Positions 1-64,000 of a DNA stretch of 64,000 bases are shown here, one piece after another (the stretch's first letter is position 1; each line of letters starts with the position of its first letter). Under the pieces are notes generated by a model, which had not been told where the DNA came from, ran no database searches, and saw nothing but the letters and a program-made list of their open reading frames with translations. The stretch covers positions 124,001 to 188,000 of the forward strand of contig NZ_WNXY01000001.1 in the NCBI RefSeq assembly GCF_009733815.1, in the 5' to 3' direction. A program made the position numbers and the translations under genes. The DNA comes from Pseudactinotalea suaedae. GTDB taxonomy: Bacteria; Actinomycetota; Actinomycetes; Actinomycetales; Beutenbergiaceae.

Positions 1-656
1 CCCTCAGTCGCTTCGAGGCGGCCGGTCACCACGGTGGTGTGCTCGGGCTCGGGCCAGCGGAGCACCTCTGCCGTGATGGTGCCGAGCACGAGCGGCCGGC
101 CCAGGAGGTCGGAGGTCCAGCCGCTCGGGCAGTCGAGCGCCGCCCAGATCCAGGGCTCGGTGAGCGGGTCGCCCGCGAGGGTGTCGGCAGGTCGCCACAG
201 GCAGGCGGTGCCGCCGGTCGAGAGCGGGCCGGGCGTGAGCCGCATGCCGTCGCCGGGTTCGCGCCCCGTGCCGCAGACGAAGCAGTGCGGAAAGGGGTGC
301 CGATCGGGTCCGACGTAGCGGTCTGCGGTGGCGGCGGCGACCTCGGGCGTGACGAACGGAGGAGGCGCCGCGGTCCAGGGCGGAGCGCTCGCGGCGGTGG
401 CGACGGTGGTGCCGTCGTGCGCCATGGTCGCGATCGGTGTGTCCAGGTCGGCGCCGTCATCGGTGCGGACGTCCACGACGACGTCCAGCGGTGTCTCCAA
501 CGGCGGGGGAGCGCTGAGCCTGACGGTGATCGGACCGAGATCGGCAGACGTGGCCGCGCGCAGCGCCTGGGCCAGCGAGCCTGCGCTCCACCCGCCGTTC
601 CCCGATGACGACGGTCCGCAGTACCTCGCCGGGATCGTGATGTACATGGGAGCCAT
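1..656 (-). CDS. Hypothetical protein, hotdog/thioesterase-like, 3' end off the window
   Basis: Read on the minus strand from an ATG at 656 (a second ATG lies at 647) with no stop before the window edge, giving at least 218 residues. The protein has the motif HPFPHCFVCGTGR followed by a glycine/leucine-rich stretch and a late WAALDCPSGW segment, which I associate with uncharacterised actinobacterial proteins predicted to adopt a thioesterase (hotdog) fold. No signal peptide or membrane segment is seen. No strong ribosome binding site precedes the ATG. It is divergent from the LigD-type polymerase. Function unknown; the family link is from memory and moderate. Confidence 0.55.
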   Translation of the reverse strand, partial: MAPMYITIPARYCGPSSSGNGGWSAGSLAQALRAATSADLGPITVRLSAPPPLETPLDVVVDVRTDDGADLDTPIATMAHDGTTVATAASAPPWTAAPPPFVTPEVAAATADRYVGPDRHPFPHCFVCGTGREPGDGMRLTPGPLSTGGTACLWRPADTLAGDPLTEPWIWAALDCPSGWTSDLLGRPLVLGTITAEVLRWPEPEHTTVVTGRLEATE

Positions 657-752
657 GGTGACGGATCGGCCCCGCACCGGGGGTCGATCCAGGTCGACGG
701 CGTTGCCCTCATGTTCACACGCGCGACCGCCCCCGAGTGGCACGCTGGTCGG

Positions 753-1754
753 ATGGCGCGGACGAAGCAGACCGAGATGCGCGAGGGCGTCGAGCTCACG
801 AACCTGGACGCGGCGCTCTTCAGCGGCGCCGACGCCACCAAGAGGGACCTGATCGACTACCTCGAGGCGGTGGCGGAGCCGATCCTGCGCGAGCTGGCCG
901 GTCGTCCGCTCTCGGTGGTGCGGGTCCGGCCTGGGCAGCCGTCGTTCATGCAGAAGAACCTGCCCGACTACGCGCCCGACTTCGTGCGCCGCACCACCGT
1001 GTGGTCCGACGCCGGCAACCGCGAGATCCACTATCCCCTCTGCGACGACCTCCGGACGCTGCTGTGGTTCGGGAACCAGCGCGCCGTCGAGTACCACCCG
1101 ACGCTCATGCTTCCGGACATCGCGACCGATCCCGCCGAGCGCACCGAGATCCTCGCCGGTCGCGTCACGCACCTCGTGCTGGACGTCGACCCGCCGGAGG
1201 GCGGCGGTTTCGACGTCGTGATCGCCTCCGCGCGCCTGATCCAGCAGGCGTTGGCCGACTCCGGGCTGGCGGGTGCGCTGAAGACCTCCGGGTCCAAGGG
1301 CGTGCACGTGATCGTCCCGGTCGTCGACCTCGAGCTGCCCGACGCCGCCGCAGCCACGCGTGCCCTCGCCGCCCGCGCCGAGCGTCTCGATCCCGACGTC
1401 GCCACCACCGCCTACATCAAGGCCGACCGTGGCGGGAAGGTGTTCCTCGACGCCACCCGTTCCGGCGGCGCCTCGCTGGCGTGCGCCTACAGTCCGCGGG
1501 TGCGACCCGGGACGCCCGTGTCCTTCCCAGTTCCCTGGGAGGATCTCGACGACGTCACACCGCTCGACTTCACGATCCGCTCGGTCCCGTCCATGCTCGA
1601 CGGCGACCCCTGGGCCGCGTCGCTCCCGTCGCCTCAGCAGGTTCCTGGGGATGTCATCGAGGAGGGCCACACCATCCCGGTCGCACGGGTGGCTGCGATG
1701 CACGAGGGCAAACGGCGCAAGCGCGCGGCGGAGAAGGCTGCCGACGGCGGCTGA
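753..1754 (+). CDS. Stand-alone LigD-type DNA polymerase/primase domain protein
   Basis: 333 residues corresponding to the polymerase (archaeo-eukaryotic primase-like) domain of LigD, used in bacterial non-homologous end joining to fill ends and add ribonucleotides. Visible marks are the metal-binding DVDPPEG loop, the SGSKGVHVIVPV stretch that matches the family's substrate-binding strand, a third acidic site in FLDATR, and the RVRPGTPVSFPVPW segment. There is no ligase or nuclease domain, so this is the PolDom-only type. I chose ATG 753 because the upstream 14 codons from ATG 711 look non-coding. No Ku or ligase gene lies nearby in this window. The C-terminus is basic (KRRKRAAEK). Confidence 0.85.
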   Translation: MARTKQTEMREGVELTNLDAALFSGADATKRDLIDYLEAVAEPILRELAGRPLSVVRVRPGQPSFMQKNLPDYAPDFVRRTTVWSDAGNREIHYPLCDDLRTLLWFGNQRAVEYHPTLMLPDIATDPAERTEILAGRVTHLVLDVDPPEGGGFDVVIASARLIQQALADSGLAGALKTSGSKGVHVIVPVVDLELPDAAAATRALAARAERLDPDVATTAYIKADRGGKVFLDATRSGGASLACAYSPRVRPGTPVSFPVPWEDLDDVTPLDFTIRSVPSMLDGDPWAASLPSPQQVPGDVIEEGHTIPVARVAAMHEGKRRKRAAEKAADGG

Positions 1755-1819
1755 GAGATATCGACCGCCCTCGTGCTCGCCGACGGTCCACGGGTGGACC
1801 CTCAGCGCCCATCAGCGGC

Positions 1820-2173
1820 TCAGCGCGGCTGCCCCCACATGGCGGCCATCGCCAGGAGGCAGATCACGGGGACGCCGACGGCGGCCACCCAGATCACGCG
1901 TGAGGGCCACCGGGTGCGACGAGTCTCGCCGTCGGGTCCGTGGACGACGCGCTCACGGTGAGCCGCGAACGAGACGATCAGCCCCGCCAGACCGAGCAGC
2001 GGGCCGAGCCACACCCAGGGGAACGATCGCGTGAGCACGCCACCGACACCGACGACCAGGGACAGCAGCACGCCGCCGTTGAGAAGGGTGTCGCGCAGCA
2101 TCAGCGCGCCACCGCGGGCGACCGCGCCGAGCACGGAACGGGGCGCGTCCCCAGCGGGCGGTGGCGTGGTCAC
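1820..2173 (-). CDS. Small membrane protein, about three transmembrane segments
   Basis: 117 residues from a GTG at 2173. Hydrophobic stretches at about residues 26-45, 50-66 and 92-113 suggest three membrane spans, with a charged loop HRERVVHGPDGETRRTRW between the second and third. The start fits a leaderless mRNA: TACGCT (2185 to 2180 on the minus strand) lies 6 nt before the GTG. It is divergent from recA and its promoter is about 40 bp from the recA LexA box, so SOS influence is possible but unproved. I recognise no family and propose no function. Confidence 0.6.
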   Translation of the reverse strand: MTTPPPAGDAPRSVLGAVARGGALMLRDTLLNGGVLLSLVVGVGGVLTRSFPWVWLGPLLGLAGLIVSFAAHRERVVHGPDGETRRTRWPSRVIWVAAVGVPVICLLAMAAMWGQPR

Positions 2174-2222
2174 GAGGCGAGCGTAGAGCGACCTCGGCGT
2201 GTCGCCGACGATGTTCGACACT

Positions 2223-2238
2223 TCGAACGGGTGTTCGT
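2223..2238. promoter_or_regulatory. LexA (SOS) box upstream of recA
   Basis: TCGAACGGGTGTTCGT contains GAAC-N4-GTTC with CG flanks, matching the actinobacterial/Gram-positive LexA consensus CGAACnnnnGTTCG. It sits about 190 bp before recA and is followed by TTATTGTG, a possible -10 region. Confidence 0.85.
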
Positions 2239-2303
2239 TATTGTGTCCACAGGTGATGACGGATGCACCGCTATCCACAGCACGGGGTAGGCGGGTCAGC
2301 CGG

Positions 2304-2326
2304 ATGTCGGTGGTCGGACATAGCGT
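2304..2326 (+). promoter_or_regulatory. RecA-NDp type (PafBC/LexA-independent) promoter of recA
   Basis: ATGTCGGTG, exactly 8 nt, then TAGCGT. This matches the published RecA-NDp consensus TTGTCRGTG-N8-TAnnnT with one mismatch (first T to A). In mycobacteria this promoter class drives LexA-independent DNA damage induction through PafBC. Expected transcript start is about 2333, giving a leader of about 97 nt. Confidence 0.75.
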
Positions 2327-2429
2327 CACTGACGGGTCAGCGCTCGGCGAGGGCGTATCCCGACAACCAGACCAGCCCCAGCCCGGTGGCGGTTGCACAG
2401 CAACAGCCCGAGAGAAGAAGGAACCTCAC

Positions 2430-3509
2430 ATGGCAACTCCGATCGCAGATCGCTCCAAGGCCCTCGAGGCCGCTCTCGGTCAGATCGACCGTCAGTTCGG
2501 GAAGGGCTCGGTGATGCGCCTCGGCGATGACACCCGTCCGCCCGTCGAGGTCATCTCGACCGGCTCGATCGCCCTCGACGTCGCGCTCGGGATCGGCGGG
2601 CTGCCGCGCGGTCGCGTCGTGGAGATCTACGGCCCCGAGTCCTCCGGCAAGACCACCGTGGCCCTGCACGCGGTCGCGAACGCCCAGCGCAACGGCGGCA
2701 TCGCCGCCTTCATCGACGCCGAGCACGCCCTCGACCCCGAGTACGCCAAGCGACTCGGTGTCGACACCGACGCGCTGCTGGTCTCCCAGCCGGACACCGG
2801 CGAGCAGGCGCTGGAGATCATGGACATGCTGATCCGCTCCGGCGCGCTCGACATCGTCGTCATCGACTCGGTCGCGGCCCTGGTGCCCAAGGCCGAGATC
2901 GAGGGCGAGATGGGTGACTCCCACGTCGGGCTGCAGGCGCGGCTGATGTCGCAGGCGCTGCGCAAGATCACCGGTGCGCTGTCCGCCTCCGGCACCACCG
3001 CGATCTTCATCAACCAGCTCCGCGAGAAGATCGGCGTGTTCTTCGGATCGCCCGAGACCACCACCGGTGGCAAGGCGCTCAAGTTCTACGCCTCGGTCCG
3101 CATCGACGTGCGCCGCATCGAGACGTTGAAGGACGGCACCGACGCGGTCGCGAACCGCACCCGTGCGAAGGTCGTCAAGAACAAGATGGCGCCGCCGTTC
3201 AAGCAGGCCGAGTTCGACATCGTCTACGGCACCGGCATCTCCCGCGAGGGCAGCCTGATCGACCTCGGCGTCGAGCACGGCATCGTCCGCAAGTCGGGCT
3301 CGTGGTTCACCTACGAGGGCGACCAGCTCGGGCAGGGCAAGGAGAACGCCCGCACCTTCCTCAAGGACAACCCCGACCTCGCGCTCGAGATCGAGGAGAA
3401 GATCAAGACCAAGCTCGGCATCGGGGTGCGCCCCGAGCCGGTCGTGGCCTCCGGTGATGCTGCTGCGCCGGCTGGGAAGCCGGTCAAGGCCGCCGCGGTC
3501 GACTTCTGA
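2430..3509 (+). CDS. recA: Recombinase RecA
   Basis: 359 residues. RecA forms the nucleoprotein filament on single-stranded DNA that performs homologous pairing and triggers LexA self-cleavage. Seen directly: Walker A GPESSGKT at 68-75, the [11 protein letters not shown] Walker B region, the DNA-binding loop region with [21 protein letters not shown] split across L1, and the [19 protein letters not shown]2 region. Length is usual for an intein-free RecA. ATG 2430 follows AGAAGAAGGAACCTCAC, a purine-rich ribosome binding site. It is co-directional with recX 92 bp downstream, with a stem-loop between them, and carries both a LexA box and a RecA-NDp promoter. Confidence 0.99.
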
Positions 3510-3533
3510 GAGCGCACCGCGACGATCGCTGAC

Positions 3534-3578
3534 GGCGGTCGGCGGCCCCCGGGTACCCCGGAGGCCGCCGACACCGCC
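3534..3578 (+). terminator. Stem-loop between recA and recX (attenuator-like)
   Basis: GGCGGT (3534-3539) and GGCGGCC (3541-3547) pair with GGCCGCC (3563-3569) and ACCGCC (3573-3578), with small bulges and a loop containing CCCGGGTACCCCGG. No U-tract follows, so it more probably lowers recX expression than ends transcription fully. Confidence 0.6.
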
Positions 3579-3601
3579 ACCGAGAGCGAGGGGAGCCAGC
3601 G

Positions 3602-4306
3602 ATGACTGAGCCGTCGTCGGAGCGGCTGCAGCGAGCCCGTCGGGTGCTCGAGGAGGCGACGCGCGCAGCCTCGAGCGGCACGGACCAGCCGCGACAGCAG
3701 CCGCGCCCACGGCCGCAACCGGAGCAGCAACCGGAGCCGGACCGAGGATCCGGCCAGCGGCGCGGGGGTCGCAGACGCCGGCGCGCGGCCGCTCAGGAAC
3801 CGCCCGTCGTGGGTGCCGCGGCCACCGATGCCGAGCCCGACCCGGAGTCGGTGGCGCGCACGGTCGCGCTGAACCTGCTCAACCACTCAGCGCGGTCGCG
3901 CGCCCAGCTCGCCGAGGCGATGGCGCGCAAGGACGTGCCCGAGGCGGTCGCCGACCGGGTGCTCGACCGGTTCGAGGAGGTCGGGCTGGTCGACGACGCC
4001 GAGTACGCGGCGATGCTGGTGCGCACCCGGCAGGCCGAACGTGGTCTGGCTCGTCGCGCGCTGACCGTCGAGCTCCAGCGCAAGGGCATCGTGGGGGAGG
4101 CGGCCGCGAATGCGCTCAGCACCGTCGTCGCCGAGGACGAGGAGGAAGCGGCGAGGCGGGTGGTGGAGAAGCGGCTCCGCTCGATGACGACCCTCGAGAC
4201 CGAGGTCAAGCGCCGCCGGCTGGTCGCGATGCTCGCTCGTAAGGGACACGCCCCGGGGATGAGCTATCGGGTCGTCGACGAGGCGCTGCGCTCCGACGCG
4301 AGCTGA
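3602..4306 (+). CDS. recX: Regulatory protein RecX
   Basis: 234 residues. RecX binds RecA filaments and limits their growth. The first 75 or so residues are a low-complexity linker (QPRPRPQPEQQPEPD and a run [12 protein letters not shown]), typical of actinobacterial RecX, followed by three helical repeats: ARTVALNLLNHSARSRAQL, VDDAEYAAMLVRTRQ and the C-terminal LVAMLARKGHAPGMSYRVV. ATG 3602 is preceded by GAGGGGAG. It is the second gene of the recA unit and ends 5 bp from the converging gluD. Assignment rests on the repeats plus position after recA. Confidence 0.93.
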   Translation: MTEPSSERLQRARRVLEEATRAASSGTDQPRQQPRPRPQPEQQPEPDRGSGQRRGGRRRRRAAAQEPPVVGAAATDAEPDPESVARTVALNLLNHSARSRAQLAEAMARKDVPEAVADRVLDRFEEVGLVDDAEYAAMLVRTRQAERGLARRALTVELQRKGIVGEAAANALSTVVAEDEEEAARRVVEKRLRSMTTLETEVKRRRLVAMLARKGHAPGMSYRVVDEALRSDAS

Positions 4307-4311
4307 CCGCG

Positions 4312-5223
4312 TCAGCCCGGTCCGTCGTCGATACCGCCTGCGGTGCCCGTCGCACCGGGGCCAGCGGCCTGCGGTACCGCCGTGGGGGCAGCCGCCGTGG
4401 TGCGGCCGGACGTGCGGCTGCCCAGTCGCCGCGCGAGCACCTGCGCCAGCCATCCCAGCAGGAAGTTGAGCGCGATGAAGATCAGGGCTGCCACGAACAG
4501 GGTCTGCAGGATCGGGAACGGGGCGCCGCTGCCCAGCAACCTCGCCGAGCGCAACAGCTCCGAGTACAGGATGATCTGACCGAGCGCCGAGTCCTTGAGG
4601 ATCACGACGAACTGGCTCACCAGCGACGGGAGCATGGCGATCAGCGCCTGCGGCAGCTCGATCGACCGGATCGACTGCCCGCGAGTCATGCCCACGGCCA
4701 GGCCGGCCTCGCGCTGCCCCTTGGGTAGCCCGTAGACGCCGCTGCGGACGAGCTCGGCGATCACCGAGCCGTTGTACAGGGTCAGACCCACCACGACGGC
4801 TACCAGCGGCACGATGTCCCGGTCGAGCCCCAGGATGTAGCCGACCGCAGCCGCGGCCACCATCATCACCAGGACGGGGACCGCACGGAAGAACTCCACG
4901 ACCAACCCGCAGAACCAGCGGATGAGGCGGTTCGAGGCCAGTCGGCCGACCCCGAAGATCAAGCCGAAGACCACGGCGAGCACCACGGAGTAGACCGCCG
5001 CGACCAGCGTGTTCTGGAGTCCGGGCAGGTAGTAGTAGAGCCAGGCGTTCGAGTCGAGCGCTCGGAGCCACAGGTTGCCCGCGAGCTGACCGGCGTCGTT
5101 CAGCTTCATCACCACGAACACGAGCAACCCGGCGAGCGCCAGCGCGGCCACGATGTTGATGATCGTCGTCATCCGACGGCCTCGGGGCCCGAGGGCGTCG
5201 AAGAGAACGGACTGTGCGCTCAT
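4312..5223 (-). CDS. gluD: Glutamate-type amino acid ABC transporter permease (GluD-like)
   Basis: 303 residues, several membrane spans, with the permease EAA-loop region GQREAGLAVGMTRGQSIRSIELPQA that docks on the ATPase. The FFRAVPVLVMMV segment is typical of the HisM/GlnP permease group. It has an alanine/glycine/proline-rich tail after residue 270. Together with the neighbouring permease it would form the membrane pore of a polar amino acid importer. The start ATG 5223 lies 49 nt downstream of gluC in the same direction. Substrate is inferred from the gluABCD order known in Corynebacterium; glutamate, glutamine or aspartate are all possible. Confidence 0.85.
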   Translation of the reverse strand: MSAQSVLFDALGPRGRRMTTIINIVAALALAGLLVFVVMKLNDAGQLAGNLWLRALDSNAWLYYYLPGLQNTLVAAVYSVVLAVVFGLIFGVGRLASNRLIRWFCGLVVEFFRAVPVLVMMVAAAAVGYILGLDRDIVPLVAVVVGLTLYNGSVIAELVRSGVYGLPKGQREAGLAVGMTRGQSIRSIELPQALIAMLPSLVSQFVVILKDSALGQIILYSELLRSARLLGSGAPFPILQTLFVAALIFIALNFLLGWLAQVLARRLGSRTSGRTTAAAPTAVPQAAGPGATGTAGGIDDGPG

Positions 5224-5272
5224 GCGCCACTCCCGAGGCTGGAGGAGGTGCCGTGCACCACGTCGACGGTGT

Positions 5273-5947
5273 TCATCGGGACACCGCCAGCCGGCGTGAG
5301 AGGTAGGTCGCGAGCATGCCCACCGGCACCACGATGATCACGAAGCCGACGGCGACCGTCAGGAAGATCGGGTAGACGTAGTTGCTCTCGTTCTCGATCA
5401 TCTCGCGCATCAAGGTGGCGATCTCGGACACCGAGCCGGCGGCCACGACGGTCGTGTTCTTGATCAGGGCGATCACCACGTTGCCCAGCGGGGCGATCGC
5501 ACCGCGGAAGGCCTGCGGGAAGATCACCAGTCTCGCGGAGTCCAGGAACGGCAACCCGATGGCGCGGGCCGCCTCCGCCTGCCCGACCGGCACGGTGTTG
5601 ATACCCGAGCGCAGCGCCTCGCAGAAGAACGCCGCGTGATAGACGGTGAGTCCGACCACGCCCAACCAGAAAAAGTTGACCGTGAAGACCTCGGAGAACT
5701 CGACCCGCAGGACCGGCCACAGCACGGCGAGGCCGAAGACGATGATGATCGTCAGCGGGGTGTTGCGAAGGATGTTGACGTAGGCGGTGCCGGCGAGGTT
5801 GAGCGAGGGGATCGGACTGATCCGGAACATCGCCAGGATCGTGCCGAGGACGAGCGCGAACAGCCCCGCGAAGAAGGTCAGCTTGAGGTTCACCCAGTAC
5901 GCGCCGGCGATGTCGTACTCGGACAACACCGTCAGGAAGTCAGCCAA
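5273..5947 (-). CDS. gluC: Glutamate-type amino acid ABC transporter permease (GluC-like)
   Basis: 224 residues of the HisM/GlnP permease family. It has an N-terminal VNLKLTFFAGLFALVLGT span, the NILRNTPLTIIIVF signature, and the EAA loop GQAEAARAIGLPFLDSARLVIFPQA. About five membrane spans can be drawn. It follows gluB on the minus strand after a 90-bp gap that holds a strong stem-loop, so expression relative to the binding protein is probably reduced. It pairs with gluD; the ATPase is gluA. Confidence 0.87.
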   Translation of the reverse strand: MADFLTVLSEYDIAGAYWVNLKLTFFAGLFALVLGTILAMFRISPIPSLNLAGTAYVNILRNTPLTIIIVFGLAVLWPVLRVEFSEVFTVNFFWLGVVGLTVYHAAFFCEALRSGINTVPVGQAEAARAIGLPFLDSARLVIFPQAFRGAIAPLGNVVIALIKNTTVVAAGSVSEIATLMREMIENESNYVYPIFLTVAVGFVIIVVPVGMLATYLSRRLAVSR

Positions 5948-5995
5948 CGGTCTCCTCGATCCTCGTCACTCGTCACGAATCCGTCCAGCAGAGAG

Positions 5996-6027
5996 CGGTG
6001 GCGGCCGCACGGGTGCGGCCGCCACCG
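5996..6027 (-). terminator. Strong stem-loop between gluB and gluC
   Basis: CGGTGGCGGCCGCAC (5996-6010) is perfectly complementary to GTGCGGCCGCCACCG (6013-6027), a 15-bp stem with a 2-nt gap. It begins about 10 bp after the gluB stop on the minus strand with no U-tract. Such structures between binding-protein and permease genes usually stabilise the upstream message and attenuate the downstream one. Confidence 0.75.
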
Positions 6028-6037
6028 ACTCCCGGCG

Positions 6038-6913
6038 TCAGGCCTCGCAGTCCCGCAGCGTCGGCGGGTTGAGGTCGGCGTTCGGGGTGTACCCGGTGCC
6101 CTCTGTGTTCGCCTCGATCGCGGCCTCCCAGGCCCCGTCGTCGAACATCGCCTGGATCGCCTCGTTCACGTCCTCGCACAGCGGGCTGCCGGGGGGCAGG
6201 CCGACGCCGTAGTTCTCCTCGGAGAACGGCGAGCCCACGACCTGCAGCGCGCCGCTGCCCTCGTCGGCAGCGAGGCCGGCGAGGATGATGTCATCGGTGG
6301 TCACCGCGTCGACGGTGCCCTGGATGAGCTGGAGGATGCACTCGGAGTAGCCGCCCACCTCGACGAGCTGGGTGCCCTCGGCGTACTCGTCCTTGACGCG
6401 CTGCGCCGAGGTCGAGCCGGAGACCGAGCAGAGGTTCTTGCCGTCCAGGCTCTCCGGGCCCGTGATGGTGCCCGCGTCGTCGGACCGGATCAGCAGGTCC
6501 TGACCTGCGACGAAGTACGGCCCGGCGAAGTCGACGACCTCGTCGCGCGTGTCGGTGATCGAGTACGTCGCGAAGATCATGTCGACCTGCTCGTTCTCGA
6601 GCATGGTCTCGCGGTTCGCGGACTGCGCCTCGACCCACGTGATGTCATCTGCCGAGTGGCCGAGCGCCTCCGCGACGTAGGTCGCGACGTCGACGTCGAA
6701 GCCCGTGTAGGTGTCACCGTCCTGGAAACCCAGGCCCGGCTGGTCGAACTTGATGCCGATCGTGAGGCCCTCGCCGCCCGCGTCGCCGGTGCTGTCGCCG
6801 CCGGTGGTCTCTTCGCCGCCGTCGCCACCTCCGGGCTCCGCCTGGCAGCCCGCCAGCGCGAGTGCGCCGGCTGCGAGTGCGCCGGCGACCATGGTCAGTC
6901 GTGATCTCCGCAT
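6038..6913 (-). CDS. gluB: Glutamate-type ABC transporter substrate-binding lipoprotein (GluB-like)
   Basis: 291 residues. The N-terminus has a basic start, a hydrophobic core and the lipobox LAGC with Cys at about residue 23, then a Gly/Thr/Asp-rich linker to about residue 50, as expected for a membrane-anchored lipoprotein in a Gram-positive cell. The rest is a type 3 solute-binding domain: TIGIKFDQPGLGF, GFDVDVATYVAEALG, the FATYSITDTRDEVVDFAGPY segment diagnostic of polar amino acid binding proteins, and LNPPTLRDCEA at the end. An AGGAGACA ribosome binding site precedes ATG 6913. First gene after gluA in a four-gene unit. Confidence 0.9.
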   Translation of the reverse strand: MRRSRLTMVAGALAAGALALAGCQAEPGGGDGGEETTGGDSTGDAGGEGLTIGIKFDQPGLGFQDGDTYTGFDVDVATYVAEALGHSADDITWVEAQSANRETMLENEQVDMIFATYSITDTRDEVVDFAGPYFVAGQDLLIRSDDAGTITGPESLDGKNLCSVSGSTSAQRVKDEYAEGTQLVEVGGYSECILQLIQGTVDAVTTDDIILAGLAADEGSGALQVVGSPFSEENYGVGLPPGSPLCEDVNEAIQAMFDDGAWEAAIEANTEGTGYTPNADLNPPTLRDCEA

Positions 6914-6947
6914 GTTGTCTCCTTCTGTTGCGGTTCGTGCAAAGAAC

Positions 6948-7751
6948 TCAGTGGGTCAGGATCTTGCCGAGGAAGTCCTTGGCTCGGTCGCTCCGGGGGT
7001 TCGTGAAGAACTCCTCCGGCCCGGCCTCCTCGACGATCTGGCCGTCCGACATGAAGATCACCCGGTCGGCAGCCTTCCGAGCGAAGCCCATCTCGTGGGT
7101 CACGACGATCATCGTCATGCCCTCCTTCGCCAGGGAGATCATCACGTCGAGAACCTCGTTGACCATCTCCGGGTCCAGTGCGGAGGTGGGCTCGTCGAAC
7201 AGGATCGCCTTGGGCTGCATCGCCAGCGCCCGCGCGATCGCGACGCGCTGCTGCTGGCCGCCGGAGAGCTGCGCGGGCAGCTTGTTCGCCTGGTTCGCGA
7301 CGCCGACGCGCTCGAGCAGCGCCATCGCCCGCTCCTTCGCCTCGGCCGGCTTGGTCTTCTTCACCTTGATCGGGCCGAGCGTGATGTTCTCGAGGATCGT
7401 CTTGTGGGCGAACAGGTTGAAGGACTGGAAGACCATGCCGACGTCGGCGCGGAGCCGGGCCAGCGCCTTGCCCTCCAACGGGAGCGAGACGCCGTCGAGC
7501 GTGATCTCGCCCTCGTCGATCGGCTCCAGCCGGTTGATCGCGCGGCACAACGTCGACTTGCCCGAGCCCGACGGTCCCAGCACGACGACGACCTCGCCCT
7601 TGTGCACCGTCAGCTCGATGTCCCTGAGCACGTGCAGGTCGCCGAAGTGCTTCTGCACACCGCTCAGGACGATCAAGGGCTCGCGGGTCGAATCGCCGGC
7701 ACCGCGCCCTACGGGCGCATCGGTGACCGGTGTCACATCCTCCACTGACAT
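6948..7751 (-). CDS. gluA: Amino acid ABC transporter ATP-binding protein (GluA-like)
   Basis: 267 residues. ATPase of the importer: Walker [11 protein letters not shown]-loop VFQSFNLF, signature LSGGQQQR, Walker [14 protein letters not shown] and switch His in [15 protein letters not shown], all close to GlnQ/GluA consensus. I place the start at ATG 7751 rather than TTG 7760 because TAGGTT (7764 to 7759) lies 7 nt before that ATG, which fits a leaderless transcript. First gene of gluABCD, divergent from miaB. An N-terminal extension of about 25 residues precedes the ATPase fold. Confidence 0.92.
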
Positions 7752-7758
7752 GCTGTGC

Positions 7759-7764
7759 AACCTA
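7759..7764 (-). promoter_or_regulatory. Probable -10 element of the gluABCD operon
   Basis: TAGGTT on the minus strand, 7 nt before ATG 7751. The transcript would begin at or next to the start codon. Confidence 0.45.
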
Positions 7765-7877
7765 TCCCGACATTGTTTCTCGAGTCACCGGTGTTGGTCA
7801 CAGAACGGAAACGATGCGGACAAGGCGTCGACGTCGGCCGATCGGCTCGGCTGATCGAGCGGCCGACCGCCGGGACG

Positions 7878-7883
7878 TAGAAT
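7878..7883 (+). promoter_or_regulatory. Probable -10 element of miaB
   Basis: TAGAAT, 8 nt before GTG 7892, so miaB is probably translated from a leaderless mRNA. Confidence 0.5.
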
Positions 7884-7891
7884 CGCGCACC

Positions 7892-9427
7892 GTGACAGCC
7901 TCGACCGCTCCGCGCACCTATCTGGTGCGAACCCTGGGCTGCCAGATGAACGCCCACGACTCCGAGCGGATGTCGGGGTTGCTGGAGGGCGCGGGCTACG
8001 TCCAGGCGGACAGCACCGGTGCGGGCTCGCTGCTCGGGGAGGCCGCCGGCGCCGACATCGTGGTCATCAACACCTGCGCGGTCCGGGAGAACGCCTCCGA
8101 GCGGCTCTACGGCAACCTCGGTCAGCTGGCCGGGCTGAAGAAGGAACGCCCCGGCCTGCAGATCGCGGTCGGCGGCTGCCTCGCCCAGCAGGACAAGGCA
8201 GGCATCGTCGAGCGGGCGCCGTGGGTCGATGTCGTCTTCGGCACGCACAACATCGACGTGCTGCCCGTGCTCCTGGAGCGCGCCCGCCACAACGGCGAGG
8301 CCCAGGTCGAGCTCGAGGAGGCCCTCAAGGTCTTCCCCTCGACGCTGCCGACCCGGCGCGAGAGCGCCTACGCGGCCTGGGTGTCGATCTCGGTCGGCTG
8401 CAACAACACCTGCACGTTCTGCATCGTGCCGCACCTGCGCGGCAAGGAGCGCGACCGGCGTCCGGGGGATGTGCTCGCCGAGGTGCAGGCCGTCGTCGCC
8501 GAAGGCGCCTGCGAGGTCACGCTGCTCGGGCAGAACGTGAACTCCTACGGCGTCGGCTTCGGCGACCGCGGCGCGTTCGCGAAGCTGCTCCGCGCCTGCG
8601 GGAACATCGAGGGTCTGGAGCGGGTCCGGTTCACCTCGCCGCACCCGGCCGCCTTCACCGACGACGTCATCGACGCCATGGCAGCCACGCCCACCGTGAT
8701 GCCGAGCCTGCACATGCCGCTGCAGTCCGGGTCGGACCGGGTGCTGCGCGCGATGCGCCGCTCCTACCGCAGCGAGAAGTTCCTCGGCATCCTCGACCGC
8801 GTGCGCCGGCAGCTGCCCGACGCGGCGATCACCACCGACATCATCGTCGGCTTCCCCGGCGAGACCGAGGAGGACTTCCAGGCGACCCTGGACGTCGTCG
8901 AGGCCTCGCGGTTCGTCTCGGCCTTCACGTTCCAGTACTCGCCCCGCCCCGGGACGGCGGCCGCCGACCTGCCCGAGATCCCCGCCGAGGTGATGGCCGA
9001 GCGCTACGGACGCCTCGTCGCGCTGCAGGAGCGGATCAGCGCCGAGGAGAACGCCGCTCAGGTGGGTCGAACCGTCGAGGTGCTGCTCAGCGAGTCCGAG
9101 GGCCGCAAGGACGTCGCCACCCGCCGCGTCAGCGGTCGCGCGCCCGACAACCGGCTCGTGCACGTGGCGGTCCCGGAGGACTGGGACGGTCCGGCTCCCC
9201 GGCCCGGCGACATGGTCACCGCGCAGGTCACGCGCAGCGCGCCGCACCACCTGATCGCCGACTCCGGCCTCGCCGGCGGCACGTTCGAGATCCGTCGCAC
9301 GCGCTCGGGCGATGCCTACGAGGCGAAGGCCGCGGCCCATGAGCAGGCGAAGCGTGAGGTCGCCGAACCGGCGAACGAGCAGCCGAGGCCGGTCTCGCTC
9401 GGGCTACCGGGGATCCGGGTCCGCTGA
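7892..9427 (+). CDS. miaB: tRNA-2-methylthio-N6-adenosine synthase MiaB
   Basis: 511 residues. A radical SAM methylthiotransferase that adds the methylthio group to i6A37 of tRNAs reading UNN codons. The N-terminal cluster cysteines are C17 (GCQMN), C62 (NTCAVR) and C96 (GGCL); the radical SAM motif is C170-N-N-T-C174-T-F-C177. A TRAM domain follows (about 390-465), and an extra Glu/Pro-rich tail of about 45 residues ends in LPGIRVR. Start GTG 7892 chosen by the -10 spacing and because the upstream 54 codons are non-conserved in character. Its 3' end overlaps the converging YbjN gene by 24 bp. It lies just before miaA, which makes its substrate. Confidence 0.96.
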
Positions 9428-9922
9428 CGGCGGGTCCGCCGGATCTTCCGGAGGACTGTCCGGCCCGGGTGCGCGCGGCACCAGCCCGACCTCGCCCAGC
9501 GTGGTGAAGCACTGGTGCGTGGTGCCGATCCCGACACGGAGGACGTCGTCCAGCTGGCTGGCCGTCAGCCCCGCGGTCGCGTCGATGCCCACGTGGGTGT
9601 GCACCTGGATGGCCTCACCCGTGCTCGTCATCACGACCACCGGCCAGATCCGGTCGCGGTGCCAGTCGGTGATGAAGCTCTCGACGGCGCGCATGCGGGC
9701 GATCGCGATCTCGCCGCCGACGGGGCGGCCACGGAAGAGCAGCAGCAGGCCGTCGCGGCGGCGGACCGTGAGGTCGATCTCCAGGTGCGGCCAGCGGCGC
9801 GTCAGCCGATCGTTCTCGGCGTCGTGCGTCCACCCGTCGGCCGCGAGCAGCCGGTGCACCCGAGCAAGCGTCACCGGCGTCGGCATGTCCGGCGCGCCAG
9901 GCAGGTCCGTGGGGCTCGTCAT
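9404..9922 (-). CDS. YbjN-domain protein
   Basis: 172 residues. YbjN-like fold (type III secretion chaperone-like) seen in [38 protein letters not shown] and the C-terminal [20 protein letters not shown]. No catalytic residues are apparent; such proteins are thought to act as accessory or chaperone-like factors, but function is unknown. It starts at ATG 9922 overlapping the stop of the upstream YbjN gene (ATGA), so the two are translationally coupled. The C-terminus is Pro/Asp-rich and overlaps the miaB end. Confidence 0.75.
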
Positions 9923-10404
9923 GGCTGTCCTTCCGGCGCCGTCGCCAGCGGGTCGGGGTACCGTGCCGTGATCTCGGCGAACGTGGTCAGCGCGGCGGAC
10001 AGACCGGTCTTGATCGCCCGCTCGAGCTGCAGCTCCGAGAGCCCGTGCGCGATCGAGACGCTGTGGTCGGCGGCGATCCGCATCGATCCGTCGTCGAGGA
10101 CCATGAGGAAGCACTTGGGCCACGCCGAACGAGCGTGACGCTCGTTCAGGAGCGCGATGATCTCCTCACGCCGCTCGATCGCGACCACCCGGTTGTACTG
10201 GCCGCGGATCTGCAGCACGCCACCGCGGCCGGCGATCCCGAACGTGAACATGCACCCGCTCCAGATCCCTCCGATCGGCCCCTGGTGGTTCACGAAGTAC
10301 CGCATGCCCGCGTTGCGCAGCCACCGGGCGACCCGCGCCTGGTCGACCGGTCGGACCTCGTGCATGTCGAGGTCGGCGTGCTCGTCCGGTCGGGGTTCTG
10401 TCAT
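9919..10404 (-). CDS. YbjN-domain protein (upstream of a tandem pair)
   Basis: 161 residues. YbjN-type domain with VARWLRNAGMRYFVNHQGPIGG and the FGIAGRGGVLQIRGQYNR strand, followed by IIALLNERHARSAWPKCFL. It differs strongly from the downstream partner, so the pair is an old duplication or two separately recruited family members. TAGACT (10418 to 10413) lies 8 nt before ATG 10404, fitting a leaderless start. First gene of a two-gene unit lying between miaB and miaA on the opposite strand. Function unknown. Confidence 0.78.
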   Translation of the reverse strand: MTEPRPDEHADLDMHEVRPVDQARVARWLRNAGMRYFVNHQGPIGGIWSGCMFTFGIAGRGGVLQIRGQYNRVVAIERREEIIALLNERHARSAWPKCFLMVLDDGSMRIAADHSVSIAHGLSELQLERAIKTGLSAALTTFAEITARYPDPLATAPEGQP

Positions 10405-10472
10405 CGTCGGCCAGTCTAGGGACGTGCCGATCGGTGCTCGGCTCGGTCGGCAGGACGGGTAGGTTCGCGGCC

Positions 10473-11375
10473 GTGAGTGGAGCACAGGTCGTGGCCGTCG
10501 TCGGGCCGACGGCGTCCGGCAAGTCCGATCTCGCGCTCGCCCTGGCCGCGGCGCTCGACGGCGAGATCGTCAACGCGGACGCCATGCAGCTCTACCGCGG
10601 CATGGACATCGGCACCGCGAAGACGCCGCCGGAGCAGCGGCAGGGCATCCCGCACCACCAGATCGACGTGCTCGACGTCACCCAGGACGCCTCGGTCGCG
10701 GCCTACCAGCCGGCCGCGCGCGCCGACGTCGCCGCGATCCAGGCGCGCGGCAAGGTACCCGTGGTGGTCGGCGGCTCCGGGCTGTACGTGCGGGCGTTGC
10801 TGGACGAGCTCAGCTTCCCGGAGACCGACCCCGAGCTGCGCGGGGAGCTCGAGCGCCGCCTCCTGGACGAGGGGCCGGGTCTGCTGCACGACGAGCTCGC
10901 CCGGCTCGACCCCGAGGCAGCCGCGCGGATCGACCGGCGCAACGGCAGGCGTGTGGTGCGGGCGCTCGAGGTCGTGCGGCTGACCGGTCGACCGTTCGCC
11001 GCGTCGCAGCCGCAGCAGCCCACCGCGACGCTCCCGGCGACCCAGATCGCGATCGACGTGCCACGGCCCGAGCTGGTCGAGCGGATCGCCGCGCGTGCCC
11101 GCTCGATGTTCGCCGACGGGCTGGTCGAGGAGACCGAGCGCCTGGTCGCCGCGGGCATGGCCGAGGGGCACACCGCGGCCCGGGCCGTCGGCTACGTGCA
11201 GGCCCGGGCGGTGCTGCGTGGGGAGATGACGCCGGCCGAGGCCGCCGAGGCCACGGCAGTCGCCACCCGGCAGCTCGCCCGCCGCCAGCTCACGTGGTTC
11301 CGGCGTGATCAGCGCATCCACTGGCTGCCCCCCGGGGCGGACCTGCTCGCCCGCGCCCGTACCCTGATCCCATGA
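10473..11375 (+). CDS. miaA: tRNA dimethylallyltransferase MiaA
   Basis: 300 residues. Transfers the dimethylallyl group to A37 of tRNAs, giving the i6A that MiaB then methylthiolates. The P-loop GPTASGKSDLA is at about residues 11-21, followed by NADAMQLYRGMDIGTAK, the substrate motif, GIPHHQIDVLD, and VVGGSGLYVRALL. Later marks are RAVGYVQA and the RRQLTWFRRD motif that contacts tRNA. GTG 10473 was chosen; TAGGTT ends 7 nt upstream (10460-10465), again fitting leaderless translation. The stop overlaps the dapF start by 4 bp. Confidence 0.96.
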   Translation: MSGAQVVAVVGPTASGKSDLALALAAALDGEIVNADAMQLYRGMDIGTAKTPPEQRQGIPHHQIDVLDVTQDASVAAYQPAARADVAAIQARGKVPVVVGGSGLYVRALLDELSFPETDPELRGELERRLLDEGPGLLHDELARLDPEAAARIDRRNGRRVVRALEVVRLTGRPFAASQPQQPTATLPATQIAIDVPRPELVERIAARARSMFADGLVEETERLVAAGMAEGHTAARAVGYVQARAVLRGEMTPAEAAEATAVATRQLARRQLTWFRRDQRIHWLPPGADLLARARTLIP

Positions 11376-12292
11376 CCCGCGCGCGCACCTTCGTCAAGGG
11401 CCACGGCACCGGCAACGACTTCCTGCTCTACGCCGACCCCGACGGTGAGGCGCCCCTCACCGACGCCGACCTGAGCGCGCTCGCCGACCGGCACACGGGC
11501 ATCGGCGCCGACGGCGTGATCCGCGCCGTGCGCACCGCGGCCGTGCCCGAGATGGCCGACCAGGTCGGTGCTGCCGAGTGGTTCATGGACTACCGCAACG
11601 CCGACGGCTCGATCGCGACGATGTGCGGCAACGGCCTGCGCGTCTACGTCGCCTACCTGGAGCGCTACGGCTATCTCTCGCTCGACGACGGCGCCACCAC
11701 CACGATCGCCACCCGCGCCGGCACGCTGACCGTGCGCAAGGAGCTCGACGAGTACACGGTCGACATGGGGATCTGGTCCGCGCCCGGTGGCGAGTCGGCG
11801 CTCGCGGAAGGGTTCGACGTCACGGTCGTGCTCGCCGGGCTCGACGAGCCGCGCCCCGGACTGCGCATCGACGTGCCCAACCCGCACACGGTGATCGCCC
11901 TCACCGACGTCGACGTGCTGGCCGCCGTCGATCTCTCGGTCCCGCCGCGGGTCGAGCCCGAGCCCGAGGACGGCACGAACGTGGAGCTCGTCGTCCCGCT
12001 CGGGGAGCGTGCGGTCGAGGTCGTGGACGAGGACGGCCAGGTCGTCGGCACCGACCGGGTCGGCGTCGTCCAGATGCGTGTCCACGAACGGGGCGTCGGC
12101 GAGACGCTCTCGTGCGGCACCGGCGCGTGCGCGGCTGCCGTCGCGACCCGCCTGTGGTTCGGCGACGACGCCCCGAACGACTGGGTGGTCCTGGTCCCGG
12201 GCGGTCAGCTCCGGGTCGTCATGCTCGACGGCGGTGGCATCGAGCTCTCCGGCCCGGTCGAGCTGGTCGCCGAGGTCACCCTGCTCGCCTGA
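11372..12292 (+). CDS. dapF: Diaminopimelate epimerase
   Basis: 306 residues. Converts LL- to meso-diaminopimelate for lysine and, in some actinobacteria, peptidoglycan. The two catalytic cysteines are visible: C85 in MCGNGLRVY and C248 in LSCGTGACAA. Also present are GHGTGNDFLL at the N-terminus and VPNPHTVI before the second half. Extra length of about 25 residues over E. coli DapF is common in actinobacteria. It overlaps miaA by ATGA, so the two are probably coupled. Confidence 0.96.
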   Translation: MTRARTFVKGHGTGNDFLLYADPDGEAPLTDADLSALADRHTGIGADGVIRAVRTAAVPEMADQVGAAEWFMDYRNADGSIATMCGNGLRVYVAYLERYGYLSLDDGATTTIATRAGTLTVRKELDEYTVDMGIWSAPGGESALAEGFDVTVVLAGLDEPRPGLRIDVPNPHTVIALTDVDVLAAVDLSVPPRVEPEPEDGTNVELVVPLGERAVEVVDEDGQVVGTDRVGVVQMRVHERGVGETLSCGTGACAAAVATRLWFGDDAPNDWVVLVPGGQLRVVMLDGGGIELSGPVELVAEVTLLA

Positions 12293-12295
12293 GCC

Positions 12296-13246
12296 TCACA
12301 TCGCCGCGACAGCGGCCGCCGTCTCGGCCATCACGAGGTCGGCGTTGATCTGCGCGCCTGCCATGGTGCCCGCCGCGGCGGAGGCGCCGACCTGCGCCGA
12401 CGGCTCGGTGACGTTGCCCGCGAGCCACACGCCGGGCACCTCGCTGCGGCCACCGATGTCGACCGTGGGCACATGCTGGCCCATCGGGTGGTCGACGACG
12501 CGCAGCCCCAGACCCGCCAGCATCTGGACGCGCGGCGTCAGGAGGCTCTGCACCGTGAGGATCTCGCGCGGCACCACGCGGCCATCGGTCAGCTCGACGC
12601 CGGTGATCGAGCCGTCCGCGGTCACCACCGCGGCGACGCCGTCCTCGACCAGCCCGATGCCGCGGGCCAGCAGCTGTGCGCGCTGCTCCGGCGTCGGGTC
12701 GACGCCGTGGGTGAACACCACGACGTCGTCGGTGAGCTGCCGGAACAGCAGCGCCTGGTGGGTGAACATGGGATGGCTGGCGATCACGCCGATCGACCGG
12801 TCCCGCACCTCCCAGCCGTGGCAGTAGGGGCAGTGCACGACGCCGTGTCCCCACTGCTCCGCCAGGCCGGGGATCTCGGGCAGGGCGTCGACGGCGCCGG
12901 TGGCGACGAGGAGCCGTCGTGAGCGGAGCCGGCGTCCGTCCTCGAGCGTGACGACGAAGCCGTCGCCGTCGATCTCGGCCGTGCGCACCTCGGCGGCGAT
13001 GACGTCGCCCCCGTAGCGGGCGACCTCGGCGCGGCCGCGCGCGAGCAGCTCGGCCGGCGCGATGCCGTCCATCCCGAGCAGCGCGTGCACGCCCTCGGCG
13101 GGCGCGTTGCGGGGCGCTCCGCCGTCGATCACCGTGACGGAGCGGCGCGAGCGCGCGAGCGTGACGGCGCCGGCGAGGCCGGCGGCGCCGCCGCCGATCA
13201 CGAGGGCATCGAGATGGTCATCGACAGGAGTGTGTGAGGTCGTCAT
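12296..13246 (-). CDS. Thioredoxin-reductase-like FAD/NAD(P) oxidoreductase with CPYC motif
   Basis: 316 residues. FAD-binding GGGAAGLAGAVTLAR at the N-terminus, a redox pair C139-P-Y-C142 in HCPYCHGWE, and a C-terminal FAD segment VWLAGNVTEPSAQV. The overall plan is that of TrxB, but the CPYCHG sequence and the weak second nucleotide fold separate it from true thioredoxin reductases (CATC/CAVC). No thioredoxin gene adjoins it. It is divergent from an XRE-cupin regulator with a clear operator in between, a common pairing for this group, so expression is probably controlled by that regulator. Electron acceptor unknown. Confidence 0.85.
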   Translation of the reverse strand: MTTSHTPVDDHLDALVIGGGAAGLAGAVTLARSRRSVTVIDGGAPRNAPAEGVHALLGMDGIAPAELLARGRAEVARYGGDVIAAEVRTAEIDGDGFVVTLEDGRRLRSRRLLVATGAVDALPEIPGLAEQWGHGVVHCPYCHGWEVRDRSIGVIASHPMFTHQALLFRQLTDDVVVFTHGVDPTPEQRAQLLARGIGLVEDGVAAVVTADGSITGVELTDGRVVPREILTVQSLLTPRVQMLAGLGLRVVDHPMGQHVPTVDIGGRSEVPGVWLAGNVTEPSAQVGASAAAGTMAGAQINADLVMAETAAAVAAM

Positions 13247-13287
13247 GTCTCGATGGTGCAGCGCCATCGGCCGAGTAGCAAGTATGG

Positions 13288-13302
13288 TTGCCGATATGGC
13301 AA
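13288..13302. promoter_or_regulatory. Palindromic operator between flavoprotein and XRE-cupin regulator
   Basis: TTGCC-GATAT-GGCAA is a perfect inverted repeat with a 5-bp spacer, 10 bp before the regulator start and about 42 bp before the flavoprotein start, in an AT-richer patch. A related half-site GCAAG precedes it at 13278-13282. Confidence 0.7.
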
Positions 13303-13311
13303 GATGACCGC

Positions 13312-13923
13312 ATGGGAGACGATCGATCGCTGTCCGGGGTCGGGGCGCGGCTGCGCGCGCTGCGGCAGGCCCGCGACGTCACGCTCGCGCAGCTGTCGGA
13401 GCAGACCGGGATCTCGGTGAGCACGCTGTCGCGGCTGGAGTCCGGCGGACGCAAGCCGACGCTGGAGCTGCTGCTCCCGCTCGCCCGCAGCCACGGCGTG
13501 ACGCTCGACGACCTGATCGACGCACCGCCCACCGGCGACCCACGGGTGCATCTGCGGCCGGTCATCGAGCACGGCATGACGATGGTGCCGCTGACGCAGC
13601 GCGCCGAAGGCATCCAGGCGTTCAAGGTGCTTCTCGAGCCTGACGCGCGCCCCGGTGAGCCGCAGCTGCAGACCCACACCGGCTACGAGTGGATCTACGT
13701 GCTCGACGGGCGGCTGCGGCTGCTGCTCGGCGAGCACGACCTGGTGCTCGAGGCAGGGGAGGCGGCCGAGTTCGACACGCGTGTCCCGCACTGGCTCGGC
13801 CCGGCCGAGAAGAAGGCCGTCGAGTTCCTCAGCCTGTTCGGCAAGGAGGGGCAGCGCGCGCACCTGCGCGCCGGCCCACGGCCCCGCGAGACCAGCTCAA
13901 CGAGCAGACGCGGCGACCGCTAG
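13312..13923 (+). CDS. XRE-family regulator with C-terminal cupin domain
   Basis: 203 residues. The N-terminal helix-turn-helix covers about residues 8-65 (GARLRALRQARDVTLAQLSE, ISVSTLSRLESGGRKPTLELL). A cupin barrel follows at about 105-180 with the pattern HTGYEWIYVLDGRLRLLLGEHDLVLEAGE read in two parts. This architecture is typical of local repressors that sense a small ligand or metal in the cupin. ATG 13312 chosen over ATG 13288, which lies inside the operator. The gene is divergent from the thioredoxin-reductase-like gene and its end overlaps the converging methylase by 27 bp. Confidence 0.88.
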   Translation: MGDDRSLSGVGARLRALRQARDVTLAQLSEQTGISVSTLSRLESGGRKPTLELLLPLARSHGVTLDDLIDAPPTGDPRVHLRPVIEHGMTMVPLTQRAEGIQAFKVLLEPDARPGEPQLQTHTGYEWIYVLDGRLRLLLGEHDLVLEAGEAAEFDTRVPHWLGPAEKKAVEFLSLFGKEGQRAHLRAGPRPRETSSTSRRGDR

Positions 13924-14505
13924 GACGCGGAAGCCCTTGCTGCTGGCGATCCTGCTCGTGGCCTGCCCGAGCTCGTTCTCGATCCACCGCTGGAGCGAGT
14001 CCGCGCCCAGGTTCTTGCTGACCACGAGGTGAGCGACGCCGTCGGGAGCCAGCCGGGGCAACCACGTGCGGAGCATCGCGTGCAGGGCGTCCTTGCCGAC
14101 CCGGATGGGCGGGTTGGACCAGATCGCGTCGAGGGCCAGCTCGGGCTCGGCGGCGAGCAGCACGTCCGGCTGAGCGACCTCGACGGCGTGGCGCAGCCGG
14201 GTCGCGTTGCGAGCGGTCAGCTCGAGCGCGCGCGGGTTGACGTCGACGGCGAGCACCCGCGCCTGCGGTGAGGCGGCCGCCAGCGCGAGCGCGATCGGAC
14301 CCCAGCCGCACCCCAGGTCCAGGAGCGTCCCCGCGGCCGGGGGGTCGGGGACGTGGGACAGCAGCACCGCGGTCCCGGGGTCCAGGCGCTCACCCGAGAA
14401 CACGCCGCGGTCGGTCGCGACCCGAACCGGTCGACCTCGGAGCACGACCTCGATCTCCCGCGGCGAGGAGGCGCCGGGGGAGTCGGGGGAGAAGTAGTGG
14501 GACAC
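13897..14505 (-). CDS. RsmC/RlmG-like class I SAM-dependent methyltransferase
   Basis: 202 residues. SAM-binding LLDLGCGWGPIALALA (motif I), VDVNPRALELTARNA (motif II) and the catalytic NPPIRVGK (NPPxR), which marks the guanine-N2 rRNA methylases RsmC/RlmG. It starts with SHYFSPDSPG, common in actinobacterial members that lack the N-terminal pseudo-domain. GTG 14505 is 8 nt after TAGGCT (14519 to 14514 on the minus strand), so leaderless. The rRNA position cannot be set from sequence. Confidence 0.88.
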   Translation of the reverse strand: MSHYFSPDSPGASSPREIEVVLRGRPVRVATDRGVFSGERLDPGTAVLLSHVPDPPAAGTLLDLGCGWGPIALALAAASPQARVLAVDVNPRALELTARNATRLRHAVEVAQPDVLLAAEPELALDAIWSNPPIRVGKDALHAMLRTWLPRLAPDGVAHLVVSKNLGADSLQRWIENELGQATSRIASSKGFRVLAVAASAR

Positions 14506-14629
14506 CGCGCGACAGCCTAGGTCCTGGGCACCAGCCTTGCTCCCTGGGCGAAATCCCTGTTCGCGGCGCGTCAGCACGTGTCACAGTGGATTCACGCGAT
14601 TTCCGCACGGTTCGACGCAAGGAGCTCCA

Positions 14630-16174
14630 TTGGCTGACCCGACACCCACCCGCGACAGCACCGACGCGGGCGTGGCACCGGGTCGAGCCGAGATCTCCGA
14701 CGTCGACCGGCGCGCCCAGGACGTCGTGGCCCGCGTGCTGGCCCGTGCCGGCACCGCGCTGCAGGATGACGCCACCGCCGGCTACAGCGACTACGACGGC
14801 GAGCAGATCGACGTCGAGGAGCGCGGCGCCCTCCAGCGCGTCGGTGGCCTCTCGACCGAGCTCACCGACGTCACCGAGGTCGAGTACCGGCAGCTGCGAC
14901 TGGAGAAGGTCGTGCTCGTCGGGCTCTACAGCGGCAGCGGCCCTGCCGCCGCGGAGACCGCCGAGATCTCGCTGCGCGAGCTGGCCGCACTCGCCGAGAC
15001 CGCCGGCTCCCAGGTTCTCGACGGCGTCCTGCAGCGCCGCCAGCAGCCCGACCCCGGCACCTACCTCGGTTCGGGCAAGGCCGCGCAGCTGGCCGAGGTC
15101 GTCGCGGCGTCCGGTGCCGACACCGTGGTGGTGGACACCGAGCTCGCTCCCTCGCAGCGGCGCGGCCTCGAGGACGTGGTCAAGGTCAAGGTCATCGACC
15201 GGACCGCGCTGATCCTCGACATCTTCGCCCAGCACGCCAAGTCGCGCGAGGGCAAGGCCCAGGTCGAGCTGGCTCAGCTGGAGTACCTGCTGCCGCGACT
15301 GCGCGGCTGGGGTGACTCGATGTCCCGGCAGGCCGGTGGCCGCGTCGCCGCCGGCGGCGCCGGGATGGGTTCGCGTGGTCCCGGTGAGACGAAGATCGAG
15401 CTGGACCGCCGCCGCATCCGGACCCGGATGGCCAAGCTGCGCCGCAGCATCCGCGACATGGCGCCGGCGCGCGCGGCCCAGCGGTCCTCCCGGCGTGTCG
15501 GAGGCGTGCCCTCGGTGGCAATCGTCGGCTACACCAACGCCGGCAAGTCCTCGCTGCTCAACCGGCTCACCGGTGCCGGTGTGCTGGTCCAGAACGCGCT
15601 GTTCGCGACCCTGGACCCGACCGTGCGCCGCTCCGAGACGCCCGACGGTCGCCAGTACACGATCGCCGACACCGTCGGTTTCGTGCGCAACCTGCCCACC
15701 CAGCTCGTTGAGGCGTTCAGGTCGACCCTCGAGGAGGTCGGAGGGTCCGACGTGATCGTTCACGTCGTCGATGCCTCCCACCCCGACCCGGAGGGCCAGC
15801 TGATCGCTGTCCGCGACACCCTTCGCGACATCGAGGGGGTCTCCTCGTTGCCCGAGCTGGTGGTGCTCAACAAGGCCGACCTGGCCGAGCCGGAGACGAT
15901 CGCACGGCTGCGCACCCGCGAGCCGGGCGCCGTCGCGGTGTCGGCGAAGACCGGCCAGGGGATCGAGGCGCTGCAGCAGCGGCTCGCCGAGCTGCTGCCG
16001 CGGCCCGAGGTCGAGATCGACGTCGTGGTTCCCTACCAGCGCGGCGACCTGATCCACCGCGCCCACCTGACCGGCGAGGTGCTGAGCGAGGAGCACACCG
16101 CCGACGGCACCCGCCTGCACGCCCGGGTCGACGGCGCGCTGGCGGCCGAGCTCGACAGGGCTGTCTCCGCCTAG
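14630..16174 (+). CDS. hflX: GTPase HflX
   Basis: 514 residues. Ribosome-associated GTPase that splits stalled 70S particles under stress. The HflX N-terminal domain is visible at about residues 75-260 (YLGSGKAAQL, DRTALILDIFAQHAKSREGK, GMGSRGPGETKIE), then the G domain: GYTNAGKSS (G1), DTVGFVRNLP (G3), NKAD (G4) and SAKTGQG (G5). Start TTG 14630 chosen because AAGGAG lies 5 nt upstream; an in-frame ATG at 14537 would overlap the methylase promoter. About 60 extra N-terminal residues precede the conserved domain. Confidence 0.95.
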   Translation: MADPTPTRDSTDAGVAPGRAEISDVDRRAQDVVARVLARAGTALQDDATAGYSDYDGEQIDVEERGALQRVGGLSTELTDVTEVEYRQLRLEKVVLVGLYSGSGPAAAETAEISLRELAALAETAGSQVLDGVLQRRQQPDPGTYLGSGKAAQLAEVVAASGADTVVVDTELAPSQRRGLEDVVKVKVIDRTALILDIFAQHAKSREGKAQVELAQLEYLLPRLRGWGDSMSRQAGGRVAAGGAGMGSRGPGETKIELDRRRIRTRMAKLRRSIRDMAPARAAQRSSRRVGGVPSVAIVGYTNAGKSSLLNRLTGAGVLVQNALFATLDPTVRRSETPDGRQYTIADTVGFVRNLPTQLVEAFRSTLEEVGGSDVIVHVVDASHPDPEGQLIAVRDTLRDIEGVSSLPELVVLNKADLAEPETIARLRTREPGAVAVSAKTGQGIEALQQRLAELLPRPEVEIDVVVPYQRGDLIHRAHLTGEVLSEEHTADGTRLHARVDGALAAELDRAVSA

Positions 16175-16288
16175 CCCCACCCCCGGAAAGCGCTTCGGGG
16201 TGGACGCGGTCCACGTGCTGGACCGAGATCACCCCGGAGCCGCGCAGAGCGCATCGGGTCGCGCACGAGGGCCGCTGTTGGTGCGACG

Positions 16289-18325
16289 ATGGCAGGCGTG
16301 CCATCGTCCGAGACCACCGAGAAGCCCGAGGTGACCGACGACGTCGACGAGGTGCTCGACGCCGTCGTGACGCGCATGGGCGGTGCGCGTCGTGAGGGTC
16401 AGCACGAGATGGCGCGAGCGGTCGCGGCTGCGCTCGAGGGCGCCGAGCACCTGATGGTGCAGGCCGGTACGGGTACCGGCAAGTCGCTCGCGTACCTGGT
16501 GCCCGCGCTGCTGCACGCGGTGCGGTCCGGGGAGCGGACGGTGATCTCCACGGCCACCCTGGCGCTGCAGCGCCAGGTGCTCGGTCACGACCTGCCGCTC
16601 GTGGCCGAGGTCGTGGAGCAGAGGTTGCCGCGGCCGCCCGCCGTCGCGCTGCTCAAGGGCTGGCACAACTACGTCTGCAAGCACAAGATCGCCGGCGGCT
16701 ACCCACCCGAGGGCGATGCCGCGCTGTTCGACATGGCACCCGCGTCGTCCTCGGTCGCGGAGGAGCACCCCGCGGGCTCCTCCCGCGACGACTCCCTCGG
16801 CGTCCAGGTCGTGCGCGTGCGCGAGTGGGCGGAGGAGACCGAGAGCGGCGACCGCGACGACCTCGTCCCCGGGGTCACCGACCGCGCCTGGCGGCAGGTC
16901 TCGGTCACCTCGATGGAGTGCATCGGCCCGTCGTGCCCGATGCGGTCCGAGTGCTTCCCCGAGGCGGCGCGACAGGCGGCGCGGACCGCGGACGTCGTCG
17001 TCACCAACCACGCGATGCTGGGGATCGCCGCCTCCGGCTCGCCCGGCGCGCTGCCCGAGTTCGACGCGCTCGTGGTCGACGAGGCCCACGAGCTGCCGTC
17101 ACGCGTGACGGCGCAGGCCTCGGTGGAGCTGTCGGCGCCCGCCGTGGAGCGGGTGGCGCGCCTCGCACGCCGGCAGGCGGGTGTCGCCACGCAGGCGCTC
17201 GACGACGCGGCCGTGCTGCTGCGGACCGTCCTGACCGCGACGCCCGAGGGGCGATGGCCGGAGGCGCTTCCCGCCGAGGTCGAGGGTGCGGTGCGCGCGA
17301 TCGCCGACGGGGCACGGCAGGTGATCTCCTCGATCAAGCAGGACAGCGTCAAGGCCGGGACCAAGGCGGGCGACGCCGGTGGTGCGCTGGTGCAGGCACG
17401 CTCGGCCGCGCTCGTGCTGTTCGAGATCGCCGACCGGTTGTTGTCGGACCGGCTGAAGAACCGGCAGGACGTCGTCTGGTGCAGCCGCGGCACCGGCCCG
17501 GGGGAGGCGATCAAGATCAACGTCTCACCCCTCGACGTCGCCGGGCCGATCGCCGGGCAGCTGCTCGCTGGTCGCGGTGCGGTGCTGACCTCCGCCACCC
17601 TCACGCTGGGCGGCACGTTCGACGCGACCGCCGGCTCCATGGGGATGAGCGCACCGGACTACACCTCGCTCGAGGTGGCCTCACCGTTCGACTACGCGCG
17701 CCAGGGCATCGTCTACGTCGCCAGGCACCTGCCCAAGCCGGGCCGCGACGGCGCCGACCCGCGGGTCCTGGACGAGATCGCGGAGCTGGTGGAGGCGGCC
17801 GGAGGTCGCACGCTCGGGCTGTTCTCCTCACGCCGCGGCGCGACCGCGGCGGCGGAGGCGATGCGCGAGCGGCTCGACACCCCGGTGCTGGTGCAGGGCG
17901 AGGACTCGATCCCTGCGCTCGTGCGGGCGTTCGCTGCGGACCCGGCGACGAGCCTGTTCGGCACGCTCTCGCTGTGGCAGGGCGTCGACGTGCCGGGAGA
18001 CGCGTGCCAGCTGGTGCTGATCGACCGCATCCCGTTCCCGCGCCCCGACGACCCGGTGATGGCAGCCCGGACCGAGGTGGTCGCCCAGCGTGGCGGCAAC
18101 GGCTTCATGGCGGTCTCCGCGACGCACGCCGCGCTCCTGCTCGCACAAGGCGCCGGGCGCCTGATCCGTGGCGTGACCGATCGCGGCGTCGTGGCGATCC
18201 TCGACCCGCGGGTGGCGACCGCCCGCTACGGCACGTTTCTGGCTCGCTCGCTGCCGCCGCTGTGGCCGACCACCGATCCGGCGATCGTGCGCGCGGCGCT
18301 GCGACGGCTGCGGGACGAGGCCTGA
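16289..18325 (+). CDS. dinG: DinG/XPD-type ATP-dependent DNA helicase with Fe-S cluster
   Basis: 678 residues. 5' to 3' superfamily 2 helicase. Walker A AGTGTGKS at about residues 58-65, DEAH box VVDEAHEL, and four cysteines suited to a [4Fe-4S] cluster: one in NYVCKHK and three in ECIGPSCPMRSECF. Helicase domain 2 has FSSRRGATAAAEAM, SLWQGVDVPG, QLVLIDRIPFPRP and QGAGRLIRG. It lacks the exonuclease domain of Bacillus DinG, as is usual in actinobacteria. The start may be ATG 16289 or GTG 16298. No LexA box is visible in front. It converges on lexA. Confidence 0.92.
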   Translation: MAGVPSSETTEKPEVTDDVDEVLDAVVTRMGGARREGQHEMARAVAAALEGAEHLMVQAGTGTGKSLAYLVPALLHAVRSGERTVISTATLALQRQVLGHDLPLVAEVVEQRLPRPPAVALLKGWHNYVCKHKIAGGYPPEGDAALFDMAPASSSVAEEHPAGSSRDDSLGVQVVRVREWAEETESGDRDDLVPGVTDRAWRQVSVTSMECIGPSCPMRSECFPEAARQAARTADVVVTNHAMLGIAASGSPGALPEFDALVVDEAHELPSRVTAQASVELSAPAVERVARLARRQAGVATQALDDAAVLLRTVLTATPEGRWPEALPAEVEGAVRAIADGARQVISSIKQDSVKAGTKAGDAGGALVQARSAALVLFEIADRLLSDRLKNRQDVVWCSRGTGPGEAIKINVSPLDVAGPIAGQLLAGRGAVLTSATLTLGGTFDATAGSMGMSAPDYTSLEVASPFDYARQGIVYVARHLPKPGRDGADPRVLDEIAELVEAAGGRTLGLFSSRRGATAAAEAMRERLDTPVLVQGEDSIPALVRAFAADPATSLFGTLSLWQGVDVPGDACQLVLIDRIPFPRPDDPVMAARTEVVAQRGGNGFMAVSATHAALLLAQGAGRLIRGVTDRGVVAILDPRVATARYGTFLARSLPPLWPTTDPAIVRAALRRLRDEA

Positions 18326-18344
18326 GACGGCGGTGCCGTCAGGA

Positions 18345-18361
18345 ACCTCGACCGGCGAGGT
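18345..18361. terminator. Bidirectional hairpin between dinG and lexA
   Basis: ACCTCG-ACCGG-CGAGGT is a perfect 6-bp stem in the 48-bp gap between the converging stops. No T-run on either side, so termination strength is uncertain. Confidence 0.5.
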
Positions 18362-18373
18362 CGCTGACGGGTC

Positions 18374-19066
18374 TCAGAGTGCCCGGAGGACGCTGACGAC
18401 GCGGCCCAGCACCTCGCCGTCGGTGCCGTCGATGGGGGAGAAGGCGGGGTTCGCCGGAAGCAGCCAGACCTTCCCGTTCTCCCGCTTGAGCGTCTTCACC
18501 GTGGCCTCGCCGTCGATCATGGCCGCGACGATCTCGCCGTTCTCCGCCACCGGCTGCTGCCGCACCACGACCCAGTCGCCGTCGCAGATCGCGGCGTCGA
18601 TCATCGACTCGCCGACCACCTTGAGCAGGAACAGGTCGCCCTCGCCCACGAGCTGACGGGGGAGCGGGAAGACGTCTTCGACAGCCTGCTCGGCGAGCAA
18701 CGGACCACCGGCGGCGATGCGACCGACCACGGGGACGTAGGACGGCGGGGCCGCCGTGGTCTCGCCGTCGTGAAGGGTGAGGTGGCGGCCGCCTCCGGTG
18801 CTGCTGGCGACGGTGACGTCATCGTCCGGGGCGACGATCTCGATCGCCCGCGTGGAGATCGGGTCGCGCCGCAGGTAGCCCTTCTCCTCCAGGACCTGGA
18901 GCTGGTACTTGACCGAGGACGGGCTGGCCAGGCCGACCGCGTCGCCGATCTCACGCATGGTCGGGGGGTAGCCGCGGCCGGCGAGGCTGCTGCGGATCGC
19001 CTCCATGATGCGCTGCTGGCGCTCCGTGAGCCGCGAGCCCTGCGTGTCCGGGTCGGTCGGTGTCAT
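18374..19066 (-). CDS. lexA: SOS repressor LexA
   Basis: 230 residues. Winged helix DNA-binding domain at about 12-75 ([32 protein letters not shown]), linker, then the S24 self-cleavage domain: cleavage site Ala119-Gly120 in RIAAGG, catalytic Ser154 in GESMID and Lys191 in VKTLKR. AGGGAG precedes ATG 19066. It represses SOS genes until RecA filaments stimulate self-cleavage; matching boxes are visible at recA, at HEPN-dinB and in its own upstream region, indicating autoregulation. Divergent from the LysM gene. Confidence 0.98.
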
Positions 19067-19183
19067 CGAGTGGCTCCCTGGTCGGTCGGGCGTTCAGCGG
19101 TGCGGCGGTTCGGTGGTCTCGGTGCCCTCGGATCGTTGTGTTTCCAACGATGTCGGTGGTCCGTGATGGTCTGTGGTGCGTGA

Positions 19184-19195
19184 GAACAAGCGTAC
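19184..19195. promoter_or_regulatory. Weak LexA-like box upstream of lexA
   Basis: GAAC-AAGC-GTAC, one mismatch to GAAC-N4-GTTC, about 120 bp before lexA. Could be a secondary site. Confidence 0.35.
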
Positions 19196-19214
19196 GAGCA
19201 CACAGCAGCTTCGG

Positions 19215-19228
19215 CAAACATCCGTTCG
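19215..19228. promoter_or_regulatory. LexA box in the lexA/LysM intergenic region (lexA side)
   Basis: CAAACATCCGTTCG matches CGAACnnnnGTTCG with one mismatch. It lies about 150 bp before lexA and suits autoregulation. Confidence 0.65.
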
Positions 19229-19307
19229 ATCGGCGTGTCGCGGCCGAGCGGAACCGCGCGAAGACCGCCCGGCCGGCGGGGCTCGACACGGTTGGAACAT
19301 GCGTGCT

Positions 19308-19323
19308 ACGTTCGTACGAACGT
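19308..19323. promoter_or_regulatory. 16-bp perfect palindrome before the LysM gene
   Basis: ACGTTCGTACGAACGT is fully self-complementary. It contains GTTC and GAAC in inverted order compared with a LexA box and abuts the next LexA-like site, so it may help LexA or bind another factor. Confidence 0.5.
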
Positions 19324-19327
19324 CCGA

Positions 19328-19341
19328 CGAACGCCCGTACG
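19328..19341. promoter_or_regulatory. LexA box in the lexA/LysM intergenic region (LysM side)
   Basis: CGAACGCCCGTACG matches CGAACnnnnGTTCG with one mismatch, 67 bp before the LysM start. Confidence 0.6.
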
Positions 19342-19407
19342 AGTGTCGCGAGCAGCGCCCGAACATCCACCAGGTCCACCCCAGCGTTTTCCCATGAGGA
19401 GCCCACG

Positions 19408-19902
19408 ATGAGCGTCCTGGCCCAGCCCGGCCCGATCTCGTTCGCGATCCCGCGACGTCGCCACCTCACGGTGGTCCCGCCGCTGCCCGACCTGGGCGCC
19501 GAGCCCGATCGTCTCGCCGACGTCATCGCGCTCCCGGTCGCGCGGCCCGCCGCGCCGGCCACCCCACGGCCTGCGTCCCCGCGCCCGGCGGCCCCTGTCG
19601 CTGGCGATGTGCCGCTGCGGCTCACCGCCCGCGGCCGTGCCGTGCTGGCCGGCCTGGCGATCGCGGCGGCGGCCGTCATCGGCTCGGTCGTCGGCATCGC
19701 CGCGGGCGGCGCTGCCGAGCCCAGCCCGGCGCTCGAGGTCGTCACCGTGACCAGCGGAGACAGCCTCTGGGGCATCGCCTCGGAGGTCGCAGCCCCCGGC
19801 GCGGACGTCCGCGACGTCATGAGCGAGATCGCTGCGCTCAACGGCCTGGAGGGCACCAACCTTGTCGCCGGGCAGCAGCTCACGGTGCCGCGCGAGGGGT
19901 GA
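19408..19902 (+). CDS. LysM-domain membrane protein, probable SOS-induced division inhibitor (DivS/ChiZ/YneA-like position)
   Basis: 164 residues. A Pro/Ala-rich cytoplasmic N-terminus of about 70 residues, one membrane span at about 79-101 (VLAGLAIAAAAVIGSVVGIAAGG), then an external LysM domain (VTSGDSLWGIASEVA to GQQLTVP) that should bind peptidoglycan. ATG 19408 follows GAGGAGCCCACG. Genes of this design lie divergent to lexA in Bacillus (yneA), Corynebacterium (divS) and Mycobacterium (chiZ, Rv2719c) and block septation during SOS. The position and LexA-like boxes support the same role here; this is inference, since sequence similarity outside LysM is low. Confidence 0.8.
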   Translation: MSVLAQPGPISFAIPRRRHLTVVPPLPDLGAEPDRLADVIALPVARPAAPATPRPASPRPAAPVAGDVPLRLTARGRAVLAGLAIAAAAVIGSVVGIAAGGAAEPSPALEVVTVTSGDSLWGIASEVAAPGADVRDVMSEIAALNGLEGTNLVAGQQLTVPREG

Positions 19903-19945
19903 ACGCGCCGCCCAGGTTGCGCAGGACGCCGTTTCCGACCTAGAT

Positions 19946-19993
19946 TCCTACATCTAGTAGTTACAGCGATGTGATCCGGTAGATCTAGCGTCG
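19946..19993 (+). promoter_or_regulatory. Pair of NrdR boxes over the nrdR promoter
   Basis: Two copies of ATCTAG at 19952-19957 (in CTACATCTAGTAG) and 19983-19988 (in GTAGATCTAGCGT) are exactly 31 bp apart, the three-turn spacing reported for paired NrdR boxes. The second overlaps a TAGCGT -10 element at 19986-19991, suggesting repression of nrdR by its own product. CTAGAT at 19940-19945 also pairs with the first ATCTAG as an inverted repeat. Confidence 0.65.
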
Positions 19994-20024
19994 CTCGGGA
20001 CACCTGTCGGAGAGGAGCGGTGGC

Positions 20025-20495
20025 GTGCACTGTCCGTTCTGCCGTCACCCCGACTCCCGGGTGATCGAGACCCGCACGGCCGAGGATGGCTCCTCGATCC
20101 GCCGTCGGCGCCAGTGCCCCGAGTGCGGCCGTCGCTTCACGACCCTGGAGACGACCAGTCTCGTCGTCGTCAAGCGCTCCGGCGCCGCCGAGCCCTTCAG
20201 CCGGGACAAGATCGCCGCCGGCGTGCGCAAGGCCTGTCAGGGGCGACCGGTCTCCGGAGACCAGATCGCCCTGCTCGCCCAGCAGGTCGAGGAAGCGATC
20301 CGCAGCACCGGTGCGGCCGAGGTCGATGCCCACGAGGTCGGGCTCGCCATCCTCGGACCGCTCCAGGACCTCGACGAGATCGCCTACCTCCGGTATGCCA
20401 GCGTCTACCGCAGCTTCACCTCGCTCGAGGACTTCGAGGCCGCGATCACCTCGCTGCGGCACCACCGCTCGGTCACCGTTGACGCCGACCAGTAG
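20025..20495 (+). CDS. nrdR: Transcriptional repressor NrdR
   Basis: 156 residues. Zinc ribbon at the N-terminus (CPFC at about 3-6 and CPECGRRF at about 31-38) and an ATP-cone at about 49-139 ([30 protein letters not shown]). NrdR senses dATP/ATP and represses ribonucleotide reductase genes. GTG 20025 follows GGAGAGGAGCGG. No nrd structural gene adjoins it in this window, so target genes are elsewhere. The paired boxes just upstream suggest autoregulation. Confidence 0.97.
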
Positions 20496-20566
20496 TCTGA
20501 ACGCACTGCCGTCGGTGGCGCCGGAGGGGAAGCCGGCGCTACCGGCGGTCTTCAGATCCTGGCTTC

Positions 20567-20590
20567 ACTTCTTCGAAAAGAAGTTATGAT
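20567..20590 (+). promoter_or_regulatory. satD promoter with overlapping inverted-repeat operator
   Basis: ACTTCTT-CGAA-AAGAAGT (20567-20584) is a perfect 18-bp inverted repeat directly before TATGAT (20585-20590), which lies 6 nt ahead of ATG 20597. The repeat fills the -35/-10 spacer, the classic place for a repressor. The patch is much AT-richer than its surroundings. A leaderless transcript is predicted. Confidence 0.7.
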
Positions 20591-20596
20591 CTTCAT

Positions 20597-21238
20597 ATGG
20601 CCGCGATGAAGCAGAGGGCTGCACTGATCGGCGACATCATCGGCTCGCGCGAGGTGGTGGACCGGACGGCGCTGCACCGACGCCTGCGTGAGGTCGTCGA
20701 CCAGGCCAACGACGAGCTCGCGCCGGTCGCGCCGCTGCGGATCACGGTGGGCGACGAGTACCAGGGCGTCTTCGAGACCGTGGGTGCTGCGCTCCATGCC
20801 GCGCTGTGGCTGCGGCTGGCTCTGCTGCCCGCCGCCGACCTGCGGCACGGGATCGGCTGGGGCGGAGCAGCCGTGCTGCAGGAGGATCCGCGCGTCGAGG
20901 ACGGCCCCGCCTGGTGGGCGGCACGCGCCGCCATCGAGGCGGCCGAGGCCGATGCCGCCCGGGCCCGCACCCACACGGTCAGGACCCGCTACGAGCGCGC
21001 CGCGGACAGCGACGGTCCCGAGCCGGCCGCCATCAACGCCGCGCTGCTGTGCCGCGACCAGCTCGTGGCAGCCGGTGACGAGCGCGCCCTCCGGCTGCTG
21101 CGCGGGCTGCTGTCGGGACGTACCCAGACCGAGCTCGCCGCCGACGAGGGGATCTCCCCCTCCGCGGTCTCGCAACGAACCCGTGCCGATGGCCTGGCCG
21201 TCATCGTCGCCGCCGACGCGCTGCTGCAGGAGGTCTGA
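20597..21238 (+). CDS. SatD family protein
   Basis: 213 residues. The N-terminus AALIGDIIGSREVVDR and the strand ITVGDEYQGVFE are the hallmarks of the SatD family, a group of unknown function. The last 50 residues (GRTQTELAADEGISPSAVSQRTRADGL, read in parts) form a helix-turn-helix of the sigma/LuxR-like kind, so it may bind the inverted repeat at its own promoter. First gene of a unit with a DUF3307 membrane protein 4 bp downstream and an overlapping kinase gene. The pairing of SatD with DUF3307 recurs in Gram-positive bacteria. Confidence 0.82.
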   Translation: MAAMKQRAALIGDIIGSREVVDRTALHRRLREVVDQANDELAPVAPLRITVGDEYQGVFETVGAALHAALWLRLALLPAADLRHGIGWGGAAVLQEDPRVEDGPAWWAARAAIEAAEADAARARTHTVRTRYERAADSDGPEPAAINAALLCRDQLVAAGDERALRLLRGLLSGRTQTELAADEGISPSAVSQRTRADGLAVIVAADALLQEV

Positions 21239-21242
21239 CCAC

Positions 21243-21992
21243 ATGATCTGGCTGGGGCTGATGCTGCTGGGGTGCGCCGTCGCGGACATCGTCAACCGAC
21301 CGCAGGCACCACGCGTGCTGCCGGAGGCGACCGGTGCCGCGGTCGTGGTCCTCGCGGGTGTGGTCGCAGGGCAGCACAGGCCGCTCGACCTGCTCGTGCT
21401 CGTCGTGATCGCGGCGTTCGTGGTCGCCTGGAGCCGCTCCTCCACGCGCGCGTTGGACCAGGCCTCACCGGTGATCCCGCTCACGGTGCTCGGCGTCGGC
21501 GTCGGGCTCATGGTGGTCCTGTCGGGTCTCGCGTCCCCGGTCTCGGGACCGCTGGCGGCGCTGTGGTCCGAGATCGACTGGCCCCCGGCGGCCCGTGTCA
21601 GCCCCGAGCGCGCACTGCTGGTGCTCGGCGTGCTGGCGGCCCAGCTCAGCACCGGGAACGTCGTCGTGCGGCTCGTGCTCGCCGCGACCCGCACGGTCAA
21701 CCCCGCTCGCTGGAGCTCCGGCGCCGCGACCGATCCCGCCGATCCCGCGCACGACATCAAGGGCGGCAGGCTGCTGGGGCCGATGGAGCGGGTGCTCATC
21801 ATCGGGCTGGGACTCGCCGGCAACCTGACGGCGGCGAGCATCGTCGTCGCCGCCAAGGGCCTGCTGCGGTTCCCCGAGCTCAGCTCGCGCCGAGACCAGG
21901 AGCACGTGCACCGGCTCACCGAGTACTTCCTCGTCGGGTCGTTCGTCAGCTGGATGCTCGCGCTCGTCTCGCTCGCGCTGCTCGCCGGATGA
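21243..21992 (+). CDS. DUF3307-like membrane protein
   Basis: 249 residues, ATG 21243. About six hydrophobic spans. The central DIKGGRLLGPMERVLIIGLG and the end KGLLRFPELSSRRDQEHVHRLTEYFLVGSFVSW, read in parts, match the conserved block of DUF3307 proteins found beside satD. It probably works with the SatD protein at the membrane; no biochemical role is known. The N-terminal part is shorter than in many relatives but complete from the ATG. Its stop overlaps the kinase start (ATGA). Confidence 0.75.
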   Translation: MIWLGLMLLGCAVADIVNRPQAPRVLPEATGAAVVVLAGVVAGQHRPLDLLVLVVIAAFVVAWSRSSTRALDQASPVIPLTVLGVGVGLMVVLSGLASPVSGPLAALWSEIDWPPAARVSPERALLVLGVLAAQLSTGNVVVRLVLAATRTVNPARWSSGAATDPADPAHDIKGGRLLGPMERVLIIGLGLAGNLTAASIVVAAKGLLRFPELSSRRDQEHVHRLTEYFLVGSFVSWMLALVSLALLAG

Positions 21993-22570
21993 GGCCGCCA
22001 TCGCCGGTGCTGGTCGCGATGGCAGGGTTGCCGGGGGCGGGCAAGAGCAGCCTCGCCCGGGCGATCGGCCACGAGACCGCTGCCGTGGTGCTCGCCGTGG
22101 ACGCCATCGAGGCCGCGATGTGGCGGGCCGGGCTGGGCGGTGCCGACCAGCGGCTGCCGACCGGGCTCGCCGCCTACGCCGTGGCGCAGACCCTTGCCGC
22201 CGAGCTGCTGGCGGCCGGGCACTCGGTCGTCGCCGACGCCGTCAACGCGGTCGAGCCCGCACGCGCCGGGTGGAACCAGGTGGCCACCGAGCACGGAGTG
22301 CCGATCCGGTGGCTCGAGGTGACCTGCTCGAACCCCGTGGTGCACCGGGAGCGGCTCGCGGCCCGTGGCACGCGCTACCAGGGGTTCACCGAGCCCACGT
22401 GGCAGCAGGTCGAGACGCGCCGCATCGAGCCGTGGAGCCACGAGCGGCTGGTGCTCGACTCGATGCGGCCGCTCGAGGAGCTGCTCGAGACCGCGATGAC
22501 CTACGTATCAGCTGGCAGGACCGGCCGCCGTCCGGCAGGCTGGGCGATCAGGACGACGAGAGGTGAGTGA
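21989..22570 (+). CDS. AAA/zeta-toxin-like small-molecule kinase
   Basis: 193 residues. P-loop GLPGAGKSSLARAIG at about 13-27, a second-strand Asp in VVLAVDAIEAAMWR, SVVADAVNAVEPARAGW, and RERLAARGTRYQGFTEPTW, the lid-like arginine region. This is the layout of the ATP-binding kinase family COG0645/COG4639 (predicted kinases). Substrate unknown. Overlaps the DUF3307 gene by 4 bp, so it belongs to the satD unit. Confidence 0.75.
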   Translation: MRPPSPVLVAMAGLPGAGKSSLARAIGHETAAVVLAVDAIEAAMWRAGLGGADQRLPTGLAAYAVAQTLAAELLAAGHSVVADAVNAVEPARAGWNQVATEHGVPIRWLEVTCSNPVVHRERLAARGTRYQGFTEPTWQQVETRRIEPWSHERLVLDSMRPLEELLETAMTYVSAGRTGRRPAGWAIRTTRGE

Positions 22571-22574
22571 TCGC

Positions 22575-22778
22575 ATGACCGATGACAAGAGCAGTACCGA
22601 GAGCAAGGGCAACGAGACCGAGGGCATCTCCGATGCCAAGGCGAAGATGCGCGCGGCGCTCGAGCGCAAGAAGGAGAACGACCACCTCACGGCCGAGGGG
22701 CGCCGCAACACCGGTCAGGTGCACGCGTCCGAGGTCACCGGCGGGCGCCGGATGTTCCGCCGCAAGTCCGGGGGCTGA
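22575..22778 (+). CDS. DUF5302 small protein
   Basis: 67 residues, highly charged, with DAKAKMRAALERKKE and the end GRRMFRRKSGG, which are the conserved parts of the actinobacterial DUF5302 family. It is predicted to be soluble and partly disordered. ATG 22575 is preceded by GAGAGG; GTG 22563 is an in-frame alternative. Function unknown. It ends 3 bp before the converging serA stop. Confidence 0.8.
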   Translation: MTDDKSSTESKGNETEGISDAKAKMRAALERKKENDHLTAEGRRNTGQVHASEVTGGRRMFRRKSGG

Positions 22779-22781
22779 CCC

Positions 22782-24002
22782 TCAGCCCTGGGGGAGCGTG
22801 GCCTGATCGAGCACCCGCACCCGGATCGTCGGCTCCATGGCCTCCAGAGCCTCGACCGCCGATCCGGGCAGCGGGCCACCGATGTCGGTGGCCACGTACC
22901 CGATGTCGCCCCAGGTGCCCAGCACCTGCGACTCGACGTTGACCCCGACCGCGGACAGCGCCTGGTTGACGCCGGCGAGCACACCCGGGACGTTGCGGTG
23001 CAGGTGGGCGATCCGGTACGCACCCTCGCGCGGGCGGTCCAGGATCAGCGAGGGGACGTTGACGGACAGACCGGTCGCACCCACCGCGAGGTAGTCCCGC
23101 AGCTTCGCCGACACGAACATCCCGATGTCCTGCTGCGCCTCCTCGGTCGAGCCGCCGACGTGCGGCGTCAGGATGACGTTCGGCAGGTCGCGCAGCTCGG
23201 AGTGGAAGGTCTCGCCCGCGGTCTTCGGCTCCTCGGGGAACACGTCGACGGCGGCGCCGGCGAGCGAGCCGTCGAGGATGCGCTCGCGGAGCTTGCCGTA
23301 GTCGACGAGGAAGCCGCGCGAGAGGTTGAGGAAGATCGCGCCGGGCTTCATCCGCTCGAACTGCGCGGAACCGAACATGCCGGCGTTGCCGGCCCGCCCG
23401 TCGACGTGCAGCGTCACGATGTCGGAGACGTCCAGCAGGTCGTCGAGCGAGCTCATCCGCGTCGCGTTGCCGAGGGCGAGCTTCTCAGCGGTGTCGTAGA
23501 AGACCACCCGGAGCCCGAGCGCCTCGGCGACGACCGAGAGCTGGGTGCCGATGTTGCCGTAGCCCACGATGCCGAGCGTGCGACCGCGCACCTCGTGCGC
23601 GCCATCGGCCGACTTGTCCCAGATGCCCTGGTGCAGCGCCTTGTCCTTCTCGGTCAGCCGGCGCGTGAGCGCGATGATCTCGGCGACCGCTAGCTCGACC
23701 ACGGACCGCGTGTTCGAGAACGGCGCGTTGAACACCGCGACGCCACCGGCGGCCGCGTGGCGCAGGTCGATCTGGTTCGTGCCGATGCAGAACGCCCCGA
23801 TCGCGGTCAGCGCGGGCGCGTTGTCCAGCACGCGCGCCGTGACCTGGGTCTTGGATCGGATGCCGAGGATCTCGACGCCCTCGAGCGCTGAGATCAGCTC
23901 GTCCTCGTCGAGAGCCCCCTTGAGGGCCGTGACCTCGACGCCAGCCTTCTCGAGCGTCTCGCGCCCGAGGCTGTGCACGTTCTCCAACAAGAGTGCCTTC
24001 AC
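22782..24002 (-). CDS. serA: D-3-phosphoglycerate dehydrogenase
   Basis: 406 residues. First enzyme of serine synthesis from 3-phosphoglycerate. The FCIGTNQIDL and FNAPFSNTRSVVELAVAEI segments, the NAD fold GIVGYGNIGTQLSVVAEALG, and the catalytic His in TPHVGGSTEEAQ are clear. A C-terminal ACT domain (about 330-406, YRIAHLHRNVPGVLAGVN) allows serine feedback. The layout is the short E. coli type, without the extra ASB domain of mycobacterial SerA. Start GTG 24002 sits after AGGTGG; GTG 24005 is adjacent. Lies 68 bp downstream of helD on the same strand. Confidence 0.95.
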   Translation of the reverse strand: MKALLLENVHSLGRETLEKAGVEVTALKGALDEDELISALEGVEILGIRSKTQVTARVLDNAPALTAIGAFCIGTNQIDLRHAAAGGVAVFNAPFSNTRSVVELAVAEIIALTRRLTEKDKALHQGIWDKSADGAHEVRGRTLGIVGYGNIGTQLSVVAEALGLRVVFYDTAEKLALGNATRMSSLDDLLDVSDIVTLHVDGRAGNAGMFGSAQFERMKPGAIFLNLSRGFLVDYGKLRERILDGSLAGAAVDVFPEEPKTAGETFHSELRDLPNVILTPHVGGSTEEAQQDIGMFVSAKLRDYLAVGATGLSVNVPSLILDRPREGAYRIAHLHRNVPGVLAGVNQALSAVGVNVESQVLGTWGDIGYVATDIGGPLPGSAVEALEAMEPTIRVRVLDQATLPQG

Positions 24003-24070
24003 CACGCCACCTATCGTCTCAGGCGCTCGGGATCGCACCGGCCAGGGACCACGTGATGGACAACGTGGAC

Positions 24071-26296
24071 TCAGGCCCGCTCGAAACCTGCCGGCAGCGG
24101 CTGCGTGTGCACGACGTCGAGGTGCCGGGTGGGCCGCGTCATCGCCACGTAGAGGTCGCCCGCACCGGTCGCCTGCGCGGCGATCGCCGCCGGCTCGACG
24201 AGGATCACGTGGTCGAACTCCAGGCCCTTGACACCCGCCGGGTCGAGCACGACCAGGGGAGCGGTGAGGTCGGAGCTGCCGCGCAGGCCGAGATCGGCCG
24301 CGAGCTGCGCTCGCTGCTCCCGCGGCGCGACCACGGCGACCGTGCCGCCGCGCTCCCTCGCGCGCTCGACGGCGGCTCTCACGGTCTCCAGGACGTCATG
24401 CGTGGGGAGCAGGGTCACCGCCTCGGGCTCGTCGCGCGCCGACTGCACGGGCGAGGGCGGGCGCTCCGGGTCGGCGGCGGTCGCCACCGCGGTCGCGAGG
24501 TCCATCACCGACCGCGGGGTGCGGTAGTTCACGGTCAGCTCGGCCACCCGCCAGTCACCCTTGAGCGGGCCGTCGAGGGCGTCGGCCCAGCGGCGCACGC
24601 CCGCGCGGGCCGAGGTCTGGGCGACGTCGCCGACCACCGTCATCGACCGGCGCGGGTTGCGGCGCAGCAACGCCCTCCAGGCCATCTCGGAGAGCTCCTG
24701 GGCCTCGTCGACGACCACGTGCCCGTACGTCCACGCACGATCGGCCAGGGCGCGCTCCGCCGTCGTCAGGGCGGGGCCGCTCTCGGCGAACCGGGAGGCG
24801 AGCTGCTCGGCGCTGACGATGCCGCCGCCGAGGCCCTCGCCGAGCACCTGCTGCGCGTACTCGATCTCCGAGCGGCGCCGTGCGTCGGCCTCGGCGCGGG
24901 CGCGGCCGCGCTCCGCCGCGTCCTCGGGCCCGATCAGCTCGGCGACCTCGTCGACCAGCAGCACGTCGGCGGGCGTGAGCGGCGCATCGGCCGGACGCTG
25001 CACCGCGGCCAGCTCGGCGCGGCTCAGCGCGCCGCGCGCGGCGTCGGCGAGCTTGTGGGGCTTGGCGAACAGCTCGCTGACCACGCCGACGGCGGTCAGG
25101 GGCATCCAGCACAGGTTGAGGGCGACGCGGACGTCGCGCGAGGACCGCACCTCCTCGATCAGGTCTGCCCGCTCGTCGGCGTCCACGCCGCCCAGCTCGT
25201 CGGCGTACTGGCGCGCGAGCACCGTGAGCATGTGCCGGACGAAGGTCGCGCGAGCCTCGTTGTGGGTGCGGTGCGCGCGGCGCGCGCGCGTGTGACCCTC
25301 GCGGACATCGCCGGGGAGCAGCCGGAGCGTGACGTTGCCGACCTCCAGGTCGCGCGGCGGCAGCACCCGCTCCTTGTTGCGCACGGCCCGCGCGAGGATC
25401 CGCGCCCACACGGCGCGACCCTTGATCGTGGCGACCTCGTCGGGCTCGGTGCCGGTCGCCGTCACGTCGGGCACCAGGTCGGCGAGCGTCAGCGAGACGA
25501 CGCCGCTCTCGCCCAGCGAGGGCAGCACCGCCTCGATGTACTTGAGGAACACCCGACTAGGACCGATGAGCAGCACGCCCGCGCGCTCGAGCACCTCGCG
25601 GTTGGCGTAGAGCAGGTAGGCGGCCCGGTGCAGCGCGACCGCGGTCTTGCCGGTCCCCGGCCCACCCTGGACCACGAGGACGCCGTCGGCGGGGGAGCGG
25701 ATGATCGCGTCCTGCTCCGACTGGATGGTGGCGACGATGTCGCTCATCTGACCGGTGCGGCGCTCGAGCAGCGCCGACATCAGCGCACCCTCGCCCTGCA
25801 GGTGCACGCCGTCGGTCAGTGCGTCGGCGTCGAGGAGGTCGTCCTCGATCGCGACGACCTCACGCCCACGGGTCTGCAGGTGCCGCCGCAGCACCACGCC
25901 GTCGGGCGAGGCTGCGGTCGCCTGGTAGAAGGCGCGTGCGGCGGGTGCCCGCCAGTCGGTGAGCAACGGGACCTGATCGGCGTCGGACACGCCGATGCGT
26001 CCGACATAGCGGCGTGCGCCGTCGTCGAGGTCGAGGCGGCCGAAGACCAACCGTTCCTCGACACCGTTGAGCTGGGCCAGGCGGTCGGTGTAGAGGGTCG
26101 CGAACGCGTCGCGCTCGGAGCGGCTCTGGTGGGTCCCCGACGCACCGGCGCGTCGGACGCCGCGCAGCCGGTTCTCGGCGTCGCGGCGGAGGTGGTCCAC
26201 GCGGTCGTAGACGGTGTCGACGTAGCGCTGCTCGTGCTGCAGCGCCTCCTCGAGGGCTGGCGCAGGGATGGGCGCGGACGAGCGGTCCTCTGGCAC
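24071..26296 (-). CDS. helD: HelD-family RNA polymerase recycling ATPase (UvrD-like)
   Basis: 741 residues. Long N-terminal arm with coiled-coil (residues 1-70), DLDDGARRYVGRIGVSD and DWRAPAARAFYQAT, which are HelD signatures; Walker A QGGPGTGKTAVALHRAAYLL at about 205-225; an inserted clamp domain; Walker B HVVVDEAQELSEMAW; and C-terminal motifs VNYRTPRS, VKGLEFDHV and LYVAMTRPTRHL. HelD binds stalled RNA polymerase and pulls it off DNA. GTG 26296 chosen with AGAGGGGGA upstream; GTG 26338 is an alternative. A GATAAT -10 (26356 to 26351) fits. Members of this family give rifampicin tolerance in some actinobacteria. Confidence 0.9.
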   Translation of the reverse strand: MPEDRSSAPIPAPALEEALQHEQRYVDTVYDRVDHLRRDAENRLRGVRRAGASGTHQSRSERDAFATLYTDRLAQLNGVEERLVFGRLDLDDGARRYVGRIGVSDADQVPLLTDWRAPAARAFYQATAASPDGVVLRRHLQTRGREVVAIEDDLLDADALTDGVHLQGEGALMSALLERRTGQMSDIVATIQSEQDAIIRSPADGVLVVQGGPGTGKTAVALHRAAYLLYANREVLERAGVLLIGPSRVFLKYIEAVLPSLGESGVVSLTLADLVPDVTATGTEPDEVATIKGRAVWARILARAVRNKERVLPPRDLEVGNVTLRLLPGDVREGHTRARRAHRTHNEARATFVRHMLTVLARQYADELGGVDADERADLIEEVRSSRDVRVALNLCWMPLTAVGVVSELFAKPHKLADAARGALSRAELAAVQRPADAPLTPADVLLVDEVAELIGPEDAAERGRARAEADARRRSEIEYAQQVLGEGLGGGIVSAEQLASRFAESGPALTTAERALADRAWTYGHVVVDEAQELSEMAWRALLRRNPRRSMTVVGDVAQTSARAGVRRWADALDGPLKGDWRVAELTVNYRTPRSVMDLATAVATAADPERPPSPVQSARDEPEAVTLLPTHDVLETVRAAVERARERGGTVAVVAPREQRAQLAADLGLRGSSDLTAPLVVLDPAGVKGLEFDHVILVEPAAIAAQATGAGDLYVAMTRPTRHLDVVHTQPLPAGFERA

Positions 26297-26350
26297 GGTC
26301 TCGCGTTCCCCCTCTGGGCCGGTGGCGTCCGATCTCACGAGCGGCCGTCC

Positions 26351-26372
26351 ATTATCCACCCCGGAGCCGGGG
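26351..26372. promoter_or_regulatory. helD/PAC2 divergent promoter region
   Basis: GATAAT on the minus strand (26356 to 26351) is a likely helD -10. Next to it CCCCGG-AG-CCGGGG (26359-26372) is a perfect inverted repeat located in the helD core promoter spacer, a possible operator. Confidence 0.45.
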
Positions 26373-26443
26373 CTAGTGACGCGCCCGCGTTCGGGAATGG
26401 GACGCGGCCATCGCGCGTTGGCAGGGGCGAGGAGGACCATCAC

Positions 26444-27451
26444 TTGCGCAACCCAGCCGATCTGTACTCGGGTCACGGTGCCGCCGGGCGGACCGCGACC
26501 GTGCTCGTGCACGCCCTGTCGGGCTCGATGGACGCCGGCCACGCCGGCAGGCTCGTGGCGGAGCACCTGACGTCCACGTTGCCGACCGAGCGCGTGGCGA
26601 CGTTCGACGTCGACCAGCTGCTCGACTACCGCTCCCGCCGCCCCACGATGACCTACGACAGCGGTGCCTGGGTGGACTACGAGGCGCCCAGCCTTGCCGT
26701 CGACCTCCTGCACGACGACGAGGGCGTGCCGCTGCTGCTCCTGCACGGCATGGAGCCCGACCTCTCCTGGGAGGCGTTCGTCGCGGCCGTGCGCCAGATC
26801 ATGGACGACTTCGGCGTCCTGACGACGATCGGCCTGCACGGCATCCCGATGGGTGTGCCGCACACGCGGCCCGTCACGGTGACCGCGCACGCCACCCGCC
26901 CCGAGCTGATCGCCGACCACCCGAACTTCGTGGGCTCGCTCCAGGTGCCGGGCTCGGCGGCCGCGCTGCTGGAGCTGCGGCTCGGCGAGGAAGGGCGCGA
27001 CGCCCTCGGCTTCGCGGCCAACGTCCCGCACTACCTGGTGCAGACCGACTTCCCGCAGGCGGCGGCGGAGCTGGTGCGGCAGGTGTCCCGCTCGAGCGGT
27101 CTCACGCTTCCCACGGGGGAGCTGGAGGCCGAGGCCGTCAAGGTGCTCGCCGAGATCGACCGCCAGGTCGAGGGCTCGGACGAGGTCCGCGCCGTGGTGC
27201 GGGCGCTGGAGTCCCAGTTCGACTCCTTCACCGCCGAGGCCGAGCGGTCCGGTCGCGCACCGCTGCTGGCGGCGGCCGAGGAGCTGCCGAGCGCCGACGA
27301 GCTCGGGGCGCAGATCGAGGCGTTCCTCGCGGGCAAGGACGGCTCAGAGAGCCCAGAGAGCCCAGAGAGCTCAGAGAGCCCGGAAGGCCCCGAGAGCCCG
27401 GGTGACGCCCACGGCGATGCCGGCGGCTTCGGTGGCGACCAGCGGGACTGA
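26444..27451 (+). CDS. PAC2 family protein (proteasome assembly chaperone-like)
   Basis: 335 residues from TTG 26444, chosen because GGAGGA lies 7 nt upstream and no ATG fits. The PAC2 fold is seen in VLVHALSGSMDAGHAGRLVAEHL, YRSRRPTMTYD and LLHGMEPDLSWEAFVAAV. In archaea and eukaryotes PAC2 helps build the proteasome; the role of the actinobacterial single-domain protein is not known. The C-terminus is a serine/proline/glutamate repeat (SPE units at 27345-27395). Divergent from helD. Confidence 0.82.
   Translation: MRNPADLYSGHGAAGRTATVLVHALSGSMDAGHAGRLVAEHLTSTLPTERVATFDVDQLLDYRSRRPTMTYDSGAWVDYEAPSLAVDLLHDDEGVPLLLLHGMEPDLSWEAFVAAVRQIMDDFGVLTTIGLHGIPMGVPHTRPVTVTAHATRPELIADHPNFVGSLQVPGSAAALLELRLGEEGRDALGFAANVPHYLVQTDFPQAAAELVRQVSRSSGLTLPTGELEAEAVKVLAEIDRQVEGSDEVRAVVRALESQFDSFTAEAERSGRAPLLAAAEELPSADELGAQIEAFLAGKDGSESPESPESSESPEGPESPGDAHGDAGGFGGDQRD
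27340..27395 (+). repeat. Short tandem repeats encoding SPE units in the PAC2 tail
   Basis: 9-bp units close to GAGAGCCCA are repeated about six times with small changes, giving Ser-Pro-Glu triplets in the last 45 residues. In frame; length may vary between strains. Confidence 0.75.
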
Positions 27452-27519
27452 GCCGGCCCCGCCGTCGGGACTCTCGACGGCGACGCAGTAATCGCTGGCC
27501 CAGCGGTTCGGTGCGCCGA

Positions 27520-27525
27520 TAGCGT
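27520..27525 (+). promoter_or_regulatory. Probable -10 element for the leader ORF and RIO kinase
   Basis: TAGCGT, the same hexamer seen at recA, nrdR, sepF and divIVA. A start near 27532 would give a leader of about 160 nt containing the small ORF. Confidence 0.45.
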
Positions 27526-27576
27526 CGACCCCTGAGGCCGCACCGCGCTCGCCTCTCCCGAGGGAAGGAGGACGTC

Positions 27577-27630
27577 ATGACCGTCACGACGCTGACCCCT
27601 GCCGTCCACCGTCCTTCCCGGGCCTGCTGA
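27577..27630 (+). CDS. Leader peptide (17 aa) upstream of the RIO kinase
   Basis: MTVTTLTPAVHRPSRAC preceded by AAGGAGG 5 nt before its ATG, a stronger ribosome binding site than most genes here have. It ends in Cys 60 nt before the RIO kinase start. The gap between them folds into hairpins, one over the kinase ribosome binding site. A small ORF so placed usually acts in cis by ribosome position. Not conserved by any test I could run; the call rests on the ribosome binding site, spacing and structure. Confidence 0.55.
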   Translation: MTVTTLTPAVHRPSRAC

Positions 27631-27665
27631 CGCACCGACCGCGGCACGCGCCGCCCCTCGTCGGC

Positions 27666-27687
27666 GGGTCCCTCCCTCAGGAGACCC
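27666..27687 (+). promoter_or_regulatory. Hairpin covering the RIO kinase ribosome binding site
   Basis: GGGT (27666-27669) and CTCC (27672-27675) pair with GGAG (27680-27683) and ACCC (27684-27687), loop CTCA, 2-nt bulge. The GGAG is the Shine-Dalgarno for ATG 27691. A second stem upstream, CGCCG/CGGCG, would compete for the same bases. Confidence 0.55.
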
Positions 27688-27690
27688 ACC

Positions 27691-28581
27691 ATGACGCCGT
27701 CCTTCGACTGGGACACCTTCATCGCCACGTCCGAGCTGAGCACGCAGGTCGTCGAGCTCGACGAGGACCAGCGCTGGTCCACGTGGCCCGAGACCGCGCA
27801 CACCCTCGACCGCGGACCGCAGCCGTTCCCCGACTGGGTCGTCCAGCACCACGGTGCGATCGACACCGAGCTGGGCGTGCTCAAGACGGGCAAGGAGGCC
27901 GACGCCTTCCTGATCGAACGCGCGCTGCCCGAGGAGGATCGCACCGGCCGACCCGGTGAGGTGACGCTGATGGTCGCCAAGCGGTTCCGGTCCTCGGAGC
28001 ACGTCAGCTTCCATCGTTCTCAGGCCTATGCCGACGGTCGTCGGACCCGGGACTCCCGGGTCACCCGGGCGATCGCGCGCGGCACCGCCTTCGGCCGAGA
28101 GGCCGCCGCCACGCAGTGGGCCCGGACGGAGTTCGGCGCGTTGCGCGAGCTGTTCTGCGCGGGTCTCGCGGTGCCCTACCCGGTGCAGATCGTCGAGGGC
28201 GAGCTGTGCATGGAGTTCATCGGGGTCGACGGCGAGCGACCGGTCGCTGCTTCCCGGCTGCACGAGATGCGACCGGACGCCGAGCTCGCGGTGCAGTGGG
28301 CGGGGGAGCTGCGGCGGTTCGTCCTCGACCTCGCCGATCTCGGCTATGCGCACGGGGACCTCTCGCCGTACAACGTGCTGGTCGACCCGCGGTCCGAGAC
28401 GCAGCGGCTGGTGGTGATCGACGTGCCGCAGGTGGTGGACCTGGTCGCGAATCCCCACGGCCGCGAGTTCCTGCTGCGCGACTGCGTGAACGTGTGCACC
28501 TGGCTGCGCGCCCATCACGCGCCGGAGGCGAGCACCGACCCCGAGGAGTGGTACGGGCGGGCCGTCCGGCGCTATCTGTGA
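27691..28581 (+). CDS. RIO1-family atypical serine/threonine kinase
   Basis: 296 residues. RIO kinase motifs: [12 protein letters not shown] (flexible nucleotide loop), VAKRF with the ATP lysine, catalytic [13 protein letters not shown] with H221 and D223, and metal-binding Asp in [13 protein letters not shown] kinases act in ribosome maturation in eukaryotes and archaea; bacterial targets are not established. It has an acidic N-terminal 60 residues before the fold. ATG 27691 follows AGGAG, which is held in a hairpin. No partner genes are co-transcribed downstream. Confidence 0.9.
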
Positions 28582-28769
28582 GGCCCGAAATTCCTCGGCA
28601 CGAGACCGTGGCGCCCGCCCGGGCCTCCGTGCAAGACTGCCGATGTTGCAGGTTTTCTCTTACGTTTCACCGGGAACACACCCAGAGCACGACGTGGGCG
28701 AGGCCATTGCGGCACCAAGGTCGGGCCACGAGGGGTCCGACGACGAAGTCCCGGAAGGACGAGCAAGAG

Positions 28770-28973
28770 ATGGCACAGGGAACCGTCAAGTGGTTCAACG
28801 CTGAGAAGGGCTACGGCTTCATCGCCCAGGAGGGCGGTGGCGACGACGTCTTCGTTCACTTCACAGCGATCCAGTCAGATGGCTACCGCTCGCTCGAAGA
28901 GGCGCAGCGCGTCGAGTTCGAGATCACCCAGGGCCCGAAGGGCCCGCAGGCCGAGAGCGTTCGGCCGGTCTGA
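28770..28973 (+). CDS. Cold shock protein, CspA family
   Basis: 67 residues, single cold shock domain with RNP1 KGYGFIA and RNP2 VFVHFTAI. Binds single-stranded RNA and DNA and melts RNA structure. A leader of up to 188 nt with no other gene precedes it, as is common for csp genes, and a strong terminator follows directly, so it is a single-gene unit. Ribosome binding site weak (AAGGACGAGCAAGAG). Several copies usually exist per genome; I do not choose between csp names. Confidence 0.96.
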
Positions 28974-28980
28974 GCCTGAC

Positions 28981-29017
28981 GGGCCCCGCACCCACCGGGG
29001 TGCGGGGCCCTTCTCGT
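28981..29017. terminator. Strong bidirectional terminator after the cold shock gene
   Basis: GGGCCCCGCACCC (28981-28993) pairs perfectly with GGGTGCGGGGCCC (28998-29010), loop ACCG, followed by TTCTCGT. It serves the csp gene and possibly the converging spermidine-synthase-like gene. Confidence 0.88.
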
Positions 29018-29025
29018 GCCCGCCG

Positions 29026-29841
29026 CTACTGCGGCGGCGGGTCGGTGAACACCGAGGCGCCGGCCGCGAAGTCGAGGACCTCCGGCTCGCCGACGATGCC
29101 TGCGGGCACCGGCAACGACCGCAGCGCTCTCGTGAGCCCGGGGCGGTGCACGGGCTGGTGCGACGCAGCCAGCACCACGTTGCCGTAACGCCGTGCCTTG
29201 AGCACCGCGGGCTCGGCGATCGCCACCACGTGGGCGAACACGGAGCGCACCGTCGACGCCTCCCGCCGGGCCGTCTTGAGCGGCGGGGAGTCCGCCAGGT
29301 TCGCGAGATAGATCCCGTCGGGCCGCAGCCGCTCGGCCACCTCGGCGGTGAACTCCTGGGTGCGCAGGTGCTCGGGCACGTGGCGTCCGGAGAACGCGTC
29401 GCGGACGACGACGTCGAGCGACCCGGCAGCCATCGTGAGGAGCTCGGTGCGGGCATCGCCCACCCGGATCCGCAGCCGGGGTGCGCGGGGCAGGTCGAAC
29501 CACTCCCGGACCAGGGTCGCGAGCGTCGCGTCGATCTCGACGGCGGTCTGCCGGGGCTCGGGCCACTCGACGTCGATCGCGCGAGCCAGTGCGCAGCCCG
29601 CACCGCCGAGATGCACCGCGCGCAGCCGGGTGCTGTCGGCGTGGGTCGTCCGCAGCACCGCCTGCATCTGCTGCATGTACTCGAACACCAGGTGCGCCGG
29701 GTCGCCCAGGTCGAGGTGGGAGCTCTCGACGCCGTCGATCAGGAGCATCACACCGTCGCTGTCGGACCTCAGCTCTACAGTTCCCAGAGACGTCGGCACC
29801 GGTGCATCGGGGAGGGTGGACGAGCCTCGACGCCTGGCCAT
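29026..29841 (-). CDS. Spermidine-synthase-like methyltransferase-fold protein
   Basis: 271 residues. Rossmann core of the polyamine synthase/SAM methylase group: AVHLGGAGCALARAIDVEWP, TAVEIDATLATLVREWF, IRVGDARTELL and VVVRDAFSGRHVPEHL. The gatekeeping GGGDG motif of true spermidine synthases is replaced by HLGGAG, so aminopropyl transfer is doubtful. No membrane domain, unlike the fused MFS members. Converges on the csp terminator and is divergent from the HEPN-dinB operon. Confidence 0.8.
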   Translation of the reverse strand: MARRRGSSTLPDAPVPTSLGTVELRSDSDGVMLLIDGVESSHLDLGDPAHLVFEYMQQMQAVLRTTHADSTRLRAVHLGGAGCALARAIDVEWPEPRQTAVEIDATLATLVREWFDLPRAPRLRIRVGDARTELLTMAAGSLDVVVRDAFSGRHVPEHLRTQEFTAEVAERLRPDGIYLANLADSPPLKTARREASTVRSVFAHVVAIAEPAVLKARRYGNVVLAASHQPVHRPGLTRALRSLPVPAGIVGEPEVLDFAAGASVFTDPPPQ

Positions 29842-29881
29842 CCCCCGAGGGTAGGGCCTTCGAACAGGGGACTTGACGGAC

Positions 29882-29901
29882 TAGAACAGACGTTCGATAA
29901 T
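29882..29901 (+). promoter_or_regulatory. LexA box and -10 element of the HEPN-dinB operon
   Basis: TAGAACAGACGTTCGA (29882-29897) holds a perfect GAAC-N4-GTTC. GATAAT (29896-29901) overlaps its end, so LexA binding would block the promoter. Transcript start about 29908. Confidence 0.87.
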
Positions 29902-29948
29902 GGAGTGCGGGAGCGATCCCGTGCCGAGCAACCAGGAGGGAGCAGGTG

Positions 29949-30386
29949 ATGGCCAGCACGACCCTGCGAGCGAGCGGCGCGAACCCCGTGGCGCAGCAGC
30001 TGATCCGGCGCGCCCGCCTGGAGCTCGACGCCGCGGATGCGAGCACCGATCCCGCGATGCGCTTCCTGCACGCACACATGGCCGCGATCCGCGGTGCCTC
30101 CGCCGTGCTCGCGCTCGGCGCCGTCGTGCCTCGGCGGCGGGGGCGGCTGCGCAGCGTGTGGGAGCAGCTCGCCGATGCCGGGCAGGAGTGGGGCGCCTGG
30201 GCGGCGCGGTTCGAGGCGGGCGCCCAGATCCGCGCGGCGATCGACGCCGACCGGATCGGCGATCTCGATGCCACCGTGGCCGATGACGCGGTGTGGGCTG
30301 CCGACGAGTTCGTGGCCCAGGTCGCGGCGGCGGCACGCGCGGCCGGCTTGGCCAGCTCGGTGCGGGCGGGTGCCATCGCGTCATGA
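29949..30386 (+). CDS. SAV_6107-type HEPN domain protein
   Basis: 145 residues, all helical. QQLIRRARLELDAADASTDP, MRFLHAHMAAIRGASAVLAL and VWEQLADAGQEWGAW match the SAV_6107 family of HEPN-like proteins, which sits directly upstream of dinB in many actinobacteria. HEPN folds are often RNases or nucleotide-binding partners; the RxxxxH catalytic signature is not obvious here. It is the first gene under the LexA box, 7 bp before dinB, so it is damage-induced with the polymerase. Role unknown. Confidence 0.8.
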   Translation: MASTTLRASGANPVAQQLIRRARLELDAADASTDPAMRFLHAHMAAIRGASAVLALGAVVPRRRGRLRSVWEQLADAGQEWGAWAARFEAGAQIRAAIDADRIGDLDATVADDAVWAADEFVAQVAAAARAAGLASSVRAGAIAS

Positions 30387-30393
30387 GCCGGAC

Positions 30394-31641
30394 ATGAGCA
30401 GGGCGCCGCGCAACGAGAGCGTCCGGCGGGACTGGGGTGGGGACGACAGCGACACCTCGATCCTGCACGTCGACATGGATGCGTTCTTCGCCGCGGTCGA
30501 GCTGATCGACCGACCCGAGCTGCGCGGCCTTCCCGTGATCGTCGGCGGAGCGCACCGAGGCGTGGTGCTGTCGGCCACCTACGAGGCGCGCGCGGCGGGT
30601 GTGCGCTCGGCGATGCCGATGACGCGCGCGCGGGCGCTGTGCCCGCAGGCGATCATCATTCCCCCGGACCACCACAAGTACCGGGACATCTCGACGTCGG
30701 TCATGCGGATCCTCGGCGATGTCACCCCGGTCATCGAGCCGGTCAGCATCGACGAGGCGTTCCTCGACGTCTCCGGTGCCCGTCGTCGCGTCGGCTCGCC
30801 CAGCCACATCGGTGAGCTGATCCGTCGCCGCATCTCCGAGGAGCTGGGCGTCGTCGCCTCCGTCGGCATCGCCTCCACGAAGTTCGTCGCCAAGCTCGCC
30901 TCGAGCCACGCCAAGCCGGATGGTCTGCTGCTGATCCCGCGCGCGGCCACCGTGCCGTTCCTGCACTCGCTACCGGTCGGCGCGCTGTGGGGCGTCGGGG
31001 AGCGCACCGAGGCCACGCTGGCGAGGTCGGGGATCCGGACCGTCGCGGATCTGGCGCACTCGCCTCCGGGGATGCTCAACCGGGTGCTGGGCACCGCGGG
31101 CGGCAGCCGCCTGCTCGACCTGGCGTGGGGTCGAGACCCGCGGCCGGTGCAGCCCACCCGGCACGAGAAGTCGATCGGGCACGAGCAGACCTTCGGCACC
31201 GACCTCACCGATCTCGGCGACATGAGCGCCGCGCTGCTCGACTTCTCGCACCGCTGCGCCGCTCGGCTGCGCGCCGCCGACCTGGTGACCTCGTGCATCT
31301 CGATCAAGGTCAGGCTCGCGGACTTCACCACGCTGAGCCGCTCGCACACCCTCGATGCGGCCACCGACGTCGCTCACGACATCTACCAGGCTGCGCGGCG
31401 GTTGCTGGCGGGCATGACGCTGCCCCCGGACGGGGTGCGGCTGCTGGGTGTGCGCTGCGAGGCGCTGAGCGATGCCGCCACCACGTTCGTGCAGGTGGCA
31501 CTCGATGACAGCGGGCCCGAGAGACGAGCGGCGGAGCGCGTCATGGACGAGGTTCACGCCCGTTTCGGTCGCGCTGCGGTGACCGCGGGGTCGCTCGTGC
31601 GCCAACCAACTTCCGATACTGGCGACGGCGACATATCCTGA
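30394..31641 (+). CDS. dinB: DNA polymerase IV (Y-family)
   Basis: 415 residues. Error-prone lesion-bypass polymerase. Catalytic HVDMDAFFA at about 24-32 and SIDEAFLD at about 117-124, then the finger/palm VASVGIASTKFVAKLAS and helix-hairpin-helix LWGVGERTEATLARSGI, little finger domain to about 370. No beta-clamp motif of the QL(S/D)LF kind is obvious at the end. ATG 30394 lies 7 bp after the HEPN gene; expression is under LexA. One of probably several Y-family polymerases in such a genome. Confidence 0.96.
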   Translation: MSRAPRNESVRRDWGGDDSDTSILHVDMDAFFAAVELIDRPELRGLPVIVGGAHRGVVLSATYEARAAGVRSAMPMTRARALCPQAIIIPPDHHKYRDISTSVMRILGDVTPVIEPVSIDEAFLDVSGARRRVGSPSHIGELIRRRISEELGVVASVGIASTKFVAKLASSHAKPDGLLLIPRAATVPFLHSLPVGALWGVGERTEATLARSGIRTVADLAHSPPGMLNRVLGTAGGSRLLDLAWGRDPRPVQPTRHEKSIGHEQTFGTDLTDLGDMSAALLDFSHRCAARLRAADLVTSCISIKVRLADFTTLSRSHTLDAATDVAHDIYQAARRLLAGMTLPPDGVRLLGVRCEALSDAATTFVQVALDDSGPERRAAERVMDEVHARFGRAAVTAGSLVRQPTSDTGDGDIS

Positions 31642-31683
31642 TCCTGCACCGTGCGGACGTCGGTGCAGGAAGTGGGGGTGAAG

Positions 31684-32076
31684 ATGCCACTCTCCGAGTA
31701 CGAGCAGCGTGTGCTTGACGAGATGGAGCAGCAGCTGCGCTCCGACGACCCCAAGCTCGCACGAACGATCTCGGGTGGACCCCGTCGGCCGCTCCATGTG
31801 GCCCTCGGCGGTGTGGTCGTGCTGGGCGGGATCGGACTGCTGTTCGCGGGTCTGTACACCGGGCAGGTCTGGATCGGACTGCTGGGCTTCCTCGCCATGT
31901 TCGGCGGTGTGCTGCTGGCACTGCGTCGACCCAAGGTCGCCGGCGACGCACCTCGGGACCCCGGGAACGACAACGTCCGCCCGATCCGTCCCCGTCGTGG
32001 TGGCGGCAGCGGGGGTGCACCGTTCATGCAGCGTCTCGAAGAGCGCTGGGACCGGCGCCGTCGCGACCAGCGCTAG
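31684..32076 (+). CDS. DUF3040 membrane protein
   Basis: 130 residues. MPLSEYEQRVLDEMEQQL is the signature start of DUF3040 proteins, followed by two membrane spans (about 40-62 and 66-80) and a basic tail (RPRRGGGSGG, DRRRRDQR). The family is found in actinobacteria at the edge of the dcw cluster or next to dinB. ATG 31684; GTG 31678 is possible. Function unknown. Ends 9 bp before the converging tgpA. Confidence 0.9.
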   Translation: MPLSEYEQRVLDEMEQQLRSDDPKLARTISGGPRRPLHVALGGVVVLGGIGLLFAGLYTGQVWIGLLGFLAMFGGVLLALRRPKVAGDAPRDPGNDNVRPIRPRRGGGSGGAPFMQRLEERWDRRRRDQR

Positions 32077-32085
32077 CCGGCTCCC

Positions 32086-34212
32086 TCAGACGCCCACCCG
32101 GTCGTCGGAGCGCTCGCGCAGTGTCGCGCGCACGCCGTCGACGACCTCCTCGACCCACGCCTCGATCTCCGCGTCGCTCGCCCGCGACGTCTCGCTGGGG
32201 CGGTAGCTCGCCGTCTCGACGGCCTCCACCAGGTGCGCCAGCGCGGCCGCTGTCTGCGGCGTGAGGTGCTCGGCGGCGTCCGCCGCGATGGCGCGCGGCG
32301 TTCTCGAGGGTGACACCTCGATCCCCAGGCGCTCGAGATAGCGCAGCACGTGCTCCCACCGTTCCCGCAGGTCGGTGCCCTGCAGCCGCGCGAACCTGCG
32401 GCCCAGCGCGCTCGCCACCCAGACGAGGCCGAGCAGCGCCAGCAGCGCCACCAGCCAGCCCGACCGATCGGCGCTCTCGCCCTCGGTCGAGCCCCCGGTG
32501 TCGGCGGTCGTGGAGGTCGGCGCCGCGCTCGAGGCGGCGGTCGGCAGCGCGGTGCTCGGCGCGGCCGTGGTCTGCTCGGTCGCGGGTGCTGTCGTCTCCG
32601 GCGCGTACTCGGGAGGCGGCCCGGCCTGGACACCCGGGGTCGGTTCGAACCGCACCCATCCGACTCCCTCGAAGAGCACCTGCGGCCACGCGTGCGCGTC
32701 GTGGGCGTCGACGACGACGGTCCCCTCGGCGCCGGCCTCGCCCGGCAGGAAGCCGACCGCGAGCCGGGCCGGCAGCCCCAAGGTGCGCGCCATCACGATC
32801 ATCGTGGTGGCGAACTGGACGCAGTAGCCGTGCCGGTCGTTGAGGAAGTCCCAGACCGCGTCGGGCGTCTCGGGAGCGGCGATCGAGGTCGAGTAGGTGA
32901 ACCGGGAGGGGTCGCGCAGATAGTTCTGCAGCGCCAGCAGCTGCGCGTAGGGCGTCTCTGCTCCCGCGTCGGCGACGATCTCGCGGGCCAGGTCGGCGAT
33001 GTCGGCCTGGTACCCGGTCTCGGGCACCTGCAGCAGCACCGGGTCCACGTCGGTCGCGGGCTGCAGCTGCGTGAGCGCGGCGCCGTCGAGGGTGCGGGGG
33101 AGCAGCGAGATGGCGTAGCTGACCTCACCACCGATGCGGGCCACCGCCTCGTCGGAGGCGGCGAGGTAGGCGACCTCGGCCGGGACCTCCAGCGACCGGG
33201 GCTCGCCCGGGAGCAGCAACCTGTCCTGGCCGAGGTTGGTCACGTCGACGTCGATGTCGATCGGCGTGCCGAGATCGACACCCTCCAAGGAGCTCGGCCA
33301 GAGCACCTGACCCTCGGCGGCGACCGCGTCCCCGGTGTCGCCGCGCACCCAGTCGCTGCCGGTGAACTCGGCCACCGTGTAGGCGTGCAACGGTCCGACG
33401 ACGGCGGGCTCGGCACCGGTGTAGCTGAAGAGATCGGTCGGCGTGTTGCGCACGAGGTCGTCGCGCAGGCCCAGGCCGAGGTCGAGGCGTGTGGTGCTGG
33501 AGCCGACCAGCTCGTAGAACGGGTGCACCCGGATCGGGACCGGGACCCGGAGCAGCAGCGGCGCCAGCACGGAGGCGCCCACGAGCACCGACGCCGTGAC
33601 CAGGATCGTGGCGCGCACCGCGGGCTGCCCGGGCCGCCGTCGATAGCGCGCGTCGTCCCGGGCCTGGATCGCGATGACCACCACGTAGGCCGCGGCCGCG
33701 GCCGTCAGGACACCGACGCTCACGGGTGAACCCAGCAGGATCGGGACCGCCCACAACGTGAGCATCGGCAGCCCGGACCACGCGGGAGCCCAGGCGCCGA
33801 TCGCCAGCATCTCCGCGAGGACGAACGCGACCAGCACGCCCATCGTGACGAGGAAGGCCACACCGTCGCCCTGGGTGAGCGGCGGGTAGGAGGAGCGCAT
33901 CTGCGCGAACGCCTCCGGGATCAGGTCGGCAGCCGCGCTGATCGTCGACGGCGTGGGCAGCACGCGCAGCAGCGCCTGATCGGGGAAGTACACGGCCGAG
34001 CTCGCGACCAGTCCGGCCACCAGCCCGCCCAGCGACGGCAGACCGGCCGACGGCGTCCGGGACCGCAGCAGCGTCGCGACCAGCCCGGCGGCACCGACGC
34101 AGACCAGCGTGCGAGGGACCCACACAACCGGCACCACGAGCGCCTGCAGCGCGAGCGCGCTCAGCAGCGTCATCACGAGCACGGCGGCGAGCGCGACCAG
34201 GCGGCGGCTCAT
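32086..34212 (-). CDS. TgpA-type transglutaminase-like membrane protein
   Basis: 708 residues. Five to six membrane spans in the first 200 residues (DUF3488 region), an external transglutaminase core with catalytic C464 in GYCVQFATTMIVMARTLG and His in VVDAHDAHAWPQV, then a Thr/Pro/Ala-rich linker at about 540-600, a last membrane span (SGWLVALLALLGLVWVASALG) and a cytosolic C-terminal domain (DUF4129-like, LERLGIEVSPSRTP). Third gene of a moxR-DUF58-tgpA unit; ATG 34212 overlaps the DUF58 stop. Probably acts on cell wall-exposed proteins; substrate unknown. Confidence 0.9.
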   Translation of the reverse strand: MSRRLVALAAVLVMTLLSALALQALVVPVVWVPRTLVCVGAAGLVATLLRSRTPSAGLPSLGGLVAGLVASSAVYFPDQALLRVLPTPSTISAAADLIPEAFAQMRSSYPPLTQGDGVAFLVTMGVLVAFVLAEMLAIGAWAPAWSGLPMLTLWAVPILLGSPVSVGVLTAAAAAYVVVIAIQARDDARYRRRPGQPAVRATILVTASVLVGASVLAPLLLRVPVPIRVHPFYELVGSSTTRLDLGLGLRDDLVRNTPTDLFSYTGAEPAVVGPLHAYTVAEFTGSDWVRGDTGDAVAAEGQVLWPSSLEGVDLGTPIDIDVDVTNLGQDRLLLPGEPRSLEVPAEVAYLAASDEAVARIGGEVSYAISLLPRTLDGAALTQLQPATDVDPVLLQVPETGYQADIADLAREIVADAGAETPYAQLLALQNYLRDPSRFTYSTSIAAPETPDAVWDFLNDRHGYCVQFATTMIVMARTLGLPARLAVGFLPGEAGAEGTVVVDAHDAHAWPQVLFEGVGWVRFEPTPGVQAGPPPEYAPETTAPATEQTTAAPSTALPTAASSAAPTSTTADTGGSTEGESADRSGWLVALLALLGLVWVASALGRRFARLQGTDLRERWEHVLRYLERLGIEVSPSRTPRAIAADAAEHLTPQTAAALAHLVEAVETASYRPSETSRASDAEIEAWVEEVVDGVRATLRERSDDRVGV

Positions 34213-35339
34213 CGCGCGACCTCCCGGATGCGCCAGCCCTCGTTGACCGGTCCGGCGCCGGGCGAGGTCGCGACCTGCCAGCCGGAGCGCTGGAGGCCGA
34301 CCACGATGTCTGCCGAGGTGTCGTCCGGATCGATCACGAGCGCCGTCGAGCGTTCCAGGCCACCCCCGGAGAGGACGGCCTCGCCCACCCCGGGTGCCGG
34401 CCGATCCAGCACCGCGATCACGCCGGCGGATGTCGATCGCTGCACGCTGCGCACCGCCGCCACACCGAGCTCGCCCGCCGGGGAGGCGAGGGCGAGCACG
34501 TCGAGCGCGTCGGCAGCCGAGCGGATCGGCATCTCCACCAGCTCGCCCTCGGCCACGGTGACCAGGCGCACCGCGAAGCGATCGTCCAGCAGCGCCACGG
34601 TGATCGACGCCGCGGCGGTCACGGCCCACTCGGCGATCTCGTCGGTGTGCTCGCTCAGCACCAGCAGCACGTCCAGGGCGTGGGTGGTCGTCGGCTCGTC
34701 GTGCCGCACCATCAGCTCGCCCTGGCGCGCCGTCGAGCGCCAGTGCACACGGTGGATGTCGTCGCCACGGCGGTACTCCCGCACCGTGAGGTCCTCGAGC
34801 GTCCGTTGCGGCAGCCCGGCCGGGATCGGGGCGGTCGCCTCGAGCGCCTGGGCGAGGACCTCGCCCTCGACAGGCTCCGTCCGCGGCCAGACGACGACGT
34901 CGGTCACGTCGCCGACCGGGGTGCGCCAGGAGGTGATCGCGAGCGGGTCCGACCGCTGCAGCATCGCCGGTCCGAGCTGCGCTCGTCCACGCGCCTGCGG
35001 CAGCACCCCGTAGCCGCGTGGGCCGCGGCTGCGCCTCCGCAGGCTCGAGGGCACACGCTCGCGCAGGGAGGACCACGGCGGCAGAGCCGCGCCGCTCGGG
35101 ACCAGGTCGACCGCACCCGGGGCGTCGACCTGCCAGGACGCCGGGTGAAGCGTCCGCGTCAGACCCCGGGGGCGAGCGAGGGCCCGGCTCGCCAGCGCCC
35201 ACGCCAGCGCGACGACCGGGATCGCGATCACGATCGCCGCGAGCCTCGCGGCGATCATCGACTGCATGGCCGCGGCCGCCGCGGCGAGCAGGGCCCCCGA
35301 GATCAGCAGCCCCCACCCGCGTGACGTGATGCTCATCAT
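34209..35339 (-). CDS. DUF58 domain protein
   Basis: 376 residues. Two membrane spans at the N-terminus (about 10-50), then the DUF58 signature YRRGDDIHRVHWRSTARQGELMVR at about 180-204 (read in parts) and a von Willebrand A-like region with LDVLLVLSE. DUF58 proteins pair with MoxR ATPases. ATG 35339 (an adjacent ATG is at 35336) after TGAGGTCG. Located between moxR (5 bp gap) and tgpA (4 bp overlap), so the three are one translation unit. Confidence 0.92.
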   Translation of the reverse strand: MMSITSRGWGLLISGALLAAAAAAMQSMIAARLAAIVIAIPVVALAWALASRALARPRGLTRTLHPASWQVDAPGAVDLVPSGAALPPWSSLRERVPSSLRRRSRGPRGYGVLPQARGRAQLGPAMLQRSDPLAITSWRTPVGDVTDVVVWPRTEPVEGEVLAQALEATAPIPAGLPQRTLEDLTVREYRRGDDIHRVHWRSTARQGELMVRHDEPTTTHALDVLLVLSEHTDEIAEWAVTAAASITVALLDDRFAVRLVTVAEGELVEMPIRSAADALDVLALASPAGELGVAAVRSVQRSTSAGVIAVLDRPAPGVGEAVLSGGGLERSTALVIDPDDTSADIVVGLQRSGWQVATSPGAGPVNEGWRIREVAR

Positions 35340-35344
35340 CGACC

Positions 35345-36295
<951 letters not shown>

Positions 36296-36554
36296 GAGTC
36301 GAAGGGTAGTGGGCGCGCGCGTCGCCGCGTCCCCCACTTCCCTCCACATCGGCCGTGCCGACGGCGCCCCCGGCGTCCTCGCGAGGCGCCGGGCGGCGCC
36401 GCGCGAGGCGGGCGTGCCCGGCTGGAGCGCCCGCAGCGGCGAGGTCGGCACACGCGAGCCGCGCGTTCGGTCGATTCCCTCCACACCGCACCACCGCGCT
36501 GACCTGCGAGTTCGGTCGAGATCGGGCGCGTTTCGTGCGCCGGATCCTGTCCTG
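36296..36554. other. moxR-mraZ intergenic region without a gene
   Basis: About 260 bp of GC-rich sequence with no ORF that has a ribosome binding site and coding character. It must hold the moxR promoter and the upstream part of the mraZ promoter; I see no strong repeat or terminator in it. Confidence 0.6.
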
Positions 36555-36590
36555 GGGGAGGAAAGTGGAGTAATGTGGTGGCAGCGGGAT
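36555..36590 (+). promoter_or_regulatory. MraZ operator: tandem repeats over the mraZ promoter
   Basis: GGGGAG-gaaa-GTGGAG-taat-GTGGTG-gcag-CGGGAT: repeats start at 36555, 36565, 36575 and 36585, a 10-bp phase as known for MraZ. TAATGT (36571-36576) between repeats is a good -10, so MraZ should repress the dcw cluster from here. Confidence 0.82.
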
Positions 36591-36643
36591 GAATCTGGCT
36601 GGCAGTGCATCCGCTCGGACGGCGCCGGAAGGGGGTGGGACAC

Positions 36644-37072
36644 GTGTTTCTTGGCACCTACGAGCCGCGGCTCGACGACAAGGGGCGGCTGATCCTGCCC
36701 GCGAAGTTCCGCGACCAGATGGCCGGCGGCATCGTGCTCACCCGCGGCCAGGAGCGCTGCCTCTACGCGTTCCCGCGCTCGGAGTTCGAGCAGATCCACG
36801 ACCAGCTCCGGCAGGCGCCCCTCACCTCCAAGCAGGCCCGCGACTACATGCGCGTGTTCCTCTCCGGCGCCACCGACGACGTGCCGGACCGCCAGGGGCG
36901 CGTGACGATCCCGGCGATCCTGCGCAAGTACGCCGGGCTCGAGCGCGACCTCGCCGTCATCGGGTCCGGCTCCAAGGTCGAGATCTGGGACGCGACCGCC
37001 TGGGACGACTACCTGCGGGCGCAGGAGGACTCCTACGCACAGATCACGGACGAGGTGGTGCCCGGTCTCTAG
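36644..37072 (+). CDS. mraZ: Transcriptional regulator MraZ
   Basis: 142 residues with two SpoVT/AbrB-like repeats: [22 protein letters not shown] at the N-terminus (read in parts) and [20 protein letters not shown] in the second half. MraZ forms rings and represses the dcw promoter by binding phased repeats, which are visible 54-90 bp upstream. GTG 36644 follows GGGGGTGGGACAC. First gene of the dcw cluster; 186 bp with a hairpin separates it from rsmH. Confidence 0.96.
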
Positions 37073-37106
37073 CCGTCTACCTCCGCACGACGAGGTCTCT
37101 CACCGA

Positions 37107-37137
37107 AGCTCTGGCGCACTTCCCCGGCGCCAGAGCT
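37107..37137 (+). terminator. Perfect 11-bp stem-loop between mraZ and rsmH
   Basis: AGCTCTGGCGC (37107-37117) pairs with GCGCCAGAGCT (37127-37137) around a 9-nt loop. No T-tract follows. It may attenuate read-through from mraZ or protect the mraZ message. Confidence 0.7.
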
Positions 37138-37258
37138 CCCCGGGGGGAGTCCTGGTCGGGCGGCGGAGGGGCCCCCCGACCAACCACTCCGCACGACCGC
37201 ACCACCCATCCCCAGCCGTACCCGACCACCCGCCGGCCCGATCGAGCAGGACCACACC

Positions 37259-38272
37259 GTGCAGCAGCAGCCAGAGCAGCCAGCGAGCAGGGACACAGCG
37301 TCCCTGCACGTGCCGGTGCTCGCCGAGCGCTGCATCGAGCTGCTGGGGCCGGCGCTGGTGCCGAGCCCGGAGCACCCGCAGCCGGTGCTGGTCGACGCCA
37401 CGCTCGGGCTCGGCGGTCACAGCGAGCTGGTGCTGGAGCGGTTCGACGGCGTGCGCGTCATCGGCATCGACCGCGACCCCGCCGCGCTGCAGCTCGCGGG
37501 GGAGCGGCTCGCCCGGTTCGGCGACCGCTTCGTGGCCGCGCACGCCACCTACGACCAGATCAGGGACGTGCTTGCCGAGCACACCGATCACGGGCGCGCC
37601 CAGGCGGTGCTGATGGATCTCGGTGTCTCCTCGATGCAGCTCGACGTCGCCGACCGCGGCTTCGCCTACGCGCAGGACGGCCCGCTCGACATGCGGATGG
37701 ACACCAGCACCGGCATCACGGCCGCCGAGCTGCTCGCGCAGGCATCCGAGCGCGAGCTCCGACGCATCCTGCTCAGCTACGGCGAGGAGAAGTTCGCGGG
37801 CCGGATCGTCTCGGCGATCGTCGCCCGCCGCGACACCGACCCGGTGGTGCGGACCGCTCAGCTCGCCGACCTCGTGCGGGACTCGATCCCCGCCGCTGCT
37901 CGGCGGCGCGGCGGCAACCCCGCCAAGCGCACCTTCCAGGCGCTGCGGATCGCCGTCAACGCCGAGCTCGAGGTGCTGGCGCACGCGGTCCCCGAGGCGA
38001 TCGCGGCGGTCACCGTCGGCGGCCGCCTCGTGGTGATGGCCTACCAGTCGCTCGAGGACCGCATCGTCAAGCGGGCCTTCGCGGCCGGTGCCACCTCCCG
38101 CACCCCGCCCGGGATCCCGGTCGAGCTCCCCGAGCACCGGCCCTACCTGCGGCTGCTGACCCACGGCGCCGAGGTCGCCACGGAGTCCGAGCAGGCGGCG
38201 AACCCCCGATCCACCTCGGTGCGTCTGCGTGCGGCCGAGATCACCCGCGACCGCGAGGAGAAGGCAGCATGA
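37259..38272 (+). CDS. rsmH: 16S rRNA (cytosine1402-N4)-methyltransferase RsmH (MraW)
   Basis: 337 residues. SAM motif VDATLGLGGHSELVLE at about 43-58, FDRDP-like VIGIDRDPAAL, MDLGVSSMQLD and the RGFAYAQDGPLDMRMD segment all match RsmH. Methylates C1402 in the decoding centre. GTG 37259 chosen from the conserved HVPVLAERC start about 18 residues in; no strong ribosome binding site is seen. Overlaps ftsL by ATGA, starting the tightly packed part of the cluster. Confidence 0.96.
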   Translation: MQQQPEQPASRDTASLHVPVLAERCIELLGPALVPSPEHPQPVLVDATLGLGGHSELVLERFDGVRVIGIDRDPAALQLAGERLARFGDRFVAAHATYDQIRDVLAEHTDHGRAQAVLMDLGVSSMQLDVADRGFAYAQDGPLDMRMDTSTGITAAELLAQASERELRRILLSYGEEKFAGRIVSAIVARRDTDPVVRTAQLADLVRDSIPAAARRRGGNPAKRTFQALRIAVNAELEVLAHAVPEAIAAVTVGGRLVVMAYQSLEDRIVKRAFAAGATSRTPPGIPVELPEHRPYLRLLTHGAEVATESEQAANPRSTSVRLRAAEITRDREEKAA

Positions 38273-38682
38273 GCGCGATGCCGTTGCGGGCACCGGCCCG
38301 TCCCGCCCGCCCGTCCGCACAGCCGTCGTGGCGACCGCGGCTGCGGCTCGTCCGCGCACCCGCCCAGGCGCGGTCGCGGCTGCCCTTCCTGCTGCTGTGC
38401 ACCGCGATCCTCGGCGGCGCCATGCTCGGCGCGCTCGCCCTGAACACCCTGATGGCGACCACCGCGTACACGATCAGCGAGCGGCAGGTGGAGCTGGCCC
38501 AGCTCACCCAGACCGAGCAGATCCTCTCGGACCGGTTCGTGGAGATGTCCTCACCCACGCAACTCGCCGTCGCGGCTACCGGGCTCGGGATGGTTCCTGC
38601 GGAAGGCTTGAGCTACATCCACCTCGAGGACGGCAGCATCACCGGACCCGCGGCGGAGCTCGTCGCCGAACCGGAGGACTGA
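38269..38682 (+). CDS. ftsL: FtsL-like septum protein
   Basis: 137 residues: a basic, Pro-rich cytosolic N-terminus of about 40 residues, one membrane span at about 43-66 (LPFLLLCTAILGGAMLGALALNTL in part), then a short coiled-coil (ERQVELAQLTQTEQILSDRF in part) and the tail LGMVPAEGLSYIHLEDGSI. That build and the position between rsmH and ftsI identify FtsL, which links the FtsQ/FtsB complex to FtsW-FtsI. Sequence conservation in FtsL is always low, so the call leans on topology and context. Confidence 0.82.
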   Translation: MSAMPLRAPARPARPSAQPSWRPRLRLVRAPAQARSRLPFLLLCTAILGGAMLGALALNTLMATTAYTISERQVELAQLTQTEQILSDRFVEMSSPTQLAVAATGLGMVPAEGLSYIHLEDGSITGPAAELVAEPED

Positions 38683-38689
38683 GTCGCGC

Positions 38690-40549
38690 GTGGCAGCCAA
38701 CGAGCACCGGGGCAAGCAGCGGCGAGCGGCGCGGCCGACGCCACCCAGGCCGAGCGCCGCGAAGAAGCAGGTCCGGCACGACAAGCGGCAGAACGTGATC
38801 CTGTCGATCGTGCTCGCGATCTCGGCGGTCTTCGCGGGCCGGCTGGTCTACGTCCAGACCATCGCCGGCCCGGCCCTCGCGGAGACCGCGACCGAGGCGC
38901 GCAGCTTCACGAGCCTGCTCGTGGCCCCGCGCGGGGAGATCCTCGACGCCGGCGGCAACGTGCTCGCCACCTCGGTCTCCACCTACAACCTCATCCTCGA
39001 CCTCGACCTGGTGCCCACCTACGTGCTCAAGGACGACGAGGGCAACGTGATCGGCCGCGGCGCCACGGCGCTCGCCCAGCAGCTCGCGCCGATCCTCGGG
39101 CTCAGCGTCAACGAGCTCGGCGCCCGGCTCGTCGGCGACCCGGGCACCACGCAGGGTCGCAAGTACTTCGTGCTCGCACGTGAGGTCAGCGCCGAGGTCC
39201 GGCAACAGGTCGCAGCGCTCAAGATCCCGGGCTTCTCCGACGAGGCCAACAACACCCGCACCTATCCGAACGGGACCGTGGCGGGGCCGCTGCTCGGCTG
39301 GGTCAACGCCGAGGGCGACGGCACCACGGGCATCGAGTCGGTGTACGGAGGCCTGCTCACCGGCACCGACGGCGAGCAGACCTACGAGCTCGGCGCAGCC
39401 GGTCAGCTGATCCCGACCGGCAGCCGCTCGGAGACCCCCGCGGTGCCGGGGTGCGACATCCACCTCACGATCGACCTCGACATCCAGTACAACGCCGAGA
39501 AGGTCATCACCGAGGCGGTGAACAAGTACGGAGCCGAGTGGGGCGCGGTCGTCGTGATGGACACCGAGACCGGCCGGCTGCTCGCGCTCGCCGACTCCAA
39601 CCCCTACGACCCGGCCGACCCGCCCACGCACCGACTCGGCGTCGACGGCCAGATGCTCTCGCCCGCCCTGCAGGCCTCCTACGAGCCCGGCTCCACGGGC
39701 AAGGTGCTCACGGTGCTGTCCGCGCTCGAGGAGGGCGTGATCACGCCGTCGAGCGTCATCGAGGACCCGTACCGGATGACGATCGACGGGCAGACCTTCC
39801 GCGACCACACCGAGCACCCCGACCAGCTGCTCTACCCGGCGGGCGTGCTGGCCGAGTCCGCGAACACCGGCACGGTCAACATCGGCAACCTGATGAGCGA
39901 CCAGACCCGCTACGAGTACATGCAGCGGATGGGCTGGACCACCAGCCCGGGGCTGAACATGAACGAGTCCAGCGGCCAGCTGCGCCCGCCGCAGGAGTGG
40001 GACGGCCGCACCCGCTTCACCACGATGTTCGGCCAGGGCCTGGCCGTCTCGTTGCTGCAGAACACCGGCGTGTTCAACACGATCGGCAACCAGGGCATGC
40101 ACGTCGACCCGGTGCTCGTCGACGGCTGGACCTGCGACGGCGCCTTCGTGCCGAACGAGACGTCCGACCCGGTCCAGGTGGTCTCGCCCGAGAGCTCGGC
40201 GACGATGATCCGCATGCTCGAGTCCGTCGTGGGCGACGGCGGCACCGGTGAGCGTGCCGAGGTCGAGGGCTACCGGGTCGCCGGCAAGACCGGTACGGCG
40301 CAGACCGCCGACGGCGCGGGCGGCATCACCGCGACGACCGCCTCGTTCGTCGGGGTCGCCCCGGCGGACGATCCGCAGATCACGGTCGGCGTCGTCATCT
40401 ACAAGCCCACCTCCGGCTTCTTCGGTGGCACGATCGCCGCTCCCGTGTTCCACGACGTGGCGGCGTTCACGCTCCCGGATCTCGGGATCGCTCCTTCCGG
40501 GGAGCCCGCGGACCCGTTCCCGCTCGCACCCGAGCAGGACCAGGGCTGA
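38690..40549 (+). CDS. ftsI: Penicillin-binding protein, septal transpeptidase FtsI
   Basis: 619 residues. A basic N-terminus, one membrane anchor at about 36-55, a pedestal domain, then the class B transpeptidase: active site S335-T-G-K338, S390-A-N392 and K533-T-G535. It crosslinks septal peptidoglycan with FtsW. GTG 38690, 7 bp after ftsL. The final 20 residues are Pro/Glu-rich. The next gene has its own predicted promoter 50 bp downstream. Confidence 0.96.
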   Translation: MAANEHRGKQRRAARPTPPRPSAAKKQVRHDKRQNVILSIVLAISAVFAGRLVYVQTIAGPALAETATEARSFTSLLVAPRGEILDAGGNVLATSVSTYNLILDLDLVPTYVLKDDEGNVIGRGATALAQQLAPILGLSVNELGARLVGDPGTTQGRKYFVLAREVSAEVRQQVAALKIPGFSDEANNTRTYPNGTVAGPLLGWVNAEGDGTTGIESVYGGLLTGTDGEQTYELGAAGQLIPTGSRSETPAVPGCDIHLTIDLDIQYNAEKVITEAVNKYGAEWGAVVVMDTETGRLLALADSNPYDPADPPTHRLGVDGQMLSPALQASYEPGSTGKVLTVLSALEEGVITPSSVIEDPYRMTIDGQTFRDHTEHPDQLLYPAGVLAESANTGTVNIGNLMSDQTRYEYMQRMGWTTSPGLNMNESSGQLRPPQEWDGRTRFTTMFGQGLAVSLLQNTGVFNTIGNQGMHVDPVLVDGWTCDGAFVPNETSDPVQVVSPESSATMIRMLESVVGDGGTGERAEVEGYRVAGKTGTAQTADGAGGITATTASFVGVAPADDPQITVGVVIYKPTSGFFGGTIAAPVFHDVAAFTLPDLGIAPSGEPADPFPLAPEQDQG

Positions 40550-40587
40550 CGCCCGTCCACCCTCCCCAGACCTTCACGACGAACGGG

Positions 40588-40593
40588 TAGATT
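40588..40593 (+). promoter_or_regulatory. Probable -10 element of the MurE-like gene
   Basis: TAGATT 7 nt before ATG 40601, giving a leaderless transcript inside the dcw cluster. It could also drive murF to ftsQ. Confidence 0.45.
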
Positions 40594-40600
40594 CGCGCAC

Positions 40601-41788
40601 ATGAGCACCCCGGCCAGCCCTGACGACGTCCGGCGCACCTTCGCCGTCCTCGGCAGCACCGGCAAGGCCACCACCTGCTACCTGCTCGACCACGTCGCTG
40701 CCGCCCTCGGGCGGAGCACCGCGATCTTCAGCACGGTCGAGCTCAAGGTCGGTTCCGAGCGCGCCCCGGTCGAGCGGGACACCCAGCCCGACATCGCCGC
40801 GCTGCTCCGGCGAGCCGACGAGGCCCGTATCGACGACACCATCGTCGAGCTGCGCTGGCACGAGCTGTCCACCGGCGCGGCGCAGGGCCGGCATATCGAT
40901 GTCGCGGCCTTCACGCACCTCGACCCCGCGGTCGAGGGCGATCGCTACGAGGAGCACCTCGCCCAGATCGAGGCGGTCCTGACCGCCGCCGGGCGTGCGC
41001 TCGTCCTCGTCGACGACCAGGCCGGCGTCGAGCTCGCTCGTCGCGTCCCCGGTGCGATCACCGTGGGCAGCCTGCCGCACGACCAGGACGCCGACTGGCA
41101 GATCAGCATCAACGCCGCCCGCGCGGACCACATCGAGTTCACCCTCACGCACCGCACCGGTCGCAGCGTCTCGACCGCCCTGTGGATCCCCACGCGCTTC
41201 TCGGTCGGCTACGCCGCGCTCGCGCTGGCGTCGGTGATGGAGACCGGCGTCCTGGGCAGCACGATCGCGCACGTGCTCCCGCACGGTCTGCGCCCCGTCG
41301 TGCCCGGCCGCATCGAGCGCGTCGCGGACCGCCCCCGGGTCATCGTCGACATCGCGCACAACCCCGCACGGCTCAGCCGCGCGCTGCTGCCGCTGCGCAA
41401 GACCACCAAGGGCAAGCTCATCGTGGTGCTGTCGGCTCGTGCGAGCGACGACCCCGAGACCCGACGCGCGATCGGACGCGCCGCTGCTGCGGCCGCCCAC
41501 TCGATCGTGGTCACCGACGACGACTACGGGATCGACGACGACCCGGCAGCGGTGCGCGCCGACGTGCTCGCCGCCGCCCGCGAGGCCGGCGCCACCAGCC
41601 TGACCGAGGTCTCACCGCGCCGCGCCGCGATCCGCGCCGCGGTGGCGCTGGCGGGCCGTGACGACACCGTGCTGGTGGCGGGGCGCGGTCACCTGACCTC
41701 GATCCTGGTCGCCGGCGAGCGCGAGCACCTCGACGACCGCGAGGAGGTGCGTGCCGGCATCGCCCAGCGGCACGCGGCTGCCGGATGA
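40601..41788 (+). CDS. MurE-like Mur ligase lacking the UDP-substrate domain, degenerate P-loop
   Basis: 395 residues in the place of murE. It begins almost at the ATP-binding domain: G18-S-T-G-K-A-T-T25 aligns with the Mur GTNGKTTT loop but has Ala where the magnesium-binding Thr is expected. FTHLDPAVEGDRYEEHL, LWIPTRFSVGYAALALASV and IVDIAHNPARLSRALL follow the MurE central and C-terminal domains, and VTDDDYGIDDDPAAVRADVL occupies the place of the VTDDNPRSEDP motif, with the DNPR specificity box changed to DDYG. The N-terminal domain of about 90-100 residues that binds UDP-MurNAc-dipeptide is absent. So a normal MurE reaction is doubtful. Stop overlaps murF. Confidence 0.85.
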   Translation: MSTPASPDDVRRTFAVLGSTGKATTCYLLDHVAAALGRSTAIFSTVELKVGSERAPVERDTQPDIAALLRRADEARIDDTIVELRWHELSTGAAQGRHIDVAAFTHLDPAVEGDRYEEHLAQIEAVLTAAGRALVLVDDQAGVELARRVPGAITVGSLPHDQDADWQISINAARADHIEFTLTHRTGRSVSTALWIPTRFSVGYAALALASVMETGVLGSTIAHVLPHGLRPVVPGRIERVADRPRVIVDIAHNPARLSRALLPLRKTTKGKLIVVLSARASDDPETRRAIGRAAAAAAHSIVVTDDDYGIDDDPAAVRADVLAAAREAGATSLTEVSPRRAAIRAAVALAGRDDTVLVAGRGHLTSILVAGEREHLDDREEVRAGIAQRHAAAG

Positions 41789-43203
41789 TCGCACTCACCC
41801 TCGCCGAGGTCGCCACCATCACCGGGGGCGCGCTCGGTGGCCCCGTCACGGCCGCGGACGGCGTCACCGTCACCTCGGTCGCCATCGACTCCCGGGCCGT
41901 CGTGCCGGGCGGTCTGTTCGTCGCGCTCCCCGGTGAGCACGTCGACGGCCACGACTACCTCGAGGCGGCCGCCGCCGCAGGCGCCGCCGCCGCGCTGGTC
42001 TCCCGCGACCTGCCGCAGGCCCCGCTGCCGTACCTGCGGGTCACGGACAGCGCCGCCGCCCTGGCCGACCTGGCCCGCGACGTGCTGAGCCGGTTGCGCG
42101 CGGCGGGCGACGTCGTCGTCGTCGGGATCACCGGCTCGGTCGGCAAGACCACCACGAAAGACCTGCTGGCCGAGCTGCTCAGCCCACTGGGCGGGCTCGT
42201 CGCGCCGGTGGCGTCCTTCAACAACGAGATCGGGCTGCCGCTGACCGTGCTGCGCGCCGACCACGACACCCGCGTGCTGGTCCTGGAGATGGGCGCCGAC
42301 GCCCCCGGGAACCTCACCTTCCTGACCTCGGTCGCGCCGCCCGACATCGCGGTCGAGCTGATCGTCGGCCATGCCCACCTCGGCGGCTTCGGCTCGATCG
42401 AGGGCGTCGCGACGGCGAAGGCCGAGCTGGTGCAGGGTCTCGTCCCGGGTGGTCTGGCCGTCCTCAACGCCGACGACGCTCGCGTGCTCGGCATGGCGCG
42501 CCTCGCCGAGAACGTGCTCACCTTCGGTCGCTCCGAGTCGGCCCAGGTCCGGGCGGTCGACGTCAGCACCGGTCCCGACGGCCACGCCGAGCTCACCCTG
42601 GTCACGGCCCAGGGGCGGCAGCGCGTCCGCCTCGCCCTCACGGGCGACCACCACGTCACGAACGCGCTCGCCGCCGCCGCCGTCGCGCTGCACCTCGGAC
42701 GACCGCTCGAGGAGGTCGCGGCGACGCTGGCGTCCGTAGGACCGAGCAGCCCGCACCGGATGCAGGTGACCGACACCCCGGGAGGCGTCCGTGTCATCGA
42801 CGACGCGTACAACGCCAACCCGACCTCGATGCGGGCCGCGCTGGCCGCGCTGGCGTCGATGACCACGACCGGGCGCCGCGGCGTCGCCGTGATCGGCGAG
42901 ATGCTCGAGCTCGGACCCGAGTCGGCCCGCGAGCACGCCGAGATCGGGCGATACGCGCGCGAGCTGGGCATCGCCGAGGTCGTCGTCGTGGGGGAGGAGG
43001 CGCAACCGGCGCTGGACGAGGTGCTCGCGGGCGGCGGCAGCGCCGTCTACGCCGAGAACGTCGACGAGGCGCGCGCGCTGCTGACGACCCTGCTGCGCCC
43101 CGGCGACGTCGTCCTCGTCAAGGCCTCCAACGGCACCGGCCTGTACCGGCTGAGCGACGCTCTCACCAGCCCTGCCTGGCCTGACCTGGTGGGTGCCGAG
43201 TGA
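41785..43203 (+). CDS. murF: UDP-MurNAc-tripeptide--D-Ala-D-Ala ligase MurF
   Basis: 472 residues. Full three-domain Mur ligase: N-terminal substrate domain ([27 protein letters not shown] in part), P-loop [13 protein letters not shown] at about 113-125, [21 protein letters not shown], the [18 protein letters not shown] region, and [12 protein letters not shown] in the C-terminal domain. Adds D-Ala-D-Ala to the tripeptide precursor in the cytosol. ATG 41785 overlaps the MurE-like stop, and its stop overlaps the mraY GTG. Confidence 0.97.
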
Positions 43204-44282
43204 TCGCCGTCATCGTCGCGGGAGCCGTCTCGCTCGCGGTCGCGCTGTTCGGGACCCCGCTGTTCATCCGCTTCCTGGTGCGCCGCAACTACGGCCAGTT
43301 CATCCGGCAGGACGGCCCGACCGCGCACTTCACCAAGCGCGGCACGCCCACCATGGGTGGCGTCGTCATCATCGGAGCGACCCTCGTCGGCTACGCCGTG
43401 GCGTACCTGGCGGCCGGGCGCGGGCCCAACGCCTCCGGGCTGCTGCTGCTGTTCCTCATGGTCGGCCTCGGGCTGATCGGGTTCCTCGACGACTTCACCA
43501 AGATCACCCGGCAGCGCTCGCTGGGCCTGTCGCCGCTGGCGAAGATCATCGGCCAGGGAGCGGTGGGCATCACGTTCTCGGTGCTGGCGCTGCAGTTCCC
43601 GAACGAGGGTTTCCGCACCCCGGCCAGCACGCACATCTCCTTCATCCGCGACCTCGGCATCGACCTGGCCTTCGCGGGTGTCGCCGTGGGTCTGGTGCTG
43701 TTCGTGATCTGGTCGAACTTCCTCATCACCGCCTGGTCGAACGCCGTCAACCTGGCCGACGGCCTCGACGGGCTGGCGACCGGCATGAGCGCCCTGGTCT
43801 TCGGGGCCTACGTGATCCTGACGATCTGGCAGTCGAACCAGAGCTGCCAGGTGCTCAGCCAGGCGGGACCGTCCTGCTACGAGGTCCGTGACCCGCAGGA
43901 CCTCTCGATCGTCGCGGCCGCCATCGTGGGCTCGTGCATCGGGTTCCTCTGGTGGAACGCCTCGCCGGCGAAGATCTTCATGGGCGACACCGGGGCGCTG
44001 GCGCTCGGTGGCGCCCTCGCGGGCCTCACCATCCTCACCCGGACCGAGATCCTCGGGGCCATCATCGGTGGCATGTTCGTGCTGGTGATCCTCTCGGACG
44101 TGATCCAGATCGGGTGGTTCAAGATGACCGGCAAACGCGTGTTCAAGATGGCGCCGCTGCACCACCACTTCGAGCTGATGGGCTGGGGCGAGGTCACCAT
44201 CGTCGTGCGGTTCTGGGTGATCCAGGTGCTGTTCGTCGCCGTCGGGCTCGCGCTGTTCTACGCCGAGTGGATCGCCCAGTGA
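43200..44282 (+). CDS. mraY: Phospho-MurNAc-pentapeptide translocase MraY
   Basis: 360 residues, about ten membrane spans. Motifs [33 protein letters not shown] with the catalytic Asp pair, [15 protein letters not shown] and the Mg-binding [11 protein letters not shown], ending with the [12 protein letters not shown] loop. Makes lipid I at the inner face of the membrane. GTG 43200 overlaps the murF stop; stop overlaps murD. Confidence 0.98.
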
Positions 44283-45766
44283 GCTCCGCGGAGCAGGACG
44301 TGCAGCAGATCGACGCGCTCGCCGGGGTGCGGGTGGTCGTCGTCGGGCTCGGCGCCTCCGGTCGCGCCGCCGCCACCGTGCTGCACGAGGTCGGCGCCCG
44401 CGTCACCGTCGCCGTCCCCGACGCCGGCGAGGCCGAGGGTGCGGACCTGCCCCGCGGCGTGGACATCGTGGCTGACGCGGACGCCGAGAGGCTGGCGGAG
44501 AAGGTCGGCGACCGCACCCCGGCGGTGCTCGTGGCCTCACCCGGGGTGCCGCCGCACAACGCGGTGCTCACCCGTGCGCTCGGCTCCGGGGCCGAGGTGT
44601 GGAGCGAGATCGAGCTCGCGTGGCGGATCGACCGCGCCGCCACGCAGTGGCTGACGCTGACCGGGACCAACGGCAAGACCACGACGGTGGGCATGCTCGC
44701 CTCCCAGCTCGCCGCGGCCGGGTGGCACGCGCCCGCCGTCGGCAACGTGGGGACCCCGGTCTCGACGACGGTGCTCAACGCGCGCTCGGGTGGTCGGGCG
44801 CTCGACGGGCTCGCCGTCGAGCTCTCGAGCTTCCAGCTGCACTTCACCCACTCGGTCTCGCCGCTGGCGAGCGCGTGCCTCAACTTCACCGACGACCACC
44901 TCGACTGGCACGGCACCGCCCAGGCGTACTGGGACGACAAGGCGCGCGTGTACCAGCGCAGCCGCGTCGCGTGCGTCTACAACAGCGCCGACGAGAAGAC
45001 CCTGCGCATGGTCGAGGCCGCCGAGGTGCGCGAGGGTGCGCGGGCGGTCGGGTTCACGCTGCAGGCCCCGCGGGTGGCCGAGCTGGGCCTGGTCGAGTCG
45101 CACCTCGTGGACCGCGCCTTCATCGACAACAGGCAGACGCACGGGCAGGTCGTCGCCGAGCTGGCGGACCTCGCGCACCTGGCACCGGGCGGCGGGTCCG
45201 GTGCGGTGCCTCCGCACGTGGTCAGCAACGCCCTCGCCGCCGCGGCGATGGCCCGCGCCGCAGGCCTGGCGCCCGAGCACGTCGCGTACGGGCTGCGCAC
45301 CTACGAGGGCGGGGCGCACCGTATCCAGCACGTCGCGGACGTCGACGGCGTGAGCTACGTCGACGACTCCAAGGCCACGAACGCGCACGCCGCCTCGGCC
45401 TCGCTCGCCTCGGTCGAACCCGGACGCGGCGTGTGGATCGCCGGTGGGCTCGCCAAGGGCGCCCGGTTCGAGGACCTGGTCAGCGAGCGCGTGGACCGGC
45501 TCCGCGCCGTCGTCGTGATCGGTGTCGACGCCGAGGCGATGCTGGAGGCGCTGGCACGACACGCGGCGCACATCCCGCACGTTCGGATCGAGCCGGGCGA
45601 GCATGAGGTGATGACCGCCGCCGTCTCCGCTGCCGCGCGCCTGGCACAGCCGGGCGACGTCGTGCTGCTCGCGCCGGCGTCCGCCTCGATGGACCAGTTC
45701 AGCTCCTACGCCCACCGGGGCGAGGCGTTCGCGGACGCCGTCCGCGCCCTCGCTCGACGCGGATGA
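44279..45766 (+). CDS. murD: UDP-MurNAc-L-alanine--D-glutamate ligase MurD
   Basis: 495 residues. N-terminal [18 protein letters not shown]-loop [13 protein letters not shown] at about 131-143, [19 protein letters not shown] and the C-terminal [12 protein letters not shown]. Adds D-Glu to UDP-MurNAc-L-Ala. GTG 44279 chosen because it overlaps the mraY stop and no better start exists. Length is slightly above the family's usual 440-460 because of loops near 290 and 320. Confidence 0.97.
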
Positions 45767-47085
45767 CCGCGGTCGGCGTCGGGGCGCGGCGCCGCACCGG
45801 CGCGACGTCGACCTCCCGCTCGACCGCGACGAGGCGGCGCAAGCAGACCGAGACGTCACGGTTCGCGGAGTGGCGCACGGCGGCCTGGGCGTCCCCGACC
45901 ACGAGCTACTACCTGATCGGCGGGGCGGGACTGCTGCTGCTCCTGCTCGGGCTGGTGATGGTGCTCTCGGCGTCGATGGTGGACTCGCTGAACAAGAGCG
46001 GCGGCGCCACGCCCTTCACCGACTTCCTCGACCAGCTCACCTTCGCGGCGATCGGGGTGCCGCTGGCGCTGGTCGCCTCGCGCTTCAAGCCGGAGTGGTT
46101 CCGCAAGCTCGCCTGGCTGATCCTCGCCGGCGCGCTCGGCATGCAGGCGCTGCTGTTCATCCCCTCGCTCGCGGTGCGCGTGGGCGGCAACACCAACTGG
46201 GTCAGCCTGCCCGGCATCGGCACGTTCCAGCCCAGCGAGTTCGCCAAGCTCGGCCTCGCGATCTGGCTCGGCGCGGTGCTCGCGACCAAGGGCGACCTGC
46301 TGCGGCAGTGGCGCCACGCCCTGGTCCCCGGGGTACTGGTCGCGGGCGCGTTCCTGGGCCTGGTGCTCTACGGGCACGACCTCGGCACCGCGCTCATCCT
46401 GATGGCGCTGGTCGCGGGTGCGCTGTGGGTGGCCGGGGTGCCGGCCTCGTTGTTCGTGCTGCTCAGCTCGTTCGCCGCCGCTGCGGCGGGGTTCCTCGTG
46501 TTCTCCTCACGGAACCGGCGGGAACGGATCATGCAGTTCCTCGGGCTCGGCCAGGACTCGCACGCGGTCGACTCCTTCCAGCCCGACCGCGCCCTCGAGG
46601 CGCTCGGCTCGGGCGGCCTGTCCGGTGTGGGGCTCGGCGCCTCCCGGATCAAGTGGCGCGGGCTCCCGGCCGCGCAGGACGACTACATCTTCGCGATCAT
46701 CGGCGAGGAGCTCGGGCTGCTCGGCACGCTGCTGGTCATCCTGCTGTTCGTCGCCCTCGCGATCGGGATCACCCGCGTGGTCAAGCGCCACCCCGACCGG
46801 TTCGTCAAGATCACCGCGGCCGCGCTCGGCGCCTGGATCGTGGGGCAGGCCTTCGTCAACATCGGCGTGGTCATCGGGGTGCTGCCGGTCATCGGCGTCC
46901 CGTTGCCGCTGCTGTCCGCCGGTGGTTCCTCGCTGATCACGACGCTCGCCGCGCTCGGCATCCTGCTGGCGTTCGCGCGCTCCGAGCCGGGGGCGCGGGA
47001 GGCGTTCGCCGCGCGCCGGGGCTCGGTGCGTCGTTCGCTCGCCGTGCTGGCGCCGCAGCTGCGCCGTTCTCGTGCCCGTGGCTGA
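45763..47085 (+). CDS. ftsW: SEDS peptidoglycan polymerase FtsW
   Basis: 440 residues. A basic N-terminus of about 45 residues then ten membrane spans. SEDS marks: VMVLSASMVDSL, GGNTNWVSLPGIGTFQPSEFAKL, the catalytic-loop HDLGTALILMALVAGALW and IGEELGLLG, ending in GVPLPLLSAGGSSLITTLAALG. Polymerises lipid II at the septum with FtsI. The start overlaps murD by 4 bp; the 3' end overlaps murG by 14 bp. Position before murG supports FtsW rather than RodA. Confidence 0.95.
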   Translation: MTAVGVGARRRTGATSTSRSTATRRRKQTETSRFAEWRTAAWASPTTSYYLIGGAGLLLLLLGLVMVLSASMVDSLNKSGGATPFTDFLDQLTFAAIGVPLALVASRFKPEWFRKLAWLILAGALGMQALLFIPSLAVRVGGNTNWVSLPGIGTFQPSEFAKLGLAIWLGAVLATKGDLLRQWRHALVPGVLVAGAFLGLVLYGHDLGTALILMALVAGALWVAGVPASLFVLLSSFAAAAAGFLVFSSRNRRERIMQFLGLGQDSHAVDSFQPDRALEALGSGGLSGVGLGASRIKWRGLPAAQDDYIFAIIGEELGLLGTLLVILLFVALAIGITRVVKRHPDRFVKITAAALGAWIVGQAFVNIGVVIGVLPVIGVPLPLLSAGGSSLITTLAALGILLAFARSEPGAREAFAARRGSVRRSLAVLAPQLRRSRARG

Positions 47086-48235
47086 GCCGAGGATCGTCCT
47101 GGCCGGGGGCGGGACCGCCGGGCACGTCAACCCGCTGCTGGCGCTGGCGGAGGAGCTCCGCAGGCGGCACCCCGGCGGCCGGCTGCTCGCCCTGGGCACC
47201 GCGACCGGGCTGGAGGCCGAGCTGATCCCCGCCGCGGGCATCGAGCTCGCCGAGCTGCCGCGGGTACCGCTGCCGCGCCGCCCCTCGATGGACGTGCTGC
47301 GGTTCCCGGGACGCTGGCGCCGCGCCGTCGCCGCGGCGGAGGCGGCGATCTCCGGCACCGGGGGCGAGGGCAAGGCCGACGCGGTCGTCGGGTTCGGCGG
47401 CTACGTCGCGACACCCGCCTACATCGCCGCCCGGCGCGCAGGGGTCCCGGTCGTCGTGCACGAGCAGAACGCCCGCCCCGGGCTCGCCAACAGGCTCGGT
47501 GCGCGGTTCGCGAGCGCCGTCGCCGTCACGTTCGCCGGCACCAAGCTCCCCGGTGCCACCGTGGTGGGGCTGCCGCTGCGCTCGGCGATCGCCGATCTCG
47601 TCGCCGCCCGCGCGGCCGACCCGGCCGCAGCACGGCGGAACGGTGCCGCCGCACTGAACCTCGACCCCGATCGACCGGTGCTGCTGGTGACCGGTGGTTC
47701 GCTCGGCGCGGCACGGATCAACGGCTCGCTGGCCGCTGCTGCGGTCGACCTGCTCGCGACGGGCGCCCAGGTGCTGCACCTGGCCGGCGCCGGCAAGGAC
47801 GACGACACCCGCCGAGCGGTGCACGAGGTCACCGCGGCGGCCGGCGTGGCCGCCGACGACTATCGCGTGCTCAGCTACCTCGACGACATGCAGCACGGCC
47901 TGGCCTGTGCCGACCTCGTCGTGGGCCGCGCGGGCGCCGGGACCGTGTGCGAGCTCGCGGCGCTCGGGATCCCGGCCGTGTACGTGCCGCTGCCGATCGG
48001 CAACGGCGAGCAGCGGCTGAACGCGAGCGGCGTGGTGTCCGCAGGTGGCGGCGTGCTGGTGGCCGATGCCGACCTCACCCCGGAGTGGGTGCGGCAGCAC
48101 GTCGCACCGCTGCTGTCCGACACCGCTCGGCTCCGCGCGATGGGGCAACGGGCGTCCGCCGTCGGCGTGCGTGACGGCGCGGCCCGTCTCGCCGACCTCG
48201 TCGAGCGCGTGATCGCGACCGGGAACCGGTTGTGA
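47072..48235 (+). CDS. murG: UDP-GlcNAc:lipid I N-acetylglucosaminyltransferase MurG
   Basis: 387 residues. GT-B fold: VLAGGGTAGHVNPLLALA (the GGTxGH nucleotide/lipid loop), FGGYVATPAYIAARRAGVPVVVHEQNARPG in part, LLVTGGSLGAARIN, and VVGRAGAGTVCELAALGIPAVYVPLP in part, which binds UDP-GlcNAc. Makes lipid II. GTG 47072 or GTG 47078; both overlap the ftsW end. About 25 residues longer than E. coli MurG. Confidence 0.97.
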   Translation: MPVAEPRIVLAGGGTAGHVNPLLALAEELRRRHPGGRLLALGTATGLEAELIPAAGIELAELPRVPLPRRPSMDVLRFPGRWRRAVAAAEAAISGTGGEGKADAVVGFGGYVATPAYIAARRAGVPVVVHEQNARPGLANRLGARFASAVAVTFAGTKLPGATVVGLPLRSAIADLVAARAADPAAARRNGAAALNLDPDRPVLLVTGGSLGAARINGSLAAAAVDLLATGAQVLHLAGAGKDDDTRRAVHEVTAAAGVAADDYRVLSYLDDMQHGLACADLVVGRAGAGTVCELAALGIPAVYVPLPIGNGEQRLNASGVVSAGGGVLVADADLTPEWVRQHVAPLLSDTARLRAMGQRASAVGVRDGAARLADLVERVIATGNRL

Positions 48236-49644
48236 GCGAGGCACCAGCCTCGTCCGGTCGCGTCCACTTCGTCGGTATCGGCGGGGCGGGGATGTCGGTC
48301 GTGGCCGAGCTCGTGCTGGCCCGCGGCGCAGCGGTCAGCGGCTCGGACGCACGCGAGTCGGCCAACCTGGCGCGGCTGCGCGGGCTCGGGGCGCGGATCT
48401 GGGTCGGTCACGACGCGCAGCACGTCGACGGCGCGGCGCAGGTCGTCGTGACCAGTGCCGTGCGCGAGGACAACCCCGAGGTCGCGGCCGCGCGGGCGGC
48501 CGGCATCGAGGTGATCCACCGGTCGACGGCGCTCGCGCAGGCCGCGACCGGGCTCGACGTCGTCGCGGTCGCCGGTGCGCACGGCAAGACCACCACCTCG
48601 GCGATGCTCGCGGTCGCGCTGCAGGCCGCGGGTGCCGACCCCTCGTTCGCGATCGGCGGCACCGTGCTCGCGCTCGGCACCGGGGCGCACCTCGGCGGCG
48701 GCCGCGCGTTCGTGGCCGAGGCGGACGAGTCCGACGGCTCGTTCCTGCGGTACGCCCCCCGCATCGGCGTGGTGACGAACATCGAGCCCGACCACCTCGA
48801 CCACTACGGCACGGCGGCGGCCTTCGAGGCGGCGTTCGTCGAGTTCGCGGGCACGATCCGCAGCGGCGGGCTGCTGGTCGCGTGCGCCGACGACCCGGGC
48901 TCGGCGCGGCTCGCCGCCAGCGCTCGTGCTGCAGGTGTCCGCGTGCAGACCTACGGCACCAGCGCCGACGCCGACGTGCGGATCGAGATCGGCGACCTCG
49001 GACCCGCGGGGTCGGTCGCGACCCTGCGCAGCGTCGCTGCGCCTGCGGACACCGCCGGCGAGCCGCAACCGGTCGTGCTCACGCTGGCGGTGCCCGGGGA
49101 GCACAACGTGCGCAACGCGGCTGCCGCCTGGTGCGCCGGCGTCGAGCTCGGCGTCGACGCCGCCCTGATGGCGCAGGCGCTCGGCACGTTCGAGGGCACC
49201 GCCCGCCGGTTCCAGGACCGTGGCACCGTGGCGGGCGTGCGCGTCGTCGACGACTACGCGCACAACCCCACCAAGGTCGCGGCGGCGGTCGCGACCGGGC
49301 GCCGGGCCGCGGGGGAGGGCAGGCTCGTGGTGCTGTTCCAGCCGCACCTGTACTCGCGCACCCTCGACTTCGCGGCGGAGTTCGCCGAGGGGCTCGTCGA
49401 CGCCGACGAGGTGGTGCTGACCGCGATCTACGGGGCGCGGGAGCAACCGCGGCCCGGTGTGACCTCGGCGCTGATCACCGACCGGCTGCCCGGTTCGCGG
49501 TACGAGCCCGACCGGCTCGAGGCGGCGCGCACGGTCGCCGCGCTCGCCCGGCCCGGTGACCTCGTCATGACGATCGGTGCCGGCGACGTCACCGAGCTCG
49601 CCGACGTGATCATGGCTGCCCTCGAGGAGAGGGCGCGCGGATGA
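48232..49644 (+). CDS. murC: UDP-N-acetylmuramate--L-alanine ligase MurC
   Basis: 470 residues. HFVGIGGAGMSVVAELVL at the N-terminus, P-loop VAGAHGKTTTSAML, EADESDGSFL, TNIEPDHLDHYGT and DDYAHNPTKVAAAVATGRR, all typical of MurC. Adds L-Ala to UDP-MurNAc, the first step of the stem peptide. GTG 48232 overlaps the murG stop; its stop overlaps ftsQ. Confidence 0.97.
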   Translation: MSEAPASSGRVHFVGIGGAGMSVVAELVLARGAAVSGSDARESANLARLRGLGARIWVGHDAQHVDGAAQVVVTSAVREDNPEVAAARAAGIEVIHRSTALAQAATGLDVVAVAGAHGKTTTSAMLAVALQAAGADPSFAIGGTVLALGTGAHLGGGRAFVAEADESDGSFLRYAPRIGVVTNIEPDHLDHYGTAAAFEAAFVEFAGTIRSGGLLVACADDPGSARLAASARAAGVRVQTYGTSADADVRIEIGDLGPAGSVATLRSVAAPADTAGEPQPVVLTLAVPGEHNVRNAAAAWCAGVELGVDAALMAQALGTFEGTARRFQDRGTVAGVRVVDDYAHNPTKVAAAVATGRRAAGEGRLVVLFQPHLYSRTLDFAAEFAEGLVDADEVVLTAIYGAREQPRPGVTSALITDRLPGSRYEPDRLEAARTVAALARPGDLVMTIGAGDVTELADVIMAALEERARG

Positions 49645-50411
49645 CGGACCGTCAGCGGGATCCCGAGGGCGACGAGCCCCGGGTGATCAGCGGGCTGACC
49701 GATCGGCTGGCGGAGCGGCAGCGTGCACGCCGCCGGCTGCGGATCCGCGCGATCGTCGCCGCGGCGGTGGCCGTCGTGCTGATCGCGGCGGCCGGCTACG
49801 TGCTGCTGGTCTCCCCGGTCGTCGCGCTGCGCGTGGAGGACGTGCAGGTGAGCGGGACGACCGAGATCGCCAGCACCGAGGAGGTGCTCGCCGTCGTCGC
49901 CCCGTACGAGGGGCAGCCGCTGCTGCGGCTCGACGCACCCGCCCTGCGCCAGGACCTGCTGGGTGTCGTCGGCGTGCGCGAGGTCACCGTGGAGCGGGAC
50001 TTCCCGCACGGGCTGGTGATCACCGTGGAACCCCGGGTGCCGGTCGCGAGCGTGCAGGCCGAGGATGGCTACGTGCTCCTGGACGCCGAGGGCACCGAGC
50101 TGACGAGCACCGCCGAGGCTCCCGACGGCGTGCCGGTCGTCGAGGTGCCGGTGGGCACCGACGTCACCGCCGACGCGCTCACCGCGGTGCTCGAGGTGAT
50201 GGCCTCGCTGCCCACGACCATCCTGGAGCAGGTCGCCTCGGCCTCGGCCTCGACGGCGCACGAGGTCGAGTTCGTGCTCGAGGACGGCGCACGCGTGATC
50301 TGGGGGAGCGCGGAGGAGAACGAGCTCAAGGCCGCGGTGCTCGAGAGCCTGCTGCAGGTCCAGGCCGAGCTGTACGACGTCTCCGCCCCGCTCAGCCCCA
50401 TCACGCGCTGA
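49641..50411 (+). CDS. ftsQ: Cell division protein FtsQ/DivIB
   Basis: 256 residues. Basic cytosolic N-terminus (LAERQRARRRLRIR), one membrane span at about 36-56, then an external POTRA domain starting LRVEDVQVSGTTEIASTEEVLAV, with RQDLLGVVGVREVTVERDFPHGLVITVEPRVPV (in part) as its most conserved piece. Scaffold of the divisome with FtsL. Last gene of the overlapping run; a 141-bp gap with promoter-like sequence separates it from ftsZ. Confidence 0.93.
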   Translation: MTDRQRDPEGDEPRVISGLTDRLAERQRARRRLRIRAIVAAAVAVVLIAAAGYVLLVSPVVALRVEDVQVSGTTEIASTEEVLAVVAPYEGQPLLRLDAPALRQDLLGVVGVREVTVERDFPHGLVITVEPRVPVASVQAEDGYVLLDAEGTELTSTAEAPDGVPVVEVPVGTDVTADALTAVLEVMASLPTTILEQVASASASTAHEVEFVLEDGARVIWGSAEENELKAAVLESLLQVQAELYDVSAPLSPITR

Positions 50412-50507
50412 CGCCGAGCACGATCTGGGTGACCGGCGCGCGACACGCCCGGCGCGGTCGTTGTCTGATGCTGGTCCCGCACCTACCGTCAACGCGATCA
50501 GAAATGA

Positions 50508-50546
50508 CATAACTCTCACCCTCAGGTTGAGGTTGAAGGTTGAGAG
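50508..50546 (+). promoter_or_regulatory. ftsZ leader with GGTTGA repeats and inverted repeat
   Basis: CATAAC (50508-50513) may be a -10. CTCTCA (50513-50518) pairs with TGAGAG (50541-50546), and three GGTTGA copies (50525, 50531, 50538) lie between. The repeats end 7 nt before ATG 50553 and include the likely ribosome binding site GAGAG. Confidence 0.5.
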
Positions 50547-50552
50547 ATCGAG

Positions 50553-51791
50553 ATGTCCGAGCAGGAACCGGCGAGAGGGACAGACGTGGCGGCACCCCAG
50601 AACTACCTGGCGGTCATCAAGGTGGTCGGCATCGGCGGCGGCGGAGTGAACGCCGTCAACCGCATGATCGACGTCGGTTTGAAGGGCGTGGAGTTCATCG
50701 CCGTCAACACCGACGCACAAGCGCTGCTGATGAGCGACGCCGACGTCAAGCTCGACGTCGGTCGTGAGCTCACCCGTGGGCTCGGCGCGGGCGCGGACCC
50801 CGAGGTCGGCAAGAAGGCCGCGGAGGACCACTCCGAGGAGATCGAAGAGGTGCTCCGCGGCGCCGACATGGTCTTCGTCACCGCCGGCGAGGGCGGCGGC
50901 ACCGGCACCGGCGGCGCGCCCGTGGTCGCCAAGATCGCGCGCTCGCTCGGCGCCCTGACGATCGGCGTGGTCACGCGGCCGTTCACCTTCGAGGGCCGTC
51001 GCCGCGGCGTGCAGGCCGATGCCGGTATCGACGCGCTGCGCGCCGAGGTCGACACCCTGATCGTGATCCCGAATGACCGGCTGCTCAGCATCAGCGACAG
51101 GAACGTCTCGGTCCTCGACGCGTTCAAGTCGGCCGACCAGGTGCTGCTCTCCGGTGTCCAGGGCATCACCGACCTCATCACCACCCCGGGCCTGATCAAC
51201 CTGGACTTCGCCGACGTCAAGTCCGTCATGCAGGGCGCCGGTTCCGCGCTGATGGGCATCGGTTCGGCGCGCGGCGACGACCGCGCCGTGCAGGCGTCCG
51301 AGCTGGCGATCTCCTCGCCGCTGCTGGAGGCCTCGATCGACGGCGCGCACGGCGTCCTGCTCTCGATCCAGGGCGGCAGCGACCTGGGGCTCTTCGAGAT
51401 CCACGAGGCGGCCCGGCTCGTGCAGGAAGCCGCTCACCCCGAGGCGAACATCATCTTCGGTGCGGTCATCGACGACGCGCTCGGCGACGAGGTGCGGGTC
51501 ACCGTCATCGCGGCGGGCTTCGACAACGCGGCACCCGGCGCCACCAACGGCCCTCGCGGCGCCAGCGCGGGACGGACCGAGCTCCCGACCGGTGCGGTGC
51601 GCACGGCTCCCGCCGTCATCGAGCCGGCGGACGACCCGGTCGTCGAGGACGTCGCCGCGCCGCGCACGGCGGAGACCGAGGCGGTGCCGACCCGGGTCCA
51701 GCAGCCGGTCGAGGTGCCCCCGGTGGTCGAGGAGCAGCCGCGGCGTCGCCCCGCTGCCGACGACCTCGACATCCCCGACTTCCTGAAGTAA
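50553..51791 (+). CDS. ftsZ: Cell division protein FtsZ
   Basis: 412 residues. Tubulin-like GTPase that forms the Z ring. [14 protein letters not shown] near residue 25, the G-box [13 protein letters not shown] at about 110-122, and the T7 loop with [11 protein letters not shown]. After about residue 325 a variable linker rich in Pro, Val and Glu leads to the C-terminal peptide DLDIPDFLK, which binds SepF. ATG 50553. Its own promoter region precedes it. Unlike many actinobacteria, no pgeF or yggS gene follows before sepF. Confidence 0.98.
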
Positions 51792-51846
51792 CCGGCTCGG
51801 CGGCGACACGCCGCAGCCGCTGCGGTGAGGCGCCGGACCGCTGGTC

Positions 51847-51852
51847 TAGCGT
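51847..51852 (+). promoter_or_regulatory. Probable -10 element of sepF
   Basis: TAGCGT, 39 nt before ATG 51892. Same hexamer as at recA and divIVA. Confidence 0.4.
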
Positions 51853-51891
51853 GCGAGACACGAGACGTACCGACGTTCATTGGGAGTAGGC

Positions 51892-52371
51892 ATGGCCGGA
51901 GCGCTGCGCAAGACGATGCTGTACCTCGGCCTGTCCGAGGCCGACCGCGAGCAGGAGCGCTCGGAGGAGGTTCAGCACTACGCCGACGAGCCGTCCTACG
52001 AGGACAGCTACGAGGAGGACGAGGAGCCCGCCATGAGCGCCGAGGTGACACCGATCAACCGGGCCGCTGCACGGTTCGACGGCGGTCCGCTGCGTCGGAT
52101 CACCACCGTGCACCCCCGCAACTACAACGACGCCAAGGTCATCGGCGAGGCGTTCCGGTCCGGCACGCCCGTGATCATGAACCTCACCGACATGTCCGAC
52201 GGCGAGGCGAAGCGTCTCGTCGACTTCTCGGCAGGCCTGGTGTTCGGGCTGCGTGGTGCGATCGAGCGGGTCACGAACAAGGTGTTCCTGCTCTCCCCGT
52301 CGACCGTGGAGATCGCCGCGGAGTCCTCGGAGCCCGAGGTCACGCACGCGCGCTTCTTCAACCAGAGCTGA
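51892..52371 (+). CDS. sepF: Cell division protein SepF
   Basis: 159 residues. Short amphipathic membrane-binding N-terminus ([12 protein letters not shown]), an acidic linker ([10 protein letters not shown]), then the globular SepF domain ([39 protein letters not shown]). SepF anchors FtsZ to the membrane in actinobacteria, which lack FtsA. ATG 51892 with GGGAG 7 nt upstream; TTG 51880 is an unlikely alternative. Its partner FtsZ ends 100 bp upstream. Confidence 0.96.
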
Positions 52372-52383
52372 GCCGTATCACCG

Positions 52384-52680
52384 ATGAGGTGGGTCTTCGG
52401 CATCGCCTACCTGCTGCTGCTGCTGTTCGTCGTGATGATGCTGATCCGTCTCGTCTTCGAGTGGATCCAGGTCTTCGCGCGCGACTGGAAGCCCAGCGGT
52501 GTGGGTCTCGTGGTCGCGGAAGCGGTCTACACGGTCACCGACCCGCCGCTGCGCTGGCTGCGGGCTCGCATCAAGCCGCTCCGCATCGGCGGGGTGGCCC
52601 TGGACCTGGCGTTCCTGCTGGTCATGATCGCCTGCTCGCTCGGGTTGGCGCTGCTCAGCAACCTGATGATGCGGTTCTAG
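52384..52680 (+). CDS. YggT family membrane protein
   Basis: 98 residues. Two membrane spans (about 4-25 and 76-97) around the conserved DPPLRWLRARIKPLRIGGVALDLAF loop (read in parts), the YggT family mark. Found between sepF and divIVA in nearly all actinobacteria; probably aids division or envelope assembly, function unproved. 12 bp after sepF, no ribosome binding site of note. Confidence 0.93.
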   Translation: MRWVFGIAYLLLLLFVVMMLIRLVFEWIQVFARDWKPSGVGLVVAEAVYTVTDPPLRWLRARIKPLRIGGVALDLAFLLVMIACSLGLALLSNLMMRF

Positions 52681-52695
52681 CCCTCCGTTATGAGC

Positions 52696-52701
52696 TAGCG
52701 T
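52696..52701 (+). promoter_or_regulatory. Probable -10 element of divIVA
   Basis: TAGCGT, 46 nt before ATG 52748, in the yggT-divIVA gap. Confidence 0.4.
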
Positions 52702-52747
52702 GATCCCTGGCAACCCGCCGAACGACGAATGACACCGAGGTGACGAC

Positions 52748-53437
52748 ATGGCGCTGCTGACAGCAGACGACGTCCTCAACAAGAAGTTCCAGCCGACCAA
52801 GTTCCGTGAGGGATACGACCAGGACGAGGTCGACGACTTCCTGGACGAGGTCGTCAACACGCTCCGTGCGCGTGACGCTGAGAACGCCGAGTTGAAGGCG
52901 AAGCTCGAGGCCGCCGAGCGGCGCGCCGACGAGGCTGGAGCCGCTCCTGCGGCACCCGCCGGCGATCAGCAGACGCAGCAGATGCCGGCCGTCCAGGACG
53001 CGCCCGTCGAGGACGCGGCCGAGCCCGAGGACGCCGCGGTCGAGCCGGCCGTGCAGGCCGCCCCCGCGCCGATCTCGCAGGTCGCCCCCTCCGCGACGTC
53101 GGCGGGTGAGCCGGAGTCGGCCACCGGTCTGATCGCGCTCGCGCAGCGCGTCCACGACGAGTACGTCAGCAACGGTCGCGCCGAGGCCGACCGCATCCTC
53201 GGTGAGGCTCGCGCGGAGGCCGAGCGGGTCGCCCGCGAGGCCGAGGAGCAGCGCAACCGCACGCTCGGCCAGCTCGAGGGCGAGCGTTCGCTCCTCGAGC
53301 GCAAGATCGACGAGCTGCGTGTGTTCGAGCGCGACTACCGCACCCGTCTGAAGAGCTACCTCGAGGGCCTGCTCAACGACGTCGAGGGCCGCGGCTCGGC
53401 CGGCGTCGGGTCCGACTCCGAGATCCGCCGTCCGTGA
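52748..53437 (+). CDS. divIVA: DivIVA/Wag31 polar growth protein
   Basis: 229 residues. N-terminal membrane-binding domain with the typical LTADDVLNKKFQPTKFREGYDQDEVDDFLDEVV (in part) at 4-36, a first coiled-coil to about 66, a Pro/Ala/Glu-rich linker at about 68-125, and a long second coiled-coil (AEADRILGEARAEAERVARE in part) to 220. In actinobacteria it marks the cell poles and directs cell wall growth. ATG 52748. The conserved phosphorylation site of Wag31 is not clear here. 16 bp before lspA. Confidence 0.96.
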   Translation: MALLTADDVLNKKFQPTKFREGYDQDEVDDFLDEVVNTLRARDAENAELKAKLEAAERRADEAGAAPAAPAGDQQTQQMPAVQDAPVEDAAEPEDAAVEPAVQAAPAPISQVAPSATSAGEPESATGLIALAQRVHDEYVSNGRAEADRILGEARAEAERVAREAEEQRNRTLGQLEGERSLLERKIDELRVFERDYRTRLKSYLEGLLNDVEGRGSAGVGSDSEIRRP

Positions 53438-53453
53438 CGGGATCTCCGCGGGC

Positions 53454-54059
53454 GTGAGCGCCCCGCACCACGAACCGCGACGACGCCGGTTGCTGGTGGC
53501 CCTCGGGCTGCTGGCGGCCGGCGTCCTCGTCGTGGACCAGGTCACCAAGGTGCTGGCGGTGGAGCGGCTGACGCCCGGCGACTACGTGCCGCTGCTCGGC
53601 GAGTACTTCGGCCTGATGCTGGTGTTCAACCCCGGCGCAGCGTTCTCGTTCGCGACCGGGAGCACGTGGATCTTCACGATCGTCGCGATCGCGGTGGCCG
53701 TGGTGATCGTCCGGATCTCGCGCAAGATCGGCTCCCGCGGCTGGGCCTTCGCGCTCGGCGCGCTGCTCGGGGGCAACCTGGGCAACCTCGGTGACCGGCT
53801 GTTCCGCGACCCAGGCTTCCCGCAGGGCCACGTGGTCGACTTCCTCAACTACAACGGCTGGTTCGTCGGCAACGTCGCCGACATCGCCATCGTGCTCGCC
53901 GCGGTCGCGATGGCCCTGCTGGCGTTCCTGGGCATCGGGATCGACGGCACCCGCCACGCGGCGCCGCAGGAGAGCAGCGACAGAACAGGCGACACCGGCG
54001 AGACCGACGAGACGGACGAGGTCGACGAGCCCACCGCCGTCGAGAAGGATGCGAGCTGA
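53454..54059 (+). CDS. lspA: Prolipoprotein signal peptidase (SPase II)
   Basis: 201 residues, four membrane spans. Catalytic aspartates D114 (in GGNLGNLGDRL) and D143 (in NVADIAI), with DQVTKVLAVERL and VFNPGAAFS as further signatures. Removes signal peptides from lipoproteins such as GluB. The last 35 residues form an acidic tail (DTGETDETDEVDE), unusual for LspA. GTG 53454. 3 bp before rluD. Confidence 0.96.
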   Translation: MSAPHHEPRRRRLLVALGLLAAGVLVVDQVTKVLAVERLTPGDYVPLLGEYFGLMLVFNPGAAFSFATGSTWIFTIVAIAVAVVIVRISRKIGSRGWAFALGALLGGNLGNLGDRLFRDPGFPQGHVVDFLNYNGWFVGNVADIAIVLAAVAMALLAFLGIGIDGTRHAAPQESSDRTGDTGETDETDEVDEPTAVEKDAS

Positions 54060-54062
54060 GCG

Positions 54063-54980
54063 ATGCCGGTCCGCTCCCTGCCGGTTCCCGACGGTCTCGC
54101 CGGTGAGCGCCTGGACGCCGCGCTCGCGCGGCTGCTCGGGCTGAGCCGGACGAAGGTCGCCGAGCTCGCCGAGGCGGGCGCGATCGAGGTCGACGGCGTG
54201 GTCGTCGGCAAGTCGCACCGGCTGCTGCCCGGATCCTGGCTCGAGATCGAGCTGCCGGACCCCGACGTGGCGACAACGCCTCCCGAGCCCATCCCCGGGA
54301 TGCGCGTGATGCTCGACGACGAGGACGTCGTGGTCGTCGACAAGCCCGTCGGGGTCGCTGCGCACCCGAGTCCTGGCTGGACGGGCCCGACCGTGATCGG
54401 CGGGCTCGCCGCTGCGGGCTACCGGGTCTCGACGTCCGGACCCGCCGAGCGGCAGGGGATCGTGCACCGGCTCGACGTCGGGACCTCGGGTCTGATGGTC
54501 GTCGCCAAGAGCGACCTCGCGTACACGGTGCTCAAGCGCGCGTTCAAGGAGCGCACGGTCGCGAAGATCTACCACGCCCTCGTGCAGGGCCACCCGGACC
54601 CGACCAGGGGCACGATCGACGCGCCGATCGGTCGGCACCCGACGCACGACTACAGGTGGGCGGTCGTCAGCGACGGCAAGCCCAGCGTCACGCACTACGA
54701 GACCCTCGAGGGGTTGCGGGCCGCGAGCCTGCTGGAGATCCGGCTGGAGACCGGCCGCACCCACCAGATCCGGGTTCACAGCTCGGCGATCGGGCACCCG
54801 TGCGTGGGTGACCTCACCTACGGCGCGGACCCGGTGCTCGCCGAGGAGGTGGGCCTGACGCGGCAGTGGCTGCACGCCATGCGGCTCGGGTTCGACCACC
54901 CGCGCACCGGTCTGTGGACCGAGGTCACCAGCGAGTACCCGGCCGACCTGCAGCATGCCCTGGAGGTGCTCGCCGGATGA
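54063..54980 (+). CDS. 23S rRNA pseudouridine synthase, RluD family
   Basis: 305 residues. S4 RNA-binding domain at about 14-75, then the RluA/RluD catalytic core with H135-R-L-D138 (catalytic Asp138) in [18 protein letters not shown] and [17 protein letters not shown]. It sits after lspA as in many bacteria. Target base not fixed by sequence alone; RluD-like is most probable. Overlaps the acetyltransferase gene by 4 bp. Confidence 0.93.
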
Positions 54981-55468
54981 GCGTGACCGTGCGGAGGATC
55001 GTGCCCGGCACCCCGGAGGGCGACCGCGACATGGTGGCGGCCCTCGAGATCCGCGAGGAGGTGTTCGTCGGCGAGCAGGGTGTCACGCCGGCCGAGGAGC
55101 ACGACGGCCTCGACGCGCTCGCCACGACCACCCACGTGCTGGCGGTGGCGCCCGACGGCACCCCGGTGGGGACCGCGCGGCTGCTGACCGACCCGGCGCA
55201 CCCGGGGGTCGTGCACGTCGGCCGGGTGGCGGTGCGACGCACGGGCCGGGGGCTGGGGGTCGGGCGTGCGCTGATGGCCGAGATCGAGCGCGCTGCCCTC
55301 ACCGAGCACGCCGTGGCCGACGGCGCCGGCCGCTCGGTGCGCGTCGAGCTGTCCGCCCAGGAGACGGCGATCCCCTTCTACGAGGTGCTGGGCTACCGGA
55401 TCGCGGCCGAGCGCTACCTCGACGCTCGGATCTGGCACCGGGACGCGTCGAAGGTCCTGCGGGCCTGA
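54977..55468 (+). CDS. GNAT family N-acetyltransferase
   Basis: 163 residues. GNAT fold with [23 protein letters not shown] at the start and the acetyl-CoA loop [20 protein letters not shown] (RxxGxG) at about 76-95. [10 protein letters not shown] is the usual C-terminal strand. The start resembles the ElaA/YjcF subgroup. Substrate unknown. Coupled to the rluD-like gene by ATGA. Confidence 0.9.
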
Positions 55469-55472
55469 CGGC

Positions 55473-56726
55473 TCACGCCCGCAGCCTCGGCAGCCGGAGC
55501 GCAGCCTCCTCGAGGGTGGCCTCCGACTTCGTGAACGTGAACCGCACGTGATGGCGCAGTGCCGCGTCGGTCACCGAGCCCGGTCGCGTGAACGCGGAGA
55601 CCGGCACCGCGACCACCCCGCACAGCTCGGGCAGCGCGCGGCACAGCGCGGCGGCGTCGGCCAGCCCGAGTCGTGCGATCAGGGCCGCCGCGTCCGCGAT
55701 GACGAAGTAGGTGCCCTCGGGCCGGAGCGGGGTCATGCCGGCCTGCTCCAGCGCGCCCGTGAGGAGGTCGCGCCGCTGCGCCAGCGACGCCGCCAGCTCG
55801 GCGACGAAACCTGCCTCGGGGTCGGCGGAGGGGTCCAGCGTCTCCAGGTCGAGCGCGTGCGCGACCGCCGGCTGGAACGGTGCGCCCGAGACGTAGGTGA
55901 GGAACTGCTTGACCGACCGGACCGCGTCGACCAGCTCGGCTGGTCCGCTGACCCAGCCCACCTTCCAGCCGGTGAAGGAGAAGGTCTTGCCGACCGAGGA
56001 GATCGTCAGGGTCCGCTCCGCCATCCCGGGCAGTGTCGCGATCGGGACGTGGGCGACGCCGTCGAAGGTCAGGTGCTCGTAGACCTCGTCGGTCACCACG
56101 AGCAGGTCGTGGCGGAGCGCCGCCTCCGCCACGGCGCGCAGCTCGGCCGGCCGCAGCACCGCGCCCGTGGGGTTGTGCGGGGTGTTGAGCAGCAGCACCC
56201 GCACACCCGGCCGCGCGGCGGCCTCCGCCAGCGCCGACAGGTCGGGGCGGAACCCGTCCGCGGTCGGGACCAGCGGCACGGTCACGTGCTCACCGCCGGC
56301 GAGCGCGATCAGGGCGCCGTAGGCGTCGTAGAACGGCTCGAGCGTCAGGACACCCGCACCCGGCTCTACGAGGGCGAGCAGCGCCGCAGCGATCGCCTCG
56401 GTCGCACCGGTCGTCACGAGGATCTCCCGCTCGACGTCGATGTCGATCCCGTAGTGCCGCGCCTGGTGCGCGGCGATCGCCCGCCGCAGCGCGGGGATCC
56501 CGGCCCCGGGCGGGTACTGGTTGACGCCACCCAGGATTGCGTCCGCGGCGACGCGCTTGACCGACTCCGGTCCGTCGTCGTCGGGGAACCCCTGACCGAG
56601 GTTGACGGCGCCGGTGGCGAGCGCGAGAGCGGACATCTCGGCGAAGATCGTGGGACGCACCACACCGTCCTGGCCGAGCAGTCCGGCTGCTGCTGCGGCG
56701 GCGCGCCACGGTCCCGCTGGTCTCAT
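55473..56726 (-). CDS. Class I PLP-dependent aminotransferase
   Basis: 417 residues. Fold type I: VNLGQGFPDDDGP near the start, VTTGATEAIAAALLAL, NTPHNPTGAV, and the PLP lysine in SVGKTFSFTGWKVGWVSG. The pattern FPDDDGP and the PLP motif resemble the kynurenine/methionine aminotransferase branch (YbdL/KAT-like), often annotated as N-succinyldiaminopimelate or methionine aminotransferase. Start ATG 56726; V22 or M31 would shorten an N-terminus that looks unconserved. Lone gene, converging with the GNAT gene and divergent from dnaE. Confidence 0.9.
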   Translation of the reverse strand: MRPAGPWRAAAAAAGLLGQDGVVRPTIFAEMSALALATGAVNLGQGFPDDDGPESVKRVAADAILGGVNQYPPGAGIPALRRAIAAHQARHYGIDIDVEREILVTTGATEAIAAALLALVEPGAGVLTLEPFYDAYGALIALAGGEHVTVPLVPTADGFRPDLSALAEAAARPGVRVLLLNTPHNPTGAVLRPAELRAVAEAALRHDLLVVTDEVYEHLTFDGVAHVPIATLPGMAERTLTISSVGKTFSFTGWKVGWVSGPAELVDAVRSVKQFLTYVSGAPFQPAVAHALDLETLDPSADPEAGFVAELAASLAQRRDLLTGALEQAGMTPLRPEGTYFVIADAAALIARLGLADAAALCRALPELCGVVAVPVSAFTRPGSVTDAALRHHVRFTFTKSEATLEEAALRLPRLRA

Positions 56727-56829
56727 GCGGCCAGCCTACGGACACGGCCACCGGACACGCCGACGGACGACACGCCGTCCGGCTCCGGCAGCTGCGGTGG
56801 GTCTGGCCTGCGGTGTCGGGAGGCGGATC

Positions 56830-56835
56830 TAGAAT
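56830..56835 (+). promoter_or_regulatory. Probable -10 element of dnaE
   Basis: TAGAAT, 9 nt before ATG 56845; little or no leader predicted. Confidence 0.45.
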
Positions 56836-56844
56836 CGCTGGATC

Positions 56845-59800
56845 ATGTCGTCGGATTTCGTCCACCTCCACGTCCATACCGAGTACTCGATGCTGGACGG
56901 CGCTGCTCGCGTCAAGGAGCTGTTCGCCGAGGCACAACGGCTGGGCCAGACCGCCCTGGCGACCACCGACCACGGCTATCTCTTCGGCGCCTACGACTTC
57001 TGGCGCACCGCCAAGTCCTACGACGTCAAGCCGATCATCGGCGTCGAGGCCTACGTCACTCCCGGCACCAGCCGGCACGACAAGACCCGGGTGCGCTGGG
57101 GCGAGGAGTCCCAGCGGCACGACGACGTCTCGGCGCGCGGTGCGTACACGCACATGACGTTGCTGGCCGAGAACACCGCGGGCATGCACAACCTGTTCCG
57201 GATGAGCTCGCTCGCCTCGTTGGAGGGTCAGCTCGGCAAGTGGCCGCGGATGGACCGCGAGCTGATGCAGACCTACTCGAAGGGTCTGATCGCCACCAGC
57301 GGCTGCGCCTCGGGCGAGATCCAGACGCGGCTCCGGCTGGGCCAGCCCGAGGAGGCCCGCAAGGCCGCGGGTGAGCTGCAGGACATCTTCGGCAAGGACA
57401 GCTTCTTCATCGAGGTCATGGACCACGGGCTGGAGATCGAGCGGCGGACGCTGCCGGACCTGATCCAGCTGAGCAAGGACATCGGCGCACCGCTGCTCGC
57501 CACCAACGACCTGCACTACACCAAGGCCGAGCACGCCCGGGCGCACGAGGCGCTGCTGTGCGTGCAGTCGGGGTCGACGCTGAGCGAGCCCACCTACGAG
57601 CAGGGCGGCAACCGGTTCGCGTTCGGTGGTCAGGGCTACTACCTCAAGAGCGCCGCCGAGATGCGCGAGGTGTGGCGTGAGCACCCCGAGGCGTGCGACA
57701 ACACGCTGCTCGTCGCGCAGCGCTGCGAGGTGGAGTTCACCGAGCAGGTCGGCAAGTACATGCCGCACTTCCCGGTTCCCGACGGCGAGGACGAGGTCTC
57801 GCACTTCGTCGGCCAGGTCGAGCTGGGGCTGCACCGCCGCTACCCCGAGGGCGTTCCAGACGCGGTGCGCAAGCAGGCCACCTACGAGATCGAGATCATC
57901 ACCTCCAAGGGGTACGCCGGCTACTACCTGGTGGTCTCGGACTTCATCAACTGGGCCAAGCGCAACGGCATCCGGGTCGGCCCCGGTCGCGGTTCGGGTG
58001 CCGGTTCGATGGCCGCGTACGCGATGGGCATCACCGATCTCGACCCCCTCGAGCACGGGCTGATCTTCGAGCGGTTCCTCAACCCCGAGCGGATGTCGCT
58101 GCCCGACTTCGACATCGACTTCGACGAGCGTCGGCGCTCCGAGGTGATCCGCTACGTCAGCGAGAAGTACGGCGAGGACAAGGTCGCCTACATCGTCACC
58201 TACGGGACGATCAAGGCCAAGCAGGCGCTCAAGGACTCCGCCCGCGTGCTCGGTCACGACTTCGCCACCGGGGAGCGGCTGACCAAGGCGATGCCGCCGC
58301 CCGTGATGGGCAAGGACATCTCGCTCACGGGCATGTTCGACCCCGAGGACAAGCGGTACGCCGAGGCGGGGGAGTTCCGTCAGGCCGTGCAGGCCGACCC
58401 TGTGGCCCAGGAGGTGCTGGAGACCGCCAAGGGGCTGGAGAACCTCAAGCGGCAGTGGGGGGTGCACGCCGCGGGCGTCATCATCGCCTCCGAGCCGCTG
58501 ATCGACATCGTCCCGATCATGCGCCGTGAGCAGGATGGCGCGGTCATCACCCAGATCGACTTCCCGGCCGGCGAGGACCTCGGCCTGGTGAAGATGGACT
58601 TCCTCGGGCTGCGCAACCTCACGGTGCTCGACGACGCCGTCAAGAACATCGAGATCAACGGCAAGGCGCCGATCGATCTCGACGCGCTGCCGCTCGACGA
58701 CCCGGCCACCTACGCCCTGCTCGGCCGCGGCGACACCCTCGGCGTGTTCCAGCTCGACGGCGGCGGCATGCGCACCCTGCTGCGGCAGATGCGCCCCGAC
58801 AACTTCGAGGACATCTCGGCGGTGGGTGCGCTCTACCGGCCCGGTCCGATGGGAGCGAACTCCCACACCAACTACGCGCTGCGCAAGAACGGCCTGCAGC
58901 CGATCACCCCGCTGCACCCGGCCCTGACCGGACCGCTCGAGGAGATCCTGTCCACCACCTACGGCCTGATCGTGTACCAGGAGCAGGTGATGGAGATCGC
59001 CCGGACCCTGGCCGGGTACACGTTCGGGCAGGCGGACCTGCTCCGCCGGGCGATGGGCAAGAAGAAGAAGGAGGTGCTCGACGCCGAGTACGTCCCCTTC
59101 AGCTCCGGGATGCGCGCGAACGGCTACCCCGATGACGCCATCAAGGCGCTCTGGGACGTGCTGGTGCCCTTCTCGGACTACGCCTTCAACAAGGCCCACT
59201 CGGCGGCGTACGGGCTGATCTCGTACTGGACCGCCTACCTGAAGGCCAACTACGCCACCGAGTACATGGCGGCGCTGCTGACCTCGACGCGCGACGACAA
59301 GGACAAGTCGGCGCTGTACCTCAACGAGTGCCGTCGCATGCGCATCACGGTGCTGCCGCCGGATGTCAACGCCTCGGACGCGCTGTTCACGCCGGTCGGT
59401 GACGACATCCGGTTCGGGCTGACGGCGGTGCGCAACGTCGGCGCCAACGTCGTCGACGCGATCGTGGCGGCGCGCGAGGAGAAGGGCGACTTCACCTCCT
59501 TCACCGACTTCCTCGACAAGGTGCCTGCGGTCGTCTGCAACAAGCGGACGATCGAGTCGCTGATCAAGGCGGGCGCGTTCGACTCGCTCGGCCACACCCG
59601 ACGCTCCTTGCTGGCGGTGCACGAGCAGGCCGTCGACGCCGTGATCGGCGCCAAGCGCAAGGAGGCCGAGGGACAGTTCGACCTGTTCGCCTCGCTCGAC
59701 GACCTCGGCAGCGACGGCGGCGTCGGCATGACGTTCTCCATCGCCGTGCCCGAGATGCCCGAGTGGGACAAGAAGCAGAAGCTCGCGTTCGAGCGCGAGA

Positions 59801-60399
59801 TGCTCGGGCTCTACGTCTCCGACCACCCCCTCGCGGGGATCGAGCACGTGCTGGAGCAGGCCGCGGACGTCTCGATCGCCACGCTCAACGAGGATGCGGA
59901 CCGCCCCGACGGCTCGACCGTGACGATCGCCGGCCTGATCACCGGGCTGCAGCGCAAGGTGTCCAAGGCGGGCAACGCGTGGGCCGCGGTCACCATCGAG
60001 GACATGGCCGGGAGTGTCGAGGTGATGTTCTTCGGCGAGACCTACCTGGGCTACTCCACCCAGCTCGCCGAGGACGCCGTCGTCGTGGTCAAGGGCCGCG
60101 TCCGGCGACGCGACGACACGATGGCGCTGCTCGCGATGGAGATGTCGGTCCCCGACACCACGATCACCGACGACGCCCCGGTGCTGGTGAGCCTGCCCTC
60201 CAACCGGTGCACCCCGCCGATGGTCGAGCAGCTGCGGGACATCCTCAGCACCCACCCAGGTGTCACCGAGGTGCATCTCAAGCTGACGTCACCGGGCCGT
60301 GCCACGGTGCTGCGGCTGGAGGACTCGCTGCGCGTGCAGCGCACGCCCGCCCTGTACGGCGACCTCAAGGCACTGCTCGGCCCGCACTGCTTGGTCTAG
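56845..60399 (+). CDS. dnaE: DNA polymerase III subunit alpha
   Basis: 1184 residues, normal for the replicative DnaE1. PHP domain at the start (HLHVHTEYSMLDGAARVKEL in part), palm catalytic site with SLPDFDIDFDERRR at about 417-430 and GPGRGSGAGSM before it, GVFQLDGGGMRTLLRQ, NKAHSAAYGLISYWTAYLKANY (in part), and the C-terminal OB domain (VTIAGLITGLQRKV). The length and position near lspA/rluD match DnaE1 rather than the mutagenic DnaE2. Followed after 3 bp by a small membrane gene. Confidence 0.97.
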   Translation: MSSDFVHLHVHTEYSMLDGAARVKELFAEAQRLGQTALATTDHGYLFGAYDFWRTAKSYDVKPIIGVEAYVTPGTSRHDKTRVRWGEESQRHDDVSARGAYTHMTLLAENTAGMHNLFRMSSLASLEGQLGKWPRMDRELMQTYSKGLIATSGCASGEIQTRLRLGQPEEARKAAGELQDIFGKDSFFIEVMDHGLEIERRTLPDLIQLSKDIGAPLLATNDLHYTKAEHARAHEALLCVQSGSTLSEPTYEQGGNRFAFGGQGYYLKSAAEMREVWREHPEACDNTLLVAQRCEVEFTEQVGKYMPHFPVPDGEDEVSHFVGQVELGLHRRYPEGVPDAVRKQATYEIEIITSKGYAGYYLVVSDFINWAKRNGIRVGPGRGSGAGSMAAYAMGITDLDPLEHGLIFERFLNPERMSLPDFDIDFDERRRSEVIRYVSEKYGEDKVAYIVTYGTIKAKQALKDSARVLGHDFATGERLTKAMPPPVMGKDISLTGMFDPEDKRYAEAGEFRQAVQADPVAQEVLETAKGLENLKRQWGVHAAGVIIASEPLIDIVPIMRREQDGAVITQIDFPAGEDLGLVKMDFLGLRNLTVLDDAVKNIEINGKAPIDLDALPLDDPATYALLGRGDTLGVFQLDGGGMRTLLRQMRPDNFEDISAVGALYRPGPMGANSHTNYALRKNGLQPITPLHPALTGPLEEILSTTYGLIVYQEQVMEIARTLAGYTFGQADLLRRAMGKKKKEVLDAEYVPFSSGMRANGYPDDAIKALWDVLVPFSDYAFNKAHSAAYGLISYWTAYLKANYATEYMAALLTSTRDDKDKSALYLNECRRMRITVLPPDVNASDALFTPVGDDIRFGLTAVRNVGANVVDAIVAAREEKGDFTSFTDFLDKVPAVVCNKRTIESLIKAGAFDSLGHTRRSLLAVHEQAVDAVIGAKRKEAEGQFDLFASLDDLGSDGGVGMTFSIAVPEMPEWDKKQKLAFEREMLGLYVSDHPLAGIEHVLEQAADVSIATLNEDADRPDGSTVTIAGLITGLQRKVSKAGNAWAAVTIEDMAGSVEVMFFGETYLGYSTQLAEDAVVVVKGRVRRRDDTMALLAMEMSVPDTTITDDAPVLVSLPSNRCTPPMVEQLRDILSTHPGVTEVHLKLTSPGRATVLRLEDSLRVQRTPALYGDLKALLGPHCLV

Positions 60400-60402
60400 C
60401 CG

Positions 60403-60837
60403 GTGAACCGGGCGCGGCGCTCATCGATGCGGGGCTGGACCCCGGTGATCGTCGGTGTGACGCTGCTGGTGCTCATCGTCGTCGGGGTCTTCGCGCTGGT
60501 CTCGGCCCAGCAGCCGACCGTCGCGCGCGCCGACGACGTGGCGGTCTTCAGCCCGCCGCTGCCGGGGCGCCGCGCCGACGTCATCACCGGGATGCTGCGC
60601 CGCGAGGCCGGTTGCACGTACCTCGACGGTACGGACGGCCGGCGCTGGCTGGTGCTGTTCCCCGATCTGGGGACCCGGTGGGACAGCGAATCGCTGTGGG
60701 TCGCCGACAACCGGTACTGGCTCGAGCGCGACGTGCACCTGCGCGGTGACATCGTCAAGCTGCCGGTCGAGGGCTACGACACCGACGTCCCCGCAGGCTG
60801 CCGCGAGCCCGGCTTCACGTTCATGGTGAAGATCTAG
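60403..60837 (+). CDS. Hypothetical protein with one N-terminal membrane span
   Basis: 144 residues from GTG 60403. One membrane span at about 13-35, then an external domain of about 105 residues with three cysteines at most (AGCTYLDG, AGCREPG) that could form a disulfide. RRWLVLFPDLGTRWDSESLWV is its most striking piece. It starts 3 bp after dnaE, so is co-transcribed. No family recognised; no function proposed. Confidence 0.75.
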   Translation: MNRARRSSMRGWTPVIVGVTLLVLIVVGVFALVSAQQPTVARADDVAVFSPPLPGRRADVITGMLRREAGCTYLDGTDGRRWLVLFPDLGTRWDSESLWVADNRYWLERDVHLRGDIVKLPVEGYDTDVPAGCREPGFTFMVKI

Positions 60838-60857
60838 CCGGACCCGCGGCAGCGTCC

Positions 60858-61652
60858 TCATCGGTCGCGGCTGCGGCGGAAGCCCCAGACGATCAGCACG
60901 GCGGCGACCGCGAGGATGCCGGCGCACCAGGCGAGGCTGATCGCCACGGGTGGCTCACCGACCCCGACGAGCAGCCCACGGATCGACTCGACGAGCGGAT
61001 TCATCGGCTGGTGGCGGGCGATCGGCTGCAGCGCCTCCGGCATGGTCTCCAGCGGCACGAAGGCGCTCGAGAGGTAGGGCAGGAAGAGCAGGGCGAAGCC
61101 GTAGCCGTTGGCCGCCTCGGGACTGGAGGAGACCAGACCGATGAATGCGAAGAGCGCGGTGATCGCGAGGATCCAGACCGCGACGAGCCCGAGCGCCGCC
61201 AGCCAGTCGAGCGGGGTCGCGGTGGGGCGGAACCCGATCGCCACCGCCACGGCGATCACGATCGACGTGGCGAGCAGGTTGCGCAGCAGGCTCGCCACGA
61301 TGTGCCCGGCGAGCACCGTCGCCGAGACGATCGGCATCGTGCGGTACCGCCGCATCGCTCCCAGCGTGACGTCGCGGTTGACCGCGACGGCGACCGACGA
61401 GGCGCCGAAGCCTGCGCAGACGAGGATGACGCCGGGCACGACGAAGTCGACGTACCCCTCCGCCTGGATGGCGCCGCCGAACACGTACACGAACATCAGC
61501 AGCATCAGCACGGGCAGCGCGACGGCCATGGTGAGCCCTTCGCCGTCACGCAGGGCGTGCCGCAGGCTGCGGCCGATGAAGATGCCGCTCGATCGCAGCG
61601 GTCCCACGCCGCGCTCGGCGAGGGTCGACGAACCGGGGGCCAGGGCGGTCAT
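60858..61652 (-). CDS. ABC-2 type transporter permease (DrrB-like)
   Basis: 264 residues, six membrane spans. RRYRTMPIVSATVLAGHIVA and GYGFALLFLPYLSSAFVPLETMP (in part) match the ABC-2/DrrB family used for drug or lipid export. The start overlaps the ATPase stop by 4 bp, so they form one exporter. Substrate unknown. Control is probably by the TetR protein coded divergently. Confidence 0.9.
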   Translation of the reverse strand: MTALAPGSSTLAERGVGPLRSSGIFIGRSLRHALRDGEGLTMAVALPVLMLLMFVYVFGGAIQAEGYVDFVVPGVILVCAGFGASSVAVAVNRDVTLGAMRRYRTMPIVSATVLAGHIVASLLRNLLATSIVIAVAVAIGFRPTATPLDWLAALGLVAVWILAITALFAFIGLVSSSPEAANGYGFALLFLPYLSSAFVPLETMPEALQPIARHQPMNPLVESIRGLLVGVGEPPVAISLAWCAGILAVAAVLIVWGFRRSRDR

Positions 61653-62518
61653 GCCGCCACCTCCTCGTGATCACGGGTGAGCGCGACGAAGGCATCGTCG
61701 AGCGTGGGGGAGTGCAGGGAGACCTGCAGCCCGCGCTGGTGCGGTGCCAGGGCTGCGAGAGCGCGTTCGACCGAGCCGGCGCTGCCGTCGGTCTCGACGC
61801 TGTGGACGAGCCGGCCGTCCGCGTCCAGCAGGTCGATCCGCTGACCTCCGACGAGCGCCGTGAGCTCGGCTGCGGTGCCGTCGGCGACGATCGTGCCCTG
61901 ACGCAGGACGGCGATCCGGTCCGCGAGCGCCTCGGCCTCGTCGAGCGTCTGCGTCGTGAGGAACACGGTCGTGCCCGTGCTGGCCAGCGTGCGCACGTCG
62001 TCCCAGACCCGACGCCTGCTCACGGGGTCCAGACCCGTGGTGGGCTCGTCGAGGAAGAGCACGTACGGCTGGGTCATGAAGGACGCGGCGAGGTCGAGTC
62101 GTCGGCGCATGCCACCCGAGTAGGTGCTCACGCGTCGTCCCGCCGCGGCCACGAGGCCGACCTGCTCGAGCAGCTCGTCGGCACGCGCGCGCGCCCGGGC
62201 TCCCAGTCCGAGCAACCGCCCGAGCATCACGAGGTTCTCGTGGCCGGTGAGGAGGTCGTCGATGGTCGTCTCCTGGCCGGTGGCGGCCACGAGCCGGCGT
62301 ACCCCGGCGGGGTCCCGCACGACGTCGACGCCGCCGATGCGTGCCACCCCGGCATCGGGCCGTACGAGCGTGGTGAGGATCGAGACGAGCGTGGTCTTGC
62401 CCGCCCCGTTGGGCCCGAGGAGTGCGAAGACTCCGCCGGAGACCACCAGATCGAGGTAGTCGAGGACCGGTTGGCGATAGGTCTTGACGAGTCCGGAGAT
62501 CTCGAGGGGTTCAGCCAC
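61649..62518 (-). CDS. ABC transporter ATP-binding protein (DrrA-like)
   Basis: 289 residues from GTG 62518 (TTG 62530 is an in-frame alternative, but lies against the repeat array). Walker A LLGPNGAGKTT, Q-loop ATGQETTIDD, signature YSGGMRRRLDLA, Walker B VLFLDEPTTGLDP, switch region FLTTQTLDEAEALADR. The C-terminal domain of about 80 residues is as in DrrA. Works with the overlapping permease. The TetR regulator gene is divergent across the 16-bp repeat array. Confidence 0.92.
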   Translation of the reverse strand: MAEPLEISGLVKTYRQPVLDYLDLVVSGGVFALLGPNGAGKTTLVSILTTLVRPDAGVARIGGVDVVRDPAGVRRLVAATGQETTIDDLLTGHENLVMLGRLLGLGARARARADELLEQVGLVAAAGRRVSTYSGGMRRRLDLAASFMTQPYVLFLDEPTTGLDPVSRRRVWDDVRTLASTGTTVFLTTQTLDEAEALADRIAVLRQGTIVADGTAAELTALVGGQRIDLLDADGRLVHSVETDGSAGSVERALAALAPHQRGLQVSLHSPTLDDAFVALTRDHEEVAA

Positions 62519-62531
62519 GGCGATGTCCAAT

Positions 62532-62619
62532 CTGTATGCGGCTCAATCAGTATGCAATGTCCACAGTATGCGACGCACACAGTATGCGGACGAAACTGTC
62601 TGCATGCAACACTGTTCGC
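62532..62619. repeat. Six 8-bp motifs at exact 16-bp spacing (operator array)
   Basis: Copies start at 62532 (CTGTATGC), 62548, 62564 and 62580 (CAGTATGC each), 62596 (CTGTCTGC) and 62612 (CTGTTCGC). The 8-bp spacers differ from each other. It fills the region between the ABC ATPase and the TetR gene. Each unit may bind one TetR dimer half; as a whole it looks like a multi-site operator. Confidence 0.85.
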
Positions 62620-62666
62620 GGTGTGCTGCCGGGGTGCAGCGGATCTCGACGAGACGGGGAGGACCG

Positions 62667-63593
62667 ATGGCGGAGCACGAGGTGGCACGGCTGGTGGCGC
62701 TCGCCTGGGGTGTGGCGGCAGCGCCGCAACGCGGGCCCAAGCGGGAGCTGAGCCACGAGCGCATCGTGGAGGCGGCGATCGAGATCGCCGATGCCGAGGG
62801 CCTGCCCGCCGTCACCATGCAGCGCGTCGCTCAGGCGTTCGGTTTCACGACGATGGCGCTCTACCGGTACATCGCGTCCAAGGACGATCTCCAGCAGCTC
62901 ATGCTCGACGCCTCCGTGGGTGACGAGGTGTGGCCGATCGATCCCGACGACTGGCGCATCGGCCTCGAGCAGTGGGCCACCCGGATGCACGAGACGTACC
63001 GGCGACACCCGTGGGCGCTCGACATCCCGCTCTCGATGGAGACGCTGCTGATGCCCGGGCAGATGCGCACCGTCGACGCCGGGATGCGGGCGATGCGGAC
63101 GCTCTCCGGTTCGCCGACCTTCAAGCTCGGCGTGCTGATGACGCTCTCGGTCCATGTCCGGGGGTTCGCGATGATGGAACGGGACATCGGTGTCCAGGAG
63201 CCGGTCGGCGAGGCGACGCGACGGCTCGTGCTGGAGGTCGCGACCAACGGCTCCCTGCCGGACATCGCGCCGCTCGTCACGAGCGGTGCCTATTTCGGTG
63301 ACGGCGGCGCTCCGGACGACGACGACTTCGGCATCGCCCTCGCGCTGCTGCTGCCCGGCATCGAGAGAGCGCTGGAGGGCGTCCAGAGCGCACCTGAGGC
63401 CGAGGTGGATCGCACCCCCGAACAGGCGCTCGCAGCCGCCGAGGCCGACCTCGAGGCGGCGATCGCGTTGCGCAAGGCCACGCAGCGGCGCGTGAGCCAG
63501 CTCGAGCGTGAGGAGTCGCGGGCACGGACGGCGCGCGACCGCGCCAAGGCGACCGCGAAGGAGGCTGCGCGGGCGGCGGCGAAGGGTAGCTAG
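62667..63593 (+). CDS. TetR/AcrR family transcriptional regulator
   Basis: 308 residues. HTH at about 30-75 (ELSHERIVEAAIEIADAEG, VTMQRVAQAFGFTTMALYRYIASKDDL in part) and a TetR_C-like ligand domain typical of regulators of DrrAB-type exporters. The tail (about 240-308) is an added coiled-coil rich in Ala, Glu, Arg and Lys (AAAEADLEAAIALRKATQRR in part), which is long for TetR proteins. GGGGAGG precedes ATG 62667. Divergent from the exporter it probably controls. Confidence 0.9.
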   Translation: MAEHEVARLVALAWGVAAAPQRGPKRELSHERIVEAAIEIADAEGLPAVTMQRVAQAFGFTTMALYRYIASKDDLQQLMLDASVGDEVWPIDPDDWRIGLEQWATRMHETYRRHPWALDIPLSMETLLMPGQMRTVDAGMRAMRTLSGSPTFKLGVLMTLSVHVRGFAMMERDIGVQEPVGEATRRLVLEVATNGSLPDIAPLVTSGAYFGDGGAPDDDDFGIALALLLPGIERALEGVQSAPEAEVDRTPEQALAAAEADLEAAIALRKATQRRVSQLEREESRARTARDRAKATAKEAARAAAKGS

Positions 63594-63670
63594 CAGCACG
63601 AGGGGACGGCTGACCGGATTCCGACGCGCGGGGGATGTGCCGAGGCCGCACACCATCGATGCTTGAGGTC

Positions 63671-64000
63671 ATGGAGCAGACGGATCGAGTACCCGCCCTG
63701 GAGCTGTCCGGGCTGCGCAAGGAGTTCGGCGAGAAGGTGGCGGTCGACGACGTCGACCTCAGCGTCCCGCAGGGCGCCTTCTACGGACTGGTCGGGCCGA
63801 ACGGGGCGGGCAAGACGACGGCGCTGTCGATGGCGGTGGGACTGCTCCGGCCGACCGCCGGCCGTGCCCACGTGCTCGGGATCGACGTCTGGAGCGATCC
63901 CATCGGCGCCAAGACCGCGCTGGGCGTGCTGCCCGACGGGCTCGCGCTGCCCGAGCGACTCACCGGCGCCGAGCTGCTCACCTATTGGGGCCGGCTGCGC
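63671..64000 (+). CDS. ABC transporter ATP-binding protein, 3' end off the window
   Basis: At least 110 residues: ELSGLRKEFGEKVAVDDVDL, Walker A GLVGPNGAGKTTALSMAVG, and GVLPDGLALPERLTGAELLTYWG, a Q-loop region as in ABC-2 type exporters. Start ATG 63671 or in-frame ATG 63659; neither has a good ribosome binding site. It follows the TetR gene by 77 bp on the same strand. Signature and Walker B lie outside the window. Confidence 0.85.
   Translation, partial: MEQTDRVPALELSGLRKEFGEKVAVDDVDLSVPQGAFYGLVGPNGAGKTTALSMAVGLLRPTAGRAHVLGIDVWSDPIGAKTALGVLPDGLALPERLTGAELLTYWGRLR

Follow-up and report, generated by a model that had tools for sequence, protein, structure and literature searches.

A shortened MurE-like protein encoded beside murF in Pseudactinotalea, probably a Mur ligase pseudoenzyme

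In all three Pseudactinotalea genomes examined, a short MurE-like gene lies between ftsI and murF, and one further MurE gene (hereafter MURE2) lies unlinked to it. Our reading, to which we give a probability of about 0.5, is that the short gene encodes a displaced native MurE turned into a constrained pseudoenzyme, kept for binding. The native MurE of the dcw cluster would have become redundant once the lineage carried MURE2; an in-frame internal deletion would have removed the UDP-MurNAc-binding N-terminal domain while sparing the leaderless promoter and the start; the motifs for Mg-ATP and ligation would also have gone; and what is left would have been retained as a pseudoenzyme that binds MurF or a Mur/divisome assembly, perhaps with nucleotide bound. 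Mur ligases are thought to act as a physical assembly, and with an essential enzyme it is difficult to tell structural roles from catalytic ones. If the reading is true, this small genus of soil bacteria offers a natural domain-subtraction experiment, in which an essential cell-wall ligase became a structural part of the Mur machinery: catalysis has apparently moved to the unlinked MurE, and a probably ligase-dead MurE is under selection beside murF. Because the presumed essential MurE could be left alone while the short gene is deleted or mutated, the scaffold question would be directly testable. There is also a caution here, namely that a "murE in the dcw cluster" need not be a working enzyme.

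The short gene and the second MurE

The window (the whole stretch of DNA analysed, 64,000 nt) contains the following arrangement around the short gene.

38690-40549: ftsI, the 5' neighbour of the short murE
40601..41788, + strand: short MurE-like gene (ORF from ATG to TGA; 395 aa, with only the middle and the C-terminal domain of a Mur ligase)
41306..41689, + strand: C-terminal Mur ligase domain (residues 236-363; Pfam PF02875, E 7.4e-18)
41785..41788, + strand: ATGA overlap of the stop of the short ligase and the start of murF, read from the sequence
41785..43203, + strand: murF, the co-translated neighbour and proposed partner (same order in the 2 other genus genomes)

The first-pass annotation had described a 395-residue Mur ligase without the N-terminal domain in the murE slot, and both the reading frame and a Pfam scan agree with it. 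The scan placed Mur_ligase_M (residues 18-210) and Mur_ligase_C above their cut-offs and found no N-terminal Mur_ligase domain in the protein. The nearest NCBIfam models were those of MurE, with scores below their cut-offs (169.5 bits for TIGR01085, whose cut-off is 257.3). The genome (4.54 Mb, 99.99% complete) contains six matches to Mur_ligase_M: the short protein, MurF, MurC, MurD, C11:9477 (presumably FolC) and a full-length MurE on contig C14. The last of these, MURE2, is the MurE that had been predicted to be encoded elsewhere (504 aa; C14:208230-209744 of G000, or 1132-2646 of L001); it scores 508.9 bits against TIGR01085 and has the N, M and C domains of Pfam. No stand-alone N-domain was found in the genome, where the PF01225 matches are MurC, MurF and MURE2 only. 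It is very improbable, then, that the short protein is still a working MurE, with a free-standing N-domain or with none. Its two retained Mur ligase domains would allow this, and according to the accessible text of PMC6113224 the N-domain-less MurT could replace MurE in vitro; against it stand the missing free N-domain, the existence of a complete MurE and the changed catalytic motifs of all three species, described below.

The short protein is 74% and 65% identical to those of the two other genus members, and the 4-nt ATGA overlap with murF is kept in all three. Since the short state is common to the three species, chance and sequencing error are excluded as its source; the latter had been allowed for in the first-pass annotation. 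The candidate of an artefact or frameshift was accordingly rejected, and with three separate assemblies in the same state, two of them matching named public records, we regard the probability of an assembly or sequencing artefact as negligible. When named bacterial genomes were scanned with two exact peptide patterns, a scan that may leave out the window's own record, 42 stretches matched a pattern, and the locus was confirmed only in Pseudactinotalea terrae and Actinotalea caeni, the latter since moved to Pseudactinotalea according to the accessible text of PMC8878594. Three stretches of viral contigs matched a pattern, and none was confirmed as a relative. A truncated or pseudoenzyme MurE of this type was not found in the titles and abstract openings of the literature searched.

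The short protein has one or more matches in each of the 24 family genomes. Gene order was read at nine relatives' loci; all nine have a long MurE frame between ftsI and murF, which in one of them (L044) starts inside the N-domain. In a tenth locus (L049 of G007), the frames of murE, murF, murD and rsmH are broken, probably by poor sequence. No MurE is present between ftsI and murF in G004, where the two genes are about 157 bp apart, or in G151 and G232, where the gap is about 60 bp or less and each genome has five Mur_ligase_M genes. These three genomes carry MURE2, so whatever role the short protein has does not seem to be generally needed.

The MURE2 copies of the two other genus genomes are 82-84% identical to that on C14, the copy in G004 is 67% identical, and those in G151 and G232, which belong to another family, are 69% identical. 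In an order-wide search of 248 genomes, the matches listed included five genomes whose MURE2 is at least 66% identical (our own, G001, G004, G151 and G232), and the other matches listed were at 45% or less; G002 lies outside this sample, and its MURE2 was found in the genus search. In the genome studied here the gene lies roughly 8-11 kb away from purF-purM, and purF-purM was seen within about 12 kb of MURE2 in the three genus members and G004 (L037/L107, L038/L109, L039 and L086), a shared neighbourhood that favours one ancestral MURE2 locus for these four. There was no purF-purM match in the stretches read around MURE2 of the two g66 genomes. A sisterhood of Pseudactinotalea and the genus of G004 is contradicted by a four-gene tree (support 90/92, not starred) and not rejected by the AU test (p 0.157). 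On these results, MURE2 may have arisen by one ancestral gain followed by differential loss, or by repeated gain. All six copies compared have the box EEDHRDTP, which differs from both DDPH and DNPR, and GKGPE in place of GKGHE. One speculative idea is that MURE2 brought a switch of the third residue from Lys to Orn. The peptidoglycan of Pseudactinotalea may contain ornithine; its type was not found in the literature searched.

Catalytic motifs

Four altered motifs can be placed in the window.

40652..40675, + strand: altered P-loop GSTGKATT (GTNGKTTT or GTDGKTTT in active relatives), invariant in the three species, with T to A fixed
40847..40858, + strand: ELRW where EVSSH has its EVSS, invariant in all three species
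41519..41530, + strand: DDYG in place of the DDPH of the family's native MurE, from comparison with relatives
41681..41695, + strand: GRGHL in place of GRGHE, the change of E to L being fixed in all three species

Catalysis by Mur ligases depends on the Thr after the P-loop Lys, the Lys of a loop and the Glu of GKGHE. The Thr or Ser that follows Lys in Walker A is the metal-ligating residue, and the loop Lys is carbamylated and catalytic. The short protein departs from the Walker A form GKT/S, having GKA in all three species; its catalytic-Lys loop (HLDFHG...YFxxK) is partly deleted, with E, S and E in the Lys column, where the alignment is gapped; and GRFNVxNA has become TRFSVGYA. The Glu of EVSSH is retained as E83. 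The residues GSTGKATT, ELRWHEL and DDYG had been quoted correctly in the first-pass annotation, but the box that DDYG replaces is DDPH (DDDPHDEDP) in the true relatives and not DNPR. The changes in the catalytic-lysine loop, in GRFNVxNA and in GRGHE are additional to those noted there.

For a broader comparison, 48 complete MurE sequences (19 family copies, six MURE2 and 23 high-scoring rows from the order) were used as the reference. From the P-loop region on, 67 columns are at least 95% conserved in this set; the short proteins keep 33 of them, share one other residue at 10, are variable at 22 and lack two. The 10 shared changes include the P-loop T to A, SS to RW, the two Asn of FNVxNA and GHE to GHL, and the free variation at the 22 columns fits a partial decay. 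When the columns invariant in 15 family rows of the DDPH type were used instead (n = 152), 75 were kept, 23 fixed otherwise, 50 variable and four deleted. Judged by these residues, the short MurE very probably no longer ligates.

Could the protein, like MurT, have become a different ATP-dependent ligase or an amide-forming subunit able to work without a UDP domain? The region around the P-loop belongs to its most conserved parts, E83 is kept, and MurT of the GatD/MurT system also has no UDP-binding N-domain (accessible text of PMC6113224). However, MurT has GTNGKT and a Mg-binding Glu according to the same text, whereas the short protein has GSTGKA with Ala after the P-loop Lys, a partly deleted Lys loop and no Glu in GKGHE. 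MurT_C (PF08353) gave no match in any of the 24 family genomes, this one included, and the MurT/GatD system was rejected as a candidate on this ground. The GATase_3 matches in the family genomes, being weak and partial, did not point to a particular GatD-like partner. The lost motifs and the absence of MurT_C thus disfavour the "other amide ligation" that had been offered as an alternative, and a new ligase of this kind seems distinctly unlikely.

Promoter, deletion and descent

Two further features lie at the 5' end of the short gene.

40586..40593, + strand: GGTAGATT, a -10-like element 7 nt before the ATG, to all appearance the ancestral leaderless murE promoter
40625..40640, + strand: approximate junction of the presumed in-frame internal deletion, the first codons being joined to RTFAV (a by-eye estimate from codon positions)

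GGTAGATT occurs once in the window, before the short murE. GTAGATT stands directly 5' of the murE start in all 19 relatives' murE loci (nine of which were read for gene order), and in 17 of the 19 it is present as GGTAGATT; the element is 7 nt from the start in each genus member and 6-8 nt from it in the 18 relatives measured. The promoter is therefore ancestral and not special to the dose of the short copy: of the earlier proposal, the leaderless element itself stands and the argument for a dose of its own falls. Counting from the promoter-anchored start puts the P-loop at codon 18 in all three Pseudactinotalea genomes and at codon 120-194 in the 18 relatives, and the frame is open from this start to the P-loop in 18 of 19 relatives' loci, L044 giving no such path. 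These positions indicate that both the promoter and the first codons were inherited from the ancestral gene and that an internal stretch was lost in frame. Set against the nearest genera (g4, g7 and g8), the loss amounts to 102-121 codons; over all 18 relatives it is 102-176. By its position, the deletion took the UDP-binding domain; the UDP-binding role of the Mur ligase N-domain is described in the accessible text of PMC6113224.

In a MurE tree of 51 rows, made by a quick method with SH-aLRT support and with some long branches flagged, the short proteins of the three species group together as a clade (100) that falls within a set including 13 family MurE (100), and the support for the exact sister of the short clade within that set is 91, not starred. 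A grouping with the second MurE was rejected (AU test p 0.0076), so the short gene is not a copy of MURE2. Tree placement and test agree with the MurE descent claimed in the first-pass annotation, and on this sequence evidence the short MurE is a descendant of the native MurE of its slot. It has the same slot, promoter and start as the native dcw MurE (UDP-MurNAc-tripeptide synthetase) of related genera, the same overlap with murF and two of the three domains, and is 46-49% identical to the native copies of genera g2, g4, g7 and g8; unlike them, it has lost the N-domain, the Thr of the P-loop, VSSH, the Lys loop, FNVxNA and the Glu of GKGHE. In short, the protein is by sequence a MurE in descent, and on the features tested it fails as a MurE enzyme; it is probably a Mur ligase pseudoenzyme that arose by domain subtraction.

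Selection and possible role

The stem of the short clade is 1.23 changes per column and its base-to-tip paths are 0.27-0.47, against a stem of 0.31 and paths of 0.27-0.31 for MurF of the same genus in a separate 15-row tree; that is, the stem is four times as long as that of MurF and the stem-to-tip paths are 1.0-1.5 times as long. The ratios dN/dS for the three species pairs, computed from NG86 dN and dS values and rough because synonymous sites are near saturation, are 0.34, 0.55 and 0.43 for the short gene, 0.27, 0.42 and 0.41 for murF, and 0.21, 0.24 and 0.21 for MURE2. Of seven genes compared, the short gene is the loosest in each pair by both amino-acid identity and dN/dS. Its second-position differences (0.137-0.242) are nevertheless far rarer than those at fourfold sites (0.404-0.539), and by these comparisons the short protein is under purifying selection in the three species, weaker than that on its neighbours. 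A burst of change followed by renewed constraint would fit a new role better than steady decay.

These values also bear on the reading that the gene is a relic under weak constraint, retained because murF, which it overlaps, is fed by translation that begins at the leaderless murE start, with the protein itself doing little. The promoter and coupling are ancestral, and the high dN/dS of the short gene is what such a relic would give. Traces of the promoter element were also seen before murF in G004, G151 and G232, all without murE there, and at the ftsI-murF junctions of the last two (L102 and L103) we noted what by eye resembles a 12-codon, GTG-started mini-frame that ends at murF. In these two genomes it looks as if murF still needs translation from the murE start. 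But such a mini-frame would suffice for coupling, as G151 and G232 suggest, and the scarcity of second-position changes and the return to paths near those of MurF after so long a stem also argue against a protein that does little. A neutral simulation, in which bases were redrawn at random (1000 runs), left the frame stop-free in 10.1%, 3.7% and 1.9% of runs at redraw levels of 0.3, 0.45 and 0.6, which alone is weak evidence against a relic. We consider the relic reading rather unlikely.

A non-catalytic role, as had been proposed in the first-pass annotation, remains the best fit to the residues and the constraint. If the short protein is a pseudoenzyme retained for binding, MurF is its most likely partner, in view of the overlapping reading frames and of a precedent for physical association of MurE and MurF, although we hold this step only tentatively, at somewhat short of even odds. 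The precedent is PDB 8f5d, titled "Architecture of the MurE-MurF ligase bacterial cell wall biosynthesis complex", which was matched in both sequence and fold; its entry gives one 803-residue chain deposited as a multifunctional fusion protein, whereas the short ligase is a separate, probably ligase-dead MurE. That the resident MurE was re-selected after the takeover by MURE2, as a scaffold or allosteric subunit of MurF that is peculiar to the genus and co-translated with it, is possible but more doubtful.

From the three sequences AlphaFold2 built a model of moderate quality (pLDDT 68.9, pTM 0.51), which is not good enough for a judgement of the ATP site. Among PDB entries, mycobacterial MurE match it best (E 1.7e-28, TM about 0.6), and the MurE-MurF complex and chains of the plastid RNA polymerase stand further down the list; the list obtained with the sequence profile is similar. 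The plastid chains are PAP11, a MurE-like subunit (matched by sequence in 8w9z and 8r5o, and by fold in 8r6s and 9epc), and by their PDB entries they give an instance of a MurE-like protein in a complex unrelated to cell-wall ligation. Unlike the short protein, PAP11 is from plants, has 768-774 residues in the matched chains and is not encoded beside murF.
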